Positions 1-64,000 of a stretch of DNA of 64,000 nt are shown here, in pieces. The stretch is from Bacteroidota bacterium (lineage in GTDB: Bacteria > Bacteroidota > Ignavibacteria > Kapaibacteriales > Kapaibacteriaceae). The number at the start of each line of letters is the position of its first letter. Positions within the stretch are counted from its first letter, which is position 1. The notes beneath the pieces were generated by a model. The model ran no database searches, was not told the DNA's origin, and saw only the letters and a program-made list of their open reading frames with translations. Where the stretch lies: the NCBI GenBank assembly GCA_018266735.1, contig JAFDZT010000009.1, positions 62,001 to 126,000 of the forward strand. The letters run 5' to 3'. The position numbers and the translations under genes are program-made.

Positions 1-838
1 TGAGATCTCCCGTTGTGAGTCCGGACTGATAGACCTCCTGCTTGAGGGCGATCCCGCGAGCACTGAAGCGAACACGCGTGAGTGACATCGGGTTGTTAAA
101 GCCGAAGTCGACACCGAACACCTCGGCCGTGTACTCGCTCATGAGCGTCGGCACCACAGACCATCGCGTGTAGATCGTCGACGTGCGTTTGGCATAGACG
201 CCAAGAGTGTAGACGGCGTAGTACTCCGGATCCCGCTCCTCGAGGTCGGTGAGGGTCTTGACGTACTCAGGGGTGAGGAAGCCGTTGTCTTTGTAGGTCG
301 AGTGGATGACGTCGACGTTCTCGTCTGTCTCGATCTTCTCTGGGATCCACCCGTACATGTCTGTCGGATTGTAGGAGAGGTACATCCTGTTCTGCTGGCC
401 GTCGACGCGCTTGGCCGACATCCGCAGCTTGAGAGACATGAAGTCTTCGTAGGTGAACTCGTTGGCCTCCTCCATCCAGACGTGCGTCCACTCGGCCGAC
501 TTCATCTTCTCAGGATCGTCGATCGACGTGAAGACGAGCACGTTCGAACCGTGACGGTAGGTGCGATCCGTCATGTTGTGGTTCTTCTTCTCGTAGAGAC
601 CGTACTCCTGGAGCAGGTCGATCACGGTCTTCATGGCTGTCATACGCAGCGAGGGCAGGTGCTTGCGCGTGATGAGCATCTTGAAGTTGGTGCCTGTCAC
701 AAGTTGAAGCACGAATAACTGCGCGAGCGAGTACGACTTGCTCGAGCGAGCACCACCCTTGTTGGCGACGACGGGTTTCGTCGAGAGCATGTTACTCTCG
801 AAGACGCGCGTGACTTTCAAGTCGAGATCGATGGCCAT
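1..838 (-). CDS. Phage terminase large subunit (partial, C-terminus beyond window)
   Basis: The packaging motor ATPase and headful nuclease that cuts concatemeric phage DNA and pumps it into proheads. Translating the minus strand from the ATG at 838 gives about 279 residues that remain open at the window edge. A Walker A-like segment NKGGARSSKS lies at residues 26-35, a Walker B-like HVWMEEANEF at about 119-128, and a nuclease-domain start VFGVDFGFNNP at about 240-250. This order matches the PBSX/Terminase_3 type. The start lies one base after the TAA of the terminase small gene, so the two are probably translationally coupled. Confidence 0.92.
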   Translation of the reverse strand, partial: MAIDLDLKVTRVFESNMLSTKPVVANKGGARSSKSYSLAQLFVLQLVTGTNFKMLITRKHLPSLRMTAMKTVIDLLQEYGLYEKKNHNMTDRTYRHGSNVLVFTSIDDPEKMKSAEWTHVWMEEANEFTYEDFMSLKLRMSAKRVDGQQNRMYLSYNPTDMYGWIPEKIETDENVDVIHSTYKDNGFLTPEYVKTLTDLEERDPEYYAVYTLGVYAKRTSTIYTRWSVVPTLMSEYTAEVFGVDFGFNNPMSLTRVRFSARGIALKQEVYQSGLTTGDL

Positions 839-839
839 G

Positions 840-1457
840 TTACTCTTCTTCGGTCTCGGCAGCTTCGGAAGGATTCGAGTCACGGCCGCCAACGACCGTG
901 ATCTGCACGCTGCGCACAGACTTGGCATCGACGGAGTGTTCGTTCTTGACGATCTCCGTAGCCTCACCCATGGCGAGACTTTCCGTGCGTGCGAGGTTCG
1001 GATAGACGCGAGCTGTTTCTGCCGTGAGCTTCAGCAGTTCCTTGACCGTGAGATCCTCGAGCTTCAGCACGAAGGCAGGGTCCTTCTTGAAGCGTTCGTA
1101 GTAGGCACGGATCGGTGCCATCATGACTTCCATGATCTCATGTGACTGCCGCGCATGACGCTTGTGCATGTCGCGGATCACGGCGAGCTCTGCATCGCAG
1201 GCTTCCTTCTGAACGTGGTCATCCCAAGCGCGAACACGCTGCACCCATGAGTGGTGCGAGGACCATGCGCGAAGCAGCGACTCGCTCTTGCCGAGTGCCG
1301 TCGCCAGGCGAGCGGACGAACGCGGCACCTGCTGGATGCGGTAGGCCTCGAACGCCTGAAAGGCTACGTCCGATTCGTCAGCGAGACGCTGCCACGGTTT
1401 GCGGTCTTCGTCGTCGTGGTCGACGACCTGCATTTTGGGTTTGAACTTACGTGGCAT
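840..1457 (-). CDS. Phage terminase small subunit-like protein
   Basis: The DNA-recognition partner of the large terminase, inferred from position and from its content. The 205-residue protein has a charged N-terminus, then a helix-turn-helix-like segment around residues 45-75 (SSARLATALGKSESLLRAW), followed by WVQRVRAWDDH and a long alpha-helical region. This pattern is usual in small terminase subunits of temperate phages. It overlaps the end of the methyltransferase gene by 11 bases and ends one base before the large subunit start, so the three form one leftward operon. The low-complexity acidic tail (EAAETEEE) may contact the large subunit; that is inference. Confidence 0.8.
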   Translation of the reverse strand: MPRKFKPKMQVVDHDDEDRKPWQRLADESDVAFQAFEAYRIQQVPRSSARLATALGKSESLLRAWSSHHSWVQRVRAWDDHVQKEACDAELAVIRDMHKRHARQSHEIMEVMMAPIRAYYERFKKDPAFVLKLEDLTVKELLKLTAETARVYPNLARTESLAMGEATEIVKNEHSVDAKSVRSVQITVVGGRDSNPSEAAETEEE

Positions 1458-2775
1458 TGAAGTCCTCGATGCATGGTTGTCCGTTGCGTGTGATGATGAC
1501 GCTCTTGTCGTTCTTCTCTCTCCAGGCGATGTAGCGCATCACGATCACGTCGACATAGCACGGGTCCATCTCCATCGTGTGGCAGATGCGGTTCATCTGT
1601 TCGCAAGCGATCAGCGTTGATCCGGATCCACCGAAGAGGTCGAGCACCACGTCTCCCGGTTCGGTCGAGTTCTGAAGAGCACGGGAGACAAGTGCCAAGG
1701 GCTTCTGTGTCGGATGCACATACGTGGTGACGCTCTCGCGTGATATCTCCCATACACCAACCTCGCTGTTGTCACCGAACCAGCGTGCATGTTCACCGGC
1801 ACCGTTGGTGGCACCGAGGCCGCCATAGATGCATGGCTCGTAGATGCGTTTGTAGCGGGCGTAGGAGATGGGTGCAGCGTTCTTCTTCCAGATGATGGGC
1901 ACCTTGTCGAACGGGATCTCGTTGACCTTGAAAGCCTCGCAGACTTCGTAACCATACTGCGCTGCATGCCAGACATAGTAGTGGGCATGCTTGACAAGGT
2001 GTCGCTTGGCATTGGCAAGGAAGTCGATGAGGAACGAGCGGTAGGAATCGTCATCCATCTTGTCAGTCCACTCGGCACCGGTCGTCTCGTTCCAGTCCTT
2101 GCCTCCGTCGCGCTTGGCATTGAGGTCGTTATAATCGATGTTGTACGGTGGATCCGTAAAGAGCAGGTGAGCTGCGCGGCCGTTCATGAGTGTGGCCACG
2201 TCCTCGGTATTCGTCGAGTCACCACAGAGCAACCTGTGTGGTCCGAGCTGGTAGATGTCGCCTCGCTTCGAGACCGGATCGGCGACCTCTGCAGAGAAGT
2301 CATCCTCGATCGAATCCTCGGCCGTCGACGGCAGCAGCACGTTCATGCCCGAGAGCATGGCCGTGAGTTCGTCGGCATTGAAGGGGAGAGATGACTCGAG
2401 ATCTGCGAGGTTGAATTCGACCTGCAGTTCCTCGATTAGCTTGGCGAGCTTGTGAGGATCCGTATCGAACCGAGTCTCGTTGGTCTCGATGGCCACACGC
2501 TGTGCATGCTGTTCGGAGATACTCCCGAGGTTGTAGGCCATGATGTGGGTGAAACCCAGGTGCAGCATGGCATCGTAACGGTGGTTCCCGTTGACGACCT
2601 CGTAGAAGCCCGAGGGCAGTTGACGGATGATGATGTTCTCGATCTGGCCGTTGCGCTTGATGTTGGCAGCCAGTTTCTCGGCCAGCTCTACGCTGTCGAG
2701 TTTGTAATTCCAGTCGGCTTTGACGAGTCGAGAAGTCTCGACGTTGACGTAGCCGATGGGCAAAGGGGTGTTCAT
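1447..2775 (-). CDS. ParB-like/DNA N6-adenine methyltransferase fusion
   Basis: A site-specific phage DNA methyltransferase fused to an N-terminal ParB/sulfiredoxin-fold domain. The ParB-like part covers about residues 8-105, with the NGNHRYDA box at 62-69. The methyltransferase part carries DPPY at 208-211, HPTQKPL at 354-360 and the SAM-binding FGGSGS at 381-386. Catalytic motif before SAM motif is the beta-class order, and DPPY favours N6-adenine. It is the first gene of the leftward packaging operon. Likely roles are protection from host restriction or marking of DNA for packaging. No cognate restriction enzyme is seen. The 442-residue length is normal for this fusion. Confidence 0.92.
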   Translation of the reverse strand: MNTPLPIGYVNVETSRLVKADWNYKLDSVELAEKLAANIKRNGQIENIIIRQLPSGFYEVVNGNHRYDAMLHLGFTHIMAYNLGSISEQHAQRVAIETNETRFDTDPHKLAKLIEELQVEFNLADLESSLPFNADELTAMLSGMNVLLPSTAEDSIEDDFSAEVADPVSKRGDIYQLGPHRLLCGDSTNTEDVATLMNGRAAHLLFTDPPYNIDYNDLNAKRDGGKDWNETTGAEWTDKMDDDSYRSFLIDFLANAKRHLVKHAHYYVWHAAQYGYEVCEAFKVNEIPFDKVPIIWKKNAAPISYARYKRIYEPCIYGGLGATNGAGEHARWFGDNSEVGVWEISRESVTTYVHPTQKPLALVSRALQNSTEPGDVVLDLFGGSGSTLIACEQMNRICHTMEMDPCYVDVIVMRYIAWREKNDKSVIITRNGQPCIEDFNAT

Positions 2776-2987
2776 TTTGCCTCGAGGTGATGGTAGACGA
2801 GTGCAGCTCGGCTAGCAAAACGAACAAGGAAAAGTGGAACGCTTTCGGAAACCGTTCCAGAAACCGTTCCAGAAACCGTTCCGGAAACGGTTCCGGAATC
2901 CGTTCAGGAATCGCATTCGTGAACCGTTCATGAAGGGGAGCATTTTCTAGGCGTGAGTTTCGCCACAGATCAACCACGAGGGCATCT
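2776..2987. promoter_or_regulatory. Divergent intergenic region of the phage head genes
   Basis: This 212-base gap separates the leftward packaging operon from the rightward capsid/tail operon and must hold, or be read through from, promoters for both. About half of it is an array of 12-bp dyad repeats, listed separately. A GAGGG sequence about 7 bases before the GTG at 2988 serves the protease gene. I could not identify clear -35/-10 pairs, so promoters recognised through a phage activator are possible. Confidence 0.5.
2835..2930. repeat. Array of eight 12-bp imperfect palindromes
   Basis: Eight contiguous 12-base units follow each other without spacers. The central ones are closest to GGAAACCGTTCC, that is GGAA-N4-TTCC with dyad symmetry; the outer ones are degenerate. 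Unit starts are 2835, 2847, 2859, 2871, 2883, 2895, 2907 and 2919. The array lies between two divergent phage operons, which fits a multi-site operator or activator array. It is not coding: the open frame across it on the minus strand has a repeating four-residue pattern caused only by the 12-base period. Confidence 0.85.
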
Positions 2988-4892
2988 GTGCCGGAACCAA
3001 TCAAGACATTGCCGACGACCTTCAAGTGCGAAGTATTCCGCGCTGGTACGCAGACTGACTCTGCCGGCAACTCGAAGGAGTGGACGATCGAGGATCTGAA
3101 TACGATCGCCGACAACTTCAACGAGCAAGACCCCAAGGATCGCATCGATGCCCCTGCTACCATCGGGCATCCCGCTGACAACCACCCAGCCTGGGGATGG
3201 GTGAGCAAGCTCTGGGTTGAGGATGACACACTCTGGGCCGAGTTCAAGGACTGCCAGCCCCAGTTCATGGAGCTGCTCGACAAGAAGATGTTCACGTCGC
3301 GCTCCATCTCCCTCTATGCCGATTCACTCCGCCTGCGCCACGTCGCCTTCCTTGGTGCTGCTCAGCCGGCCGTCAAGGGCCTCGAAGAGATGGCCTTCAA
3401 GGGTAGCGGCGCGATCCTGTCGTTTGCCATGGATGGTGCTCCTGCCATCACACCGACCGAAGCTGCCGGCGGCAAGACACTCGACGAGTTACTGGCCGAG
3501 CAAGAAGCTCGGTCGAAAGCATGCGGCATCTCTGTCAAGGAATCATCGGTCGGCTTCCTCGTGAAGCCTGTTGCATTTGCGAGTGTTCCCGATGAGCAGT
3601 TCGCCGATCCCGTGCACTACCGTTTCCCGTTTGCGACCGAAGGTCAGATCCGTTCTTCGATGCGACTCTTCAACGAGTGGCAGATCCGCGAGGCTTATGC
3701 AGAGCAGGAACGTCAGGTGATTCTGACCAAGCTCATCGATGCTGCCCTCGCTGCCGGCATCGATCTCGAGAAGAACTACATGTTCACCGAGGCAGGTAAC
3801 AATAAGGGGAAAACTGTACGCGATGAGCGAGCACTAAAGTTCGCGCTTCCCGTCTTGCAGGGTAAGGGTTTCGATGAGGTGCCGGAGAAGTACTCCGAAC
3901 TTACGGTCGACGATTTCGCCGACCCTGTTAACCTGCGCTTCCCGCTTGGGTCAAAGTTTATTGCAGCAACCATCGCCACGTGGGGTCGCGAGGATGTGCG
4001 CAAGGATTACACAGAACAGCAACAGGCTACGATATCCGCGCGCGTTATCAAAGTAGCATTGGCCGATGGCTATAACCTCACGAGTCACGCATGGGCGATT
4101 CGCGAAACGTATAGTGATCACGTAGACGTACCAGCCGAAATACTTTCCAAGAAGCAACTCATCGATGTGGTGGGCCGCATGGGCGGAGCTGCACCTGTAG
4201 CCGATCAAGTACCAACACCAACTTCCACCAACTATGGAGGTTCTTCCGTGAACGAAGAACTATTCAAGCAGTTCCTTGAGGAACTCTCTGCCTATGCCTC
4301 GGAGGCGTATGGCGAAGAGGTCGCTACGGCACTCGCGGCCAAGGCCAACGAGCTCAAGGACAAGTACATGCAGATGGCCGCATCAGCGAACGCTGATCCC
4401 AATGCACAGGCAGGTGCGGGCACTGCAGCAGGCGTGACGAACAACGCCGAGCTTGCAGCCGCCAACAAGCGCATCGCTCAACTCGAATTCAACGAACGCC
4501 GTACCGGCTTCCTTTCCTTCGCAGACGGGCTCATTAACGAGCACCGCATCCTGCCGAAGCACAAGGACCAGGTGGTTGGTCTTCTCGAGGCAGCTCACTC
4601 GCGCGGCGAGATCAGCTTCTCCGAAGGCGACGTTGTGAAGAAGACGGGCAACGAGTCGCTCCTGCGTGACTTCCTCAAGAGTCTCGAGCCGCAGATCGCT
4701 GTCGGTGAGCAGGCAACCGGTAACCGTGCAGGTGCACCACAAGCCGGTGGCAGCGAGTTCGCTGAGGCGCAAGCCGAAGAACTTCTTGCTGACAAGAAGA
4801 TCACATCATACCGGGAAGAGCAAGCAAAGGCAGGACGCACGCTGTCCTACCTGCAGGCTCTCTCTGAACTCGAAACTCAAGGAGCGATCTAA
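2988..4892 (+). CDS. Phage capsid maturation protease-scaffold fusion (Mu gpI-like)
   Basis: Processes and scaffolds the prohead. Residues 1-140 look like the Mu I-type head protease: GHP at 60-62, PAWGWV at 67-72, TLWAEF at 81-86, SRSISLY at 104-110 and LRHVAFLGAAQPAVKG at 116-131. The last 215 residues are an acidic helical scaffold. Between them is an unusual insert (about residues 175-410) with two copies of a domain beginning FADPV-x-x-RFP. The GTG start is supported by GAGGG about 7 bases upstream and by the protease fold beginning immediately. At 634 residues it is longer than usual for this family. It overlaps the major capsid gene at TAATG. Confidence 0.85.
   Translation: MPEPIKTLPTTFKCEVFRAGTQTDSAGNSKEWTIEDLNTIADNFNEQDPKDRIDAPATIGHPADNHPAWGWVSKLWVEDDTLWAEFKDCQPQFMELLDKKMFTSRSISLYADSLRLRHVAFLGAAQPAVKGLEEMAFKGSGAILSFAMDGAPAITPTEAAGGKTLDELLAEQEARSKACGISVKESSVGFLVKPVAFASVPDEQFADPVHYRFPFATEGQIRSSMRLFNEWQIREAYAEQERQVILTKLIDAALAAGIDLEKNYMFTEAGNNKGKTVRDERALKFALPVLQGKGFDEVPEKYSELTVDDFADPVNLRFPLGSKFIAATIATWGREDVRKDYTEQQQATISARVIKVALADGYNLTSHAWAIRETYSDHVDVPAEILSKKQLIDVVGRMGGAAPVADQVPTPTSTNYGGSSVNEELFKQFLEELSAYASEAYGEEVATALAAKANELKDKYMQMAASANADPNAQAGAGTAAGVTNNAELAAANKRIAQLEFNERRTGFLSFADGLINEHRILPKHKDQVVGLLEAAHSRGEISFSEGDVVKKTGNESLLRDFLKSLEPQIAVGEQATGNRAGAPQAGGSEFAEAQAEELLADKKITSYREEQAKAGRTLSYLQALSELETQGAI
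4248..4892 (+). CDS. Nested scaffold protein from internal GTG start
   Basis: In frame within the protease gene, a strong GGAGG at 4236-4240 sits 7 bases before a GTG at 4248. This falls exactly where the repeat insert ends and the helical scaffold begins. Translation from here would give a separate 214-residue scaffold, as in the lambda C/Nu3 and Mu I/Z pairs. The product is rich in Ala, Glu and Lys and ends at the shared stop. Seen: ribosome site, spacing and domain boundary. Inferred: that it is used. Confidence 0.65.
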   Translation: MNEELFKQFLEELSAYASEAYGEEVATALAAKANELKDKYMQMAASANADPNAQAGAGTAAGVTNNAELAAANKRIAQLEFNERRTGFLSFADGLINEHRILPKHKDQVVGLLEAAHSRGEISFSEGDVVKKTGNESLLRDFLKSLEPQIAVGEQATGNRAGAPQAGGSEFAEAQAEELLADKKITSYREEQAKAGRTLSYLQALSELETQGAI

Positions 4893-5815
4893 TGGCCACA
4901 TCACGCCAATATGACATTGCCACAGCCAATCCGGTGTTGACGAACGTTGTTCGTGGCTACGGCAACAACAGCTTCGTGGCCGACCAGATCCTGCCGATCG
5001 TTGAGGTCGACAGCGAAGTGGGCACGTACCGTGACTTCGGCGCAGATCGCTTCAAGATCTACGACACGGTGCGTGCATTGCGTGCAGACTCGAACCGAGT
5101 CCCGGCCGCATCGCAGCGACGCCTGCCGTACAACCTCGACGAGCACGATCTCGAGGAACCGATCGACTACCGCGAGCAGGCCTCCGACATGAAGCGTCAG
5201 GCCAACGCTGCCAACCGTGTCGCCGAACTGCTCACGCTGGCTCGCGAGTCGCGCGTTGCGACGCTCGTGCAGGCATCCGGCACCTATGCCGGTGGCCACT
5301 CGTCCGCGCTTTCGGGCACGAACCGCTTCTCGCACGACTCGTCGGATCCTGCTGCTTTGATCGCAAGTGCCAAGGCCACGGTGGCCAGCAAGATCGGCGC
5401 AGATCCGAACCTGCTCGTGCTCTCGCACGATGTGTACTTGCGTCTGCTCGTGCACCCTGCCATCAAGGAACTCATCAAGTATGCCGGCATCGGCGTACCG
5501 ACGATCGAGAGCCTGAAGACGATCTTCGACGTGGAGAAGATCATCGTCGGCAAGGGCGTGTATCAGGCGCAGGGTGCAACGTCCTTCACGAAGCTCTTCT
5601 CGAACACGTGTGCGCTCCTGTTCGTGAATCCGTCTACGGTTCCCGACGAGGAGAACCCATCCTTCGGCTACACGCTTCGCAAGAAGGGCATGCCGACAGC
5701 CGATGTCTACAGCGGTCCGGGCGGCAAGGTCACTCTCGTTCGCTCGACCGACATCAACAAGTCGATCGTGATGGGCAACACGAGTGGCTTCCTCTACACA
5801 AGCGTCTTGTCGTAA
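4892..5815 (+). CDS. Major capsid protein
   Basis: The main shell protein of the phage head. The 307-residue product follows the protease-scaffold gene directly (stop and start overlap at TAATG), the standard place for this gene. It begins with the ATANPVLTNV-type N-terminus, has DQILPIVEVDSEVGTYRDFG near residue 30-50, and has later segments (VDVEKIIVGKGVYQ-like and a GGKVTLVRSTD end) typical of capsid proteins that build HK97-like folds without a cleaved delta domain. Identification rests on context and general pattern. No strong link to one named coat family was visible. Confidence 0.85.
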   Translation: MATSRQYDIATANPVLTNVVRGYGNNSFVADQILPIVEVDSEVGTYRDFGADRFKIYDTVRALRADSNRVPAASQRRLPYNLDEHDLEEPIDYREQASDMKRQANAANRVAELLTLARESRVATLVQASGTYAGGHSSALSGTNRFSHDSSDPAALIASAKATVASKIGADPNLLVLSHDVYLRLLVHPAIKELIKYAGIGVPTIESLKTIFDVEKIIVGKGVYQAQGATSFTKLFSNTCALLFVNPSTVPDEENPSFGYTLRKKGMPTADVYSGPGGKVTLVRSTDINKSIVMGNTSGFLYTSVLS

Positions 5816-5825
5816 GGAGCTACCG

Positions 5826-6074
5826 ATGCCTAAGTACACCATCCACGGCACATCCGTTCTGCACAATGATACGCTCTACGAAGAAGGCTCGACAATCGAG
5901 TTGACCAAGGAAGAAGCGCAACCGCTTGCTGCTGTACTCACCGAGATCAAGGCTACCTCTGCGAAGAAGGATCCTGATCCCAAGCCCACTGCTTCCGGTA
6001 AGGAAGGCTCGTTCACACCACCGACAGGGGATGCCGGTGGTGATTCAAACACCAATCTGACGGGGACAAACTAA
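5826..6074 (+). CDS. Small phage protein after the capsid gene
   Basis: An 82-residue protein, start chosen at the ATG after AAGGAGCTACCG. Its N-terminal half (YTIHGTSVLHNDTLYEEGS, then IELTKEEAQPL) is like small proteins often found beside capsid genes that describe a bounded beta strand followed by an acidic helix. The C-terminal part is Lys/Pro/Gly-rich and likely disordered. It overlaps the next gene by one base. Function is unknown; a minor head or decoration role is inferred from position only. Confidence 0.7.
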   Translation: MPKYTIHGTSVLHNDTLYEEGSTIELTKEEAQPLAAVLTEIKATSAKKDPDPKPTASGKEGSFTPPTGDAGGDSNTNLTGTN

Positions 6075-6511
6075 TGTCGTCCAAGACAACACTTATCATG
6101 GGCATGGCCACGGTGATCGCTGGTGCCGACGTTGTAAGGAACCGCTTCCTTACTGCTGATGGCGAGTACTGCGGTGCCGGCGCAAAGGCCCTCGGAGTTA
6201 CCGACGAGAAGGCACTCGACGGCGAGGCATGTCCCGTCGCAATCGGCGGCATTGTGCTGGTCGAATCGGGTGACGCCATCGTCCTCGGTGCCGGCGGCAT
6301 GGTTGCCATCAAGTCCGACTCAACGGGACGCGCTGTTCCGGCGACAGCATTTTCCGTGACCGTCCCGGGAACTGGAACTGCTGTCACTTCCAATGCCGCA
6401 CAACCGGATCTCACCGAGGCCGGTGGTGTGCTGCCGGAGATCGTCAACGGCTACGCCCTCGATGCAGCATCGGGAGCAGGCGAGCTCGTACGCGTGAAGC
6501 TTTGCGCTTGA
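6074..6511 (+). CDS. Capsid decoration (cement) protein, DUF2190-like
   Basis: A 145-residue glycine/alanine/valine-rich beta protein that matches the pattern of DUF2190 capsid cement proteins: an N-terminal strand region, ALGVTDEKALDGEACPVAIGG, a VVESGDAIVLGAGG-type turn, and a C-terminal NGYALDAASGAGELVRVKL strand. Such proteins bind between capsid subunits from outside and stabilise the shell after expansion. It sits between the small protein above and the head-completion genes, as in Mu-like and related siphophage clusters. Confidence 0.8.
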   Translation: MSSKTTLIMGMATVIAGADVVRNRFLTADGEYCGAGAKALGVTDEKALDGEACPVAIGGIVLVESGDAIVLGAGGMVAIKSDSTGRAVPATAFSVTVPGTGTAVTSNAAQPDLTEAGGVLPEIVNGYALDAASGAGELVRVKLCA

Positions 6512-6515
6512 TATC

Positions 6516-6932
6516 GTGAGCGCATACTGCACCATAGCAGATGTCGAAAGGGAGCTCGGTTCAGCACGGCTGACCGAGCTCTCCAACGACGAGCAGAAGG
6601 CGACGACTCCAAACGAGGAACTCGTTACCGCCCTGATCGCGAATGCGTCCGATCTCATGGACGGATACCTGCGTGGTCGCTATGGTCTGCCACTCGCTTT
6701 CACGAGCGAGATCCTGCGGGATGTGTGTGCAACGATCGTCAAGTACAGACTCTATCGGCATCGTCAATTGAAGATCTCCGAACAGGTGCAAGCCGAGTAC
6801 GACGAGGCTGTCTCGCGTATGAAGCAGATCCAGTCAGGCAAGATCATTCTTGGCGAAGGAATCACCAAGTCGGAACCACGTCAGTTCGCATCCAACTCGC
6901 GCACCTCGGCCTTCGATACTTCGAGGTGGTGA
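6516..6932 (+). CDS. Head completion protein, Gp36/DUF1320-like
   Basis: A 138-residue helical protein. The N-terminus (CTIADVERELGSARLTEL), the central IANASDLMDGYLRGRYGLPL and the later RDVCATIVKYRLYRHR are the hallmarks of the DUF1320/Mu Gp36 family, adaptors at the head-tail connector. It starts with GTG, 4 bases after the cement protein stop. The next gene is the Gp37-like partner, as in Mu-type gene order. Confidence 0.85.
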   Translation: MSAYCTIADVERELGSARLTELSNDEQKATTPNEELVTALIANASDLMDGYLRGRYGLPLAFTSEILRDVCATIVKYRLYRHRQLKISEQVQAEYDEAVSRMKQIQSGKIILGEGITKSEPRQFASNSRTSAFDTSRW

Positions 6933-6933
6933 G

Positions 6934-7341
6934 ATGAATGAACTGGAGATCGAGCAAGCAATTGTCGACAGACTGAAAAGCGAACTCGAAGACGTGATGG
7001 TCCTGCTGTTCCCGGATGTCGACGAGTTCGAGTTCCGCGATGCCAAGGCTGCCATTGTTTGTCGGTTCTCGTCGGCACGCTTTGATACACCGGGCAACGG
7101 TGCAACGTTCCAGACGACGTATCCGCAGTTAGAGGTTCTCGTGTTCAGCAGGTCCCTTCGTGATCACACGGGAGTGCTGACACTGCTGAGGAGAGTGAGA
7201 GCGGCACTGACTGGCTTCGTGCCACCGATGTGTTCGCGCTCTCCATATCCGATCGACGAGCGGTTCCTGGCGCATGATGAGGACGTATGGAGTTACGGCA
7301 TGACGCTCGAAGTACCATCTATCTATCAATATGGGTCGTGA
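6934..7341 (+). CDS. Gp37-like phage head-tail joining protein
   Basis: A 135-residue protein. The true start is the ATG at 6934, one base after the TGA of the previous gene; an upstream open stretch in the same frame is only read-through. The N-terminal ELEIEQAIVDRLKSEL helix, the strand YPQLEVLVFSRSLRDHTG and the C-terminal VWSYGMTLEVPSIYQY match Mu Gp37-type proteins that follow Gp36. It probably helps form the connector or tail terminator. Family assignment is moderate, position strong. Confidence 0.75.
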   Translation: MNELEIEQAIVDRLKSELEDVMVLLFPDVDEFEFRDAKAAIVCRFSSARFDTPGNGATFQTTYPQLEVLVFSRSLRDHTGVLTLLRRVRAALTGFVPPMCSRSPYPIDERFLAHDEDVWSYGMTLEVPSIYQYGS

Positions 7342-7344
7342 GTA

Positions 7345-7608
7345 ATGGAAGAGAGAGACGAAACGGGGTGGCAGAAGTGGGTTCTTGGAATCACCGCCAC
7401 AGTGATCACGACGGGCATGGGCCTGCTGTTCATGACGCTCGTTGGTATGAGCAGTGATCTCGCAGTGGTAAAACGCGAGGTCGAATACTTATCTGCTCAG
7501 TCCATCGAAGCCAATGCGTTTCGGTCGAACATCGATGGCAAGGTGAACGAGATGCGCTTGCAGATCCAGAGACTTGAAGACCGAGATCATACGGAGGTTC
7601 GACGATGA
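7345..7608 (+). CDS. Small membrane protein with coiled coil (holin-like)
   Basis: An 87-residue protein with one membrane segment at about residues 14-36 (GITATVITTGMGLLFMTLVG region) followed by a helical, probably coiled-coil tail (VVKREVEYL to QRLEDRDH). This layout is common for phage holin-associated or antiholin-like proteins. Its stop overlaps the start of the next membrane protein (ATGA), and a CHAP lysin follows, so a lysis role is inferred. Confidence 0.65.
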   Translation: MEERDETGWQKWVLGITATVITTGMGLLFMTLVGMSSDLAVVKREVEYLSAQSIEANAFRSNIDGKVNEMRLQIQRLEDRDHTEVRR

Positions 7609-7874
7609 AGAACTGGAAGAAGGTAATGGCAATCGGATGGGTACTCGGCATCGTTGCATCCGTGTATGCGCTGAACGTGAACCCACAGCTTTCGGCACCT
7701 GCGATGTTTACGCTCATCCTGATCATGGGATTCTCGGCGCAAACTGTCTGGGACATGGTTCTCTTCGGAGATGTTGACACGAGGGATGAGATCATCAACA
7801 AAAGGAACGTGGCGTATGCGATCACTCTTTGTATCCCTGCTCTGCTTGTCCTCGCTGCTGCTCTCGTCAAGTAG
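7605..7874 (+). CDS. Putative holin with three membrane segments
   Basis: An 89-residue protein with three hydrophobic stretches at about residues 7-24, 32-52 and 69-88, and a basic N-terminus (MKNWKK). Size and topology fit a class I holin that times cell lysis. The lysin gene begins within its coding sequence at 7816, in another frame, which suggests coupled expression. No sequence motif defines holins, so this is a topology-and-context call. Confidence 0.65.
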   Translation: MKNWKKVMAIGWVLGIVASVYALNVNPQLSAPAMFTLILIMGFSAQTVWDMVLFGDVDTRDEIINKRNVAYAITLCIPALLVLAAALVK

Positions 7875-8442
7875 CCAACCTCATGTAGACACTGCTCTCA
7901 CCTACGTCGGATATGCTGAACATGGAAACAATCGCGGTCATCTTGTCGACACTTGGAATCGTAATGTCGGTGCTCCTCTTGGTAGCCCTTATTGCGCCAG
8001 CTTCGTGTCTTACTGCCTTGACCGTGCTCATGCACTTAGTCCTCGAGTTCGATCGGCATCGTCACGCGCCTTCGCTGCATCTGGATCGATATCAGCAGAT
8101 AAAGTACTACGAGGAGAGTACATCCCACAGCGTGGAGATCTGGTCATCTGGAGACGGACGCCGACACTGGGCCACATTGGTATCGTCACCGAAGAGTGGC
8201 GCAAAGCCAGGGGGAGAACAGTTGAGGCCAACACCTCCAACGGGGAATCAGGATCGCAATGGAACGGGGGCGGGGTCTACGAACGGATCCGTTCGGTAAG
8301 CCTATACAATCACTTTCGGATCACGCACTTCGTGCCGGTTCGATACGCTAATGATCGCGGAGTAGTTCAGTGGTTAGAACGCGGGGTTCATTACCCCGAT
8401 GTCGCAGGTTCGAGTCCTGCCTCCGCAACCACACAACACTGA
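7816..8442 (+). CDS. CHAP-domain endolysin whose 3' end runs through a tRNA gene
   Basis: A peptidoglycan amidase/endopeptidase of the CHAP (NlpC/P60-like) type. The ATG at 7816 follows AAAGGAAC and is followed by a signal peptide (MRSLFVSLLCLSSLLL). The catalytic cysteine lies in SPYCASF, and the histidine in LGHIGIV about 70 residues later. The natural domain ends near HFVPVRY (base about 8346). The frame then stays open through the complete tRNA gene at 8356-8431, so the last 29 residues are tRNA-derived; it stops at 8442, where the next gene may begin (TGATGG). Genes with a Sec signal here would export the lysin without depending wholly on the holin. Confidence 0.85.
   Translation: MRSLFVSLLCLSSLLLSSSSQPHVDTALTYVGYAEHGNNRGHLVDTWNRNVGAPLGSPYCASFVSYCLDRAHALSPRVRSASSRAFAASGSISADKVLRGEYIPQRGDLVIWRRTPTLGHIGIVTEEWRKARGRTVEANTSNGESGSQWNGGGVYERIRSVSLYNHFRITHFVPVRYANDRGVVQWLERGVHYPDVAGSSPASATTQH
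8356..8431 (+). tRNA. Phage tRNA-Met (CAU), with initiator-like features
   Basis: A full 76-nt cloverleaf with encoded CCA. Acceptor CGCGGAG/CTCCGCA pairs at positions 2-7, but position 1 is C opposite A72, the mismatch that marks bacterial initiator tRNA. D stem GTTC/GAAC; anticodon stem CGGGG/CCCCG (three consecutive G:C pairs next to the loop, also initiator-like); loop TTCATTA with CAT at 8389-8391; T arm GCAGG-TTCGAGT-CCTGC. Against a standard initiator, the 11:24 pair is T:A rather than A:T, and base 37 is T where a purine is usual. It could be an initiator mimic or a diverged elongator. Confidence 0.9.
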
Positions 8443-8966
8443 TGGACACGATGCACAACGATCGACTGACAGCCCTGCTCATGCTGGCTCTCATCTTCAC
8501 CCTGATCGGTGGATGCATCGGATGGTTCCTGAAGCCCTGCCCCTGCGATGGGGCAGCTCCTGTCGGTGGAGAGATCAAGCGCGACACGATCCGCGAGGTA
8601 CGCTTCATTCCGCCGTTCATGGCCGAAGGCAAAGCGAAGGTCCGTCGCACCACTCGCACGGAGCATGACACAGTGTTCCTCCCTGCCGAGATCACTGATG
8701 AGATCGTTCCGGATGACGATATCCCGAAACCCGACTACGTGGCCACCCTCGACACGATCATAGGCAAGGACACAGCATCGCTTCGTTACGACTACCGATC
8801 GCTGCTCTTTGCTGTTGATCTGCGTCGCGCTCCGGATAGCATCAACTACGTCACGACCACCATCACCCTGACCAAGTACGAACAACGGCCATGGTGGATC
8901 GATGCGCTTACGCACGTCGGTGCAGCCACACTCGGATTCGCATTCGGTCAATCACAAGGGAAGTAA
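8442..8966 (+). CDS. Phage membrane-anchored protein of unknown function
   Basis: A 174-residue protein starting at ATG 8442 (overlapping the lysin stop) or at ATG 8451. One hydrophobic segment at about residues 10-34 contains LIGGC, a weak lipobox-like site. The remainder is soluble, with repeated Arg-Asp-Thr patterns (KRDTIREV, TRTEHDTVF), resembling small Bacteroidota phage proteins located beside lysis genes. A spanin-like role is possible from topology and position but unproven. Confidence 0.6.
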   Translation: MDTMHNDRLTALLMLALIFTLIGGCIGWFLKPCPCDGAAPVGGEIKRDTIREVRFIPPFMAEGKAKVRRTTRTEHDTVFLPAEITDEIVPDDDIPKPDYVATLDTIIGKDTASLRYDYRSLLFAVDLRRAPDSINYVTTTITLTKYEQRPWWIDALTHVGAATLGFAFGQSQGK

Positions 8967-8969
8967 GAA

Positions 8970-9545
8970 ATGTCCACGAAGAACTTGAGATACATCGCTC
9001 CGAGCGGAACGCCACTGAAAGTTGTCGCAACGGATGAGTCCAGCGGTGCAGCAGATGAAGGCAAGATTCCGATGCTCGATGCAGATGGCAAGATCCCTGT
9101 TGGGATGGTACCAACTGCGACTGGTGGCGGACCGACGACGAAGGCAGTGCTCACAGACACAGCAACTGTGGACTCCTGGATATCAGAAGCAATCCCAGCT
9201 CTTTCGATTCCTGCAGTCGCAAACAAAAAATATCGCGTAACAGGCAAGATACTATTGCTACGCGGTGCCTCAGCTGATGGCGTCTACTGGGGTATTGGAC
9301 TCCCTGCCGGGGCGACGCTGAAGGGATCAGAGACCATGGGCAAGGGCTCCACATTCACGACGCAAGCCATCACCCAAGCAACGGGCGACCGTTACGATGC
9401 TGCAGCGACGCAAGTAGAGGTCGAGGTAAACATCCTCGTAACAACGTCTTCGACAGCAGGCAACATCGACTTCAAGGTCGGCGGAGACAGTGCGGCAGGC
9501 ACAGTCGTATCAGGTTCCGGCTGGACCGCTACACTTCTGAACTAA
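8970..9545 (+). CDS. Putative virion structural protein with fibre-like N-terminus
   Basis: A 191-residue protein. Residues 28-48 (DEGKIPMLDADGKIPVGMVP) carry the short repeat seen where phage tail-fibre and appendage proteins attach. The C-terminal 130 residues are Thr/Ser/Ala-rich beta strands. The next gene's product shows a similar strand order (a Y-x-V core followed by a G-A/R-rich turn), so the two may be distant paralogues. No enzyme motif is visible. Probably a decoration, head-fibre or tail-fibre component. Confidence 0.55.
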   Translation: MSTKNLRYIAPSGTPLKVVATDESSGAADEGKIPMLDADGKIPVGMVPTATGGGPTTKAVLTDTATVDSWISEAIPALSIPAVANKKYRVTGKILLLRGASADGVYWGIGLPAGATLKGSETMGKGSTFTTQAITQATGDRYDAAATQVEVEVNILVTTSSTAGNIDFKVGGDSAAGTVVSGSGWTATLLN

Positions 9546-9571
9546 TCACTTTTTTTCGAGGAGCAACGACT

Positions 9572-9994
9572 ATGAAAATGAAAAGACTAGCAGCAGACCA
9601 AGCGCTCACAGGAACGCCGACACAAGTGGGCCTTCTCGGATTCACAATGAAGCCGAACAAAACGTACGTGGTGAAAGCAAGTATCCGCGCAACTGGTGGC
9701 CTCGCATCCGTCTTGTTCGTCGGACCGTCTGACCTTGTAGCCAACGGACTTGTTACCAATGGGCGTGAAGGGTACTTAAGAACGTCGCACGTTGTTGGTC
9801 AGGGCGGAGTAGTAATTGCTCCTGAACATCCTGAGCAGGAGGATTACTTTGTTGCTGGTCTCCCTGTCTATGCGGACATCATTGTGAGTTCAGCCACGGG
9901 CGGGACTTTCTGCGTCAAGGCCGAGAACTACGATGATGATTCCACAATCGTCGCTGGTTCGGTTTTGTTGTACGAACAATCCACTAACGCCTAA
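9572..9994 (+). CDS. Small beta-rich phage protein, possible paralogue of preceding gene
   Basis: A 140-residue product preceded by a clear GAGGAG ribosome site. It is predicted all-beta: LGFTMKPNKTYVVKASIRATGG, then DYFVAGLPVYADIIVSSATGG and a C-terminal VAGSVLLYEQ strand. These resemble, in order and spacing, the C-terminal half of the 8970-9545 product. Likely a virion surface protein; no family recognised. Its A+T content looks a little higher than that of the capsid genes. Confidence 0.5.
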   Translation: MKMKRLAADQALTGTPTQVGLLGFTMKPNKTYVVKASIRATGGLASVLFVGPSDLVANGLVTNGREGYLRTSHVVGQGGVVIAPEHPEQEDYFVAGLPVYADIIVSSATGGTFCVKAENYDDDSTIVAGSVLLYEQSTNA

Positions 9995-9996
9995 GT

Positions 9997-10644
9997 GTGA
10001 ACCTCTTCACCCGCGATAACGAAGGGCAAGAGGTCGTCAAGCACGTCGCAGATGAGGTGTTCGACGAAGTGCGTCGGACACCGAATCCCTTTGCTCTTGA
10101 TGATGCGATGCACAGCCGTTACCTGGCCATGCAGAATATCCTTCGCTGGTATGTCGTGCACACGAATTGGACACAGACCTTCGCTGTCAATACCTGGTAT
10201 ACTCTCGTTGTCAACACGGAGACGATCAATGGTGATCTCGTTACCACGCAAGGTGGCTTCCGCTGCCAAGTGCCGGGACGTCACTCACTGGTCGGTCTCT
10301 TCGAAGGGAAGCTCTCCATTACGCTCGTCAACCTCATCAAGACGCAGCGTGTCGAGCTGGTCTACATCGTGACGCACCAGGACGGCACGAGCTCGGGACA
10401 GGAACGCCTGGGCCGCAACTCGAGCCAGCGTGCTTACATCCCGGCATCGTCGATCACGGCTTTGTACGAATGGTCCATTCCGTTTGCCGACGAACTGGAT
10501 CTGCTCGAGGGCGACCTTGTGACGTTTCAATGGCGGCACCTCTCGTTTGATGTGATCGACTTCCTCGAAGACTTCTACTTCCGTTTCGCCATCGTGCGCA
10601 ACGGTGACCCAACCACTTCAACAATCTGCTGCAACTGCAGCTAA
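9997..10644 (+). CDS. Phage protein of unknown function (probable structural)
   Basis: A 215-residue product starting with GTG two bases after the previous stop. The N-terminal 50 residues are helical and charged (EGQEVVKHVADEVFDEVRR); the rest is strand-rich (NTWYTLVVNTETING, RHSLVGLFEGKLSITL). It ends in a Cys cluster (TICCNCS). I do not recognise a family. Co-orientation and tight packing with virion genes suggest a particle component. Confidence 0.5.
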   Translation: MNLFTRDNEGQEVVKHVADEVFDEVRRTPNPFALDDAMHSRYLAMQNILRWYVVHTNWTQTFAVNTWYTLVVNTETINGDLVTTQGGFRCQVPGRHSLVGLFEGKLSITLVNLIKTQRVELVYIVTHQDGTSSGQERLGRNSSQRAYIPASSITALYEWSIPFADELDLLEGDLVTFQWRHLSFDVIDFLEDFYFRFAIVRNGDPTTSTICCNCS

Positions 10645-10650
10645 GGCACC

Positions 10651-11181
10651 ATGGATCGTTTCCTCGGAACAACCGCAGAAGAAATGCAAACGGTGGCCAC
10701 GCAGCTCACCACGATCAACACGGCCACGGACTTCACTGTCGGCGACCAGATCAACAACGGCACGGAGCCTCAGATCATCGACTGCGCGGCCATCGAAAAG
10801 CGCGGGCACGTTGAACTGGTAGGCGTGACAGTGCTCGAGAAGTACACGTCCGGATCGGCGATCAAGATGGGAATGCGCATCTGGTTCTTCGACAAGACCT
10901 TCGTCGCTGCCGGCAAAGATGCTCCGATGCAGGTGCCCACTCCCGAGACGCTGAAGCCTCACACGCTCAGGTATGTAGACATCGTGACAGGCGACTACGT
11001 GGACCTCACCGACGGCGGCAGCTCGCCGAAGTGGACCTTCGCACAGCTCGACGGTCTGAGCAAGTCGCTTCGCTGCGCCAGCGATACGCGCGCACTATAC
11101 TATCTCTGCGAGGCCAAGGAAGCCAAACACTTCGCCTCTGGAGCAACACTCGACATCCTATTCCATTTCCGTCCTCACTAA
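10651..11181 (+). CDS. Phage protein of unknown function
   Basis: A 176-residue product starting 6 bases after the previous gene. It contains a helical N-terminus, a central strand region (GHVELVGVTVLEKYTSG, MGMRIWFFDKTF) and a C-terminus ending LDILFHFRPH. No motif or family recognised. The similar layout of this and the preceding product (short helix, then a beta domain about a ligand- or partner-binding sandwich) is noted, without a functional claim. Confidence 0.5.
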   Translation: MDRFLGTTAEEMQTVATQLTTINTATDFTVGDQINNGTEPQIIDCAAIEKRGHVELVGVTVLEKYTSGSAIKMGMRIWFFDKTFVAAGKDAPMQVPTPETLKPHTLRYVDIVTGDYVDLTDGGSSPKWTFAQLDGLSKSLRCASDTRALYYLCEAKEAKHFASGATLDILFHFRPH

Positions 11182-11197
11182 TTCAGGAGCAGCAGCC

Positions 11198-11449
11198 ATG
11201 ACAATCTCAGAAGCTGAAGCCAAAACCAAGGAGTACCGCGAGCTCGAGAAGAAGCTCGAACGGATCAACTCCGTGCTCACGAGCACACCATCGCAGGTCA
11301 CCGTGACCGTCAAGGGCGCACAGGCCGACGGCAGTACCATCAACGAGAGCATTGTCGTCACCGACCAGTGGCCGGCGATCGCCGACGTACTGACAACGAT
11401 CGGATACGAGACCGAGACAGCAGCCGACACCATCGCCACTCAATTCTAA
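11198..11449 (+). CDS. Small phage protein, coiled coil plus beta domain
   Basis: An 83-residue protein with an AGGAG ribosome site. A helical, probably coiled-coil start (EAEAKTKEYRELEKKLERIN) precedes strands (QVTVTVKGAQADG, STINESIVVTD). Function unknown. It lies just before the probable tail-tube gene. Confidence 0.5.
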   Translation: MTISEAEAKTKEYRELEKKLERINSVLTSTPSQVTVTVKGAQADGSTINESIVVTDQWPAIADVLTTIGYETETAADTIATQF

Positions 11450-11473
11450 CCACATTCATTCAAGGGTTGACCA

Positions 11474-12208
11474 ATGCCAACAATGGCCACCAAGATGATC
11501 ATCACGGGCGCACCGGTAGCATGGCTCCGCGCACTCGATGACGCAGACGGATCGGTAGCACTTGCTACGCCGATCATGAAGTTCGACAACATCCAAGATG
11601 GCGGCTTCACCATCAAGGCACCGGCCGACGCTGCAGGCGGAGGAACTGGAGACACGATCGACATCGCGCGCGGTGATTCGACGGTCATCCAGTTCACGAA
11701 GCCATCGCTCGTGATCGACGGTGTGACCGACAATGTGAAGTCCAGCTCGACGAGCACGGGCGGCACCGTCAAGGATGAAGTGAAGTTCAAGATCAACGAG
11801 GCCGACATGGACTCTGCGACCTGGACGGCCTTCATCAAGAAGCTCCAGGGCCTCATGGGCACGAAGGTCCTCGTGTGTTTGCCGACGGGCTACACGTACG
11901 ATGCCATCACGAACACCACGCCGGCCGACGTCAAGCCCGACGGCTATGTGTTCCTCTGCGGCAAGATCTCGGCCGACCTCTCGGCTGCATTCGCCAGCAA
12001 CACGCCGACGGCCATCGAGCTCACGATCACGGGTTGCGACGTCAGCAACACGGACGATGATCAAGCCGACACGGCTTTCGCAACGCACGGCTTCGTGGGC
12101 ATCCCTGTGAAGGGCCGCACGGGCACGACGCTGACGCCGACGGCAATGGGAGCAACCGACGGCCACCTGCTGGTTGCCGGTCGCATCCACCTGCTCGCAG
12201 CGGCCTAA
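11474..12208 (+). CDS. Putative major tail tube protein
   Basis: A 244-residue all-beta protein. The segment order (N-terminal strands, then VIQFTKPSLVIDGVTDNVKS, KDEVKFKINEADMDSATWTAF, KVLVCLPTGYTYDA and TAIELTITGCDV) and its length fit siphophage tail tube proteins with an added C-terminal domain. Its position, upstream of the tail chaperone and tape measure genes and downstream of the head genes, supports this. Direct homology cannot be shown here. Confidence 0.5.
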   Translation: MPTMATKMIITGAPVAWLRALDDADGSVALATPIMKFDNIQDGGFTIKAPADAAGGGTGDTIDIARGDSTVIQFTKPSLVIDGVTDNVKSSSTSTGGTVKDEVKFKINEADMDSATWTAFIKKLQGLMGTKVLVCLPTGYTYDAITNTTPADVKPDGYVFLCGKISADLSAAFASNTPTAIELTITGCDVSNTDDDQADTAFATHGFVGIPVKGRTGTTLTPTAMGATDGHLLVAGRIHLLAAA

Positions 12209-12318
12209 GCAAACAACCGCTTGTCTCGCTGACAGGCTCTCAACGGCGGGGCGGGTACTGGTGCAGAGTGCTCGCCTCGTTGTCTTTTCTCCACTGCACC
12301 ATCTTCCCTTCGTGAACC

Positions 12319-14769
12319 ATGGCACTCTCGTTTGCACAGACACACTCCTATCACGAGCAGGGCTTCGGCATTGCCACCGTGCGGTGTGTGGTCACGAACG
12401 ATGTTGACAAACTCTTCGACCGTGTTGCCGATCACGATGTCGATGTGCTGCAGCTCGACAACGTAGCTCGCGACCTCAACATCTCCAATGGCTCCTTTGC
12501 TGTTGATGCCATGGAGCTATCGATCGATGCCGCATCGTTGCAGACTCAGACCGATCACGACTGCCTTGCTTTCTTCCTCGGTGCCACGGACGTCACTCGG
12601 TATCGCTTCGTTGCCGTCTTCATGAATCCGACCTACACGGCGGACCCTGACAAGGTCGATGTGAGCTGCCTGCTCTTTGTTGGTCGGGTCCTCTCCGATG
12701 TCTCGGCTGACGATCAACGCTGGTATGGCTCCGAGTGGTCACCGGACATCGATCCGATGTCGACCTACAAGTTCAACGCTCACTCGTTCGACATAACGGC
12801 ACTCGATACGGTCAAGCTTCCGCACCTCTTCGTAGGGTGGTGGGCCGATGAAACCATGTTCGGTGAAGGCGATCCCGACATTGCACCAGTGGACACTGCA
12901 ACGATCGACGGAATGTTCGCCAACCGAGTGGGCTGGCTCGCAGATGACGAGTTCGTGATGAACCCGGGAACTCAGCCAAACACCTATGCGAAGTTCTATC
13001 AGCTTGGGAACATGTACTCGACCCTCGTGCTTCTGCTCACCAAGACAGGAGAGATCCTTGCTGAGAAGCTAGGGTTCGGAACCTACACCATCGACCTGAT
13101 CGAGAGCGACCTCGGCTATGAGACGTGCCCGGTCGTGTATGAGCAAGTGCACAAAACATCAAGTGCTGGAAGTGGTGGGTCGATAACCTACGATCAACTG
13201 CGTGTAGAACAGGTCATCGTGGATCAGTCACAACGAGTGCCTGTGGAGATTTCTGCCGATGCTGACAAGGGGATCATGATCCACAAACGGATGGTGGTTC
13301 CAGTGGAGGACGGAGAGAAGGGTCTCTCTTGGCATCGTAACGGTTCAGTGTCGGACTTACTTTTCGACATTGCTCGCACGTTCGGCCTCTATGTTTCCTT
13401 CAAGTACATCAGCGCAAACCACATCGAGGTCCGCTTTATCTCGCGCGCTGCACTCGTTGAGGCCGACGAGACATACATCCGAGACTCGACGAAGGGGTCG
13501 AGGAATATATCCTCACTGGCATCTGAATCAAGTGATGTTCCGATCTATGAGGCACGTTCCGGTAACTGGTCGTTCGATGGAGCTGATGTATTCTTTGAGA
13601 CCAACGCTTCAACACTAGAGCCATCTCAGCGGATCACAAACTATTCGACACTACCAAGTGGCAGTCGCGAGAAGTCCATGCCACGTATTGAGCGATTGTT
13701 GCATTCGCATTCCTGGCCGATGATCTACTGTGTTCCAAAAGACGGACCATTGTACTATGATCAAATTGGTCGTGAGCGAGCTACAAAGACGTACTTCATT
13801 CCTGCCAATACAATCTTCAGTCTCAGTGGCACCGAGAGTAATACGATCGGATTTGACAACGGACTGTTCAACAACCTCTCCATAGAGTCCCTGTCGACAT
13901 CTATCTACAGACGGTTCGATCGCGTTCACGCTCTCGATGTCACACAGTGTAATCTGACACCGAACTTCTACCGGCCGTGCGCATACATATTCGCACAGGT
14001 CAATGGTGAGAACGTTGTCTACGAGACGCTCAGTGACTACGTGAATGCGCTCGTCGGCCGTGATGCCGAACAGTACTTGATGGAGTACGAGATCGACGTT
14101 CCGTTCTGGAACGGCTTCTCAAAGAATGCCGATGGTGCCTCGGCCTCGTGGAGCACACTACGACTCGGCTCGCGCATCAAGCTGAACGAGACCGTCCGAG
14201 TGCTTGATGAGACTACGAATGTATTCAGCGACGTTGCTACTGAGAGAGAGTATGTGGTCATCGGGATCAAGTACGACCTGAAGGAACCGAAGACAACCCT
14301 CAAGCTACAGCGACGTAGCCGGTTCGCGTTCGCATCGTACGATGGGGACATCACCGCACCAGTCGTTTACTTCCCTGCTGGTCCGCACGTCGGCGATGGC
14401 GATACGATTGTGTATGAACCGGGCGAGGCGGTGAACGCCAGCGACGTAGTGTACGTCGGCGATGATGGTCTCGTGTATCGCGCAGAGGCTGACCAGCTCC
14501 TGTATGACCGAACACTTGGAGTGGCATTGCAGGATGCTACGACTGGAGACCTTGTGAGTGTGCAGCATACAGGTCGCGTGTACTCGAGTTCCTTCTCGTT
14601 CATACCTGGTAGGCCGGTGTTCCTCCGGACCAACGATACCGGCACCAACCTGTCGCAAACAATCCTGCTTGAGAAGAACGGCCGTGAGGACTTGTTTGCC
14701 TGCATGGGCTCTGCCGACTCGTCTCGATCCTTCATCATCGACATCCGTCGATACATACTGGACTACTGA
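12319..14769 (+). CDS. Large phage tail protein, probable baseplate hub or tail-tip component
   Basis: An 816-residue protein with no visible enzyme motif. Residues 1-200 resemble a tail-hub-like beta region (SNGSFAVDAMELSIDAAS, VSCLLFVGRVLSDV). The last 130 residues contain an EPGEAVNASDVVYVGDDG-type beta module with VQHTGRV and an LRTNDTGTNL end, a pattern often found at the ends of phage tail or head-fibre proteins. Codon use looks slightly more A+T-rich than in the capsid genes. It overlaps the next gene by a TGATG junction. The call is from size, composition and location. Confidence 0.5.
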   Translation: MALSFAQTHSYHEQGFGIATVRCVVTNDVDKLFDRVADHDVDVLQLDNVARDLNISNGSFAVDAMELSIDAASLQTQTDHDCLAFFLGATDVTRYRFVAVFMNPTYTADPDKVDVSCLLFVGRVLSDVSADDQRWYGSEWSPDIDPMSTYKFNAHSFDITALDTVKLPHLFVGWWADETMFGEGDPDIAPVDTATIDGMFANRVGWLADDEFVMNPGTQPNTYAKFYQLGNMYSTLVLLLTKTGEILAEKLGFGTYTIDLIESDLGYETCPVVYEQVHKTSSAGSGGSITYDQLRVEQVIVDQSQRVPVEISADADKGIMIHKRMVVPVEDGEKGLSWHRNGSVSDLLFDIARTFGLYVSFKYISANHIEVRFISRAALVEADETYIRDSTKGSRNISSLASESSDVPIYEARSGNWSFDGADVFFETNASTLEPSQRITNYSTLPSGSREKSMPRIERLLHSHSWPMIYCVPKDGPLYYDQIGRERATKTYFIPANTIFSLSGTESNTIGFDNGLFNNLSIESLSTSIYRRFDRVHALDVTQCNLTPNFYRPCAYIFAQVNGENVVYETLSDYVNALVGRDAEQYLMEYEIDVPFWNGFSKNADGASASWSTLRLGSRIKLNETVRVLDETTNVFSDVATEREYVVIGIKYDLKEPKTTLKLQRRSRFAFASYDGDITAPVVYFPAGPHVGDGDTIVYEPGEAVNASDVVYVGDDGLVYRAEADQLLYDRTLGVALQDATTGDLVSVQHTGRVYSSSFSFIPGRPVFLRTNDTGTNLSQTILLEKNGREDLFACMGSADSSRSFIIDIRRYILDY

Positions 14770-15176
14770 TGATCGCACTGCGCAAATCGACGACCAAGCT
14801 CACGCCGCTCACGTTCGACAGCGGTGTGAGTTCGACCAATCAGCGGATCGTGGATCCGCTCATCAGCATGCCTCCTGTTGCGAAGTACCTACGCTCGTCC
14901 GGACGGACGCTGCGCGCTCGAGGCTACCAGCACCAGCTCGGCAAGTACTACACGTACACGATCGTGATCGGTGCCGATGCACTCCTGGAGGATGGCAGCC
15001 TCGCTACGTTCATCGAGGAGTTCCTTTCGGCACCTTATCGCTACATCTCGACGCCATCCGGTGAGGACTACATCGAAGTCCTCCACGACAACGACGAACT
15101 CTCGCCCGAATACATCAGCGGCCTTGCACAGCTCCCACAGATCACGCTTGTCCTTTCATCGGTGGAGCCTTTGTAA
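14769..15176 (+). CDS. Phage tail-region protein of unknown function
   Basis: A 135-residue product overlapping its neighbours at both ends by one base, so it is co-translated within the tail operon. Predicted alpha/beta, with LGKYYTYTIVIGADALLEDG and FIEEFLSAPYRYIS. Together with the following protein it occupies the place of tail-completion or tail-terminator genes. No family recognised. Confidence 0.5.
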   Translation: MIALRKSTTKLTPLTFDSGVSSTNQRIVDPLISMPPVAKYLRSSGRTLRARGYQHQLGKYYTYTIVIGADALLEDGSLATFIEEFLSAPYRYISTPSGEDYIEVLHDNDELSPEYISGLAQLPQITLVLSSVEPL

Positions 15177-15658
15177 TGGCCATCCAACTTCGCACGGCAC
15201 TCGATGTCGGCATCCTACCCATATCGGCACTCCACCTGCAGGCGACGGTGGCCAGCGACGAGTACATCTTCGGACAGATCGAAGGCGAGTCCAGCTACAC
15301 GATGGAAGAACAGGTCGTCATCGATGGCCAGGGTTGCGATCGACTGCTCGGCTGGAAGGTGACGGCAACCATCTACCTCATTAACAACAGCATGGAAGAT
15401 CTGCTCGCAGATCTGAAGGCCATCTACGATGACGTGCGCACGCAAGATGGCAAGCGGCTGCACTACGTTCTCATTGAACTCAACAACAAGATCTGGAATC
15501 AGCATGCCGACTCACCGTGGCTTGTGAAGTTCTGGGTCTTCTCCGAACAGGTCTCCTTCGTCTACGGCATCGAGTCCGTTGAGGTCAGGCCACGCATCAA
15601 GATCACACTGCACGGGTTTGTCCCTGTCGGACAACTCGACACCACATTCATTCCCTAA
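15176..15658 (+). CDS. Phage tail-region protein of unknown function
   Basis: A 160-residue product starting in the last base of the previous stop. Beta-rich: VASDEYIFGQIEGESSYTM, GWKVTATIYLIN, then a helix (MEDLLADLKAIYDDVR) and RIKITLHGFVPVG at the end. Its position just before the tail chaperone is where minor tail or tail-tube-like proteins are usually found. No motif recognised. Confidence 0.5.
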   Translation: MAIQLRTALDVGILPISALHLQATVASDEYIFGQIEGESSYTMEEQVVIDGQGCDRLLGWKVTATIYLINNSMEDLLADLKAIYDDVRTQDGKRLHYVLIELNNKIWNQHADSPWLVKFWVFSEQVSFVYGIESVEVRPRIKITLHGFVPVGQLDTTFIP

Positions 15659-15672
15659 GGAGAGTCTCAGCG

Positions 15673-16155
15673 ATGGAAGAAGAATACCTGCCTATAGAAC
15701 CGAGGGTCTTCGACAACGGCACGAAGGCCATGATCTACAGCTTCGACGAGCTGACGGTCGAACAGGTCGAGTTCGCCAACGAAGTCCTCGACTGGAAGAT
15801 GCAGCAGCGCAACAAGCCTGCCGATTCATTCCACGAGATCTCGCGCTCGGGTGGTGCCGAATGGCTCACCATGGTCGCGAGCTACCTCGTTGTGCCCTAC
15901 GTCGACGGCAAGCATGGCGAGTTCGACATCGGAGTCGTGCACGAGTACGCATCGTTTCTGCGCAAGCTCAAGGGACCGCAGCAACGCAGTGCGATCCTCG
16001 AGGTGGTCAACGATTTTTTTACGCGTACCGGCAGGCTACGAGACCTTACAATGATCTTGCAGCCAGGGTCAAAGCTCAACGCCAAAGAGATATTATCCGA
16101 GGCCATAGCGATCTCGATGATGCGGCAGCAGCAGATGCCGCTCGAAGAGAGCTGA
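15673..16155 (+). CDS. Tail assembly chaperone, short form (gpG-like)
   Basis: A 160-residue cytoplasmic chaperone proposed to bind the tape measure protein during tail assembly. It has AGGAGAG before the ATG, an acidic N-terminus and a helical body. It lies immediately upstream of the tape measure gene, the invariant position of the lambda G/GT pair. After the seven T bases at 16014-16020 the 0-frame continues only 45 residues, while the -1 frame stays open to the tape measure start, giving the extended form listed next. Sequence identity to known gpG was not judged; the call rests on architecture. Confidence 0.8.
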   Translation: MEEEYLPIEPRVFDNGTKAMIYSFDELTVEQVEFANEVLDWKMQQRNKPADSFHEISRSGGAEWLTMVASYLVVPYVDGKHGEFDIGVVHEYASFLRKLKGPQQRSAILEVVNDFFTRTGRLRDLTMILQPGSKLNAKEILSEAIAISMMRQQQMPLEES

Positions 16156-16352
16156 TCGAAAAGCAGATACGCTGGGAGCGTGTCTATCGCACGGACGAGA
16201 TCCGCCGGCGGCACCGCATGGTGCGCAACGAGACCTGGTACGTGGCTCTGCTGGCACGGGGAGATGTGACGATGTACGAGAAGGTTTTTAGGTCGCGCTA
16301 CATGGATGCGATCACGCAGCTGTCGACGCTGCTCAGGAACTCAGGAGGGTAA
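15673..16352 (+). CDS. Tail assembly chaperone, long form (gpGT-like) by -1 frameshift
   Basis: The first 116 residues are shared with the short form. Shifting back one base at T_TTT_TTT (16014-16020) joins them to 110 residues read in the -1 frame (continuing YAYRQATRPYNDLAARV and ending RNSGG). The -1 region has no good ribosome site of its own, is clearly coding by amino-acid content (basic, helical, QIRWERVYRTDEIRR), and its stop overlaps the tape measure ATG. In lambda-like phages the T extension contacts the tail tube while the G part coats the tape measure. Total about 226 residues. Confidence 0.75.
16014..16020 (+). promoter_or_regulatory. Ribosomal -1 frameshift slippery site T_TTT_TTT
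   Basis: Seven consecutive T bases in register X_XXY_YYZ with respect to the chaperone frame: the P- and A-site codons TTT TTT can both re-pair after slipping one base. The next 0-frame codon is ACG; the -1 frame reads TAC GCG. I did not identify a definite downstream pseudoknot. Confidence 0.75.
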
Positions 16353-19300
16353 TGTCTTTCAATGTAACGCTCGATGTCAACCCGGCACTCAACCTGCCCG
16401 CTCTGCAGAAGATGTTCGGTCAGCTCAAGACCGTCCTCGAAGGAGTGCCCAACGTAGACTTCCTCGACTCCGACAAACTCGAGGCAGAGATCAAGAGGAT
16501 CCAGGCTCAGTTCGACAAGCTCGGTCCCGTTGCGCAGTCACTGCAGCAAGCACTCGACAAGGTTAGTCTCGACGATCTGCAGAAGTCCCTGGACAACCTG
16601 AGTGGTGACGACCTCGCTCAGTTTGCCACCGAACTGCAGGGTGATCTCGACAAGGTGACAATCGACAAGTTGAAAGACGGATTTGCTGCGGCTGCGAAGG
16701 AGTTCACAACTGCCAAGGCACAAGCCTCCTCAGGAGTGCAAGCGCAGGAGCAAGTGCTTGCACGTCTCGTCGCCGGCGGCAAGAAGAACACCGAAGAGTA
16801 CAAGGCCGCAACGCGCGAACTCGATGCACGCCGGCAGAAACTGACGGCCGTCGAGCAAGGTGAGAAGAAGGTTCTCGAGCTGGCCAAGAGTGTGGCCAAA
16901 GCAGAGAAGGATGCAACAGCTGCCGTCGGTGCAGGCAATGCACAAAGCGGATCTTCATTCGCACAACGTGCTGCGGGTGCAGGCGGATTCATCATTGCTA
17001 CGCAAGCACTCTCGCAAGCAATGAACGAAGTAGTCACCGTCGGTAACGACTTCGAGGCTACGCTGGCAGCCGTGGGTGCCGTCACCGGGCAGAGTGGCGA
17101 GGGACTCGACAAGCTCGGTGTTGCCGCGCGAGATCTCGCTAAGGAGTTCGGAACGGGTGCTTCCGAAAACCTGAAGTCCTTCCAAGGCATCCTCTCGAAG
17201 TTCGGTCCTCAGGTGGCCGAGAACGCCGAAGCCCTCAAGCTCATGGGCTCGACTGTGAACACGCTCTCGGCAGCATCAGGCGATGCGGCCGACGTATCGA
17301 TGGCCGCGCTCACCGACACGATGCTGCAGCTCGGTCTCGTTTCCGGAGACGCTGCAAAGGATGCCGAGACAATGGTCAAGGTTGCCGACGCTCTGGCAGC
17401 ATCGGCAAAGGTCGGTGCGGCCGAGATCCCGCAGGTGGCACAGTCGATTCTGCAGACGGGTGTTGCGGCCAAGGGTGCCAAGCTTTCGCTCGAGCAAACG
17501 ACGGCCGCGATCCAGGTGCTAGCCGTTGGTGGTAAGGTCGGATCTGAAGCAGGTATTGCGCTTCGTAATGTTCTCGGTCTCCTGCAAAAGCAATCGGGTC
17601 CCGGATCGACGGCACTAGCCAACATGGGCACGTCGGTCGAAGAGCTCGGTGCCATCCTGACAACGCAAGGCCTGCAGGCTGCACTCGGCAAACTGAGTCA
17701 GGGTCTCGATACGATCGGCACGACGGCCGAACGCAATGCGACGCTCATGACGCTCTTCGGTACTGAGAACTCCGCTGCGGCCGGGATCCTCATCGACAAT
17801 GCAAAGCTTCTCACCGACTTCCAGAACGGCATCGGCGACGCCGTCACTGCCGGTGCCAAGGGTGCCGATGGTGCCGTTGCACAAGCATCGGTTCGTCTGG
17901 CCACGGCCGACTCGCTGTCGAACAAGATCCAGGCTCAGGTACAGGATGCCTTCATCCGGATCACGCAGACAGTCGGCACCGGTGTTTCAGGGATCCTCGC
18001 CGCAACAACGAAGATCGCGCCGGGACTCAGTGCGCTCTCGCAGGTAAAGAACCTACTGCCGGAAGGGTCGTTCGGCAAGGCGAAGGATCAGATCACCGGC
18101 ATCGCCTCCAAGGTCACGGAACTCGGTGGCCTCAGTGGTAAGCTGTCGCCGCTTGCAAAGGGATTCGATGAAGTGTCCGGAGCAGCCAAGGCCCTGGGAT
18201 CAACGGCATTCGGATCGGTGGCCAAGGAAGCAGGCAAGATCGCTGCGCCGCTCAAGAATGCATTCTCGGCAGCGGCCGACGGAATCGGTCCCGTCGTCGA
18301 GAACGTCGGGAAGTTCGGACCGCAGATCGCCGAGAAACTCCGAGGACTCAATGGTGTTGCTGCCAAGCTTGGTCCCGCATTGTTCAATCCGTATACGCTC
18401 GGTGCCGTTGCGGCCGCTGCTGCCATCACGTTGTTTTTCACGAAGACCGAAGTCGGTCAGAAGATCTTCGCGCGTCTGAAAGAGAAAGCCTCGGAATTGT
18501 TCGAACGTCTGCGGCCACTCATCGAAGGTGCGCAGAAGGTGCTCTCGGCATTCCTCGACGTGCTCTCACCGATCGGTGAGTTCATCGTCGAATACATCAC
18601 CACTCCATTCGAGGTGGCCTTCGCCGTCATTGATGCGGGATCACAGATATTCTTCGACCTTATCGATGGCCTGCTCGGATCTGCCGATGGCGCCGATGCG
18701 TCTAGTACCGCATTCGATGCCATCGCTGAAGCCATCGGCAATGTCGCTCAGTACATCCAAGCAGGTGTCGATGGGTTCAAGCTCTTCAAGGATGTGGTGA
18801 TCAATCTCGTTGGTGGCGCATCAACGATCCTTTCTGCGTTCGTCGAGTATGCGAAGGTGGCCATCAATCCTGTCAACTGGCTGGATGGTGATGAGTCGGC
18901 TGCACGCGAGAAGCTCGCGAAGACTCTCGAAGGTGCGATCAAGGGTGCGATCAAGAAGGCCAACGACTCAGCCGCAAAAGCAGGGCTCGACAAGGCTCTC
19001 GAGAATGCAGCGACGATCAAGGCCGACCTCGACAAGAATGACAAGATCGGAGATCTCGTCGGCAAACTCGAGAAGGCGAAGACAGAGGCAGAGAAGAACT
19101 CCATTGCTGCCGAACTCGAGAAGCAAGTGCCCGGAGCCGTGAAGGCGACCGGTGCTGTCGTCGATGCCCAGGGCAACATCACCAAGTCCTACGAGGTGAA
19201 CATTGATGCAGCGAAGAAGTATGCTGCAGCACAGAAAGCCTCTCTGGGCGATCAGGCTGCAACGAATGCAAAGAAGGTGGCAGCCGGTATTCAAGCGCAA

Positions 19301-22300
19301 GCAGGGGCCTACGAGGAGGCCGCAGTGAAGGCTGAGGCACTCAAGGCAAAGATCGCACAGGCAACCGTGCAAGGCAAGGACACGAAAGCACTGCAGGAGC
19401 AGTTGAAGTCCCAGCTCGCCGTCGTCGAAGAGCAGGGCACCAAGGTCAGCGAGTCACTGCAGAAGTCGATCGGATCCGGAGTAGATCTCGGAGACATCAA
19501 GTTGCCGAAGAACTTCCAGGCGCAGTTCCAGGGAGAGCTGGCCAAGATCGAGATCGCAGCACGCGAGGCCAAGATCGGCGAGAAGGTCGGAGCACTCACG
19601 GCACTCAAGGGTGATCTCGACAAACAGAACCGTATCGGTGGTCTTGTCGAGAAACTGAAGAATGCAAAGACCGAAGCTGAGAAGAATTCGATCAGCAAGG
19701 AGATCGCTCGTCAGGCACCTGAGCTCGTATCATCGACGAAGCTCATGGTCGATGCCAACGGCAAGCTCACCGAGACCTTCACCATCAACGCCGAAGAAGC
19801 CGCCAAGTCTACGGCCGCCAACAAGGGACGTATCTCGGGAGATCTTCTCAAGGCACAAAAGGAGTACAACGCCGAGATCGATGCCGAAGGCAAGCGGTAT
19901 CAGGATGTGACCGCAAAGTCGCGTGCCCTTGCTCAACAGATCAACGAGACGCAAGCCGCCGGTGGCGACACGACGAAGCAACGTGAAGAGCTCGCTGCCC
20001 TTCAGAAGGAACAGCAGAAGTCACAAGGTCAGGTCGTCGCACTGGCCGTGGCCAGCGAGAAGTATGGAGCGACGCAGGAAGAATCCATCAAGCGCGTGAT
20101 GGAATCCACGGGCAAGTCGCGTGAGGAAGCCAAGAAGCTCGTCGACAAACAGCGTGAGCTGACGATCGAAGGTGGCAAGTCCAAGCAGGCGATCGGAGAT
20201 CTCGCCGGCGCATACGATGAAGCACGCCAGGCAGCGCAGAAGGCCATCACCGAGAGCGTGTCCGGGCTGCTGCAGCTCCAGCAAGACTACAAGGCAGCGA
20301 AGGAGAAGGGCGACAAGGACGAGGCCGCCCGTCTGCAGGCTCGAATCGCGCAGGAGAAAACGAAGACGAAGGCGACCGTTGCCGGTGAGAACGAAGCAAA
20401 GAAGGTCAAAGAGAAACTCGAGGAGGAACTCGGTCTCAAGGAGAAGGAGAAAGGGCAGTCGGCCTACGAACTTGCCAAGGCAGCCTTCGATCAGCGCGAG
20501 AAGCAGCTGTCGATCGAAGAGAAGATGGGCCAGCTCGCACGTCAGGAGAACCTACTCGCTCAGGAACGCGACGCGAATGCCTTTGACGAGATCGTGGCCG
20601 CACGCGAGACACTCAAGATCGCCGAGCAGCGCAAGAAGGCGTACCTCGAGGAGCTCGCAACGCGCAAGCTCATTACGATCACGGCCGATGGTGCCGTTCA
20701 GCTTTCACAGAAGGGTCTGACGAAGGATGAACGTGCCGAGATCACCGAGAAACTGAAGGCCTTCGAAGTAGAGGCCAAGGATCAGGCTCTCAACATCAAG
20801 GGTATCGAGGTCAAGATCCGTGCCGACAAGCGTGAACTGGACCAGGCCATCTCCGACTTCGAGCGGCAGAAGCTGCAGGTGCAGATCGATCTCGGGTACA
20901 AGACCAATGCGGATCTCTCGGACCTCCTGCAGAAGGATCTCGACCTGGCCACGCAGGATGTTGCCGATGCCACACAGAAGCTGAATCAATTCGAAGCCAG
21001 CTATGCGAAAGAGCGACTCAAGATTCTGATGGACGGGACGGAAGAGGATCTTAAGAATCTCGAATTCCGTCATGATGCCGAACTCCTCGCTCTAAATCAG
21101 AACCTCATCAAGGTCAAGAAGAGCGAGTCCGACGCTGCACGTGCCATCCGGGACAACAAGGTCAAGATCTACGAGACCGAGATCAAGGATATCGAGGATC
21201 TCTATGCATCCGAGAAGGCCATTCGCGACGCAGCTCTACAGTCGGAGCGTGACTACCAGTCGCACGTCTCGGATCTCGTAGTTGCAGGTCGCTCGTTGCG
21301 TTCGGATCTGGCCAAGGACGACGAGCTCGCTGCGATCGACGACATCGAATCGGCGAAGCTCGCCGCGATCGAATCGTGGGTCGAAGAGGGTGTCCTTGCC
21401 GAAGAAGAGGGCGAGCGTCGCAAGGCCGCCATTCAAGCCAAGTACCAGGGCGAACGCGTCGCAGCCGAAGAGAACCACCGCAAGGAACTGCAACGCATCG
21501 CGGCACTCGCCACCGGAGAACGGGTACTCCTGGATACGGTCGCGGCTGCGAAGCAGGCGAAGATCGACATCGATCTCAACAACAAGAAGGTCGCTGCGGC
21601 CGCAACGAAGATCGGTCTGACGAAGGACCAGGAGCAGGAGTACCTCGACATCAAACTCGAATTCATCAAGGCCAACAAGAAGGCCGTCGAGAATGTCGAC
21701 GACGAAGAAGCGCAAGCAGCACGCGCCGCTGCAAAGGCCCGTGTCGATGCCTTCGAAGCTGCGGCCGCGATCGGATCCGTTGATGCATCCGACTTCGAGT
21801 CCATCGCAACGGCACTCGCTGTTGCGCAGGATACTCTCGAGACGAAGGGCTCTGCCGTCGCCGAGTTCGGAAACCTTCTGCAGACGACCGTAACGGACTC
21901 CCTGACGAATCTCTTCAATGGTGACCCGAAGGCAGTGGCCGATTCATTCCGCGAGTTGTTCGCGCAGCTCGCCGGAGCCCTGCAGGCGAAGGCGTCGGGA
22001 TTCGTTCTCGATCTGTTCCTCTCCTCCGGAGTCGCGAAGTTCATCGGTGCCATTCCGTTCCCATTCAATCTGGGCGCCATGGGAGCTGCCAAGCTGGCCA
22101 TCGATCAAGGGGTCAAGGCCATCACGCGTCCGCTGCTTGCTCCCTTGCTGTCGTTCTCGACGGGTGGTCGCATCGACCGGCCGACGCTTGCGATGATCGG
22201 TGATGGTGCCAAGCTCGGAGGATCCAACAAAGAGTGGATGTTCCGAGACGACCAGCTCATCAAGCTCATGGCACAGACGGCAGGAATGGGAGGACAGGTA

Positions 22301-22429
22301 ATGGCACAAGGATTGGACCGTGTCGAGATGGCCATCAACAACCTCGAGGGGCGATTCTACCTGCATGGTGTCGACCTGAGGAACTCGAGCCGACGCATCG
22401 CCCAGAACGACTCGCGGCGGGCACGATAG
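16352..22429 (+). CDS. Phage tail tape measure protein
   Basis: Sets tail length and is ejected with the DNA. It is 2025 residues, almost entirely helical, with a PhageMin_Tail/TP901-type core beginning near residue 210 (GGFIIATQALSQAMNEVV, FEATLAAVGAVTGQSG). A hydrophobic segment near residue 680 (AVAAAAAITLFF) may insert into the host membrane. Two related units of about 195 residues begin near residues 890 and 1086 (ADLDKNDKIGDLVGKL and GDLDKQNRIGGLVEKL). The C-terminus has the usual STGGRIDRPTLAMIGDG end. The start overlaps the chaperone stop (TAATG) and AGGAGG precedes it. By the usual 1.5 Angstrom per residue rule the tail would be near 300 nm. Confidence 0.95.
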   Translation: MSFNVTLDVNPALNLPALQKMFGQLKTVLEGVPNVDFLDSDKLEAEIKRIQAQFDKLGPVAQSLQQALDKVSLDDLQKSLDNLSGDDLAQFATELQGDLDKVTIDKLKDGFAAAAKEFTTAKAQASSGVQAQEQVLARLVAGGKKNTEEYKAATRELDARRQKLTAVEQGEKKVLELAKSVAKAEKDATAAVGAGNAQSGSSFAQRAAGAGGFIIATQALSQAMNEVVTVGNDFEATLAAVGAVTGQSGEGLDKLGVAARDLAKEFGTGASENLKSFQGILSKFGPQVAENAEALKLMGSTVNTLSAASGDAADVSMAALTDTMLQLGLVSGDAAKDAETMVKVADALAASAKVGAAEIPQVAQSILQTGVAAKGAKLSLEQTTAAIQVLAVGGKVGSEAGIALRNVLGLLQKQSGPGSTALANMGTSVEELGAILTTQGLQAALGKLSQGLDTIGTTAERNATLMTLFGTENSAAAGILIDNAKLLTDFQNGIGDAVTAGAKGADGAVAQASVRLATADSLSNKIQAQVQDAFIRITQTVGTGVSGILAATTKIAPGLSALSQVKNLLPEGSFGKAKDQITGIASKVTELGGLSGKLSPLAKGFDEVSGAAKALGSTAFGSVAKEAGKIAAPLKNAFSAAADGIGPVVENVGKFGPQIAEKLRGLNGVAAKLGPALFNPYTLGAVAAAAAITLFFTKTEVGQKIFARLKEKASELFERLRPLIEGAQKVLSAFLDVLSPIGEFIVEYITTPFEVAFAVIDAGSQIFFDLIDGLLGSADGADASSTAFDAIAEAIGNVAQYIQAGVDGFKLFKDVVINLVGGASTILSAFVEYAKVAINPVNWLDGDESAAREKLAKTLEGAIKGAIKKANDSAAKAGLDKALENAATIKADLDKNDKIGDLVGKLEKAKTEAEKNSIAAELEKQVPGAVKATGAVVDAQGNITKSYEVNIDAAKKYAAAQKASLGDQAATNAKKVAAGIQAQAGAYEEAAVKAEALKAKIAQATVQGKDTKALQEQLKSQLAVVEEQGTKVSESLQKSIGSGVDLGDIKLPKNFQAQFQGELAKIEIAAREAKIGEKVGALTALKGDLDKQNRIGGLVEKLKNAKTEAEKNSISKEIARQAPELVSSTKLMVDANGKLTETFTINAEEAAKSTAANKGRISGDLLKAQKEYNAEIDAEGKRYQDVTAKSRALAQQINETQAAGGDTTKQREELAALQKEQQKSQGQVVALAVASEKYGATQEESIKRVMESTGKSREEAKKLVDKQRELTIEGGKSKQAIGDLAGAYDEARQAAQKAITESVSGLLQLQQDYKAAKEKGDKDEAARLQARIAQEKTKTKATVAGENEAKKVKEKLEEELGLKEKEKGQSAYELAKAAFDQREKQLSIEEKMGQLARQENLLAQERDANAFDEIVAARETLKIAEQRKKAYLEELATRKLITITADGAVQLSQKGLTKDERAEITEKLKAFEVEAKDQALNIKGIEVKIRADKRELDQAISDFERQKLQVQIDLGYKTNADLSDLLQKDLDLATQDVADATQKLNQFEASYAKERLKILMDGTEEDLKNLEFRHDAELLALNQNLIKVKKSESDAARAIRDNKVKIYETEIKDIEDLYASEKAIRDAALQSERDYQSHVSDLVVAGRSLRSDLAKDDELAAIDDIESAKLAAIESWVEEGVLAEEEGERRKAAIQAKYQGERVAAEENHRKELQRIAALATGERVLLDTVAAAKQAKIDIDLNNKKVAAAATKIGLTKDQEQEYLDIKLEFIKANKKAVENVDDEEAQAARAAAKARVDAFEAAAAIGSVDASDFESIATALAVAQDTLETKGSAVAEFGNLLQTTVTDSLTNLFNGDPKAVADSFRELFAQLAGALQAKASGFVLDLFLSSGVAKFIGAIPFPFNLGAMGAAKLAIDQGVKAITRPLLAPLLSFSTGGRIDRPTLAMIGDGAKLGGSNKEWMFRDDQLIKLMAQTAGMGGQVMAQGLDRVEMAINNLEGRFYLHGVDLRNSSRRIAQNDSRRAR

Positions 22430-22444
22430 CATGCAATGAACATC

Positions 22445-22482
22445 CGGGCAATGCAAGAGATTTAGTTCACTTGCATTGTCCG
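22445..22482 (+). other. Stable hairpin after the tape measure gene
   Basis: Arms CGGGCAATGCAAG (22445-22457) and CTTGCATTGTCCG (22470-22482) form a 13-bp stem (12 Watson-Crick pairs and one G-T) with a 12-base loop, 15 bases after the tape measure stop. No T run follows, so it is not a typical intrinsic terminator. It may protect the late mRNA end, reduce read-through, or be a protein-binding dyad. Confidence 0.7.
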
Positions 22483-22546
22483 AATTGACTTGATACTACC
22501 CAACCTTCATCGCAAGTTGTACCAACACTTACAGCGGGATTGGACA

Positions 22547-22768
22547 ATGAACGAGACACGGATTTTACGCGACAACGACGGCCTGATCACCTCGGTGTTC
22601 AAAGGCTCGGAGCACTGGGTGGCCACCGGCAAGATCTACAACGATTTCATGGGCAACCCACACTGCGAAATGAAGCTCAGCTACCCACAAGAGGGCCACG
22701 GCCGTAAGTGCACGGTTCGCCTCGACGGCAAGGGACTTGAGAACGTGGTGGAAGTGGATCGGGTTTGA
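22547..22768 (+). CDS. Small phage protein of unknown function
   Basis: A 73-residue protein from the ATG at 22547; a longer frame would need a TTG at 22490 with no ribosome site. Strands alternate with charged turns (DNDGLITSVFKGSEHWVATG, GRKCTVRLDGKG). No motif recognised. It lies between the late operon and the integrase, where lysogenic-conversion or accessory genes are often found. Confidence 0.5.
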   Translation: MNETRILRDNDGLITSVFKGSEHWVATGKIYNDFMGNPHCEMKLSYPQEGHGRKCTVRLDGKGLENVVEVDRV

Positions 22769-22821
22769 ACGGAATTCTTGTAGCTTTGGCCACCGAACCT
22801 AGTAACATTCATTGATGTGTC

Positions 22822-23028
22822 ATGAAGAACGAATTCAAATACGATCTCTTACCCCAGATGGGGGATGGTCCGATCTTCAGTGCGATACGACGGGTCAACG
22901 CAACGACGGGAATCGTCGTAGATGTCATCCCTGTGGACGCCGAGCAATCGGAACAACTGAGTGTGCTGCTCGAAGCTAAGGGAGCGGCCGATCGCGCACT
23001 TGATTCGTATCTCGCGTCGCTGTTTTAA
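22822..23028 (+). CDS. Small phage protein of unknown function
   Basis: A 68-residue product with an alpha/beta pattern (YDLLPQMGDGPIFSAIRR, VVDVIPVDAEQSEQL) and a helical C-terminus. A TAGCTTTG at 22781-22788 matches the Bacteroidota -7 promoter consensus TAnnTTTG, but no -33 partner at the right distance was seen. It is convergent with the integrase gene, from which 20 bases separate it. Function unknown. Confidence 0.5.
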   Translation: MKNEFKYDLLPQMGDGPIFSAIRRVNATTGIVVDVIPVDAEQSEQLSVLLEAKGAADRALDSYLASLF

Positions 23029-23048
23029 CTACCACCTTTCCATCTCGA

Positions 23049-24101
23049 TCAAAGCGACGGCATCTTATCCATCCCATCCCGTCGCTTCTTGTCGATGATC
23101 TTCGCGTAGATCATTGTGTTCTTCAGGTTCTTATGGCCAAGTAGATCCCGAACGGTCATGATGTCGACGTCATACGAAAGTGCGAGCGTGGCGAACGTAT
23201 GTCGTGACACGTGGAACGTTATGTGCTTCGAGATCTTAGCGGCCGCAGCCCATCTCTTCAGGTTCTTGTTGGTATGATCATCAGACAGCAAGGCGAACAC
23301 TCGTCCTCCTGCAGCGGGTCGCTCACCAAGTAACTCCGTCGCGGCCGTAGTGAGCGGGATCCGCACCATGTCCTGCGTCTTGCCTTGGCGGAGCGTCACC
23401 TGCTCATCGCGTATCTGATCCCACGTCAACGAGTTGATGTCCGACCAGCGCAGACCGGTGAAGCATGCAAAGAGGAATGCTCGCTTTGTCTCCGGACTAC
23501 CGATGGGTGTTTCGTTCAGTTGCTTCAGCTCTTCGATCGTCAGGTACGTTCGATCGGAATCCTTGCGGCCGATGCCCTTGACCTTCTTGGCCGGGCTGGC
23601 AGGTATGAGATCGTCGCGCACGGCAATGTTCAGTGCAGCAACGAACTTGTCGTAGTAGGTCGCGGCCGAGTTCGTTGAAACGTGCTTGAGAAGGAACGCC
23701 TGAAAGGACTGGATGAGTGACGGTGTGAGGTCGGCGAACGTCGTGCGTTCGTCGAAGAACCTTTCGACGTACTTGCAAGAGTTGGTCCAGGGCTTGCTGT
23801 TCTTCTGTCCGGCAAGCTCTTTGAAGTAGTCTACAAAGCGTACGTTTGCATGAGAGACTGCCGGCAGCCCGAGGCGTCGTGATCGATGCTCATCGATGCG
23901 GCGTGAGAAGATGGCCAGTGCCATGCGGTTTGCTTCCGCATCCTGTTCGCGCTTACCGATCAGCTGCAGGCCCAGGTACTCGAGTCGCCGTGGACGCTCA
24001 GAGCTGAAGTCAATGAAGATCGTCCACTTGCCGTTGGCTCTCTTGCGAGCGGCGAGCGTCATGCCTTCGGCTTTGGCGATCACTCGATAGTTGGGGGTCA
24101 T
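23049..24101 (-). CDS. Tyrosine-recombinase integrase
   Basis: Catalyses integration and excision at the attachment site next to it. A 350-residue protein: N-terminal arm-binding part, SAM-like core-binding domain at about 85-170, and catalytic domain from about 185. Catalytic residues are visible in order: R218 in TGLRWSDI, K241 in RQGKTQ, H297 and R300 in HVSRH, H323 in LGHKN and nucleophile Y332 in MIYAKI. Full length, none missing. The gene reads away from attR, 124 bases from it. The ATG at 24101 is the only good start. Such enzymes are common in Bacteroidota temperate phages that use tRNA genes. Confidence 0.95.
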   Translation of the reverse strand: MTPNYRVIAKAEGMTLAARKRANGKWTIFIDFSSERPRRLEYLGLQLIGKREQDAEANRMALAIFSRRIDEHRSRRLGLPAVSHANVRFVDYFKELAGQKNSKPWTNSCKYVERFFDERTTFADLTPSLIQSFQAFLLKHVSTNSAATYYDKFVAALNIAVRDDLIPASPAKKVKGIGRKDSDRTYLTIEELKQLNETPIGSPETKRAFLFACFTGLRWSDINSLTWDQIRDEQVTLRQGKTQDMVRIPLTTAATELLGERPAAGGRVFALLSDDHTNKNLKRWAAAAKISKHITFHVSRHTFATLALSYDVDIMTVRDLLGHKNLKNTMIYAKIIDKKRRDGMDKMPSL

Positions 24102-24225
24102 AACTTGACAGCATGTGTACAGCAGTATCTAGCAAACGTAAGTAAACGGCGTTTTCTGTCTATGCTCACAATTCGATATATTTCAACAAGTTAGTCACCA
24201 GCACTTGCAGACCTTTTCTAATTCA

Positions 24226-24255
24226 GTCTCGTGGGTTCGAATCCCGCCACGCTGA
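24226..24255 (+). other. Probable attR: 3' fragment of a tRNA gene
   Basis: The sequence reads as the 3' part of a tRNA: T stem GTGGG (24231-24235), T loop TTCGAAT, T stem CCCGC, acceptor strand CACGCTG and discriminator A at 24255; CCA is not encoded. There is no matching 5' half upstream, so this is the fragment left when a phage integrates into a tRNA gene. The intact gene, restored by the phage copy, should be at the left prophage end, beyond the window. The isoacceptor cannot be named from this piece. Confidence 0.8.
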
Positions 24256-24258
24256 CGT

Positions 24259-24296
24259 ACGTCCAAGGATCTTCATCAGGTGCTTGGACGTTTTTT
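24259..24296 (+). terminator. Intrinsic terminator of the host tRNA locus
   Basis: Stem ACGTCCAAG (24259-24267) with CTTGGACGT (24283-24291), a 15-base loop, then six T bases. It lies 4 bases after the tRNA fragment, so it is most simply the original terminator of the tRNA gene into which the prophage inserted. Confidence 0.85.
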
Positions 24297-24327
24297 GTTT
24301 GATCCTTGAACAATCGGAAGTACATCT

Positions 24328-24810
24328 ATGTGTCGTGGATGCAAGAGCACCATCAACATCGATGCGATGGCCTACCAGCACATCGTTGCCGCCTTCCCGA
24401 ATCTGATGCATCAGGGCTTTTGGCCAACACGTGCACCAAAGGGTCAGTACAACTGTATCGCCTATGCTGCCAACGACGTGCACCGCACGTGGTGGCCATC
24501 GTCCGCGCTGAACGACGCCGCCGACAGTTATTGGCCCATCGACCGACGCGACGAGACAGTGTCGAATTTCGTCGAAGCATTCTCTACCTTGGGATATTCT
24601 CTCTGCTCCAACGGCGAACTGGAAGAGGGCTATGAGAAGATCGCCCTGTACGCCCTTGACTCTGTTCCCATGCATATGGCGTATCAAGGTTGCGACGGTA
24701 CCTGGACAAGCAAACTCGGCACGGAATGGGATATCATGCATACAAGTGTCCATGGCCTTGCAGGCGACACGTACGGCAACGTGACCTGCTACCTACGCCG
24801 CGCACGATGA
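24328..24810 (+). CDS. Conserved hypothetical protein (NCIAYA / WTSKLG family)
   Basis: A 160-residue soluble protein. The conserved points are YNCIAYAANDVHRTWWP (residues about 41-57), YWPIDRRDETVSNFVEAF, GYEKIALYA and GTWTSKLGTEWDIMH. Widespread bacterial proteins share this pattern, catalogued, I believe, as DUF7689; function is unknown. The Cys/His positions could form an enzyme site but this is not established. It is the first gene after the prophage and its tRNA terminator, and so is probably host chromosome. Confidence 0.75.
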   Translation: MCRGCKSTINIDAMAYQHIVAAFPNLMHQGFWPTRAPKGQYNCIAYAANDVHRTWWPSSALNDAADSYWPIDRRDETVSNFVEAFSTLGYSLCSNGELEEGYEKIALYALDSVPMHMAYQGCDGTWTSKLGTEWDIMHTSVHGLAGDTYGNVTCYLRRAR

Positions 24811-24836
24811 TCGGGTGACGTCCCGTATTTTCAGTG

Positions 24837-25943
24837 ATGGTACGACTCCTCCTCCTTGCCGCCTTCCTTCTTCCTTGCATGGCCGTTGCACAAGACAACG
24901 GACCATGGAACAGTCCACTCATGTGGGCAGAAGAGATCGCTCCCGATGTGTTCGGCACGCCACAGGTGTTTCAGGATTCTGCCGGTGTGCCAAGCGTGGT
25001 GCGCAAGCTGAACACCGATACCATGTACTGCGTGTTCCAGTGGTTCCGTGCGCCACGCACTGCGCCAACGTGGGATCGCGTGGCGGTGAAGATGAGTGTC
25101 GATAATGGTATGTCGTGGACGGAACCGGTGCCGATCGTGGTCGATGGAATGCCGGCGGGTTGGCAACGTCCATTCGATCCAACGATCGTATGCTATGGAG
25201 ATAGCATTCGCATCTTCTTCTCATCAAGCGCACGGATGCCAATGGGTGGACTCGACTCCGTAGTGAACACCTATTCAGCCGTTGGTGTCGATGGCATCCA
25301 CTACACCTTCGAGCAAGGGGCGCGGTTCGATCATGCAACGCGACCCGTCATCGATCCTGCCGTAACGATCTACCGCGGACAATGGCACTACACCGCACCC
25401 ATCGGTGCGCCGCAAGAAGGCGCATACCAAGCAACGAGTGTTGATGGACGTGTGTTCACACGCATCGCCGATATCGCGTCAGATAACCAGCACAATTGGA
25501 CGGGAAATCTCCTTGTCGACGAGAACGATGCGTTGCGGTTCTACGGTAGCGGCCCGACTCTCTGGAGGGCAATGTATGAAGGGGAAGGGCGGTGGGGCCA
25601 GTTCACATCGATCGGACTGAAGGGTGGCGATCCATCTGCCGTGACGCGCCGCAATGGTGCACCACGCATGATCATCTACGTGGGACCGCGTTATGTGACG
25701 GATGTTGCAGACGAAGCTGCACCTGTTGATAGATCGGCGATCGCATCGTATGTCGTTCGCGAGCGCGTCTCGGTGGGCGATTTCGATGGTCCTGTTGAAT
25801 GCATCGACGTCCATGGCAACGTGTATCGCATCGATGCAATGCATGGAAGTATCGATGTGTCGGCATTGCCGTGTGGACTCTATTTTGTGTGTCGAAATGG
25901 ACGCGACGTGCTCATCCGCTTCATCAACGTAGGGGGATCATGA
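24837..25943 (+). CDS. Secreted beta-propeller protein with T9SS-like C-terminal signal
   Basis: A 368-residue exported protein. Signal peptide MVRLLLLAAFLLPCMAVAQ; ATG at 24837 preferred to the GTG three bases before it. The body has glycosidase/sialidase-type five-blade features (VKMSVDNGMSWTEPVPIVVDG, RPFDPTIVCYGDSIRIFFS, VIDPAVTIYRGQWHY), common in proteins that bind or cut glycans. The last 25 residues (IDVSALPCGLYFVCRNG, then RFINV) match the pattern of a type IX secretion sorting domain. It overlaps the next gene at ATGA. Function in detail unknown. Confidence 0.7.
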   Translation: MVRLLLLAAFLLPCMAVAQDNGPWNSPLMWAEEIAPDVFGTPQVFQDSAGVPSVVRKLNTDTMYCVFQWFRAPRTAPTWDRVAVKMSVDNGMSWTEPVPIVVDGMPAGWQRPFDPTIVCYGDSIRIFFSSSARMPMGGLDSVVNTYSAVGVDGIHYTFEQGARFDHATRPVIDPAVTIYRGQWHYTAPIGAPQEGAYQATSVDGRVFTRIADIASDNQHNWTGNLLVDENDALRFYGSGPTLWRAMYEGEGRWGQFTSIGLKGGDPSAVTRRNGAPRMIIYVGPRYVTDVADEAAPVDRSAIASYVVRERVSVGDFDGPVECIDVHGNVYRIDAMHGSIDVSALPCGLYFVCRNGRDVLIRFINVGGS

Positions 25944-27001
25944 AGAGGCTTTGTTGGTTGGTGATCATCGTGCTGTGCATGTGCACGGAACATGCGGCCG
26001 CGCGTGGTGCCGATACGTGCGGGTCGTGCGTGGTCCCGTGCAAACGTGCAAGTGATGAGATGTTCACCGTCCGTCTCACAGGTGGACGTGTCGACCCGTT
26101 GCAAGGCTACACGCACATCATTCGCGATACCATTCGCATCGGCGGTGAGCTCGTCCAAGCCTATCGTTGCTCGGCATTGATCAATGGTCGATGTGTCGAC
26201 ACACTCCTCCTTGCCGATCACACCGAGTCCATCGTGCTCGGCAACACGCTCGGAAAAACGCCGCCACTCTACGTCCCACTACGACCGGTGGCCGAGTACA
26301 ACGTTGTTCGCGAGCCACGTCCGACGACATCCTTTGCCGAGGTCGGCGGCATGCTCGCCTATGGCGGTAGTGACTCTTCGGTGACGCCGAAGATCGGCTT
26401 CAATGGTTTCTATTATGGAGCAGAGGCACTCGTTGCTCCGTTCGGCGATCTCCTCGGTTCGAACACGGCGCTCGCCGTTGGTGGGGGAGTGCTCATGGAG
26501 GGCGGACGGATGCGCTTCCCGCTGCTGGCACATCTTCGATTCTCATTCTCCTCGGCCGATCGTGTCCAACGCGCACGCTACGTGCCCAGCGCATGCAGCT
26601 TTCAGTGCGAACCTTTGCGTGATACCGTTGCAGCACCGGATGGTGCCGTGCGACGACCCGGCGCCGACTCCGTCGATCGCTCTGCCATTCTCGTCCGCGA
26701 GACCGTGCTCGAGTATCCGCAGCATGCGCCCTACGTTTTCGTTGAAGGCGGACCGGTGTTGAACGGTTCGTTCGATGGCGCCGGTGCGCGACCCTCCATC
26801 AACCCCGACGACTACGGACAGTTCGTGCTTGGTGCCGGTGCGGGGATCCCGGTGCTCCCGTGGTTGCACGCCCAACTTGCCTATCGGTATGCTCGCCTGA
26901 ATCTTCGTACACCATGCGTGGAATGTCAGGACGTGTATCAAGTGAACACCAACAATGTTCACGCTGTTGTCCTTCGGATCTTCTTGCATTGGGGGTGGTG
27001 A
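25940..27001 (+). CDS. Outer-membrane beta-barrel-like protein, cysteine-rich
   Basis: A 353-residue product. The start is the ATG in the ATGA overlap with the preceding gene; upstream in-frame sequence is read-through. It has a signal peptide (KRLCWLVIIVLCMCTEHAAA) and then several cysteine pairs (TCGSCVVPC, ACSFQC, CVEC). From about residue 130 aromatic, alternating strands (FAEVGGMLAYGG, KIGFNGFYYGAEALVAPFG, FVEGGPVLNGS, LHAQLAYRYARLNL) fit an outer-membrane barrel, ending in W. The barrel pattern and size recall PorP/SprF-like partners of T9SS-secreted proteins, but similarity cannot be verified here. Confidence 0.65.
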   Translation: MKRLCWLVIIVLCMCTEHAAARGADTCGSCVVPCKRASDEMFTVRLTGGRVDPLQGYTHIIRDTIRIGGELVQAYRCSALINGRCVDTLLLADHTESIVLGNTLGKTPPLYVPLRPVAEYNVVREPRPTTSFAEVGGMLAYGGSDSSVTPKIGFNGFYYGAEALVAPFGDLLGSNTALAVGGGVLMEGGRMRFPLLAHLRFSFSSADRVQRARYVPSACSFQCEPLRDTVAAPDGAVRRPGADSVDRSAILVRETVLEYPQHAPYVFVEGGPVLNGSFDGAGARPSINPDDYGQFVLGAGAGIPVLPWLHAQLAYRYARLNLRTPCVECQDVYQVNTNNVHAVVLRIFLHWGW

Positions 27002-27003
27002 AC

Positions 27004-28968
27004 ATGAAACGATCCCTACGAACGCTGCTCTTCGGTGTTGTCGCCGTGTTGTTGTTCGCATCATGCCAGAACGCTACGCAGCCGACCGATCTTTCGGCAG
27101 ACCGAACCATGACGTTGAGCGTGCGATCATCGAAGAACGAGCCGATCGCCGATGCTACCATCGATTGGACGAAGATCACCGGACCGAGTGCGCCGATCGG
27201 CTCAGTGACCACCACTGGTGCCGATGGTTATGCGCGCTTTGTGGTGCCGAATGTCTCCACCGTGCGCGATAGCGTACGCTTGATGGTCACCATGCCGCCT
27301 TCATCGGTCTATGCTACCGTCGGACCGTTCAACTTCACGACGGCCGTGTGTTCCGACACGACCATCACCGTGAACTTCACGCCGATCGTTCCGTGTGGCA
27401 CGATCACGATCGTCGACACGATCTCTGTGGATGCATGTCCAACAACGTCTTCCTCCGGAGGCCGCCAGTGTCGGTACTATCCAACGTCGTGCGCCGGTGG
27501 ACTGGTCTTCACGGCCACCGATTCAAGCGCGGACGCGATCTCGATCGAACTCGCGTCGAGCGGACAGACCACGTCGATGGTGCAAGTGTGCGCATCGTAT
27601 CGTCCTGCATCATCCACACCATCGGGCACCACGGAAACGTTCACAACAGCCATCGAGGGTAGGGCGGCAGGGACAGGGCCGGCACTGGTGCGCATCAACC
27701 TTGTGGTGATCGGACGAACCACGTGCGATGTCTGTCCATGTCCGACCGTTCCACCGATCGCCTACACAGCAGACACCGTCTGCCTTGGCACGACAACGAC
27801 CATCACGGTCCCACTCGACAAATTGGTTGCACCCATTGCATCATCAAGCGATTGCGAGACAGAGTTCCGACTGATCTCCTCGCTGCCTTCCGGCCTTGCC
27901 CTTCCTTCGGGTTCGTCCTTCGTGGTGCAAAGCAAACAGATCTTCCCGCCCCTCGAGGTCGACGTGGAGCCGGTCAGTACAGCCCCCATCACGACCACAC
28001 TTGTGTATGAGATCCGTACACGCAAACGCTCCACGGGTGTAGAGTCGGTGTGTTCGGAACGATTCAATGTGGATCTCTTCATTCCCGTGATCACCGGACA
28101 GTGTGCGGTGTCGCGGTTCACGACCGACACGCTGCAGAAGTGCGTCTACTCGGATTCGTCATCGCAAGACACGTTCTCTATCATCAACACGGGCGCTTGT
28201 GCGATCACTGTGACGGTCACTCCGAACAGTCCCTACTTCGCAGTGCAACCGCAGGGCACCGTCACGATCCCGGCACGGAGTCGCAAGACGTTCACGGTAA
28301 CGTTCAACGCCACGAAGAGCGACTGGGATGCCAACCCTGCACCCATCACGGGTGCACGCGGAGAGAAGTACTTCACGGGTCCCATACGCATTGATGGTTG
28401 TGCACCAAACCCCACGTTCATCACGTCGCGTGGTGAGGCCTATGTGCAGTGTAATGCATTCAAGTATCAGTGCTTGCGACAGTTCCGTCCACCCGGATTC
28501 CCCAACACGTATGCAGAGAGCATTCAGCTCATCGAGGACAAGACCACGATCGTGTATCAGAACGACAATCAACGATTCCAGCAATACGATGTGTTCGTGA
28601 AGAGCCTGACGCCCAACGGAGGAACGTTCGATGTCGAGCTTGCCTCGGGCGCGGCGGGTGCAGGTACGTTCGGTGTGTTCCGCAAGATCGCCAGCGGGTT
28701 CACGGTCGATCCCGGACAGAGCATCTGCGATACGTATCCGCTCAATGCCACGGCAGAGTGCACATCGATGAAGAGCGATCCGTCGCAAGGCACACCAACG
28801 TTGGGTGGTCTACGTGCGGGAGATGTTGTGTTGTACGTGAAGATCGGCTCGTCGGGCTCTGTGCAATGTGCACTGATCTGGTTGCAGAGCGTTGGACTGG
28901 ACAGACCCGGTGCCAATGCACTGCCGCAAGTTTGTATCGAACTCTGCTATCCGATGTTCACGCTATGA
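27004..28968 (+). CDS. Large cell-envelope lipoprotein with ASH/Ig-like domain
   Basis: A 654-residue lipoprotein: signal KRSLRTLLFGVVAVLLFASC with the lipobox cysteine at about residue 22. Starts at the ATG at 27004, two bases after the previous stop. N-terminal Ig-like strands follow (KNEPIADATIDWTKI, DGYARFVVPNVS), then a long Thr/Ser/Cys-rich region, and an ASH-like (SPD-2/Hydin) module (FSIINTGACAITVTVTPNS, TVTIPARSRKTFTVTFNAT). The C-terminal part has many cysteines (DTYPLNATAECTSM, VCIELCYP). Probably an outer-membrane-anchored adhesive or scaffold protein; it overlaps the next gene at ATGA. Confidence 0.65.
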   Translation: MKRSLRTLLFGVVAVLLFASCQNATQPTDLSADRTMTLSVRSSKNEPIADATIDWTKITGPSAPIGSVTTTGADGYARFVVPNVSTVRDSVRLMVTMPPSSVYATVGPFNFTTAVCSDTTITVNFTPIVPCGTITIVDTISVDACPTTSSSGGRQCRYYPTSCAGGLVFTATDSSADAISIELASSGQTTSMVQVCASYRPASSTPSGTTETFTTAIEGRAAGTGPALVRINLVVIGRTTCDVCPCPTVPPIAYTADTVCLGTTTTITVPLDKLVAPIASSSDCETEFRLISSLPSGLALPSGSSFVVQSKQIFPPLEVDVEPVSTAPITTTLVYEIRTRKRSTGVESVCSERFNVDLFIPVITGQCAVSRFTTDTLQKCVYSDSSSQDTFSIINTGACAITVTVTPNSPYFAVQPQGTVTIPARSRKTFTVTFNATKSDWDANPAPITGARGEKYFTGPIRIDGCAPNPTFITSRGEAYVQCNAFKYQCLRQFRPPGFPNTYAESIQLIEDKTTIVYQNDNQRFQQYDVFVKSLTPNGGTFDVELASGAAGAGTFGVFRKIASGFTVDPGQSICDTYPLNATAECTSMKSDPSQGTPTLGGLRAGDVVLYVKIGSSGSVQCALIWLQSVGLDRPGANALPQVCIELCYPMFTL

Positions 28969-31040
28969 AACACTCCATGCTCTTCATCGCAGGTCTTGTT
29001 GCTGCGGCATTGACGTGCACAGCGGCCGATAGCACCACGGTGACGGTCGATCCGGTGGTGAACGTTGGTGCCGAGACGTATGCCATCGGCTTTCGTGAAT
29101 TGGTGAACGGAATGGAGTTGTGGTGTACGATGGCCACCACACGCAGCGACGTTGGCAAGCGCAGCCTGGCCGTGTCCACCAGTAGTGGTGCGGGGTTCGC
29201 AGCACCGGTCGTGATGCAAGACGACGTATTGAATGCACCGAACGCAACGTACAATGGTGTTCCGCACTTTAATCCTTGCGATCCGAACGAGATGGTCTTT
29301 GTGTCCGATCGTGCAACGTCGTCCACCGGACGTCGCAGCAACGACATCTACCTTGCACGACAGCAGAACGGTGTGTGGTCGGTATCGCGACTTCCCATCA
29401 ACAGTAGCGCATGGGACGATACGCCAACGTTCGGTCCACGTGGCGAGTACCTCTACTTCGCCTCCGACCGACATGCTCCCGGCTCCGGTCATGCCGACAT
29501 CTTCATCTCACGTCGTCAAGGCGATACTTGGTCGGAACCCGTGGCCGTGCGCGGACTCGATGTATCGGGTCGACACGAAACCTCGCCCTTCGTTCATCAC
29601 AACACCTTGTACTACTCGTCGAATGCCGATGGCGATCAGGATATCTGGAGTGCCGAGATCGATCCCGCCACGGGAGCCCTTGCCTCTGAGCCTCGCCGCC
29701 TTTCCATCCCCGGAGTGAACAGCGTTGGGTCCGATGAGTATCATCCGGTGTTCTCGCCTGGTGGCACGTGGTTCTATGTTTCGAGCAACCGCGGACAGGA
29801 CAAGGAGCGGCACTTCCACATCTATCGGTACCAGCTTCCTGCCGTCGAGCGGACGTTGGCCATTCGCGTGACGGCGCGGACCGTGATCCGCGACCGCGAG
29901 AAACGTCGCTTCTTCGGCGATCTCGATTCCATTTCAAGTGTGCGCACATCGGTGGTGATCACCGACGTGGAGCGTGGTGATGAACAGACCTTGCAAGCAT
30001 CTGCCGACGGAGTGGTGGAGCTCCGCACATCGTCGTCGGACGATCCGGCAGCACATCCCGACCGCGCAACGCATACCTACATTGTGCGTGCCACGCCGCA
30101 TGCGCCGGGATTCGTGAGCAGTGTCGACACGCTCATCGTGAACACGGCATCGTCGTGTGCATCGCATGTGGAGCATGTGCTCTATCTCGACGATACCACC
30201 ACACGCAAACGCGCTTGTGAATTCACGTTCCGAACGTTCAACGTACCGTTTTTTGTGACGGCATATTGGTGTCCGACCACGCGCAAGTACCGTCAATACA
30301 CGGCATGCGCATCGCTCTTCACCGATGATGTGGAGTGCACGCAACTCGAGCAACCGGCGCATTGCGAGACCGATGAGGCCTATGCCTACGCATTCACGCC
30401 CGCCGTGCTCACGCGCACGGCACGCGGCGCAGAGAACTGCGTGTCGTATCGTGAGTTCAACGACAGCGGCATGGTGTGGGCCGATCAGGTGGACCATAAC
30501 ATCGAGCACATGCGCGACGAAGTACGCAGCGCGCTCAGCGATGCTTGCGTGCAAACGGCCGTGGCCAACGGATTGCCCATCGAATTGCGATACGTGGGCA
30601 CAACGGACGATCGCGCCATCCATCCGAAATGTCAGTACACCGGTAAAGAGTACAGCGCCCTTAAAGCGCTGGCACCGCAGATCGAGATCGACACGGCCAT
30701 CGTTCCCTACATCACCACAGGCCGGCACTTCAATCGCGGAGGGTATGGCGGTAAGGCGGGAGGGAATCAGCTTCTCAGTGATCTGCGTGCATTGAACTTC
30801 GCCATCCTGTTCGACAATCTCTGTTCGTCCACCATTGACGAGTATGCGCGTTTGCGCAGGATGGGATTATTGCGTGTGCATTCGAGTGGACAGGCCATCG
30901 ATCGTCGCGACTTGCCCTACACCTATAAGCGGGCGGCCGGCGTCGAGATCCGCGTGCCCGGATTTGAAGAGCGCTTCGCCGGTCGACCAATTCGAGGCGG
31001 TCGTACGATCGTACTCTGCCCGAACGAAAGGTGTAAATAG
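28965..31040 (+). CDS. Exported PD40 beta-propeller protein with degenerate OmpA-like C-terminus
   Basis: A 691-residue product from the ATG overlapping the previous stop (signal MKHSMLFIAGLVAAALTC). PD40/TolB-type blades occupy about residues 90-280: EMVFVSDRAT, GEYLYFASDRHAPGS, NTLYYSSNADGDQDIW, GTWFYVSSNRGQ. A Cys-rich middle follows. The last 130 residues show an OmpA-like layout (GGNQLLSDLRAL as the usual N-x-x-LS-x-RA, and RAAGVEIRV as the usual RRVEI-V), but without the canonical peptidoglycan-binding Asp/Arg pair in recognisable form. Known PorE-type proteins combine PD40 with OmpA; resemblance here is partial. A periplasmic anchor for the module is inferred. Confidence 0.65.
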   Translation: MKHSMLFIAGLVAAALTCTAADSTTVTVDPVVNVGAETYAIGFRELVNGMELWCTMATTRSDVGKRSLAVSTSSGAGFAAPVVMQDDVLNAPNATYNGVPHFNPCDPNEMVFVSDRATSSTGRRSNDIYLARQQNGVWSVSRLPINSSAWDDTPTFGPRGEYLYFASDRHAPGSGHADIFISRRQGDTWSEPVAVRGLDVSGRHETSPFVHHNTLYYSSNADGDQDIWSAEIDPATGALASEPRRLSIPGVNSVGSDEYHPVFSPGGTWFYVSSNRGQDKERHFHIYRYQLPAVERTLAIRVTARTVIRDREKRRFFGDLDSISSVRTSVVITDVERGDEQTLQASADGVVELRTSSSDDPAAHPDRATHTYIVRATPHAPGFVSSVDTLIVNTASSCASHVEHVLYLDDTTTRKRACEFTFRTFNVPFFVTAYWCPTTRKYRQYTACASLFTDDVECTQLEQPAHCETDEAYAYAFTPAVLTRTARGAENCVSYREFNDSGMVWADQVDHNIEHMRDEVRSALSDACVQTAVANGLPIELRYVGTTDDRAIHPKCQYTGKEYSALKALAPQIEIDTAIVPYITTGRHFNRGGYGGKAGGNQLLSDLRALNFAILFDNLCSSTIDEYARLRRMGLLRVHSSGQAIDRRDLPYTYKRAAGVEIRVPGFEERFAGRPIRGGRTIVLCPNERCK

Positions 31041-31183
31041 CGCTGTGCATTGGGCGATTTCGTGGAAAACGTCAGAAAATGACCGAATTCTCCGAAAACG
31101 GTGTTCTACGTAGGTCTCGTTGTAGGTGAATATCGTACCTTGAGCCGTGGACGTACTATTCTTTTCATTTTGGAAGAACGATC
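31041..31183 (+). other. Intergenic gap before cfa
   Basis: 143 bases without a gene between two same-strand genes. It must hold the cfa promoter. I saw no convincing promoter pair, terminator or repeat in it. Confidence 0.4.
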
Positions 31184-32338
31184 ATGGCGGTTGACACGGC
31201 GCTGTCGAAGAACATTTTGGACCTGGTCGTTGTTCGCGACCCAAAGGTTGCATCCCGCTACAAGAACGGCGCAAAGACGCCGATCACCAACTTCATCGAA
31301 GACTACATGAACGGTCGTGTGGACGTGACGGTGGACGTGCGGAAGCTGATGCAACATCGCACCGACTACTTCACGTACAGCCTCGTGGGGCACCACGCAT
31401 CGTTCATCGTGAACAAGTTCATCCCTCAACTTGTGATCCACTCCAAGAAGCAGGACGAGCGGATCGTTCGCGATCACTACGATCGTCGTAACGACTTCTT
31501 CGCCGGCTTCCTTGGCGAGCGCATGATCTACACGTCGGCGTTCTACAAGAACGGGAACGAGTCGCTCACCGAAGCACAAGACAACAAGCTCCATCTCGTT
31601 TCACAGAAGCTGCAACTCAAGCCCGGCGAGCGATTGCTCGACATCGGTTGCGGTTGGGGCACGCTGCTGGCCCATACGGCAAAGTACTATGGCACGGATA
31701 CCACGGGGATCTCGATCGCCCAAGCCGGTGTGGACTATGCCAATCAGCAGATCGCCGATTGGGGCGTGAAGGACAGGGCCCGTGCGATCCGTATGGACTA
31801 TCGCGCTATTCCTGCCGATAAATACGACAAGATCTCCTGTCTTGAAATGGCGGAGCACGTTGGTGTGAAGTACTTCCAGCGCTTCATGAATCAGATCTAC
31901 GGTCTGCTCAAGGACGACGGTCTCTTCTACCTTCAGATCGCAGGATTGAAGGCAGGTATTCACCGTGAGTCGCTCATGTGGGGCGCCTTCATGAACGAGT
32001 ACATCTTCCCCGGCGCCGATGCATCGATGCCTCTCTCCTTCGTTGTGGCCCGCCTTGAGCGCGCCGGCTTCGAGATCCACAGCGTCGAGAACGTTGGGAT
32101 CCACTACTCCAAGACCATCCAGCAATGGTATGACAATTGGATGGCGAATCGCGACGCCGTGTACAACGAGTACGGCCAGTGGTGGTATCGCTGTTGGGAG
32201 ATCTTCCTTGGCTGGAGCGTCGACATCGCCGCCCAAGGAAATTCCACCGCCTTCCAGATCGTCTGCAACAAGAACCGCGAGAAGTTCGACCGCAACCGTT
32301 GGATCGGTGCGGTGAATCTTGGAGAGAGAGACCTATGA
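31184..32338 (+). CDS. cfa: Cyclopropane-fatty-acyl-phospholipid synthase
   Basis: SAM-dependent methylation of unsaturated acyl chains in membrane lipids, forming cyclopropane rings. A 384-residue protein, usual for the family. SAM-binding motif LLDIGCGWGTLL at about residues 149-160, EMAEHVGVKYF at about 225, and the HYDRRNDFF substrate region near residue 103 are intact. The GISIAQAGVDYAN stretch follows the Rossmann pattern. It stands alone; the short 7-bp repeat array begins 7 bases after its stop. Related sphingolipid and mycolic methyltransferases share the fold, so the exact substrate is uncertain. Confidence 0.9.
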   Translation: MAVDTALSKNILDLVVVRDPKVASRYKNGAKTPITNFIEDYMNGRVDVTVDVRKLMQHRTDYFTYSLVGHHASFIVNKFIPQLVIHSKKQDERIVRDHYDRRNDFFAGFLGERMIYTSAFYKNGNESLTEAQDNKLHLVSQKLQLKPGERLLDIGCGWGTLLAHTAKYYGTDTTGISIAQAGVDYANQQIADWGVKDRARAIRMDYRAIPADKYDKISCLEMAEHVGVKYFQRFMNQIYGLLKDDGLFYLQIAGLKAGIHRESLMWGAFMNEYIFPGADASMPLSFVVARLERAGFEIHSVENVGIHYSKTIQQWYDNWMANRDAVYNEYGQWWYRCWEIFLGWSVDIAAQGNSTAFQIVCNKNREKFDRNRWIGAVNLGERDL

Positions 32339-32344
32339 ACAGAG

Positions 32345-32424
32345 TTACAAGTGACAAGTGACAAGTGACAAGTGACAAGTGACAAGTTGGATTCTGTATT
32401 CTTGATTCTGTATTCCTCTTCGTT
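32345..32424 (+). repeat. Heptad repeat array A: (TGACAAG)n plus TATTCTG heptads
   Basis: Six consecutive 7-base units from 32345 to 32386 (first one TTACAAG, then five TGACAAG), followed by a segment with ATTCTGTATTC twice and CCTCTTC (32387-32420). The same combination occurs inverted at 33122-33186. It lies between cfa and a rho-independent terminator. Confidence 0.9.
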
Positions 32425-32429
32425 TCTTT

Positions 32430-32483
32430 AACGGCCATCCCCTGCGGCATCCTCAAGATCGCTGCACCGGATGGCCGTTTTTG
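32430..32483 (+). terminator. Intrinsic terminator downstream of cfa
   Basis: Perfect 11-bp arms AACGGCCATCC (32430-32440) and GGATGGCCGTT (32469-32479) with a 28-base loop, followed by further T bases. It ends cfa transcription after the repeat array, 43 bases before the next gene. Confidence 0.85.
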
Positions 32484-32525
32484 TTGCTTGAACCGCGTCT
32501 TTACATATCACACAGGAGTTGAACC

Positions 32526-33107
32526 ATGAAGATCTCCATCATTGGAAGTGGTAAGGTTGGAAGCGCATTGTTCGGTCGGCTGGTGGCAGCAGGCCACGAC
32601 GTTCGCTATGGTGCGCGCTCAGAGCGTGAGCACAGTATGCCCATCGCCGATGCGGCGGCATGGGCCGATGTGGTGATCGTGGCCACGCCGGCAAAGGCCG
32701 TGCTCGAGGTTCTGCATGAGATCGCTCCGCTCATGGACGGCAAGGTTTTGATCGACGCCGTCAACAGTGTATCCGCTGTTGTCGAGGGATATGCGACCTC
32801 TACGCATGCCTTCCAATCCTTGCTACCCTCTGCCCACATTGCGAAGTGCTTCAATACTGTTGGCTACGAGACCATGGCAGATCCGACGTATGGGGATGAA
32901 CGCGCCGACATGTTCATGGCGGGAGATTCTGCGCAGGCGAAAGAGGTGGCGCATCAACTGGCGTTGGATTGCGGCTTCGCTGAATGTCACGACGTGGGTG
33001 GCTCGAACCGTTACGTCGCCCTCGAGAACATGGCCATCATCTGGATCTCCCTTGCCATGGGCCAAGGCAAGGGCAGGAGCTTTGCGTGGAAGCTGCTGAA
33101 GAAATGA
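32526..33107 (+). CDS. NADPH-dependent F420 reductase-family oxidoreductase
   Basis: A 193-residue protein. N-terminal Rossmann motif MKISIIGSGKVGSALF (GxGxxG-like) for NAD(P), then VVIVATPAKAVLEVL, VLIDAVNS, AHIAKCFNTVG and a C-terminal helical tail. This matches the short F420:NADP oxidoreductase-like family (F420_oxidored), many members of which act on NADP only; no F420 biosynthesis gene is visible, so the electron partner is unknown. AGGAG precedes the ATG. Heptad arrays in inverted orientation flank the gene. Confidence 0.85.
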   Translation: MKISIIGSGKVGSALFGRLVAAGHDVRYGARSEREHSMPIADAAAWADVVIVATPAKAVLEVLHEIAPLMDGKVLIDAVNSVSAVVEGYATSTHAFQSLLPSAHIAKCFNTVGYETMADPTYGDERADMFMAGDSAQAKEVAHQLALDCGFAECHDVGGSNRYVALENMAIIWISLAMGQGKGRSFAWKLLKK

Positions 33108-33121
33108 GAGTTTAATCTGAA

Positions 33122-33250
33122 GAGGAATACAGAATACAGAATACAGAATTCAACTTGTCACTCGTCACTTGTCACTCGTAACTCTACTCGTCACTCGTCA
33201 CTTGTCACTCGTAACTCTACTTGTCACTCGTCACTCGTCACTCGTAACTG
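33122..33250 (+). repeat. Heptad repeat array B with 33-bp higher-order unit
   Basis: AGAATAC heptads (about 33123-33150) run into CTTGTCA/CTCGTCA heptads. From 33154 the order is three CTYGTCA units, one CTCGTAA, then CTCTA, giving a 33-base unit at 33154-33186, again at 33187-33219, and a third at 33220-33247 lacking CTCTA. On the minus strand it reads TGACGAG/TGACAAG, so it is array A inverted. It fills the gap between two convergent genes. Confidence 0.9.
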
Positions 33251-33253
33251 TTC

Positions 33254-34708
33254 CTACCACGATCGTAATTCTCGTAGCCTTGCCGCCTTCTTATCGAAGT
33301 GCGTTGCCATGCGACCGAGCACGTGGTCGAGGATCGTGACCGCGTCGGCAATGAAGGGGCCTTTGTTGAGCATGACGCATTCGGCGCGGGAGCTCATGGC
33401 GGCATCGGTCATTTCAGCGCGCGTGGGGAGGCCTTTCTTGACGTAGGATTCTAGCACCTGTGTTGCCCAGATCACCGGTGTGTGAGCGGCTTCGCAGAGC
33501 CACATGATCTCTTCCTGCATCTCCGTGATGCGTTCGAATCCGAGTTCAACGGCGAGGTTACCGCGGGCGATCATCACGCCGAGACGTCGGCGGGCCATGG
33601 AGTGAACGATGATGTCGGGAAGGTTCTGTACGGCGCGTCTGGTCTCGATCTTGGCGATCACGGCGATGTCGCGTGTGGTGCGTGCGTCGATCTCGTCGTG
33701 CAGACGTTCGACATCGTCGGCTGTTTGCACGAAGGAGTAGCCGACCATGTCGGCGAGTTCGACGATATGATCGAGCGAAGCCAGATCGTCCGGCGTGAGC
33801 GGATCCAGTGCGAGGTCGGTGTTCGGTGTGTTGATCCCTTGTGCCTCGCGGATCTTCTTGCCACCATGCGGTGCACGCGTGACGAGCAACAAGAGGCCTT
33901 GATCAGTCTGCCGCTCCACCACCGTTGCAACAGAGCCGTCGTCGATCCATACATCGGCGCCGATGCCGACCTGATCGATCACTTCGGGCAAGGCGCATTC
34001 AGCCGTACAGATGGCGTCGGGACTGTGTTGCGTGCCGGGACGGACGAGATGGATGCGATCTCCGGGTACGACGCGTTCACGACCTAGCACGCAACTCACC
34101 GTGGCCGTGCGGATCTTCGGACCCGGAAGGTCCATCAAAATGCGCGACGTCCGATGCGTGGTGCGCTCGGCACTGCGAATGGACTGCGTCATCCGTTCCC
34201 AGAGCTCCGGCTTCCCATGGGCGCAGTTGATACGAAAGCTATGCGTGCCGCGCTGAATGAGGTTGGCGAAGAACTCGGGCTTATCGAACGCCTCTTCCGG
34301 TACGGTGACCATCATGCGTGTGACGTAGGACGAATGCGTTGGGCCGAAGAGCAGGTCGGTGTTGGCGATGAGGTGGCGACGGCCGTCAACAAAGGCGTCG
34401 CGTGATGGACGGTGGACGGTGGTTGGAACGCCGGCAATGGCGGCAATGGTGACGATCAAGGCATCGAGTGTCTCCATCACGTGGGGCTCGATCTGTCCGA
34501 GCGACGTGAGACCACGCAACGACAACTCTTCCTGCACGTCGCGCAGATCGTGATGACGGAGGGCAAGGTAGTTCGCGAGATTGTTCATCGATGGCGACAC
34601 TGTTGGGCGCTTCGAGATCGATGACCACGTGTCGAGCCTTCGCTGGGCGTCCATTTGGACGGAGGAACGAAGTGACGTGAGGGTGTCGAGGAGTTGACTG
34701 TCTGTCAT
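33254..34708 (-). CDS. pyk: Pyruvate kinase (divergent type)
   Basis: Transfers phosphate from phosphoenolpyruvate to ADP, the last glycolytic step. A 484-residue protein with about 125 extra N-terminal residues and no C-terminal allosteric domain. Barrel motifs are clear: RINCAHG, DLPGPKIRT, IAKIE (catalytic Lys and metal-binding Glu), IWATQVLESYVKKGLPTRAE and CVMLNKGPF. The Mg-coordinating Asp of the usual ARGD motif is Asn here (IARGNLAVELG, residue 384, codon AAC at 33557-33559). This type is known from plastid-like and alphaproteobacterial divergent enzymes, which normally keep the Asp. Catalysis may therefore be altered. Confidence 0.85.
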   Translation of the reverse strand: MTDSQLLDTLTSLRSSVQMDAQRRLDTWSSISKRPTVSPSMNNLANYLALRHHDLRDVQEELSLRGLTSLGQIEPHVMETLDALIVTIAAIAGVPTTVHRPSRDAFVDGRRHLIANTDLLFGPTHSSYVTRMMVTVPEEAFDKPEFFANLIQRGTHSFRINCAHGKPELWERMTQSIRSAERTTHRTSRILMDLPGPKIRTATVSCVLGRERVVPGDRIHLVRPGTQHSPDAICTAECALPEVIDQVGIGADVWIDDGSVATVVERQTDQGLLLLVTRAPHGGKKIREAQGINTPNTDLALDPLTPDDLASLDHIVELADMVGYSFVQTADDVERLHDEIDARTTRDIAVIAKIETRRAVQNLPDIIVHSMARRRLGVMIARGNLAVELGFERITEMQEEIMWLCEAAHTPVIWATQVLESYVKKGLPTRAEMTDAAMSSRAECVMLNKGPFIADAVTILDHVLGRMATHFDKKAARLRELRSW

Positions 34709-34766
34709 ACCGCAAAACTACCACACAGCGTGTTCCCGTTTGATGATGATTCAGAGAAGTGACAAA

Positions 34767-34798
34767 TTTGACCGTAGTAATGTGGTAGTATCATTTCG
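34767..34798 (+). promoter_or_regulatory. Possible promoter of the outer-membrane gene at 34811
   Basis: TTGACC (34768-34773) and TATCAT (34789-34794) resemble -35 and -10 boxes but with a 15-base spacer; read as a Bacteroidota-type promoter it would be TTTG (34767-34770) and TATCATTT with 18 bases between. Suggestive only. Confidence 0.35.
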
Positions 34799-34810
34799 AG
34801 GTATTGCGTG

Positions 34811-35329
34811 ATGTGTTTCTGCCGTTCGATCTTGGTGGGGCTGTTGTTTGTCACCTACACACTCACTGCCCAAGAACCGCAGCGAGTGAGCATTGTTCTG
34901 TCACCGTTGGAACTTACCAGTCCGGTTGTGCGGCTTGTAGGGGAGTTCAAGGTGGCAAGGACGCATGGCATTGGTCCGGATGTGGCGGTTGGAGCCATCG
35001 ATCAGGTGTTCGTGTTCGCGATCGGCGCGCAGTATGCATGGTATATGATCGGCGACTTTGACCATGGCATGCAGCTTGGTGCATCCTTGCGGTATTCGCA
35101 ATCCAACGATGAACAGAACGGGATCTCATCCGTTGGCCGTGGCATTGCACTTGGTCCCATCGTTGGCTACAAGTATGTGGCACCATTTGGTCTCACGATC
35201 GGCTTGAACGGTGGACTGCTCTTCATGAGCTTGAATGCCAATGCAAAGGATACGTTTGGTGGCAGGGCTTCGGCGTCTGGCTCTGGTCTTATTCCCACTG
35301 CCGCACTATGGCTTGGCTGGACGATCTAG
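34811..35329 (+). CDS. Small outer-membrane beta-barrel protein
   Basis: A 172-residue protein with a signal peptide ending LTAQE and alternating strands (GIGPDVAVGAIDQVFVFAIGAQYAWY, split by short turns; LGPIVGYKYVAPFGLTIG), ending LWLGWTI. The length, Gly content and aromatic final residues fit an OmpW/DUF3575-like small barrel. ATG at 34811 preferred over the GTG at 34808. Converges on nosY with only 4 bases between. Function unknown. Confidence 0.65.
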   Translation: MCFCRSILVGLLFVTYTLTAQEPQRVSIVLSPLELTSPVVRLVGEFKVARTHGIGPDVAVGAIDQVFVFAIGAQYAWYMIGDFDHGMQLGASLRYSQSNDEQNGISSVGRGIALGPIVGYKYVAPFGLTIGLNGGLLFMSLNANAKDTFGGRASASGSGLIPTAALWLGWTI

Positions 35330-35333
35330 CGCA

Positions 35334-36110
35334 TCACCAATCGCGTTTGTCGAATGCGCGTTTGGCGAACCACAACGGAACGGCCGTCCAAAGAACAAGG
35401 GAGCCGGCCGAGATGAGGATGCCGCGCATGGTGCCGAAGAACTGGTTGAACACGGCCCCGGTGTAGCCCATGAGTGCAGCATGGTCGGACGTGAGCGTGA
35501 CGACGATACGAGCTAGGTCGACAGGGTTTAACACCACCATGGCGATCGTCGCCTCTTCAAGCGGATAGTCCGCATACTGCACGCTCACCCATAAGATGAG
35601 CCCGTCGTAGAGCACGGCAAAGAACAGCCACATCACAAAGGCCACACCCATGCTCATGGCCTTGTCGGCAATGACGATGCCCACCAAGAACGACAAGGCA
35701 AAGAAGACGATGGTGAGCACATTGCCCGACACCATCAGGGCGACGATCGTTGGGTCAGCGATGAGTCCGTGTGCCGCCATTGGGATGCCAACGCCAAGGG
35801 TGAAGGCGGCAAGGAAGGGGATGACAACACCAAGCCACAGCGCAGCGAAGACACTGCTCCGTCGAACCGGCTGCGTGAGGATGAGCTCGATGAACTCGCG
35901 ACTGTTATGAAGATGCAACGTGCCGAACATAGAGGCACCGAGCGGAATGAGCAGGAGGACGATGTTCATGAGGCCCACCACCGTCTTGGCCTCACCTGCT
36001 GTGAAGCGTAACAGTCCCTCGGTGAGGAGGATGAAGAAGAAGACGTAGAGGAGCACCCACTTGCTGCGGGCAATGTCCTTGAGGGCGAAGCCAAGAAGTT
36101 TTCCGATCAT
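35334..36110 (-). CDS. nosY: ABC transporter permease NosY
   Basis: Membrane subunit of the NosFY transporter needed to build the copper sites of nitrous-oxide reductase in the periplasm. The 258-residue protein has about six hydrophobic segments, the first at residues 18-36 (WVLLYVFFFILLTEGLL), with the family's NSREFIELILTQPVRR loop at about 70-85. It overlaps nosF at ATGA (36107-36110). Last gene of the nos operon. Confidence 0.9.
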   Translation of the reverse strand: MIGKLLGFALKDIARSKWVLLYVFFFILLTEGLLRFTAGEAKTVVGLMNIVLLLIPLGASMFGTLHLHNSREFIELILTQPVRRSSVFAALWLGVVIPFLAAFTLGVGIPMAAHGLIADPTIVALMVSGNVLTIVFFALSFLVGIVIADKAMSMGVAFVMWLFFAVLYDGLILWVSVQYADYPLEEATIAMVVLNPVDLARIVVTLTSDHAALMGYTGAVFNQFFGTMRGILISAGSLVLWTAVPLWFAKRAFDKRDW

Positions 36111-36832
36111 GATGCCCTCTGCTTCTGTTGTGCGTCAAGCATCATCGTTGCGATCGAGCGCTCGAGGGTCGCATCTCCGGTCTGCGCGAGCAGGGTTGCA
36201 ACCGTGCCGTCGAATACCTTGGTGCCCTCGTGCAAGAAGATGGCACGGTCGGCCAGCTCCTGGATCTCGCTGAGGACGTGCGAGGTGATCAGTACCGTGG
36301 CGCCGTTCGCTCTTGTGTCCATGATGAGATCCTTGAGCACGCCCGTCGAGATGGGGTCGAGGCCGGCCGTAGGTTCATCAAGGAGCAACACACGTGGTTC
36401 GAACATGAGGGCAATGATGGCGCCGACCTTTTGACGTGTTCCGCCCGAGAGTGCGCGCATGGGTTTCTTGAGATGCGGACCGAGATCGAATCGCTCGATC
36501 AGGGCGGTCTTGCGCGTCGACGTGGTCGAACGCACTCGCTCGATCATAGCGAAGAGATCGAGTGGCGTGAGATTGTCGGGGTATTGGGCGATCTGCGACA
36601 TATAGCCGAGTTCACGACGACCCTGAGCCGAACCGATGGCCGAGATGCCGTTGATCGAGATCGTTCCGGAATCCGGACGGACAAGACCGAGGATGCACTT
36701 CATGAACGTGGTCTTGCCGGAACCGTTCGGTCCGATCACAGCGGTGACGCTATGATCCGGAACATGAACGTTCACATCGCGGAGCACGTGCGAATGCTTG
36801 AAGGACTTGGAGAGGGATGTAATGTCGATCAT
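36107..36832 (-). CDS. nosF: ABC transporter ATP-binding protein NosF
   Basis: ATPase partner of NosY. A 241-residue cytoplasmic protein. Walker A GPNGSGKTT at about residues 34-42, signature LSGGTRQKVG near 128, Walker B VLLLDEPTAGLDP near 149, H-loop ITSHVLSE near 183. All are intact. It lies between nosD and nosY with 4-base overlaps on both sides, the standard nosDFY order. Confidence 0.93.
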   Translation of the reverse strand: MIDITSLSKSFKHSHVLRDVNVHVPDHSVTAVIGPNGSGKTTFMKCILGLVRPDSGTISINGISAIGSAQGRRELGYMSQIAQYPDNLTPLDLFAMIERVRSTTSTRKTALIERFDLGPHLKKPMRALSGGTRQKVGAIIALMFEPRVLLLDEPTAGLDPISTGVLKDLIMDTRANGATVLITSHVLSEIQELADRAIFLHEGTKVFDGTVATLLAQTGDATLERSIATMMLDAQQKQRAS

Positions 36833-38061
36833 GGTCTGCTGCGTGGAGGTCGCATTCGTGGTGATACATCGACGAACGTTTCGGGAGTGACCGATGGCAT
36901 GACCTGCTCCGCCACGTCAAGTATGCTGATGAATAAACTGTGCATGAGCATGACGCTTGAGGGGATCTGCTCGACGAGCATGGAGTAGAGACGGACCGGA
37001 TGATGGGGCACGTCGCCAATGCCGTCCTTGTTCAGATCATATCCTTCGTAGGCACTCCAGAAATTCCGGTGGAAGGTGTTCAACGACGTGGTGGAATTCG
37101 TGGTGACGTCGAACGTGTTCCCGTCGAAGACGCAGTTGCGAATGGTGTTGCCAATGCAATTGCCCATCATGCGCATCGCATAGCCATTGTAGCGGAACTC
37201 GCATCCTTCGATGAGGATGGATGTGGCACCTTCGGCATGAATGGCGATGCTGTTCCGCACAAATCGACAGTTGACCATGTGTCCGCGGGTGATCTCCTTG
37301 AGCAGAATGCCATAGGCCGCATCGCCCCAATTGTCCTGAAAGAGATTGTCTTCCATGTACACTTCATGCGTGAACATCACGGCCACACCCGAGCCGTTGT
37401 TCACAAAGGCATTGTGCTTGTAGGAACAACTGTCCGAGAACATGAAGTGCAGTCCGTACCGGTTGTTGGACTCTGAGTGATTGGAGAGCACCGTGCCATG
37501 ATGCACGAACTCGAAGTAGATGCCGTCTCGCCAACCGCGAACATCGTTCCCCTCGACAAGGATGTTCCGACTCGTCCACAAGTGAATGCCGTTACCGGTG
37601 GACGACTCCTCTTTACCGCTTGAACGCAGGACGTTGTAGGCAATGGTACAGTCCTCGCTCTTCGAGAGATAGATGCCGAAGTATCCGTTCTCGACCGTGC
37701 ATCGCTCGATGGTGATGCGACGCCTGTCGTACACCTTGATGGCGGCATTGTCCTCTGTGTACGCCACAGCGACGTTGCGAATGGTAAGTCCGCGGATCAA
37801 TACATCGTCCGCATGCACGGAGATCACCGAGCTTCCACGTTTGTGTGCGTCGATCACCGCACCCGATGCTCCGAGCACCGTACACCGAACGCCGATCACA
37901 AGGTCTGTCTCCTGATAGACCCCTGCTGCGATGTGCACCGTATCACCTGCCTGTGCACGCGCGAAAGCCTGCGCCACCGTGCCGCCCTTCACAACCCTGA
38001 TCGTGGTCGCACCAAGGGTCTGCACGGCAAGAAGAAGGACAAGGAGGGTGGCGAGTTTCAT
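36829..38061 (-). CDS. nosD: Periplasmic copper-maturation protein NosD
   Basis: Works with NosFY in maturing the CuZ centre of NosZ. A 410-residue protein with signal peptide (LATLLVLLLAVQTLGA) and right-handed beta-helix (parallel carbohydrate-binding/CASH) repeats through residues 60-330, for example IRGLTIRNVAV, GNGIHLWTS and NSIAIHAEGAT. The C-terminus FWSAYEGYDLNKDGIGDVPH is the typical NosD ending. It overlaps neighbours at both ends by 4 bases. Confidence 0.92.
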   Translation of the reverse strand: MKLATLLVLLLAVQTLGATTIRVVKGGTVAQAFARAQAGDTVHIAAGVYQETDLVIGVRCTVLGASGAVIDAHKRGSSVISVHADDVLIRGLTIRNVAVAYTEDNAAIKVYDRRRITIERCTVENGYFGIYLSKSEDCTIAYNVLRSSGKEESSTGNGIHLWTSRNILVEGNDVRGWRDGIYFEFVHHGTVLSNHSESNNRYGLHFMFSDSCSYKHNAFVNNGSGVAVMFTHEVYMEDNLFQDNWGDAAYGILLKEITRGHMVNCRFVRNSIAIHAEGATSILIEGCEFRYNGYAMRMMGNCIGNTIRNCVFDGNTFDVTTNSTTSLNTFHRNFWSAYEGYDLNKDGIGDVPHHPVRLYSMLVEQIPSSVMLMHSLFISILDVAEQVMPSVTPETFVDVSPRMRPPRSRP

Positions 38062-40070
38062 TGGAATGCGTATCCGAGCGAAAGGGTGAAGGTGCGTCCC
38101 TTTGCGGGGACGTTGCGAATGCTCGTGTGTTCGTGATAGAACGTGTCGAACACATTCAAGAGTCCGCCACGTACGGTCAGTCGTTCGAAGAACGTTGCAG
38201 CGGCCGTAAAGTCAAGCAGGGCAAATCCGGGCGTTGTGTCTTCCGGAAGGATGCGTTGCGACGCGTTCCGTTGCGGCGCCACGAACCGTCCTTGTGCGGC
38301 CACCCATGCGGCGGCATCACCAAGAGCGATCCGAAGTGTGGCCTGCGGTGCGGGGATGAGCGGTAGGTTCTCCGTTTCCGTGATCATCGAGGCTTGCGTG
38401 GCATTCATGGTGCCGGATGCTGTCCATGCGTCCGACATACGCCACGTCCACCGAAGCGAGGCCGAGAACAACTGTGCACTGCCGATGTTGTGGTATTGAC
38501 GGATGAGCACAGACGGATCTTCATCGGCCGCAGGCGCTGCGGCGATGTAGTCGTTCACGCGCGTTGCCGAGAACATCACGGCAAGGGCAACGTCTTCCGA
38601 AGCATACTGCGATCCCACTTCGGCATTGTACGAGGTCTCGACGGAGAGATCGGGATCGCCGATGGTGATGATGTTCGAACCCGGATCGTAGAGATAGTAT
38701 CCGTATTGCTCGATGTGCGTGGGTAGACGTTGTGCTCTTCCAACTCCAAAGCTCCACTGCAACGCGTCCGACGTGCGATAGTAGAGCGATGCGCCGATCG
38801 ATCCGGCCACGAGCAGTGGATCGAAGTTCGATACGGGAGCATAACTGCCGAGGGCTGTGCGAGAATCGGCGTCTTCGAGCGAGCGCTTCGAGCCCTCAAG
38901 ACGTCCATTCACACGCAACGTGATCGATTCCGAGAGGAGATGTTCATACACGGGAGCAAGGGCGATGGTGGTCGCTCGTGCATTGCCGATGGTGACAAGG
39001 GACGACTGTACGTTCGGATTCGCCAATGGGATCATGAACATGTCGGCATAGGCATGCATGGTAAATGCATCGAACGTGATCGTCAGCAGGTCGTCGCCAA
39101 TGGTAGTACTGATATCGCCGATGGTGCCGATGGTCGTTGTGACGCCATACATGGGCATGTACATGCCGGGCATGAACGGACGTGATTCGATCTCCGACAC
39201 GGAGCGCGATGAGTCGTCCATCCAGTGGCGAACATGATTGCCGTACAGCTTCCACGTGAGCAGGGTCCCGTGGGCAAAGGACTGTTTCCAGTCAACACTT
39301 CCAATGATGGCCTCGGCACGACGGGTATCCATGTACATGGAGGGAAATCCAACGTCGGTGGCGAGGTCTCCGATGAACGATGCGGTGAGCGTTTGTGATG
39401 TACCTGCCTTCCATGATGCGGCAAGTGCAAGGTTGTGCTTTGTGAAGCCTGAGATGCCGATGGTCGTATCGTCGCCGGCCTTGTAGTCGTGCGCGTCGCG
39501 GAACGTGTAGCCGACGCGATAGGCCACATCGCCACGCATGCCTTGCCCCGTGCCACCATCCGACGAGCAACGGAGCCGACGTCCGTTGGCGTTCGCATCA
39601 TAGCTGAGTTCGGCGGCGGCGCGCAACGGTCCACCGAGCGGCGGTTGTTGCATCGTGAAGTTCAAGGAGCCACCAAGCGTTGAGCCGTAGCGCACATCGC
39701 CCGTTCCCTCGGTGAGTTGCAGAGTGCGAACGTTGTCGAGTTCCACATAGGATGTTGCGGGATCCATCTTGTCGACGCAGGCGGAGTGGATCTTCATACC
39801 GTCGATCGACATGGAGAGTTGTCCTCCGCGAAGTCCTCGAACGATGGGCTCGCAGGCAAAGGCCGCACGCTGAATCAGTCCTGCACCGCCCTGCGTCATC
39901 AGATCGTCAACGCTTCGCATTTGTGAGCGTGGCGTTCCCGGTGCACAGACCGTTGCGCAATTGTCGGCCTCGACCACGACTGTCTGCTTCGTATACCGCG
40001 CCGTGTCCTTCGTAACAGTGTCTGAGCTCATGGAGAGAGCAAGGAGCGGTATGGTGGCAAGGAAGATCAA
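38058..40070 (-). CDS. TonB-dependent outer-membrane receptor, probable copper (NosA/OprC-like)
   Basis: Imports copper across the outer membrane for NosZ metallation, by family analogy. The 670-residue protein has a short signal, a plug domain at about 40-150 (RSQMRSVDDLM, GLRGGQLSMSIDG, then SACVDKMDPATSYVE, which matches the NosA/OprC type) and a barrel to the C-terminus ending TLSLGYAFQ. Its start is TTG within a TTGA overlap with the preceding gene; the next ATG would remove the signal peptide. Placement between the lipoprotein and nosD supports the copper role. A TonB box was not clear. Confidence 0.85.
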   Translation of the reverse strand: MIFLATIPLLALSMSSDTVTKDTARYTKQTVVVEADNCATVCAPGTPRSQMRSVDDLMTQGGAGLIQRAAFACEPIVRGLRGGQLSMSIDGMKIHSACVDKMDPATSYVELDNVRTLQLTEGTGDVRYGSTLGGSLNFTMQQPPLGGPLRAAAELSYDANANGRRLRCSSDGGTGQGMRGDVAYRVGYTFRDAHDYKAGDDTTIGISGFTKHNLALAASWKAGTSQTLTASFIGDLATDVGFPSMYMDTRRAEAIIGSVDWKQSFAHGTLLTWKLYGNHVRHWMDDSSRSVSEIESRPFMPGMYMPMYGVTTTIGTIGDISTTIGDDLLTITFDAFTMHAYADMFMIPLANPNVQSSLVTIGNARATTIALAPVYEHLLSESITLRVNGRLEGSKRSLEDADSRTALGSYAPVSNFDPLLVAGSIGASLYYRTSDALQWSFGVGRAQRLPTHIEQYGYYLYDPGSNIITIGDPDLSVETSYNAEVGSQYASEDVALAVMFSATRVNDYIAAAPAADEDPSVLIRQYHNIGSAQLFSASLRWTWRMSDAWTASGTMNATQASMITETENLPLIPAPQATLRIALGDAAAWVAAQGRFVAPQRNASQRILPEDTTPGFALLDFTAAATFFERLTVRGGLLNVFDTFYHEHTSIRNVPAKGRTFTLSLGYAFQ

Positions 40071-40852
40071 AGAGCGATGGGGAAGTCCGCCGAGCCCAGA
40101 GGCTCATCTGCCTTCGTGACTGTGGTGCCGATCACCCACGCACCCTTCATGATGAGATTCACACTTGCCGAGTAGTGGCCAACGCCGGTTGACACGGGTT
40201 GTACGTTGCCGGGAGAGCCATGCCCCATTGATGGCATGTGTGGTGCGATGGAGATCGACATATCGTCGCGCGACGTGTACACCGTATGATCGCTGGTACT
40301 GTAGACGATGAAGTTGACAGCATTCATACCGATCACCGGTTGTGGTGGCGGTACGAAGCAGACGATGAACTCATGCGTGCCACTGGTGAACGTTGCAACA
40401 TTCGACGATGGTGCCACGGACACTGGAATGCTTACGGAGATCTCTTCGTCGCGAACGTGGTTGTGCACGTTCAAACGCACCGTCCATGCCTCCTTGCTGC
40501 CTTGCATATGCAAGACCGTGCCCACCTTCCACATGTTGTCGACGGTGGGCTCATGACAGCCGCACTGTTCCACCGGTGCACGGTGATGAAGCGAGTCCAT
40601 GTCCATGGCACAGTCCACGTCGACGTGGGCATTGGTGACGACCTGCTTCGTCGACGCATCGATCACCTTGATGTAGAGCTCGTTGTAGCCGACAACGAGC
40701 TGCCGCTTTGCATAGAGCTCAACGTTTGTTGCGCCTTCTGTTGCAGTACCGAGCAATAGATAGTCCGAAGGAGTGGTCTGCTGTGCCGGTTCCGTGGTGG
40801 ATGTACAGGCAGACATCACAATGAGCGCAAGGAGAAGTGCCAGCGTTTTCAT
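40067..40852 (-). CDS. Lipoprotein with FixH/YtkA-like domains, possibly metal-binding
   Basis: A 261-residue lipoprotein, signal ending LIVMSAC. The start is the ATG at 40852; the frame also runs 27 codons further upstream through the heptad array, without stop. Two beta domains are visible: one with NAHVDVDCAMDMDSLHHR and a CGCHEP cluster, and one with PHMPSMGHGSPGN and GHYSASVNLIMKGAW, typical of YtkA/FixH-type proteins. The Cys/His/Met content suggests copper handling. It overlaps the receptor gene, so the two are co-expressed in the nos operon. Not a standard nos gene. Confidence 0.7.
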   Translation of the reverse strand: MKTLALLLALIVMSACTSTTEPAQQTTPSDYLLLGTATEGATNVELYAKRQLVVGYNELYIKVIDASTKQVVTNAHVDVDCAMDMDSLHHRAPVEQCGCHEPTVDNMWKVGTVLHMQGSKEAWTVRLNVHNHVRDEEISVSIPVSVAPSSNVATFTSGTHEFIVCFVPPPQPVIGMNAVNFIVYSTSDHTVYTSRDDMSISIAPHMPSMGHGSPGNVQPVSTGVGHYSASVNLIMKGAWVIGTTVTKADEPLGSADFPIAL

Positions 40853-40871
40853 AGGAGGAAGATAAAGAAAA

Positions 40872-40948
40872 TGACGAGTGACAAGTGACGAGTGACAAGT
40901 GACGAGTGACAAGTGACGAGTGACGAGTGACAAGTGACGAGTGACAAG
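40872..40948 (+). repeat. Heptad repeat array C inside the nos operon
   Basis: Eleven 7-base units, alternating TGACGAG and TGACAAG, fill most of the 99-base gap between the nosL stop and the lipoprotein start. Same units as arrays A and B. The transcript of the nos operon crosses it. Confidence 0.9.
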
Positions 40949-40951
40949 TGG

Positions 40952-41395
40952 TCAGTGCAGCGATCCGGCATCGCGCATGGCATCGTTCCATGTACGATCT
41001 TCACCCGTGAAGCTGATCTGTGCGCGATGTCGCTCTTCGTCTGTGGCGAAGGCTGCGTAGTTCAGACCCATGGGCGACTTGATCATTGGGCTATACAGGA
41101 AGAATGCCTGCGATGCATCGATGAGCGTTCCAGGACGGATGAAGTCCGTCACCCAGAGGGAGTGGATCCCATCCATGCCACCAGGGCGTGCCAAGACCCA
41201 TTGCGCCAGGCATTCAGGACTATCGAAGACCATCACCTTGCCGGTGTTGGCAACAGCCTCTGCACCGAACTTCTGGTCTTCGATCTCCATCTTGCACTGC
41301 GCACATTGATCATGGCCGTAGCGCAATGGTTGCGGTGATGGCTTCGAACAAGCGGTAAGAAAGAGGGCGAACAGAACAAGAGCGATCGATCTCAT
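40952..41395 (-). CDS. nosL: Copper chaperone lipoprotein NosL
   Basis: A 147-residue lipoprotein (LFALFLTAC lipobox) that delivers copper to NosZ. The family site CAQCKME (residues about 31-37) and the VFDSPECLAQW and KSPMGLNYAAF segments are present. It overlaps the membrane protein gene upstream by 4 bases (ATGA at 41392-41395). Confidence 0.93.
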   Translation of the reverse strand: MRSIALVLFALFLTACSKPSPQPLRYGHDQCAQCKMEIEDQKFGAEAVANTGKVMVFDSPECLAQWVLARPGGMDGIHSLWVTDFIRPGTLIDASQAFFLYSPMIKSPMGLNYAAFATDEERHRAQISFTGEDRTWNDAMRDAGSLH

Positions 41396-41976
41396 GATGG
41401 TTCAACGCGTGGTTTCATGAAACATGCAGCAACAGTGAGCGCCATGCCAAGGCCAAGCACCATGAAGCCGGTGTCGGGCCACGATCGCGCAGTGAAATTC
41501 AACAGTACCTTGGTGCCGATGAGCGGCGGCACATACGTCATATCCTCGATCTTGATGATGGCATGCGGATCGAGATTCGTTCCGTAGTCCACTTCCCATT
41601 GGTAAAAGTCGTATAGACCAACGCAACCAGCGATCGCAACGATGACAAGCCAACCGATCACGACCTTGCGTTTGCCAATGAGGGCGGCGGCAAGGCCGAT
41701 CACGGACAGTGCGATCACCAAGGGCGGCATGATCTTCAGTTCCTTGATACTATCCGGCTCAATGCGCTTCATACCGATATAGTGGTTCAGGTTATTGATG
41801 TTGCCAAGGTCGTTCTCCTTCTTCCCCTCGATCTTATTGATGTAGATCTTCATTCCAAGGCCGTAGGGCGGCGGATACTGTGGGGCCTCGAGCTCGATGC
41901 TCCACATGGGAAGGATGAAGAGCAGCAGGGGGGAAAGGGCACCGAGGACGACGAGAAGACGGGCAAGTGGTTTCAT
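41392..41976 (-). CDS. NosB-like membrane protein of the nos operon
   Basis: A 194-residue protein with about four hydrophobic segments: residues 7-25, 84-101, 106-124 and 171-187. A periplasmic loop at 26-80 has PQYPPPYGLGMKIYINKI, and a second loop has YVPPLIGTK. Proteins of this size and topology follow nosZ in clade II nos clusters, and are called NosB in some; role unknown, possibly electron transfer or stabilisation. The name is inferred from place and topology. Confidence 0.65.
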   Translation of the reverse strand: MKPLARLLVVLGALSPLLLFILPMWSIELEAPQYPPPYGLGMKIYINKIEGKKENDLGNINNLNHYIGMKRIEPDSIKELKIMPPLVIALSVIGLAAALIGKRKVVIGWLVIVAIAGCVGLYDFYQWEVDYGTNLDPHAIIKIEDMTYVPPLIGTKVLLNFTARSWPDTGFMVLGLGMALTVAACFMKPRVEPS

Positions 41977-41995
41977 AGTGATGGGGGTCCGCCGA

Positions 41996-42030
41996 CAGCG
42001 GAGAGAGGGGCGAACCCGCTCTCCCCGCTG
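41996..42030 (-). other. Hairpin with UUCG-type loop between nosZ and the NosB-like gene
   Basis: On the transcribed strand the arms CAGCGGGGAGAG and CTCTCTCCGCTG pair over 12 positions (one G-U), followed after a single unpaired C by GGG-TTCG-CCC, an extra-stable UUCG tetraloop. There is no T run behind it. Probably a stability or attenuation element that separates high nosZ expression from the rest of the operon. Confidence 0.75.
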
Positions 42031-42045
42031 TTCAGTGGAGTGGTC

Positions 42046-43995
42046 TTAGTTATGAGTAAGAGGAGCGTTCGATCCGGCTGCGGAGACGCGGACATATCCT
42101 TGCATCTCTTGGTGAAGAGCCGAACAGAAGTCCGTGCAGTAGAACGGATGGATGCCGGGATACTTCGGCTCCCACTTCAGCGTGAGTGTTTCACCCGGCA
42201 TGATGAGCAGCTCGGAGTTGTTGTTGCCGATCACTGCAAAGCCGTGCGGAACATCCCAGTCTTGCTCGAGATTCGTGATGTGCCAGTACACAACGTCGCC
42301 CACCTTGACGCCCTCGATGTTGTCGGGCTTGAAGTGCGAACGAATGGCCGTTGCATAGATGTGGACCTCGTTGCCTTTCCGTTCAACACGACAGTCCTTT
42401 TCCGAGCGTGTGACGTACGGATGGTTGTTGTCCTTGAGTTGGAAGACCTTCACTTGCTTGCTCTGGATCAGTTCGGCTGGCAGAGCCTGTGCATAGTGCG
42501 GTTCGCCGATCGTTGGGAAGTCGAGCAACAGCTTCATCTTTTCACCAGAGATATCGTAAAGCTGTGCAGACTGCGTGAGCTCCGGTCCTGTTGGCAAGAA
42601 CCGGTCCTTCGTGATCTTGTTGTAGGCGATCACATACTTGCCCCAAGGCTTCTTGGAGTCGCCGCCAGGAATGCAGAGGTGCCCGATCGAGTAGTACGTT
42701 GGTGCGCGGTCGAGAACCTTGAAGTCCTTGAGCGACCATTTGACGATCTCCGATGAAACGAACATCGATGTGTAGGCATTGCCCTTGCCATCGAATTCCG
42801 TGTGCAGAGGTCCGAGGCCCGGCTTCTTCACTTCGCCGGCAAGACAGTCCTTGTAGTTCAACACAGGGATACCGTCGATCTCTTTGTCGAATTTCTTTGC
42901 CTCGATCGAGGCGATCATCTTGGAGTACGACATCACAGGGATCACCGTAGCGAGCTTACCGCCACCAACGATGAGCTCACCGGAAGGATCCACATCGCAG
43001 CCGTGTGGGCTTTTTGGTGTTGGCATGTAGTAGATGATGCCCGGACATTCAGCCGGCGTGAGGATCGTCACACCGTTCTTGATCTCGGATGATGCCATTT
43101 GCGTCTTGTCGTTGAAGACGTTGTGTGCATACTTGGCATCGATCTTCTTGCCCTTGCCTTGTGCAACGTACTCTTCGCATTTCTTCCAGTTGATGGCGGC
43201 AATGAAGTCCTTGTCGTTCTGACTTGCATTGGCCTCGAGCATCGTGTTCGCCTGCTCGGAGTTATAGCATGAGAAGAACATCCAGTCATGCGATGGACCC
43301 TTGCCGGCATGGGCCAGATCGTAGTCGAATCCCGGCACAAGGATCTGGAACGAAAGGTCCATGGCACCCGTGGTCTTGTCCACCTTGATGAAGCTGATGG
43401 TGCCCTTGAAGTTCTCCTTGTACGAGGCAATGCTCACATCCTGGTTTGGAACAGGAAGCGAGAAGCGCGTACCGGCTACAACGTATTCGCTGTTCTCGGT
43501 GGTGAATGGCGAAGAGTGATTTCCGGAGCTGTTCGGGAGTTCGATGATCTCCTTCGTGCGCATGTCGGAAAGATCGATGCGGGCAACACGCGGTGTGTTG
43601 TTCGCATTGCCGAAGATCCACTTGCCGTCCGGCGATCCGTCGCTCATCGAGAGTTCAGGGTGATGGAAGTCGTCCCACGGAATGAAGCCGTGCGATGTGT
43701 TCAACATGGGCTTGGTCTCTTCCGAGAATCCCCATCCTTTTTCAGGGTCGACGGAGAACACAGGGATTACGCGGAACAGACGTCCGCTTGGAAGGCCGTA
43801 CACGGCCAACTGTCCACTGAATCCGCCCGACACGAAGTTGTAAAATTCGTCGTACTTGCCCGGAGCAACATAGACACGTGCGGCTGCATCACCTGCTGCG
43901 CCGATATGTGCCTTATCGCCCTCGGAACATCCCGAGATGATGAGAGCGAACAACGACAGCGCCATGGCCGCCGTCAACGATCGTATCCTTTTCAT
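42046..43995 (-). CDS. nosZ: Nitrous-oxide reductase, clade II
   Basis: Reduces N2O to N2 in the periplasm with the CuZ and CuA copper centres. A 649-residue protein; the ATG at 43995 follows CTGGAGTGG, and a GTG nine bases earlier would give only three more residues. It has a Sec-type lipoprotein signal (ALIISGC, Cys 23), not a Tat signal, typical of clade II. CuZ ligands include the DDFHH motif. The C-terminal CuA site HPFYCTDFCSALHQEM (616-631) has both Cys, His and Met. All visible ligands are intact. Electrons likely come through the neighbouring cytochrome c. Confidence 0.97.
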   Translation of the reverse strand: MKRIRSLTAAMALSLFALIISGCSEGDKAHIGAAGDAAARVYVAPGKYDEFYNFVSGGFSGQLAVYGLPSGRLFRVIPVFSVDPEKGWGFSEETKPMLNTSHGFIPWDDFHHPELSMSDGSPDGKWIFGNANNTPRVARIDLSDMRTKEIIELPNSSGNHSSPFTTENSEYVVAGTRFSLPVPNQDVSIASYKENFKGTISFIKVDKTTGAMDLSFQILVPGFDYDLAHAGKGPSHDWMFFSCYNSEQANTMLEANASQNDKDFIAAINWKKCEEYVAQGKGKKIDAKYAHNVFNDKTQMASSEIKNGVTILTPAECPGIIYYMPTPKSPHGCDVDPSGELIVGGGKLATVIPVMSYSKMIASIEAKKFDKEIDGIPVLNYKDCLAGEVKKPGLGPLHTEFDGKGNAYTSMFVSSEIVKWSLKDFKVLDRAPTYYSIGHLCIPGGDSKKPWGKYVIAYNKITKDRFLPTGPELTQSAQLYDISGEKMKLLLDFPTIGEPHYAQALPAELIQSKQVKVFQLKDNNHPYVTRSEKDCRVERKGNEVHIYATAIRSHFKPDNIEGVKVGDVVYWHITNLEQDWDVPHGFAVIGNNNSELLIMPGETLTLKWEPKYPGIHPFYCTDFCSALHQEMQGYVRVSAAGSNAPLTHN

Positions 43996-44036
43996 AGTAC
44001 CCACTCCAGAGTTGAAGAATGTGATGTGATCTGATC

Positions 44037-44489
44037 TTACTTGCGTTCGTCTCCGGCCTTGCGAAGGAATTCAAGAACATTACGTGCGTCTTTTTCGTCG
44101 ACACTTTGATTCGGCATCTTCAAGAGATACGTCTGCAGCAAGCACTGCACAGTGTCGTCGTTGTTGATCATGGTCTCGGTGTCGAGGATCATGTTCATGA
44201 TGTATTCAGGTGGGCGGCGTTGCGTTACCTGACCAAGGGCCGGTCCCACATAGCGCTCGTCGAGCTTGTGACATGCAGTGCACTTCACATCGAAGATGTC
44301 TGCGCCGGCCTTGGCCATCACGGGGTCAACGGTTGGTGCCACGTCCACATGCTGGATCTTGTAGTACGACGGCTTTGCCTTGGTGGCTTCTTCTGCGGGC
44401 TGTCCGGCAGCGCCTTCTTCCGCTTTCTGCTGTGAACACCCGCCAAGAGCAAGGGCAACAAAGGCGGCAAGGGTGATGATGCGTTTCAT
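44037..44489 (-). CDS. Cytochrome c lipoprotein, likely electron donor to NosZ
   Basis: A 150-residue protein, signal ending LALGGC (Cys 20), with one haem c site CTACH at about residues 71-75 and possible Met ligands in YIMNMILDTETMI. The chosen ATG at 44489 gives a clean signal peptide, unlike longer in-frame starts. It lies 41 bases upstream of nosZ in the same operon; c-type cytochromes at this place serve as donors in clade II clusters. Confidence 0.88.
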   Translation of the reverse strand: MKRIITLAAFVALALGGCSQQKAEEGAAGQPAEEATKAKPSYYKIQHVDVAPTVDPVMAKAGADIFDVKCTACHKLDERYVGPALGQVTQRRPPEYIMNMILDTETMINNDDTVQCLLQTYLLKMPNQSVDEKDARNVLEFLRKAGDERK

Positions 44490-44497
44490 GACGGATC

Positions 44498-45214
44498 CTA
44501 GAGAATAGAGAGGAGAGGTTGATCGAGTTTTGCGAAGAGCACGGCATTCTCGATGAACACGTGCTGCATCAGATCGTCGCAGAATTCCTGCAAGAGATGA
44601 TAGACGGCTTGATGGGTCTGACATGCGCCCGGCGGTGGTGTGAAGTTGTTCGTGATGGCACGCATCCGCTCAAGCTTCTTGCCCACATCGGTGTGTTCCA
44701 TTTCGTGCTTGTTCACCTCGAGGCGCATGGAGGCAAGGAGCGATGCATCGAGCGGTTTGCCGCTGTCCTTGGCATCCGACATTGCTCGCATGTGCGGAAA
44801 GAGATGTTCTTCCTCGTCCTGCAAATGTCCTTGCAACGTCTGCACGAGATCTTCGAAGAGCTCACCAATGGCATGGATCTCCGGGAAGCGCTCACCGTGC
44901 TTCGTGCGGACCTTCGTGAGCTTCTCACGGATCACCGGTGTGGCCGCGCGTACATAGTCGTGATGATTGTGCAGGATGTAGTCAACAAGAAATCCCGTCT
45001 TCCAGAGATCCATATGGAGTGAGGCATTCCCGTCGTTCGAGCTCAAGGCATCGAGGGCCTGTTGAACGGTGGCAAGGTCTGCCGATGCGGTGGCGCATGC
45101 TTCTTCAAGCGTGCGTTTGCCGCCACAGCAATAGTCGATGCCGTTACGAAGGAACACGGCCGATGCCGAGGGGAGGGTGCGAACGATGTCGCTGACCGTC
45201 ATGGAGCTGTTCAT
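44498..45214 (-). CDS. Iron-sulfur cluster repair di-iron protein (RIC/ScdA/YtfE)
   Basis: Repairs Fe-S clusters damaged by nitric oxide. A 238-residue cytoplasmic protein: N-terminal ScdA domain with GIDYCCGG at about residues 26-33, then a hemerythrin-like four-helix domain with His/Glu ligands (HNHHDYVR, HLQDEEEHLFPHM, HEMEHTDVG, HVFIENAVLF). It starts at the ATG at 45214, since the TTG at 45223 has no support. It is placed between the Rrf2 regulator and the cytochrome gene, in keeping with a nitrosative-stress response linked to N2O reduction. Confidence 0.92.
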   Translation of the reverse strand: MNSSMTVSDIVRTLPSASAVFLRNGIDYCCGGKRTLEEACATASADLATVQQALDALSSNDGNASLHMDLWKTGFLVDYILHNHHDYVRAATPVIREKLTKVRTKHGERFPEIHAIGELFEDLVQTLQGHLQDEEEHLFPHMRAMSDAKDSGKPLDASLLASMRLEVNKHEMEHTDVGKKLERMRAITNNFTPPPGACQTHQAVYHLLQEFCDDLMQHVFIENAVLFAKLDQPLLSIL

Positions 45215-45251
45215 GGTATACAAGACCTTTTAGAGATAAGAGACTCACAAG

Positions 45252-45704
45252 TCACAAATGATTCGGTCGTTCACACAAACTGATGCGAAAACCTTCCTTT
45301 TCGATGCGTCGCGCAAGGTCGTACAGACTCGTCGAAGTGAACAAGAGCTGCAACCGCTTACGTTCTACCGCCCACGCCGTATGAAGAGGACAGGGTTTTG
45401 CGTTCCCACAGCCAGGTAAACCTAAGATACATTCGCTGAATAACGATGCTCCGTCCATGTGGACGATGATATCGTACAACGTGATGGCCTTCGGATCCCG
45501 ACCCAACGCCACGCCACCTTTCGCACTTCGCTGCGAGACCAGGATGCCGGCTTGTGAGAGCTGCGCCAGGATCTTCTTGAGGAAGTGATAGGGGATCGTC
45601 AACTCCGTTGCCACTTGCGAGATGGGCAGGTAGGAGCCTTCCTTGCCGTTGATCGTGAGATAGGCAAGCGACTGAATGGCGTACATGGAAGCTTTTGACA
45701 GCAT
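45252..45704 (-). CDS. Rrf2-family transcription regulator (NsrR-like)
   Basis: A 150-residue regulator. Winged-helix N-terminus (MLSKASMYAIQSLAYL, YLPISQVATELTIPYHFLKKIL) and three cysteines CILGLPGCGNAKPC with the spacing that binds an Fe-S cluster, sensitive to NO or redox state. The start was set at the ATG at 45704, where the family's N-terminus begins. It is the first gene before RIC and the nos genes and likely controls them. A promoter with an overlapping dyad lies just upstream. Confidence 0.9.
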   Translation of the reverse strand: MLSKASMYAIQSLAYLTINGKEGSYLPISQVATELTIPYHFLKKILAQLSQAGILVSQRSAKGGVALGRDPKAITLYDIIVHMDGASLFSECILGLPGCGNAKPCPLHTAWAVERKRLQLLFTSTSLYDLARRIEKEGFRISLCERPNHL

Positions 45705-45735
45705 TCGAGGGATTTGATTGGGGATAAACGACTCT

Positions 45736-45773
45736 CCTATCACGAATATAGGGACTTTTCTGGGCGACTGCAA
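45736..45773 (-). promoter_or_regulatory. Promoter of the Rrf2 regulator with overlapping dyad
   Basis: On the minus strand TTGCAG (45773-45768) and TATATT (45750-45745) are 17 bases apart, close to the sigma-70 consensus. A dyad CCTAT-N7-ATAGG (45736-45752) covers the -10 box, as expected of an autoregulatory operator for the Rrf2 protein, whose start lies about 35 bases downstream. Confidence 0.6.
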
Positions 45774-45831
45774 GTGCCCACGAAAAAAAAGTGTGACAGA
45801 ACCCCTACGATAACCTAGTTTACGATTCTCT

Positions 45832-46293
45832 ATGGCACTGATCGATCGAAAACGTCGCCGGAATTCCGCCTCGCACACCATGCGAGTCGGTATGATGCTG
45901 CATCAAGCGGCGTCACGCTGGCAACGCCTGGCGAATGAAGCGCTCTCGGAAGTGGGCATCAACCACACCCAGTACGTGATCCTCTGGGGCATTCATACGA
46001 TGTCTATCGAAGGGATCACGCCAACGCAGGTGGAGCTTTCTGCCTATACGGGCACCGACGTGATGCTCACCTCGAAGTCGCTGCGGACGTTAGAAGAGTT
46101 GGGTCTCGTGGTTCGCGTCTCCCATCCGACCGACACCCGCGCCCGCTGTATCTCCCTCTCCGAACAAGGGTTCTCGACATTCCATCAGGCAGAGACTCTC
46201 ATCCTCGACGTCGAACAACGCTTCTTCGGCAACGCAGACCCATTGACCCTACGCACGGACCTTGTGCCCCTTCTTTCGAACACAGCACCTTAG
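45832..46293 (+). CDS. MarR-family transcription regulator
   Basis: A 153-residue dimeric winged-helix regulator. DNA-binding region ITPTQVELSAYTGTDVMLTSKSLRTLEELGL is split around the recognition helix (about residues 62-92), with wing RVSHPTDTRARCISL and the C-terminal helices of the dimer interface. Divergent from the Rrf2 gene with 127 bases between, so the two may share control signals. Ligand unknown; no adjacent efflux gene. Confidence 0.88.
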   Translation: MALIDRKRRRNSASHTMRVGMMLHQAASRWQRLANEALSEVGINHTQYVILWGIHTMSIEGITPTQVELSAYTGTDVMLTSKSLRTLEELGLVVRVSHPTDTRARCISLSEQGFSTFHQAETLILDVEQRFFGNADPLTLRTDLVPLLSNTAP

Positions 46294-46297
46294 CGGC

Positions 46298-46400
46298 ACT
46301 TCTCTCGTCACTTCTCTTTAACTCGTCACTTCTTTTTTCCTTCTCATTTCCTTCTTTTTTCGCTCTCTTTTCCTTCTTTTTTCGCTCTCTTTTCCTTCTT
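46298..46400 (+). repeat. Pyrimidine-rich leader with degenerate repeats
   Basis: Almost pure C/T sequence before nadE. It contains a 22-base unit (CGCTCTCTTTTCCTTCTTTT plus TT) at 46361-46382, a partial copy at 46383-46400 and a weaker one at 46339-46360. CTCGTCACTT at 46304 and 46322 resembles the heptad arrays elsewhere. There is no purine-rich ribosome site before the nadE ATG. Confidence 0.7.
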
Positions 46401-46409
46401 CACTCAACT

Positions 46410-48356
46410 ATGCTTCACTACATCCGCACAGCATCCCTCCGTCCGCACGTGACCGTGGCCGATCCTGTGGCGAACGTCCGGTCGATCCTCTCTCTTGCCG
46501 ACCAATGTGTGGCGGAAGGTGTGAACGTGGCCCTGTTCCCGGAGCTCTGTCTTACGGGCTACACCTGTGCCGATCTCTTCCGATCGCCGGATCTGCTGCA
46601 AGCCGCCGAGCTTGGCATTGAGCGCATTCGGGAATGGTCCGAGCAAGGCGGTCCGCTCATCGTGGTCGGTGCACCCCTTCAGGTGGGGACGAAGCTCTAC
46701 AACTGTGCCATTGCCATCTGCAACGGATCCATCCTTGCCGCCTTCCCAAAGACCTTTCTTCCGAATTCCAATGAGTACTACGAGGCACGCTGGTTCGCCA
46801 GTGGGGCGGGGTTGCAACAGGACACGGTTCGACTCTGCGGTGTGGATGTGCCGATCGGTGCAGACCTTTTACTTGTTGATGCAAATGACCCGACGTTGAC
46901 CATCGGCGTGGAGATCTGTGAAGACCTGTGGGTGGCCGAGCCGCGCAGTGGCGCCATGGCCGTTGCCGGTGCCACCATGATCTTGAATCCGAGTGCCAGT
47001 AACGAGATCGTCGGCAAAGCTGCGTATCGGCGTTCTTTGGTGACCATGCAGAGCGCGCGCACCTACACGGCCTACGTGTATGCGAGCGCCGGCGCATGGG
47101 AGTCCACCACCGACACGGTCTTCTCCGGTCACTGCATGATCGCAGAGGCAGGCGAGATGCTTGGCGAGGAGGCAGGGCTGAGCTTGCAGGAGGCGGTCGT
47201 TGTGGTGGACGTGGATCTGGACCGACTGGTGAGCGATCGAATGGCGGACACGTCGTGGTCGCAACAACATGCATCGGTAGCGTTTCGAACGATCGACATC
47301 GAATTGCCCACGACCACCCGAACATCGATCCAGCGTCCTATCGATCCCATGCCTTTTGTCCCGTCATCCGATGCCGACCGCAATGAGCGGTGTCGGGAGA
47401 TCATCACCATTCAGGCCACCGGACTGGCCGTGCGGCTTGAGCGGGCACGCGCGACAACGTGCGTGGTGGGGCTCTCGGGTGGACTCGATTCGACCCTTGC
47501 CCTGATCGTGTGCGAGCGCGCCATGACAATGCTCGGACGGTCGATGTCAGACATCCACACGGTGACGATGCCGGGCTATGGAACCACAGAGCGTACCCTC
47601 GTGAATGCACGAGCACTGGCGGCATCGATGCAGTGCACCCTGCACGAGATCAGCATCCTCCCGGCCGTCGAGCAACATTTTGCCGATATCGCGCATGATG
47701 TCAACGATCATTCTGTGGTGTTCGAGAATGCCCAGGCGCGGGAACGGACGCAGATCCTGATGGATATGGCCAATCAACACAACGGACTGGTGATCGGCAC
47801 GGCCGACCTGTCGGAGATCGCCTTGGGATGGAGCACCTATAATGCCGACCACATGTCCATGTATGCCGTGAATGCCGGAGTGCCCAAGACCCTGGTGAAG
47901 TACCTGATCGGCTGGTATGCAGACCAAGAGGAGAATTCCCTGCATCGGGTGGCCTTGCTCGACATCCTGGCCACGCCCATCTCACCGGAACTGCTCCCAC
48001 CCTCGGCCGAAGGGGGTATCGCGCAGCGGACCGAGGACGTGGTGGGGCCATATGAGCTGCACGATTTCTTCCTGTACCACCACATACGCATGCATGCCAG
48101 CGTCCAAAAGATCTTTGTGCTTGCTTGCATGGCCTTCCAAGAGCGATATTCGAAGCATGAGGTGGCCACGTGGCTACGCGTCTTCCTGCTGCGCTTCACT
48201 ACGCAGCAATTCAAGCGGTCGTGCATGCCCGATACCATCAAGGTTGGTAGGATAGCCCTTTCACCCCGGGCAGATTGGAGAATGCCAAGCGATGCCAGTG
48301 CGTCGGTTTGGCTCGATGAGCTCGATCGCTTCTTAACTGACGGTCAATTTTCGTAG
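46410..48356 (+). CDS. nadE: Glutamine-dependent NAD+ synthetase
   Basis: Makes NAD+ from deamido-NAD+ using ammonia from glutamine. A 648-residue two-domain enzyme: an N-terminal nitrilase-type glutaminase with Glu in LFPELCLTGY (residue about 50) and Cys in GVEICEDLW (about 170), and a C-terminal synthase with the PP-loop SGGLDSTLAL near 358. GTADLSEIALGWSTYNADH is intact. Normal length. The start lacks a Shine-Dalgarno and is preceded by a pyrimidine tract. The next gene follows after 9 bases. Confidence 0.95.
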   Translation: MLHYIRTASLRPHVTVADPVANVRSILSLADQCVAEGVNVALFPELCLTGYTCADLFRSPDLLQAAELGIERIREWSEQGGPLIVVGAPLQVGTKLYNCAIAICNGSILAAFPKTFLPNSNEYYEARWFASGAGLQQDTVRLCGVDVPIGADLLLVDANDPTLTIGVEICEDLWVAEPRSGAMAVAGATMILNPSASNEIVGKAAYRRSLVTMQSARTYTAYVYASAGAWESTTDTVFSGHCMIAEAGEMLGEEAGLSLQEAVVVVDVDLDRLVSDRMADTSWSQQHASVAFRTIDIELPTTTRTSIQRPIDPMPFVPSSDADRNERCREIITIQATGLAVRLERARATTCVVGLSGGLDSTLALIVCERAMTMLGRSMSDIHTVTMPGYGTTERTLVNARALAASMQCTLHEISILPAVEQHFADIAHDVNDHSVVFENAQARERTQILMDMANQHNGLVIGTADLSEIALGWSTYNADHMSMYAVNAGVPKTLVKYLIGWYADQEENSLHRVALLDILATPISPELLPPSAEGGIAQRTEDVVGPYELHDFFLYHHIRMHASVQKIFVLACMAFQERYSKHEVATWLRVFLLRFTTQQFKRSCMPDTIKVGRIALSPRADWRMPSDASASVWLDELDRFLTDGQFS

Positions 48357-48365
48357 GTTTGCCTT

Positions 48366-49055
48366 GTGGCACAAACACATGCAAATAACAAACCGATCAT
48401 TCGGATCGTGATCGCAGACGATCACGAGATATCCCGGATCGGAATTCGTCGACTTCTATCGATCTCTCCCGAGATCGAGATCGTGGCCGAGGCCGTTCAC
48501 GGCGGTCAGACCGTCGATCTTGTCAAGTCCCTCAAGCCCGACGTGGTGCTGATGGACGTTGTCATGCCAGGCGTGTCCGGCATCGAAGCCGCACAGCGAA
48601 TCAAGCAGGATGCCCCCGATGTGCATGTGATCATGCTCAGCTCCGCCGAAGACGAACAGTCGGTCGAGCGGGCCTTGTTCGCCGGCGCCGACGGTTACCT
48701 GTCCAAGGAAGTGACGTCGCAAGAACTGGTGGATGCCATTCGTGCCGTCATCCTCGGAGAGCGCGTCTTCAGCCGCAGCATCCTGAATCGACTCGAGGGC
48801 AAGGCCCAGTCGAATGCCGGCGGTGACATGCCGATCAGCCTGACGAAGCGCGAAGAAGAGATCGTCTCGCTCGTTGCAAAAGGAATGACCAGTCAGGAGA
48901 TCGCCAAGAAGCTCTTCATCTCGCCTCGTACCGTGGAAACACATCGCGCTCGCATCATGGACAAGCTTGGCGTGAACAATGCCGCAGGTCTTGTGCGGTT
49001 CGCCCTACTCCATAGCGCCTATTTCAATCTCAACAAGCATTCGTCAGATAGCTGA
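48366..49055 (+). CDS. Response regulator, NarL/FixJ type
   Basis: A 229-residue regulator starting with GTG. Receiver domain at residues 12-130: acidic pair ADDHE, phospho-acceptor Asp in VLMDVVMPG (about residue 63), Lys in LSKEV. LuxR-type helix-turn-helix at about 158-220 (LTKREEEIVSLVAKGMTSQEIAKKL, given here as the family's opening helices, and VETHRARIMDKLGV). No histidine kinase is nearby, so the partner is elsewhere. Confidence 0.92.
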   Translation: MAQTHANNKPIIRIVIADDHEISRIGIRRLLSISPEIEIVAEAVHGGQTVDLVKSLKPDVVLMDVVMPGVSGIEAAQRIKQDAPDVHVIMLSSAEDEQSVERALFAGADGYLSKEVTSQELVDAIRAVILGERVFSRSILNRLEGKAQSNAGGDMPISLTKREEEIVSLVAKGMTSQEIAKKLFISPRTVETHRARIMDKLGVNNAAGLVRFALLHSAYFNLNKHSSDS

Positions 49056-49057
49056 CG

Positions 49058-49957
49058 GTGAACCCCGTATCGCAGTATCTGCGCCCTGATGTAGTAGCTC
49101 GACTGGGCTCACTCGAATTGCGTGCGCGCATGGTGGTGGAAGGCTTCATCACCGGACTGCACCGCTCACCCTTTCACGGATTCAGCGCCGAGTTCTCCGA
49201 GCATCGCGCCTATCGGCACGGAGATGAGCTCAAGCATATCGACTGGAAGATCTACGGTAGAACCGACCGGTACTACGTCAAGCAATTCGAAGAAGAGACC
49301 AATCTCCGTTGCCTCGTGGCCGTTGATGCCAGTGCATCCATGCGCTATGCATCCGAAGGGATGATCAGCAAGTTCGACTATGCCACATCGATGGCCGCAG
49401 CCTTGATGTATCTGGTGCTTCGACAACGCGATGCTGCAGGCCTTGCCGTGTACAACACGGACGTGGTCTCCTATCTGCCGCCACGGTCGAAGATGTCGTA
49501 CATCCAGGACCTGTTGCGCACGTTGGGCAGCGTCACTCCATCGGAACGTACAGGCACGGCAACGTCGTTGCATCATGTTGCAGAGCGTTTGTCGCGACGC
49601 GGACTCGTCGTGATCATCAGCGATCTGTTCGACTCCGCCGAAACGATCCTTTCCTCCCTCCGACACTTCCGCCACGACCATCACGATGTGTTGGTGATGC
49701 ACGTGATGGATCCGCGCGAAGTGGACTTCGACCTTGGCGCTGCTTCGGTGTTCAAGGACATGGAAACGGGCGAAGAACTCACAACACAACCGCAGATGTT
49801 GCAGCGATCGTATCAACAAGTGGTGGCAGACTTCTGTCAGACCATCCGACGCGGTTGCTTCGACCAGAACATCGACTATGTTCGTCTCACAACGAACACG
49901 CCCTTTGATGTGGCACTCACAGAATACATTGCATCACGAGCACGAGTACGAGGATGA
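49058..49957 (+). CDS. DUF58-domain protein (MoxR-associated type)
   Basis: A 299-residue cytoplasmic protein with the DUF58 signature YRHGDELKHIDWKIYGRTD at about residues 50-68 and a von Willebrand A-like fold carrying DASASM (about 92-97). In most genomes such proteins accompany a MoxR AAA+ ATPase in chaperone-like systems, but no moxR gene is visible in this window. Starts with GTG two bases after the regulator gene, and overlaps dapA by 4 bases. Confidence 0.88.
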   Translation: MNPVSQYLRPDVVARLGSLELRARMVVEGFITGLHRSPFHGFSAEFSEHRAYRHGDELKHIDWKIYGRTDRYYVKQFEEETNLRCLVAVDASASMRYASEGMISKFDYATSMAAALMYLVLRQRDAAGLAVYNTDVVSYLPPRSKMSYIQDLLRTLGSVTPSERTGTATSLHHVAERLSRRGLVVIISDLFDSAETILSSLRHFRHDHHDVLVMHVMDPREVDFDLGAASVFKDMETGEELTTQPQMLQRSYQQVVADFCQTIRRGCFDQNIDYVRLTTNTPFDVALTEYIASRARVRG

Positions 49958-50838
49958 AGGCGCACGGACTGCATACTGCCATCGTTACACCATTCACGCA
50001 ACAAGGCGAACTCGATCGCACTGCCTTTCTTCGACTGCTCGACATGCAGATCGATGCAGGTGTTGATGGCGTGGTGGTCTGCGGATCCACAGGCGAAAGT
50101 GCCACCACCACCACGGCAGAGAAGATCTTGTTGTGGACGTGGGCCGTGGAGCATTGTGCCGGTAAGATCAGCGTGACGGCAGGCACGGGCACGAACGACA
50201 CGCGAACAACGATCGAACTCACACAGGCCGCGAAGACTGCGGGTTGTGATGCGGCGCTCATTGTCTGTCCGTATTACAACAAGCCCTCACAGCACGGCAT
50301 CATCGCGCATTACACGGCCGTTGCCAACGCTGTTGACATTCCGATCATCCTGTACAACATCCAAGGTCGCACGGGCGTGAACATGACGGCCGAAACGCAA
50401 GTGGCCATCGCTCGCGCATGTCGCAATGTGATCGCCACGAAAGAGGCCTCACAGAACCTTGAACAAATGTGTCAGATCATCGCACAAGCGCCGGAGCATT
50501 TCTCTGTGCTCGCCGGTGATGATTCACTCGCACTGCCGGTGATCGCTTGTGGCGCGACCGGCGTGATCGCCGTGATGTCCAACTATCAACCCCGCACGTT
50601 CGGTGCATTGATCCGCGCTGCCTTGTCGGGAGATCTTGCAACGGCACGCCGACTGCAAGCACAGCTCATGCCGTGGTATGTCGTGAACTTCATCGAGCCG
50701 AATCCCATTCCCGTGAAGTACATCATGCATGCACGCGGTTGGATCAATGACGTGATCCGACTCCCGCTGGAACCCGCGACCGCAGCAACACGCAGCACTC
50801 TTGATGCCATGCTCGCTCAGTTACCACACGACGCATAA
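49954..50838 (+). CDS. dapA: 4-hydroxy-tetrahydrodipicolinate synthase
   Basis: Condenses pyruvate with aspartate semialdehyde in lysine and diaminopimelate synthesis. A 294-residue TIM barrel: GVVVCGSTGES at about 38-48, catalytic Tyr in PIILYNIQGRTG, Schiff-base Lys in NVIATKEAS and the FSVLAGDDSL end. The YNIQGRTG form differs a little from the usual YN-x-P-x-RTG but keeps the key residues. It overlaps folP at ATAATGG (stop and start share a base). Confidence 0.93.
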   Translation: MKAHGLHTAIVTPFTQQGELDRTAFLRLLDMQIDAGVDGVVVCGSTGESATTTTAEKILLWTWAVEHCAGKISVTAGTGTNDTRTTIELTQAAKTAGCDAALIVCPYYNKPSQHGIIAHYTAVANAVDIPIILYNIQGRTGVNMTAETQVAIARACRNVIATKEASQNLEQMCQIIAQAPEHFSVLAGDDSLALPVIACGATGVIAVMSNYQPRTFGALIRAALSGDLATARRLQAQLMPWYVVNFIEPNPIPVKYIMHARGWINDVIRLPLEPATAATRSTLDAMLAQLPHDA

Positions 50839-51638
50839 TGGCCGCAATGCCATTCCCGAAGATCATGGGCGTGTTGAATGTGACGCCCGATTCCCTCTCC
50901 GATGGAGGACGGTTCTCGTCACGTCGTGATGCTGTTGACCATGCCTTGATCATGATCGATGAAGGCGCCGATGTGATCGACGTTGGCGGCGAGAGCACCC
51001 GTCCAGGCGCTCTGCCGGTAGATGTCGACGTTGAACTCGAGCGCGTGATCCCCGTGATCGAAGGCATCCGATCCATTCATCCGACCATTGAGATCAGCGT
51101 GGACACAGCGAAGGCCATGGTGGCCAACGAGGCCGTGGAGGCCGGCGCCACGATGATCAACGATGTGACGGCAGGTCTGGGTGACCCGCTCATGTTCCTC
51201 TGCGCAGCGAGTCTGCGCGTGCCCTTCATCGTGATGCATATGCAAGGTGTTCCGCGCACCATGCAGGACGAGCCCACCTATGCCGACGTTGTCACCGAAG
51301 TGTACGACATGTTGCGTGAACGCGTCTTGGCGGCACGCGAGGCAGGGATCAGGGAGGTATGGGTGGACGTGGGTATCGGCTTTGGCAAGACGCTTGAGCA
51401 CAACCTGACGTTGCTTCGCAACCTTGCCACCTTCAATGACCTTGGACCGCAGGTCGTGGGCATCAGTCGCAAACGATTCCTTGGTTCGATCACCGGGATC
51501 GACGAGCCCGAGCAGCGGGATACGGCAACAGCGTTGATGCATGCCTTGCTTCTGCAGCACCAGGCACGCATGGTCAGAGTTCACAATGTGAAGATGATCG
51601 CAGAATTGCGAAAGCTCTACGAAGCGCTCAATCTCTAA
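50838..51638 (+). CDS. folP: Dihydropteroate synthase
   Basis: Joins p-aminobenzoate to the pterin pyrophosphate in folate synthesis. A 266-residue TIM barrel with IMGVLNVTPDSLSDGGRF at about residues 8-25, GGESTRPGA near 52, MHMQGVPRTMQ near 135 and VGISRKRFLG near 210. All are standard. It is last in the small rightward operon, and its 3' end overlaps the convergent regulator gene by 11 bases. folK and folB lie about 11 kb away in the opposite direction. Confidence 0.95.
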   Translation: MAAMPFPKIMGVLNVTPDSLSDGGRFSSRRDAVDHALIMIDEGADVIDVGGESTRPGALPVDVDVELERVIPVIEGIRSIHPTIEISVDTAKAMVANEAVEAGATMINDVTAGLGDPLMFLCAASLRVPFIVMHMQGVPRTMQDEPTYADVVTEVYDMLRERVLAAREAGIREVWVDVGIGFGKTLEHNLTLLRNLATFNDLGPQVVGISRKRFLGSITGIDEPEQRDTATALMHALLLQHQARMVRVHNVKMIAELRKLYEALNL

Positions 51639-53049
51639 CGCGATACTGATGCACTTCGATGCCGTACTTGCGGATCTTGTTGTGCAGCGTTTCTCTGCTC
51701 ACACCAAGAACGGCCGCGGCCTTGCTCACGTTGCCCTTACAACGTTCGAGCGTCTTCTCGATCTTCATTTTATCGACCATGGCGAGATCGTCCTTCAAGG
51801 ACCGATCGCTGGAGATCATGGTGGAATCGCCGTTCGACGGAGTTGACGAGGGTGTGACCACCGTATCGTGCTGCACCACGGAGGTCTTCATGATGCGATG
51901 CAGATCGGCCACTTCCAGTTGATCGGTGGCTGTGGTCTGCAAGGCAACGCGAAGCACGCTTGCGAGCTCGCGCACGTTTCCCGGCCACTCACGTTCTTGA
52001 AGATACTCGACGGCCGCCATCGAGATCGTCTTCACGTCGCCCATCTCGCGATTGTGCTTCGTCAGGTAGAAGTCGGCGATCAACGGAATATCGTCGCGAC
52101 GTTCTCGCAACGACGGGATGTAGATCTCGCACTCGCGCAACCGGTGATAGAGCTGCTCGCGGAAACGTCCTTCTTGCATGTTGGTCACAAGGTCTCGGTC
52201 AGTGGCCGAGACGAAGCGTATGTCGACGTCCTCTGTTTCCACCGAACCTACGCGGCGCACGGCCTTCTGCTCGGTCGGGAGCAGAAGATTGGCCTGAAGT
52301 TCCAGCGGCATGTCGCCGATCTCATCCAGGAAGAGCGTTCCCTTGTGTGCTTGATGGAAGAGCCCGCGCTTGTTGTCCATGGCACCGGAGAAGGCGCCCT
52401 TGACGTGACCGAACAACTCGCTTTGAAAGAGTTCGCGCGGGATGTTGGGAATGTCCACAGTGATGAACGGATGCTTGGCACGTCGACTCACACTATGCAA
52501 GGCATGAGCAACGAGTTTCTTTCCCGTGCCCGTCTCACCGGTGATGAGAACGTTCAGATCCGTACGTCCGTAGCGCAATACCTTATCGGCAACTTCCATC
52601 ATGGCTTGACTGCGCCCGATGATGCCTTGCGTTTCGATCAGTCGTCGTAGCTCTTCGTTCGAGTTCTCGGTCTGCACGCGTTCGAGTGCGGCCTTGAGCA
52701 CATCGACGAGTCGCTCATTGCTCAGCACGGACTTCTCGATGAAGTTCATGGCACCAAGCTTGGTGGCCTTCACGGCCGTCTCGATCGTGCCCTTGCCGGA
52801 GATCATGATCACCGGAACAGAAGGGTAGTTCTTGATCGAGTGACCGAGCATGTCGATCCCCGAGAGATTGGACATGCTTCCGAACTCGATGTCGAGTAAC
52901 ATCAATCCCACCTCGCGCGCATGCGAGTCCAGATAGGCCATGGCCGATTCAGGACTGTTGCGGACCTCCGTTTGCCAGCCCTGACCGTGCACGATCTCGG
53001 CAAGGGTAGAACTGAAGTCGGAGTTATCGTCGACGATGAGAATTTTCAT
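51628..53049 (-). CDS. Sigma-54-type response regulator (NtrC family)
   Basis: A 473-residue activator; the ATG at 53049 gives the clean receiver start MKILIVDD. Receiver (1-120) with phospho-acceptor Asp in LMLLDIEFG; AAA+ domain (about 145-380) with GETGTGKKLVAHALH and Walker B LFLDEIGDMP; and a C-terminal Fis helix-turn-helix (NVSKAAAVLGVSRETLHNKI). The sigma-54 contact loop is GAFSGA instead of GAFTGA, and the Walker A residue after the Lys is Lys rather than Glu. The receiver's usual K-P is K-S (EKSVL). No kinase gene adjoins it. Confidence 0.9.
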   Translation of the reverse strand: MKILIVDDNSDFSSTLAEIVHGQGWQTEVRNSPESAMAYLDSHAREVGLMLLDIEFGSMSNLSGIDMLGHSIKNYPSVPVIMISGKGTIETAVKATKLGAMNFIEKSVLSNERLVDVLKAALERVQTENSNEELRRLIETQGIIGRSQAMMEVADKVLRYGRTDLNVLITGETGTGKKLVAHALHSVSRRAKHPFITVDIPNIPRELFQSELFGHVKGAFSGAMDNKRGLFHQAHKGTLFLDEIGDMPLELQANLLLPTEQKAVRRVGSVETEDVDIRFVSATDRDLVTNMQEGRFREQLYHRLRECEIYIPSLRERRDDIPLIADFYLTKHNREMGDVKTISMAAVEYLQEREWPGNVRELASVLRVALQTTATDQLEVADLHRIMKTSVVQHDTVVTPSSTPSNGDSTMISSDRSLKDDLAMVDKMKIEKTLERCKGNVSKAAAVLGVSRETLHNKIRKYGIEVHQYRVRD

Positions 53050-53062
53050 TGGTGTAGAGTGC

Positions 53063-53551
53063 TCAACGATCGCGGGTGACGAGGCGCTGGAGCGAATCGA
53101 ATTCGGCGCGGAAAAATCTGCTCTGGAAGGTCGGAATGTCTGGATTCCAGACAACCCTTAAATATACGTCCGTTTTGGGATTCACATATTCAACATAGCG
53201 TGCGCGAACCCCGCGAACGTTCATGGCCTGCGTTTTCAAATAGGCGGTTTTCACGGCTTCGGCACGCTGACAGTATTCTTGCGGGTCGGCGGCGGTCAGG
53301 TAGACCGTGTCGGTGCGCTTGTCCGTGTTTGTCTCCAACCGGAAGATCTCGCCCTTCGTGTTCATGAGGTAGGCATCCACCGTATGCGCCGAATCGTCCT
53401 CGGTACCCCAGCGCACGGAGAGCTCGCGCTGCGCTTCGGTGATGCAGGGCGCAACGGCGGTAGGGCGCGGACGTGTGGTGGTGGTGCACGAGGCGCCCAA
53501 CAGGGCGGACATGCACAGGATCACCATCGGTACAACGAAGGCCTTCCTCAT
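53063..53551 (-). CDS. Small lipoprotein of unknown function
   Basis: A 162-residue product with the lipobox LLGASC at about residue 18-19 and an N-terminal membrane segment; the start is the ATG at 53551, which overlaps the gltX stop by 4 bases. The mature part is alpha/beta with two cysteines (APCITEAQREL, QEYCQRAEAVKTAYLK). No family recognised. It lies between gltX and the regulator gene in a leftward operon. Confidence 0.65.
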   Translation of the reverse strand: MRKAFVVPMVILCMSALLGASCTTTTRPRPTAVAPCITEAQRELSVRWGTEDDSAHTVDAYLMNTKGEIFRLETNTDKRTDTVYLTAADPQEYCQRAEAVKTAYLKTQAMNVRGVRARYVEYVNPKTDVYLRVVWNPDIPTFQSRFFRAEFDSLQRLVTRDR

Positions 53552-54990
53552 GCAAGTCCATTCCGCAATCGTGTCATGCATCGTTCCTTGCCAAGTACTT
53601 CCATCGTGTCGTACACGCCGGCTCCCACTTGCTTTCCGGTCAGCACAACGCGCAGCGGATGCATCAAGGCACCGGTCTTCACATTGTGTTCCGTGGCAAA
53701 GGCCGCGGTCACATCGTTTAACGTGGTGTGATCCCACTGCTCGATGCTTGCATACCGTTCGGTGAGGGCGCGCAGCAATTCGCTCGTGTCGGGCTTCCAA
53801 TGCTTTGCGCGGTATTCATCGTCGACGTTGACCACGTCGGTGAAGATGTAGTCGGCAAAGGTGACCACGTCTTGCACGAAATGGATCCGCTCGCGGACAA
53901 GACCGATCACACGCGCCACGTAGTCCGGCTCGATGTAGGCATATCCTGCCTCTTGCAATGCGGGAAGGACCATGGCGGCAAGGTCCTGCGGATCCTTCGC
54001 CCGCAGATACTCGCCGTTCATCCAGTCGAGCTTCTTGTAGTCGAACACCGCTCCGGCCTTGTTCACGCGCTCAAGCGTGAAGTGCTCGATCAGGTCCGGC
54101 ATGGAATACACTTCTCGGTCAGTGCCGGGATTCCAACCGCACAGCGACACGAAGTTCACGAGGGCATCGGGGAAGTAGCCCTTCTTCCGAAAATCACGCA
54201 CCATCACGTCGCCATGTCGCTTGCTCATCTTCGTACGGTCTGGATTCAGCAACAGTGGTACGTGTGCGAATGTTGGTGGCGTCCAACCAAAGGCCTCGTA
54301 GAGGAGGATGTGCTTGGGGGTGGACGGGAGCCATTCCTCTGCGCGGATCACGTGGGTGATCTCCATCAGGTGATCGTCGACAACATTGGCAAGGTGATAC
54401 GTAGGGAAGCCATCGCTCTTGAGCAAGATCTGATCGTCCACCTCGCGACCTTGCACCGTCACCTCGCCTCGCACAGCATCGTGGAAGCGAACCTCGGAGG
54501 TGTGCGGCACCTTGAGTCGGATCACATGATCGGCATTGCTCTGCAGAAGACGTTCTGTTTCGTGTTCGCCGAGCGTGTACTGATTGCGCATGGTGGTACG
54601 GTCGTAGCGAGGGGCAATGCCGGCGGCCTGTTGGCGAACGCGCATTGCATCGAGTTCCTCGGACGTGTCGAAGGCATAGTACGCATGACCGCTGGCCACC
54701 AACTGCATGCCGTAGGTGCGATAGAGATCGAAGCGTTCGCTCTGGACGTAGGGGCCGTAGTTCCCGCCAACGTGCGGACCCTCGTCGAAGACCACGCCGG
54801 CCCATCGAAGCGATTCGATCTGCTCTTCCATGGCGCCTTCGACCAAGCGCGTCCGATCCGTGTCCTCGATGCGAAGCACGCACACGCCGCCATGATGTTT
54901 GGCAAAGAGATAGTTATACAAAGCAGTGCGCAAGCTTCCGATATGAAGGAAGCCTGTTGGTGAAGGTGCAAATCGTACGCGTACGCTCAT
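53548..54990 (-). CDS. gltX: Glutamyl-tRNA synthetase
   Basis: Charges tRNA-Glu (and perhaps tRNA-Gln, if non-discriminating). A 480-residue class I synthetase: HIGH-type motif FLHIGSLRTA at about 14-23, RIEDTDRTR at about 40-48, YDRTTMRN near 129, and KMSKRHG near 255. C-terminal anticodon-binding helical domains are complete. Normal length. Starts with ATG, 17 bases after the divergent-free queD stop upstream. Confidence 0.96.
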   Translation of the reverse strand: MSVRVRFAPSPTGFLHIGSLRTALYNYLFAKHHGGVCVLRIEDTDRTRLVEGAMEEQIESLRWAGVVFDEGPHVGGNYGPYVQSERFDLYRTYGMQLVASGHAYYAFDTSEELDAMRVRQQAAGIAPRYDRTTMRNQYTLGEHETERLLQSNADHVIRLKVPHTSEVRFHDAVRGEVTVQGREVDDQILLKSDGFPTYHLANVVDDHLMEITHVIRAEEWLPSTPKHILLYEAFGWTPPTFAHVPLLLNPDRTKMSKRHGDVMVRDFRKKGYFPDALVNFVSLCGWNPGTDREVYSMPDLIEHFTLERVNKAGAVFDYKKLDWMNGEYLRAKDPQDLAAMVLPALQEAGYAYIEPDYVARVIGLVRERIHFVQDVVTFADYIFTDVVNVDDEYRAKHWKPDTSELLRALTERYASIEQWDHTTLNDVTAAFATEHNVKTGALMHPLRVVLTGKQVGAGVYDTMEVLGKERCMTRLRNGLA

Positions 54991-55006
54991 TGATCGATCC
55001 GTGTTG

Positions 55007-55432
55007 TTATCGTCGTTTGTTCGTCACTTCTGCATAGGTCTTCTCGGTCTCATACACGCGCACCGTGAGTTCATCGATGGCCGTGTGTTCACCAAGTCGT
55101 GCCCATATCGCATCGGCAAGCATGTGGGCGATGTTCTCTGCCGTGGTCGGTACATCGATGTAGACCACCTTCATCGGATGATCGGTGAAGAAGTCCACCA
55201 TCACATCATCCGAACGGTCGCACAGAAAACAATGGTCGAGCTCGTCGATGAGTGGCTGGACCAACGTCTTCATGTCGAAGTAGTCCATCACCATGCCCTG
55301 ATCATCCGGCTCGCCCGCCAAGATCACGTGGGCTTCGTAGGAGTGACCGTGAATGTTCTTGCAAAGGCCGGCGTGATGGGCAAGTCGATGTCCCATCTCC
55401 CAGCGGAACTGTTTTGAGATGCGAGTACGCAT
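55007..55432 (-). CDS. queD: 6-carboxy-tetrahydropterin synthase QueD (PTPS family)
   Basis: Second step of queuosine (preQ0) synthesis, converting dihydroneopterin triphosphate. A 141-residue protein with the zinc His triad: GHRLAHHAG at about 14-22 and NIHGHSYEAHV at about 26-36. Catalytic region LDHCFLCDRSD (His and Cys), PTTAENIAHML near 96 and the Glu-containing VRVYETEKTY end. It is followed, in the opposite order, by queF 2 bases upstream in the same operon. Confidence 0.9.
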   Translation of the reverse strand: MRTRISKQFRWEMGHRLAHHAGLCKNIHGHSYEAHVILAGEPDDQGMVMDYFDMKTLVQPLIDELDHCFLCDRSDDVMVDFFTDHPMKVVYIDVPTTAENIAHMLADAIWARLGEHTAIDELTVRVYETEKTYAEVTNKRR

Positions 55433-55434
55433 GA

Positions 55435-55773
55435 TCAGGCCTTTCCGTGCTCAACGACGATCACGCTGTTGATCCCTCCGCGAGCCTTCCATTCTGCAGT
55501 GACCTTCATCCATGCCGGATCGCAGCAGGCCACGAGATCGTCGAGGATCTGATTCGTCACGGCCTCGTAGAAGATGCCCTTGTTGCGGAAGTCGAGATAG
55601 TAATACTTCAACGACTTCAGTTCAATGCATGTGGCGCGAGGCGTGTATTCAACAGTGATCGTTCCGAAATCCGGCAACCCGGTGATCGGACAGACCGATG
55701 TGAACTCAGGGTTGATGTGCGTGATCGTGTACGGACGGGAAGGATTCGGATTCGGGAATGTTTCGATGGTCAT
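55435..55773 (-). CDS. queF: NADPH-dependent 7-cyano-7-deazaguanine reductase QueF
   Basis: Reduces preQ0 to preQ1 for tRNA queuosine. A 112-residue short-form QueF, set from the ATG at 55773 since upstream frame lacks homology-like sequence. The active Cys is in FTSVCPITGLPDFG (about residues 26-39), and the family box ELKSLKYYYLDFRN lies near 53-66. The C-terminal half (VEHG end) is shorter than in many unimodular QueF, but the core is complete. Confidence 0.9.
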   Translation of the reverse strand: MTIETFPNPNPSRPYTITHINPEFTSVCPITGLPDFGTITVEYTPRATCIELKSLKYYYLDFRNKGIFYEAVTNQILDDLVACCDPAWMKVTAEWKARGGINSVIVVEHGKA

Positions 55774-55799
55774 GGGTCGGCTCGAGTGGGTTGGGGAAA

Positions 55800-55849
55800 C
55801 CACAAAAATACAACAATGGAGCGCCGCGGATAACCGCAACGCTCCATTG
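55800..55849 (-). terminator. Intrinsic terminator after sppA
   Basis: On the minus strand CAATGGAGCG (55849-55840) and CGCTCCATTG (55823-55814) are a perfect 10-bp stem with a 16-base loop, followed by TTGTATTTTTG. It lies 26 bases after the sppA stop and before queF. Confidence 0.8.
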
Positions 55850-55874
55850 GGAGGAGGAACTTCGAGAGTGGTGC

Positions 55875-57809
55875 TTAGTCGACGCTCACCGTGGTGGGCA
55901 TCATGACCATCGTGTGTTCATGCATGCCGATGTCCGTGAGGCGCGCCGCATGGAAGAGCTGCTGTTGTACAGGGTACGGAAGCGTTTTCCAGACCTGTTC
56001 GATGGGCGTCGCGCTGGAGGTGAGTCCGGCTAAGAGTTGGCGCACAGATGCCTTTTGCGAGGCTTGGGTCTCTTCATCGTCGTCCGACGAACTATCGTCG
56101 ACGCCGAACATCTTCAGCAAGGCGGCAAGGTTGTCGATCTCTTCGGGGAACGAGATGATGTTCACTTTCTTGCCGGCCGGCACGCCGAGGCGCTTCTTCA
56201 CCATGTCGATGGTCTTCTGAAGACCACCCGACACGTCCACCAGGCCTGCCTTCTTTGCTGCTTCACCCGTCCATACGCGTCCACGGGCCACGAGGCGGGT
56301 CTCCTCGAACGACTTCTTCCGAGCATCGGCCACACGTTGCACGAAGCGACGGTAGATGGGGGCGGAGAGGTCGTGAAGCGTCGTCTTGTCGGCTTCCGAG
56401 AACTTCATCATCGGATTCATGAATTGCGACGAGGAACCGGTGCTGACGGTATCGATGGTAACGCCGATTTTGTCCATGGTGCCCGCAACATTCGGAATGG
56501 CAAGGATCACGCCAATGGAACCGGTGATGGTGGCAGGGTGGGCGACGATCGTGTCACAGGCCATGGCGATATAGTATCCACCGGATGCGGCCACGTCGCT
56601 CATCGATGCATAGACGGGCTTCACCTTGCGTGTCTTGATGATCTCTGCCCAGATCTCTTCCGAACCGATCACGCTTCCACCGGGTGAATCGATGCGCAGG
56701 ATGATGGCCGTCACGTCGTCGTCTTCGCGTGCTTTCTTCAATTCCTTGATCAGGTTCTTCGCATAGATGTTCTCTTGTTCGAACGGATTGTCGTTCCTAC
56801 CGGCATAGATCGCGCCGCTGGCATAGACAATGGCAATGGTGTTGTTCTTGTCGACCGATGAATTGTCGTGATCTTCCACGCCGTCATAGTTGGCGACGGA
56901 GACCAGACGCAGTGAAGGCTCATCAGAAGAATCCTTCGGATTCAGTCGACGGGCGATATCCGTGCGAAGGTCGTTCTCCATCACGATGCGATCGATGAAG
57001 CCTTGGGCCTTGGCAGAATCAGCCGTGTACAGTCCACGATCGAGTGTGGCGCGAACTTTCTCCTCAGAGAGGTGTCGACCTTGAGCGACGGCAGAAACGA
57101 ACATCGACGCACGTTGATCGATGAGTGCTCGTACTTCTTCCTTCGCCGGTGCACTCCAGTTCGAGCGGGTCATCGATTCCGCTGCCGACTTGTATTCTTC
57201 GAATTGTTGAACGTGCCATTCCACGCCGATCTTGTCGAACATTCCCTTCATGAAGGGAGCCGATGCACCAAAGGCATTCAGTTCGAGCATGCCTTCTTGC
57301 GGCATGAAGATGGAGTCGGCAGCCGAGGCCAGATAGTAGTGTGCCTTTGAACCGGATTCGATGAAGGCGTAGACGAACTTTCCGGAGGAACGGAAGTCAA
57401 CGAGCGCGTCGCGCAATTCATTGAGCTTGGCCATTCCGAATCCGGCGCCACCGGCACGATAGTAGATGCCCTTGATGTGGTCGTCGGTCTTTGCATGTTC
57501 GATCGCCGTGAGGATCTCGAACAATGATGTGCCGTGACCCTTGTCGCCAAAGTTGAGCGTCATCGGTGCTTTGTATTCTTCGAGGCCGCCCGACAGATCC
57601 AACAGAAGCACGGTGTTGTCGCGAACGCTCACGTCCTTGTGCTTCGTCTCGAGCTTCGAGACCACGAGACCAACGAAGCCGGCGAGAGCTGCAAAGAACA
57701 GAACGATCACGCCGAGAATGATCACGACGGGGATCCACCATCGCGAGCGCCGTGGTCGTTGATACATTGGCGGCGGCGGTGGGAAGGGAGCGGTCTGGTT
57801 ATCTTGCAT
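55875..57809 (-). CDS. sppA: Signal peptide peptidase SppA (long form)
   Basis: Membrane-bound serine protease that degrades cleaved signal peptides. A 644-residue long form with Pro-rich cytoplasmic N-terminus, one membrane helix at about residues 26-50 (WIPVVIILGVIVLFFAALAG) and two S49 domains. The N-domain carries the general-base Lys in EYKSAAESM (near 205); the C-domain has RIDSPGGSV (near 370) and the nucleophile Ser in DVAASGGYY (near 405). Both catalytic residues are present. Ends in a terminator, and divergent from queA. Confidence 0.93.
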   Translation of the reverse strand: MQDNQTAPFPPPPPMYQRPRRSRWWIPVVIILGVIVLFFAALAGFVGLVVSKLETKHKDVSVRDNTVLLLDLSGGLEEYKAPMTLNFGDKGHGTSLFEILTAIEHAKTDDHIKGIYYRAGGAGFGMAKLNELRDALVDFRSSGKFVYAFIESGSKAHYYLASAADSIFMPQEGMLELNAFGASAPFMKGMFDKIGVEWHVQQFEEYKSAAESMTRSNWSAPAKEEVRALIDQRASMFVSAVAQGRHLSEEKVRATLDRGLYTADSAKAQGFIDRIVMENDLRTDIARRLNPKDSSDEPSLRLVSVANYDGVEDHDNSSVDKNNTIAIVYASGAIYAGRNDNPFEQENIYAKNLIKELKKAREDDDVTAIILRIDSPGGSVIGSEEIWAEIIKTRKVKPVYASMSDVAASGGYYIAMACDTIVAHPATITGSIGVILAIPNVAGTMDKIGVTIDTVSTGSSSQFMNPMMKFSEADKTTLHDLSAPIYRRFVQRVADARKKSFEETRLVARGRVWTGEAAKKAGLVDVSGGLQKTIDMVKKRLGVPAGKKVNIISFPEEIDNLAALLKMFGVDDSSSDDDEETQASQKASVRQLLAGLTSSATPIEQVWKTLPYPVQQQLFHAARLTDIGMHEHTMVMMPTTVSVD

Positions 57810-57890
57810 GTCTCGTTCTCCGGTGATGGATTGAATTGCGGGGGTGCGGTACGTTCGCCTTCAAACAAAGGTTGCAGACAAAATACCACT

Positions 57891-59117
57891 ATGCAGAGTC
57901 ACGATTACACGTATGTGCTGCCTCCGGATCGGATCGCCAGTGTCCCCCTTGCGGAGCGGGACGCGAGCAAGCTGCTCGTCGCCGATGCTGTCCATGCGAC
58001 CATCGAGCACCGCACCTTCCGCGAGCTTCCATCCATCCTGCCCGAGCGCTCGATCCTGGTGGTGAATCGCACCCGCGTGATCGCGGCTCGCCTGCTGGTG
58101 CGCAAGCCGTCGGGTGGACAGGTGGAGGTGTTCCTCTCGCAGCCCGTCCGCCCGTCCACGGACCCTTCTGTGGTCCTGCATGCTTCAGAACCAAGCGAAT
58201 GGGAGTGCATCATCGGAGGACGTAATGTGCACGTCGGCATGGAACTCCAGCACGGCGGCGTCGACCTGCGCATTCAGGTGTTGGAGCGCAATGGGAATGA
58301 GGGTATCGTGCGACTGACGTGGGACGATGGCACGTCGCTGGCCGACGTGGTGGAGCGAGCCGGCGTTGTGCCCTTGCCACCCTACATCCATCGCGAAGCG
58401 ACCGTTGAGGACAGAGAGCGATATCAGACCGTCTATGCAACCGAAGAGGGCTCTGTGGCTGCGCCGACGGCCGGACTCCATCTTACGACGAGAGTGATGG
58501 ACGACCTCTCGGCACGAGGCATTGAACGTATCGAGGTCGTCTTGCACGTTGGGCTTGGCACCTTTGCTCCGATGCATGCAGGTGATGTGCGTGAACACGT
58601 GATGCATCGTGAACGATTCGGCATCGATCTCGCATCGGTCCGCGCTCTGGCAGATACGGCCGCACGAAGAGACGCATGGATCACGGCTGTGGGGACGACA
58701 TCGTTGCGCACGTTGGAATCACTGTTCTACGTTGGGGCTCGGCTTGCCATGGATGCCAACGCCTTCCCGCCCGGTGAGGTCGATGTGCCGCAATGGGCTG
58801 CCTTCGAGGCATCGCACGTGGACGTATCACGAGCAGCAGCCTTTGCCGCCCTTGGTGCATGGATGGATGCGCACGGAATGGACATGGTATGGGGGACAAC
58901 GCAGATCATGCTGATCCCCGAAGCGCACATTGCAACGGCCGACGCGTTGATCACAAATTTCCATCAGCCCGGGACGACGCTCATGCTCCTCGTGGCGGCC
59001 TTCGTGGGTGGTGCGTGGTGGCGGAACATCTATGAAGCGGCGCTCGAGAACGACTATCGGTTCTTGAGTTATGGCGACAGTTCCCTGCTTCTGCGATCGG
59101 TCGTGCGCTCCACGTAA
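57891..59117 (+). CDS. queA: S-adenosylmethionine:tRNA ribosyltransferase-isomerase
   Basis: Adds the epoxycyclopentanediol precursor to preQ1 in tRNA, late in queuosine synthesis. A 408-residue protein beginning YTYVLPPDRIASVPLAERD at about residues 5-23, with VNRTRVIAARL near 58, VEVFLSQP near 76, APTAGLHLT near 190 and ITNFHQPGTTLMLLVAAFVGG near 352-372 (split here for length). The ATG at 57891 fits the family start, and the longer frame to 57534 is read-through of sppA antisense. Its end overlaps the convergent ybbR-like gene by 49 bases. Confidence 0.95.
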   Translation: MQSHDYTYVLPPDRIASVPLAERDASKLLVADAVHATIEHRTFRELPSILPERSILVVNRTRVIAARLLVRKPSGGQVEVFLSQPVRPSTDPSVVLHASEPSEWECIIGGRNVHVGMELQHGGVDLRIQVLERNGNEGIVRLTWDDGTSLADVVERAGVVPLPPYIHREATVEDRERYQTVYATEEGSVAAPTAGLHLTTRVMDDLSARGIERIEVVLHVGLGTFAPMHAGDVREHVMHRERFGIDLASVRALADTAARRDAWITAVGTTSLRTLESLFYVGARLAMDANAFPPGEVDVPQWAAFEASHVDVSRAAAFAALGAWMDAHGMDMVWGTTQIMLIPEAHIATADALITNFHQPGTTLMLLVAAFVGGAWWRNIYEAALENDYRFLSYGDSSLLLRSVVRST

Positions 59118-60022
59118 CGGATCACCGAAGGGATCGTGCCAAGCAATGTCATGTTCGGCGGCACGGTGATCGTTGGACGCACATAACCACTTGCAGGGAT
59201 CGTTGTTTCAGAGATCACAGCACGTAACCGCTGGGCCGTGAGCGTCGAGAGATCATCCACGCCGCCGCGAACGATCACGGAGATCATCGACGGAACGATC
59301 ATCGTCGATCGCGCACCTTGAATGGATGGGATCTCCACCGGTACATCCACGATCACACGATCTGCTACCTGTTGCACGTTCGTATGCACACGCACTTCCT
59401 GTGGTGTGACGTTCAAGAGCGAAGAAAGGGAGTCGCTCATGGCCACAAGCGTGGTCACCCCGTAGTGCAGATCCGTTTGCAAGAGTCGCTGCGTTGGCCA
59501 ACGATCGATCGATCGGACGACGGCCTCGCTTCCACGCACATCCACGGTCTTCGGCTCCACCGTTGGTTCTCCGATCACGACGAAGCCGGGTCGACATGTG
59601 GTGGAATGTCGCAGCGACACATCCACGCGCTTCATCACTTGATCACCTGTGTTCAACACGAGCGAACTCGGAACAACATCGAGTGTTTGAAATGGTTGCG
59701 ACGTGGTGATGGCACGAATGAGATCGCTCTTGTCGAGTTCATACACCGATTGCTGCGATGGCTGCTGCTTGGTGAGATCGATGGCACAGGCGATCTGCGG
59801 ATACATACGAAGGTTCAGGATCTGCCAACCTGTACCTCGCACACGAAAGGTCAGGGTGGGTGGCACGGTGGAAAGGAGCGCTTGATTGGGCGGCGCTGTC
59901 ACGGTCAGGGGCACGTCGACGTAGTCCTCGTACACACGTGTGAGCGACACGTATCCCCACATGAGCACTGCAAGCAGTACACATGAGACGAGAACACCTA
60001 TACTATTCCTGCGTCGAGCCAT
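59069..60022 (-). CDS. YbbR-domain membrane protein
   Basis: A 317-residue protein with one N-terminal membrane helix (IGVLVSCVLLAVLMWGYV, residues 8-25), then three beta YbbR repeats, each with the pattern of LTFRVRGTGW..., VSLRHSTTCRPGFVVIGEP and RVIVDVPVEIPSIQGA. Proteins of this family, such as CdaR, often sit beside diadenylate cyclases; none is adjacent here. It overlaps dnaG by 25 bases. Function in this organism not established. Confidence 0.8.
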   Translation of the reverse strand: MARRRNSIGVLVSCVLLAVLMWGYVSLTRVYEDYVDVPLTVTAPPNQALLSTVPPTLTFRVRGTGWQILNLRMYPQIACAIDLTKQQPSQQSVYELDKSDLIRAITTSQPFQTLDVVPSSLVLNTGDQVMKRVDVSLRHSTTCRPGFVVIGEPTVEPKTVDVRGSEAVVRSIDRWPTQRLLQTDLHYGVTTLVAMSDSLSSLLNVTPQEVRVHTNVQQVADRVIVDVPVEIPSIQGARSTMIVPSMISVIVRGGVDDLSTLTAQRLRAVISETTIPASGYVRPTITVPPNMTLLGTIPSVIRYVERTTDRRSRELSP

Positions 60023-61914
60023 TGTGACGTATCCGGATGTTCGTTCAGCACTCGGCGAAGTGCTTCGCGTTGCGCTGTGAGTTCTTGAACGCGATAGAGC
60101 ACGCGACCAGCTTCGTCAATATCGGGAATAGATCCGATGCCAGCCGTCAATTCGTTGATCTCTGCCTGCAATCGATGCATGCGCAGATGCACGAGCGCAT
60201 CACGCACATTGCGCGAATAGTCCAAGAGCGGGATCTCCACTTCGAAGGACTGCCACTTCAAACTCACTTCGTTGGTGGTGAAGACGATGTCGGCCAACTC
60301 ACGTCGTTCCGCCTCGGAGAGCGCATCATCGTCGAGCACGCTCTTGATGATGTCGGAGTGTTCTTCGTCAGCATACTGGATCCGTCGGAACATCCTCCGT
60401 CCGCATTCGCTCCAGAATGTGTCTTCGGTGACGTGATATTTGTTCATCAACAAGGCTAGACCGTGCTCTGCGACGAGTGCCACGCGAAGCAGCTCTCGTT
60501 CGGAAGGAAGGATGAGCGCACGCACCACGTCGGCATGTTGCTGCGAGACCGGTGTCGTGGAAGGCGGCGAGGCAGCAGGCTGCGTCGCGGGACGCGACGT
60601 GCGGGATGGTTGTGTAGACGTTGATGCGATCTGCTGCAGCTCACCAAGAAGGTGCGACTCTTGCAGTCGGAATCGATCGGCAAGCTCGCGTACGAGGAAT
60701 GGATGTCGCAAGGTATCGGGTACGCCTGCGATCCACTGCAGCAACGTGCGCACGGCCTTTGCCTGCTGCAACGAATTGTCCAGTGCGCCCAGCTGATGAA
60801 AGCGTTCGTATTGGAATTGCAGGAACGACATGGCCCCGTCGAGCAAGGCTCGCATGGCGGGTGCACCTTGCGTTCGAACGAGACTGTCGGGATCCGTACC
60901 GGAAGGCAATACCACGACGCGCACATCAAGGCCTGTGCTCAGGGCCAACTCAATGGCCTTTGTCGTGGCGTTCTGTCCTGCATTGTCGGCATCGAAGACA
61001 AGCACCACCGTATCGGCATACTTGCGCAAGAGCTGCACATGTTCAAGCGTGATGGCCGTTCCACTGCTGGCCACCGTATTGGTGAAGCCGGCCTGATGCA
61101 TGGAGACAACATCGGCCTGACCTTCGACGAGCACGGCAAGACGATGTTCGGTGATCGGACGCTTGGCCTTGTCGAGTCCGTAGAGCACGCGACTCTTATC
61201 GAAGACAAGGCTCTGCGGAGAGTTGATGTACTTCGGTTGTTGCGGATCGTCGGTGAGGATGCGGGCCGAGAAGCCGACCACACGACCCACGTCGTCGCGA
61301 ATGGTGAACATGGCACGACCGCGGAACCGGTCGTACATGCGACCGTCTTCGCGCACCACGATCAGTCCTGCATCCGAGAGATGTTCGTCGGTGTATCCCG
61401 TTGATCGAAGGAACGACATCGTCGTGTCCCACGATGCTGGCGATGCGCCCAGCGTCCATGCCTTGACCGTGTCGTCCGAGAATCCGCGCGACGTGAAGTA
61501 CGTGCGAGCCGGAGCGCCATCGCTGGTGGCAAGATGATCGGCATAGTACGACGCAACGGCCGACAGCACGCGATAAGCAGCATCCTTGCGTGCATAGATG
61601 CCTGTGGGATCATCGATGTGCTCTTCGGGGATCTGAATGCCGAGCTTCTGTGCGAGATGCTTGACGGCATCAACGAAGCCCATGTGCTGGAACTCCGTCA
61701 CGAACGTGATGGCATTGCCCGCCTTGCCGCATCCGAAGCACTTGTAGATCCCGCGTTCGGGGTTCACGTGGAAGGAGGGGGTCTTCTCGGTATGGAACGG
61801 ACAGAGTCCGGTGTAATTCCGACCGGTCTTCTTCAACCGCACGTGTTCGCCGATCACGTCCACGATGTTGGACTGTTCACGTACTTGGTCGATGATATGG
61901 TCGGGAATGCGCAT
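59998..61914 (-). CDS. dnaG: DNA primase
   Basis: Makes RNA primers at the replication fork. A 638-residue protein: zinc-binding domain CPFHTEKTPSFHV...CFGCG (residues about 38-64), catalytic core with FSDDTVKAWTLG and the Toprim EGQAD near 268 and VVLVFDADNAGQNA near 305, and a C-terminal DnaB-binding helical domain that begins about 470. All key acidic residues are intact. It overlaps folK by one base. Confidence 0.96.
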   Translation of the reverse strand: MRIPDHIIDQVREQSNIVDVIGEHVRLKKTGRNYTGLCPFHTEKTPSFHVNPERGIYKCFGCGKAGNAITFVTEFQHMGFVDAVKHLAQKLGIQIPEEHIDDPTGIYARKDAAYRVLSAVASYYADHLATSDGAPARTYFTSRGFSDDTVKAWTLGASPASWDTTMSFLRSTGYTDEHLSDAGLIVVREDGRMYDRFRGRAMFTIRDDVGRVVGFSARILTDDPQQPKYINSPQSLVFDKSRVLYGLDKAKRPITEHRLAVLVEGQADVVSMHQAGFTNTVASSGTAITLEHVQLLRKYADTVVLVFDADNAGQNATTKAIELALSTGLDVRVVVLPSGTDPDSLVRTQGAPAMRALLDGAMSFLQFQYERFHQLGALDNSLQQAKAVRTLLQWIAGVPDTLRHPFLVRELADRFRLQESHLLGELQQIASTSTQPSRTSRPATQPAASPPSTTPVSQQHADVVRALILPSERELLRVALVAEHGLALLMNKYHVTEDTFWSECGRRMFRRIQYADEEHSDIIKSVLDDDALSEAERRELADIVFTTNEVSLKWQSFEVEIPLLDYSRNVRDALVHLRMHRLQAEINELTAGIGSIPDIDEAGRVLYRVQELTAQREALRRVLNEHPDTSQWLDAGIV

Positions 61915-62405
61915 TACAACAATATGCGAACGATCCCTGCATCCGTGCAGCCTTGCAACAACTCTTCGATGCTGCGGCCCGAGCGAGGGTCGATCATGTG
62001 CGGAACGATCTCGGCGGCCGGGGCCAGGACGAAGCGTCGGTCCTGCATGCGTGGATGCGGAATGGTGATCACGTCGTTGTGGATCTGTGCGGACCCAAAG
62101 AGGATCACGTCCACGTCGATCTCGCGCTCACGCCACCGTTCACGATTGTGTCGACCGATCGTTTGTTCGACGTTCTTGCAGGCAGCATACAGGTCTTCGG
62201 CTGAAAGGTCCGTCTCGCCCGCAATGCAGCAGTTCAGAAAGTCCGGCTGATCCGTGTAGCCCACCGGCGAGGTCTCGTAGAGATGCGACGTCCGCACAGG
62301 ACCGAGCGTCGACGTCAGAAGGTCGATCGCATGACGCAGTCGTGCGACGCGCGGTTCAAGATTGGAACCAAGCGAAAGGAGGAACGGAGTCGGCGTCGAG
62401 GCCAT
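61914..62405 (-). CDS. folK: 2-amino-4-hydroxy-6-hydroxymethyldihydropteridine pyrophosphokinase
   Basis: Pyrophosphorylates the pterin for FolP in folate synthesis. A 163-residue protein, ATG at 62405 chosen because the LLSLGSNLEPRVARL start follows it. YETSPVGYTDQPDFLNC near 43 and the substrate-binding WREREIDVDVILFG and HPRMQDRRFVLAPAAEI segments are conserved. It follows folB 4 bases downstream, the usual folB-folK pairing. Confidence 0.94.
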   Translation of the reverse strand: MASTPTPFLLSLGSNLEPRVARLRHAIDLLTSTLGPVRTSHLYETSPVGYTDQPDFLNCCIAGETDLSAEDLYAACKNVEQTIGRHNRERWREREIDVDVILFGSAQIHNDVITIPHPRMQDRRFVLAPAAEIVPHMIDPRSGRSIEELLQGCTDAGIVRILL

Positions 62406-62409
62406 GAGC

Positions 62410-62793
62410 CTACGCTTCGCGAACGGCGCTGTACTCGGCTTCGACATACTCCAGGATCTGCTGGATCGGAACGTTGAGCTTGCGCACACGCACCGTTGCC
62501 TGACTTGCCGTATCGAACTTGTCGACAAGTGACGTTGCGATATCGTGGGCCAATGTCTCGATCAACTCATACGGTTCGCCATTCATGTGCTCGTTCACAA
62601 GGAAGAGCACTTCCTCGTAATTGATCGTGTCGTTGATGTTATCGCTGACCACTGCCTTTGTGGCGTTGTAGTAGAGATCGATGTCCACCTGGAACCGACC
62701 GCCGAGTTGATGTTCTTCCTCGCGGACGCCATGATAGGCGAAGAACTCTGCGTTTGCGATGCTGATGCGAGTGAGTGCGGATTGTCGTGCCAT
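62410..62793 (-). CDS. folB: Dihydroneopterin aldolase
   Basis: Produces the hydroxymethyl pterin used by FolK. A 127-residue tunnel-fold protein with FFAYHGVREEEHQLGGRF at about residues 17-34 (catalytic Glu and Tyr region), TINYEEVLFLV near 57 and a C-terminal Lys in the VRVRKLNVPI strand. Length and motifs are normal. Divergent from the ferritin gene with 63 bases between. Confidence 0.93.
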   Translation of the reverse strand: MARQSALTRISIANAEFFAYHGVREEEHQLGGRFQVDIDLYYNATKAVVSDNINDTINYEEVLFLVNEHMNGEPYELIETLAHDIATSLVDKFDTASQATVRVRKLNVPIQQILEYVEAEYSAVREA

Positions 62794-62856
62794 AGGGCGA
62801 AACTACGACCATGCGGCGGTTTTTCAGTAATATCGCTGGTACCTGAAAGGAAGATC

Positions 62857-63372
62857 ATGATGAAAGACAAGCTGGCACTCGCCATCAACGAACAGATCCA
62901 GGCCGAATTCCAAAGCGCTTATCTCTATCTGGCAATGTCGGCCTGGTGCGCCCAGGCCAACCTCCCCGGTTGCGCCCACTGGTTGCGTCTGCAATGGCAG
63001 GAAGAGACAATGCATGCAACGAAGCTGTTCGACTTCGTGCATAGCCGCGGCGGCGCAGCACATCTCAAGGCCCTCGACGAGCCCAAGAGCACGTATACGT
63101 CGCTCGTGAGCGTGTTCGAAAGCGTCCGCGAGCACGAGATCTACATCACGTCGCGCATCAACGCCCTGTACGAACTGGCCGTGAACGAAAAGGATTATCC
63201 GCTGCAGATCATCCTGCAATGGTACATCAATGAGCAGGTGGAAGAAGAGGCCACGGTGATGGAGATCATCGAGCGCTTGAAAATGGTGGGCGGCGACGGT
63301 CCGTCGATCTACTTGTTCGATCGCGAACTTGCCACCCGCACCCTGCAATCCACCACGTCCGGCCAAGGCTGA
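62857..63372 (+). CDS. Non-haem ferritin
   Basis: An iron-storage nanocage subunit. A 171-residue four-helix protein, start at ATG 62857 after GAAAGGAAG. Ferroxidase ligands are visible: Glu in INEQIQAEFQSAYLYLAMS (about 17 and 21), Glu-x-x-His in QEETMHATKLFDF (about 50-53), Tyr and Glu in VFESVREHE, and EQVEEEATVMEI near 125-136. Conserved length and no gap. hldE follows after one base, so the two are co-transcribed. Confidence 0.94.
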   Translation: MMKDKLALAINEQIQAEFQSAYLYLAMSAWCAQANLPGCAHWLRLQWQEETMHATKLFDFVHSRGGAAHLKALDEPKSTYTSLVSVFESVREHEIYITSRINALYELAVNEKDYPLQIILQWYINEQVEEEATVMEIIERLKMVGGDGPSIYLFDRELATRTLQSTTSGQG

Positions 63373-63373
63373 C

Positions 63374-64000
63374 ATGCACGAGCTTTCGAGAGAGCGCACA
63401 AAGGAATTGCTGGAGGCGGCAAGGGGCAAGGAGATCGCCGTGATCGGCGATGTGATGCTCGACCGATACTTCTGGGGCGCTGTGAGCCGCGTATCGCCTG
63501 AGGCACCTGTGCCCGTGGTCGACGTGGAGAGCGAGACGATCCATCTTGGCGGCGCTGCCAATGTTGCGGCGAATCTGCAGGCGTTGGGCGCACAACCCGT
63601 GCTGTGCGGGGTGATCGGCGACGACTCCACTGGGAAGATGATCAAGATGCTTGCCGACGATGCGGGTATGAACACTTCCGGTCTCGTCGTCTCTGCCCAA
63701 CGTCCCACCACGGTGAAGACACGCGTGATCGGCAACAACCAGCAGATCGTGCGCCTCGATCGCGAAACGCGCACGAATGTTGACGGCGACGTGGTCGATG
63801 CCCTTCGCACGCTCATCGCCACACGTCCGCAGCTTGCCGGCGTGATCCTCGAAGACTACAACAAAGGACTGCTCACCGAAGAGCTGATCGAAGCCGCCAT
63901 TGCAGCGGCGGCGGAACGGGGGATCCCCGTTTTCGTCGATCCGAAACGATCGAACTTCTTCGCCTATCGACATGCCTACGTGTTCAAGCCGAATCGAAAA
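63374..64000 (+). CDS. D-glycero-beta-D-manno-heptose-7-phosphate kinase (partial)
   Basis: PfkB-family kinase used in ADP-heptose synthesis for lipopolysaccharide. 209 residues are visible before the window end. GDVMLDRYFWGAVSRVSPEAPVPVV (split: residues about 25-37 and 38-50), GGAANVAANLQALGA near 58-72, VILEDYNKGLL near 152 and VFVDPKRSNF near 185. The order is that of HldE/RfaE domain I. Whether a nucleotidylyl domain is fused at the C-terminus cannot be seen. Confidence 0.92.
   Translation, partial: MHELSRERTKELLEAARGKEIAVIGDVMLDRYFWGAVSRVSPEAPVPVVDVESETIHLGGAANVAANLQALGAQPVLCGVIGDDSTGKMIKMLADDAGMNTSGLVVSAQRPTTVKTRVIGNNQQIVRLDRETRTNVDGDVVDALRTLIATRPQLAGVILEDYNKGLLTEELIEAAIAAAAERGIPVFVDPKRSNFFAYRHAYVFKPNRK

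Follow-up and report, generated by a model that had tools for sequence, protein, structure and literature searches.

An initiator-like tRNA(CAU) gene lies within the lysin reading frame of a Bacteroidota prophage

Whole tRNA genes nested in protein-coding frames have been described in Alphaproteobacteria, in which tRNA-Sec (selC) lies inside selB and a non-stop model has been proposed (Mukai 2021, PMC8124441). Phage-borne tRNAs have been discussed in other terms. One proposal holds that they carry anticodon-loop changes resisting host tRNA nucleases, and the same paper reports that tRNA-fMet tended to be avoided by phages in cases in which the anticodon itself is targeted (PMC10264068); enteric VapC toxins cleave the anticodon stem-loop of tRNA-fMet (PMC5408214). 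In some mycobacteriophages, phage tRNAs play a role in tRNA-dependent lysogeny (PMC10865867). Here we compare these systems with a tRNA gene found in the lysis cassette of a prophage from a Bacteroidota bacterium. The whole stretch of DNA that was analyzed, referred to as the window, comprises 64,000 nucleotides (positions 62001-126000 of contig 13 of genome G000) and takes in the right-hand portion of a temperate-phage genome of 46.5 kb (prophage length 46462). Its head genes (2988-6932) are followed by the lysis cassette (7345-8966) and then by tail genes. A minus-strand gene at 1447-2775, whose product joins a ParB-like N-terminal domain to an N6/N4 DNA methyltransferase, adjoins the gene for the small terminase subunit. 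The features of the lysis cassette, in window coordinates, are:

7345-7608 and 7605-7874, plus strand: two small membrane-type proteins encoded before the lysin
7816-8442, plus strand: CHAP endolysin with a signal-peptide-like N-terminus, its frame passing through the tRNA gene
8349-8354, plus strand: TAATGA, two successive stop codons where the ancestral lysin ended, shifted by one base from the lysin frame
8350-8439, plus strand: 30-residue lysin tail NDRGVVQWLERGVHYPDVAGSSPASATTQH (N194-H223), mostly translated tRNA and absent from all relatives
8356-8431, plus strand: tRNA(CAU) of 76 nt, mostly initiator-like, with an encoded CCA (from ARAGORN, Rfam and the predicted fold)
8440-8444, plus strand: TGATG, in which the lysin stop overlaps ATG 8442, where the next gene likely starts
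8442-8966, plus strand: small protein with an N-terminal hydrophobic stretch and a lipobox-like cysteine, its coding frame taken from codon usage

The open reading frame at 7771-8442 (+) matches the Pfam CHAP family (PF05257; E 2.5e-8; 34.7 bits against a cut-off of 26) and the PHROG endolysin group (E 7.9e-15). The catalytic Cys and His are conserved, the C and GH columns being invariant in an alignment with the relatives. Translation likely begins at ATG 7816 rather than at 7771, with a signal-peptide-like N-terminus. The two small proteins encoded upstream, for which no family match was found, are candidate holins. A preliminary description of this DNA had claimed that a complete, CCA-bearing tRNA lies wholly inside the lysin frame, which stays open through it and stops 11 bases beyond its end (at 8440-8442); ARAGORN, Rfam and the open reading frame all bear this out. 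It had also described the last 29 residues of the lysin as translated tRNA. The tail is indeed mostly tRNA, but the figures differ, as 25 whole codons of the lysin frame fall within the tRNA and 30 residues extend past the ancestral C-terminus. AlphaFold2 models the CHAP core well and predicts that the tail is unstructured (pLDDT 42-53, for a segment that has no homologs in the alignment).

The arrangement is like that of selB and tRNA-Sec in that the 3′ part of a protein frame encloses a whole tRNA and the stop overlaps the start of the next open reading frame (here the likely start at 8442), and in that processing would leave a non-stop message. The two cases differ in the tRNA and the gene involved, and in their distribution. 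The overlap of selB with its tRNA is widespread across species, whereas here it is seen in one prophage only, and the lysins of the relatives stop before the tRNA.

An open frame through a tRNA is in itself common. The same frame is open in 35 of 76 distinct tRNA sequences (46%) from the host and its relatives, many of which encode nearly the same peptide (...VAQWLE...VAGSSPA...), and random DNA of the same composition remains open over 29 codons ~34% of the time. We considered the open frame as a sign of coding selection and rejected it, given that 46% of the tRNAs share this property. The lysin tail reads as an ordinary, stereotyped translated-tRNA peptide, and the puzzle is the absence of a lysin stop before the tRNA, not the openness of the tRNA. 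On the opposite strand, two open reading frames cover the tRNA, at 8348-8695 (-) and 8391-8951 (-), and contain the peptides RRQDSNLRHRG and AGLEPATSG; these are typical of translated antisense tRNA, and the frames are likely spurious.

Related lysins indicate where the stop used to be. Eight of them, from other prophages and 27-47% identical to that of the window, terminate either at window position 8349 (...THFVPVRYA) or no more than a few residues away from it, and in a relative on contig 38 of G031 (L101) the C-terminal PVRYA finishes with the codons GCG TAA. At the old lysin end the window reads CGA TAC GCT AAT GAT, the assembly sequence at the out-of-frame stop site being CGATACGCTAATGATCG. 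Since tandem stops are rare (~0.001 per position) and a pair of them lies out of frame at the ancestral end, the loss of one base at the old stop would be the simplest and most likely origin of both the 30-residue tail and the nesting. The same rare, out-of-frame TAATGA would also be expected from a sequence or assembly error, in which case the true genome would retain the missing base and the lysin would stop at this site, just ahead of the tRNA, as in the relatives. The assembly does have at least one flaw, an NN within the host tRNA-Met gene. An error nevertheless seems to us unlikely, if far from negligible: the slip site contains no homopolymer longer than 2 and the coding signal, as judged by codon usage, reveals no clear frame breaks elsewhere in the window, which together favor a real change, and the genome is rated 100% complete in 13 contigs. 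The preliminary description had named an earlier stop, reached by frameshift or sequencing error, as one finding that would count against it. Stops one base out of frame are what we find in the consensus, in which a real loss and an error would look alike.

The tRNA itself is well defined. The only tRNA that ARAGORN reports for the window is Met(CAT), at 8356-8431 (+), and the Rfam tRNA family matches it with 64.2 bits (gathering score 29; E 1.2e-11). Its minimum free energy structure is a cloverleaf with the conserved loops (-31.9 kcal/mol, z -3.97), and 0 of 200 shuffled sequences fold as well. Bacterial initiator tRNAs are marked by the lack of a Watson-Crick 1:72 pair, by G2:C71, C3:G70 and G4:C69, by GGG:CCC in the anticodon stem, and by a purine 11:pyrimidine 24 pair. 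Like them, the window tRNA has a CAU anticodon, an acceptor stem (CGCGGAG/CTCCGCA) that opens with C1xA72 followed by G2:C71, C3:G70 and G4:C69, and GGG:CCC at 29-31:39-41, the last of which is absent from two CAU tRNAs of genome G052. Unlike them, it has U11:A24 in place of the A11:U24 found in the other phage tRNAs and in host fMet, carries U37, and shows C.A rather than the host's C.U at 1:72. Because U11:A24 is not an initiator mark, and with U37 also odd, its sequence leads us to class it as initiator-like rather than as an initiator; both features are unusual for a working initiator tRNA.

To place this tRNA in context, we examined 77 unique lysin loci from the class and scored a tRNA as nearby when it lay within 1.5 kb. 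Six of these loci have a nearby tRNA, in every case downstream of the lysin and on the same strand, with a CAU anticodon in five and Gly-TCC in one. Three of the six start 7-13 nt past the lysin stop, the window tRNA is nested, and the remaining two lie at 479 and 751 nt. The same arrangement is seen in another family of the same order, in genome G052, where two prophages each carry a tRNA(CAU), starting 13 and 10 positions past the lysin stop. On contig 25 of G039, a tRNA-Gly(TCC) (L161:1951-2022) starts 7 positions past the stop of a CHAP lysin. On contig 1 of G129, which belongs to a different family of the class, a CAU tRNA with an odd anticodon arm (L230:2700-2775) lies 751 past a CHAP lysin stop. 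Under uniform placement, finding three of five tRNAs within 13 nt after the stop has P ~1e-7 (P values here and below assume independent loci, and two of the loci come from one genome).

Base pairing was compared in a set of five tRNAs, made up of the window tRNA, three further CAU tRNAs from phages, and the host initiator. The pairs of the D, anticodon and T stems are all standard, ten pairs show changes of both partners, and four of the five tRNAs retain the 1:72 mismatch. In the relatives, the lysin stop precedes the tRNA by 9-12 nt (6 nt in the Gly-TCC case), and the tRNA could therefore be excised without harm to the lysin. Nesting was not seen in the other five tRNA-bearing lysin loci among the 77; the nested state is known from one sequence, in one prophage. 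These observations support the tRNA as a genuine-looking and recurrent part of lysis cassettes. That phages of this class repeatedly carry a CAU tRNA directly behind the lysin, with no host-type promoter, is the more solid and perhaps the more useful result, and with this recurrent neighborhood the long-standing question of why phages carry tRNAs can be tested in a concrete case. The viral contigs that were searched contain no close relative of the phage or its tRNA, and annotated phage records returned only weak matches to Microcystis phage lysins.

The anticodon arm may offer a clue to function. The anticodon region of host fMet (TCATAACCCG) is identical in the host and in all five other genomes for which an fMet match was listed, and all four initiator-like lysis-cassette tRNAs differ from host fMet at position 37, 38 or 39. 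Such changes would fit the nuclease-resistance proposal. As in the phage tRNAs for which that proposal was made (PMC10264068), the departures from the anticodon arm of the host lie near positions 37-39; unlike those, the window tRNA is a single promoterless gene in a lysis cassette and is initiator-like. The host has three PIN-domain genes. The most likely job of the tRNA would be to act as a nuclease-resistant, initiator-like tRNA late in infection. Alternatively, its fold could be a processing signal that separates the lysin message from the downstream message and does not function in translation, a role in keeping with the odd anticodon loop and its U37 and with the placement of these tRNAs at gene junctions. 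We consider this improbable: CCA is encoded, the acceptor stem and 1:72 mismatch are kept while other positions vary, and the recurrence of CAU in five of the six cases would not be expected of a mere processing site.

TAnnTTTG is a promoter motif of Bacteroidetes. Of 37 host tRNA genes, 23 have it in the 75 nt preceding the gene, versus none of the six cassette tRNAs (P 0.006), a comparison that relies on this one motif and in which the motif is absent from 14 of the 37 host genes too, some of them inside tRNA clusters. The motif, Bacteroidetes and promoters occur together in PMC6847099. Between 7300 and 9600, no sigma-70-type promoter or terminator was found. With no host-type promoter at the tRNA, its production should require cutting of the lysis transcript, and we infer that the tRNA is probably cut out of it. 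The preliminary description had held that maturation of the tRNA cuts the lysis mRNA. What stands of this is the lack of a host-type promoter and the fact that such a cut would remove the only in-frame stop of the lysin; the cutting itself is probable.

On balance, we favor, with measured confidence, an explanation in which the phage makes its initiator-like tRNA only by excision from the lysis transcript, and in which a one-base slip nested the tRNA and gave the transcript an either/or output. The tRNA(CAU), which the phage encodes in its lysis cassette and which is mostly initiator-like, would be excised from the lysis transcript. The slip would have put the TAA TGA of the lysin out of frame, such that the frame now crosses the tRNA, its end falling on the codon with which the next lysis gene likely starts. 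Cleavage by RNase P before 8356 would yield the tRNA together with a stop-less lysin message for tmRNA, whereas an uncut transcript would yield full-length lysin with a passive 30-residue tail. Each transcript would then produce either tRNA or lysin, not both, and the downstream message would start ~10 nt before ATG 8442 after the cut. The host has tmRNA.

The either/or output may instead have been selected, with the nested tRNA keeping the amount of lysin low until a late stage, on the model put forward for selB and tRNA-Sec. The architecture is that of the selB case (PMC8124441), including the stop-start overlap (TGATG at 8440-8444), and tmRNA is present in the host. We find a selected switch improbable all the same, as nesting was seen in no other tRNA-bearing lysin locus, the tail is an ordinary translated-tRNA peptide, and TG follows 15% of TGA anyway. 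Quite improbable, too, is a built-in switch in which excision by RNase P destroys the lysin message, lysin is made only when late transcription outruns processing, and the cut supplies a nuclease-resistant, initiator-like tRNA. Regulated timing, or a selected regulatory switch, is possible but unsupported. The initial suggestion that the arrangement couples tRNA production, lysin expression and timing finds no support as a claim of selected coupling: relatives stop before the tRNA, nesting is seen in one prophage only, and a one-base slip would account for it.

The right end of the prophage allows a comparison with tRNA-dependent lysogeny and contains two relevant features:

23049-24101, minus strand: tyrosine integrase of the prophage
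24229-24259, plus strand: attR, an exact 31-bp repeat of the 3′ end of host tRNA-Pro(GGG), with its other copy, at the opposite prophage end, at C13:39797 (L173:1298-1328)

As in tRNA-dependent lysogeny (PMC10865867), a temperate phage carries a tRNA gene and its tyrosine integrase uses a tRNA attB. Unlike in that system, integration leaves the attB tRNA rebuilt, and the phage tRNA and the attB tRNA differ in isotype: the site of integration is host tRNA-Pro(GGG), restored at the left end of the prophage. We asked whether the lysin tRNA is an attachment site or replaces a host tRNA destroyed by integration, roles with a precedent in some mycobacteriophages (PMC10865867) and for which the host elongator tRNA-Met, which looks broken in the assembly, might seem to speak. 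This is extremely improbable and was rejected, since the att repeat contradicts it. Integration took place in tRNA-Pro, and therefore the lysin tRNA is not the attachment site; the 31-bp repeat rebuilds the tRNA that was used, the lysin tRNA lies in the interior of the prophage, and the break in host tRNA-Met consists of two Ns in an otherwise syntenic gene.

We also rejected the prophage tRNA as the sole elongator tRNA-Met of the host, a candidate raised when no more than three CAU tRNAs turned up intact in a genome-wide search. The chromosomal gene exists at G000 C6:78284-78348 (L063:105-169, -), syntenic with its counterpart in G001. It contains two Ns, lacks several bases of the anticodon and variable regions, and is missed by ARAGORN; the interruption is probably an assembly gap. 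The genes for tRNA-Glu(TTC), Ala(TGC) and Ile(GAT) were not found in the G000 assembly, rated 100% complete. Ala(TGC) and Ile(GAT) tRNAs usually sit in rRNA operons, and those operons of G000 are probably unassembled.

Downstream of the tRNA, the product of the gene at 8442-8966 is a candidate spanin-type lipoprotein, for which no informative family match was found; similar-looking genes adjoin the lysin in relatives. An alternative start lies at ATG 8451, and the start called by the ORF finder at 8370, inside the tRNA, is probably spurious. The TGATG overlap is weak evidence of coupling, since a TG follows ~15% of the TGA triplets of the window by chance. In the relatives, the lysis genes look translationally coupled, and since such overlaps occur in relatives that have no tRNA, the stop-start overlap of the window may have restored coupling after the tRNA entered. 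In two G031 prophages without a tRNA (L100 near 2371 and L101 near 1938), the lysin stop overlaps the next start (ATGNGTAA), and a TAATG overlap of the lysin stop with the next start is seen in L153.
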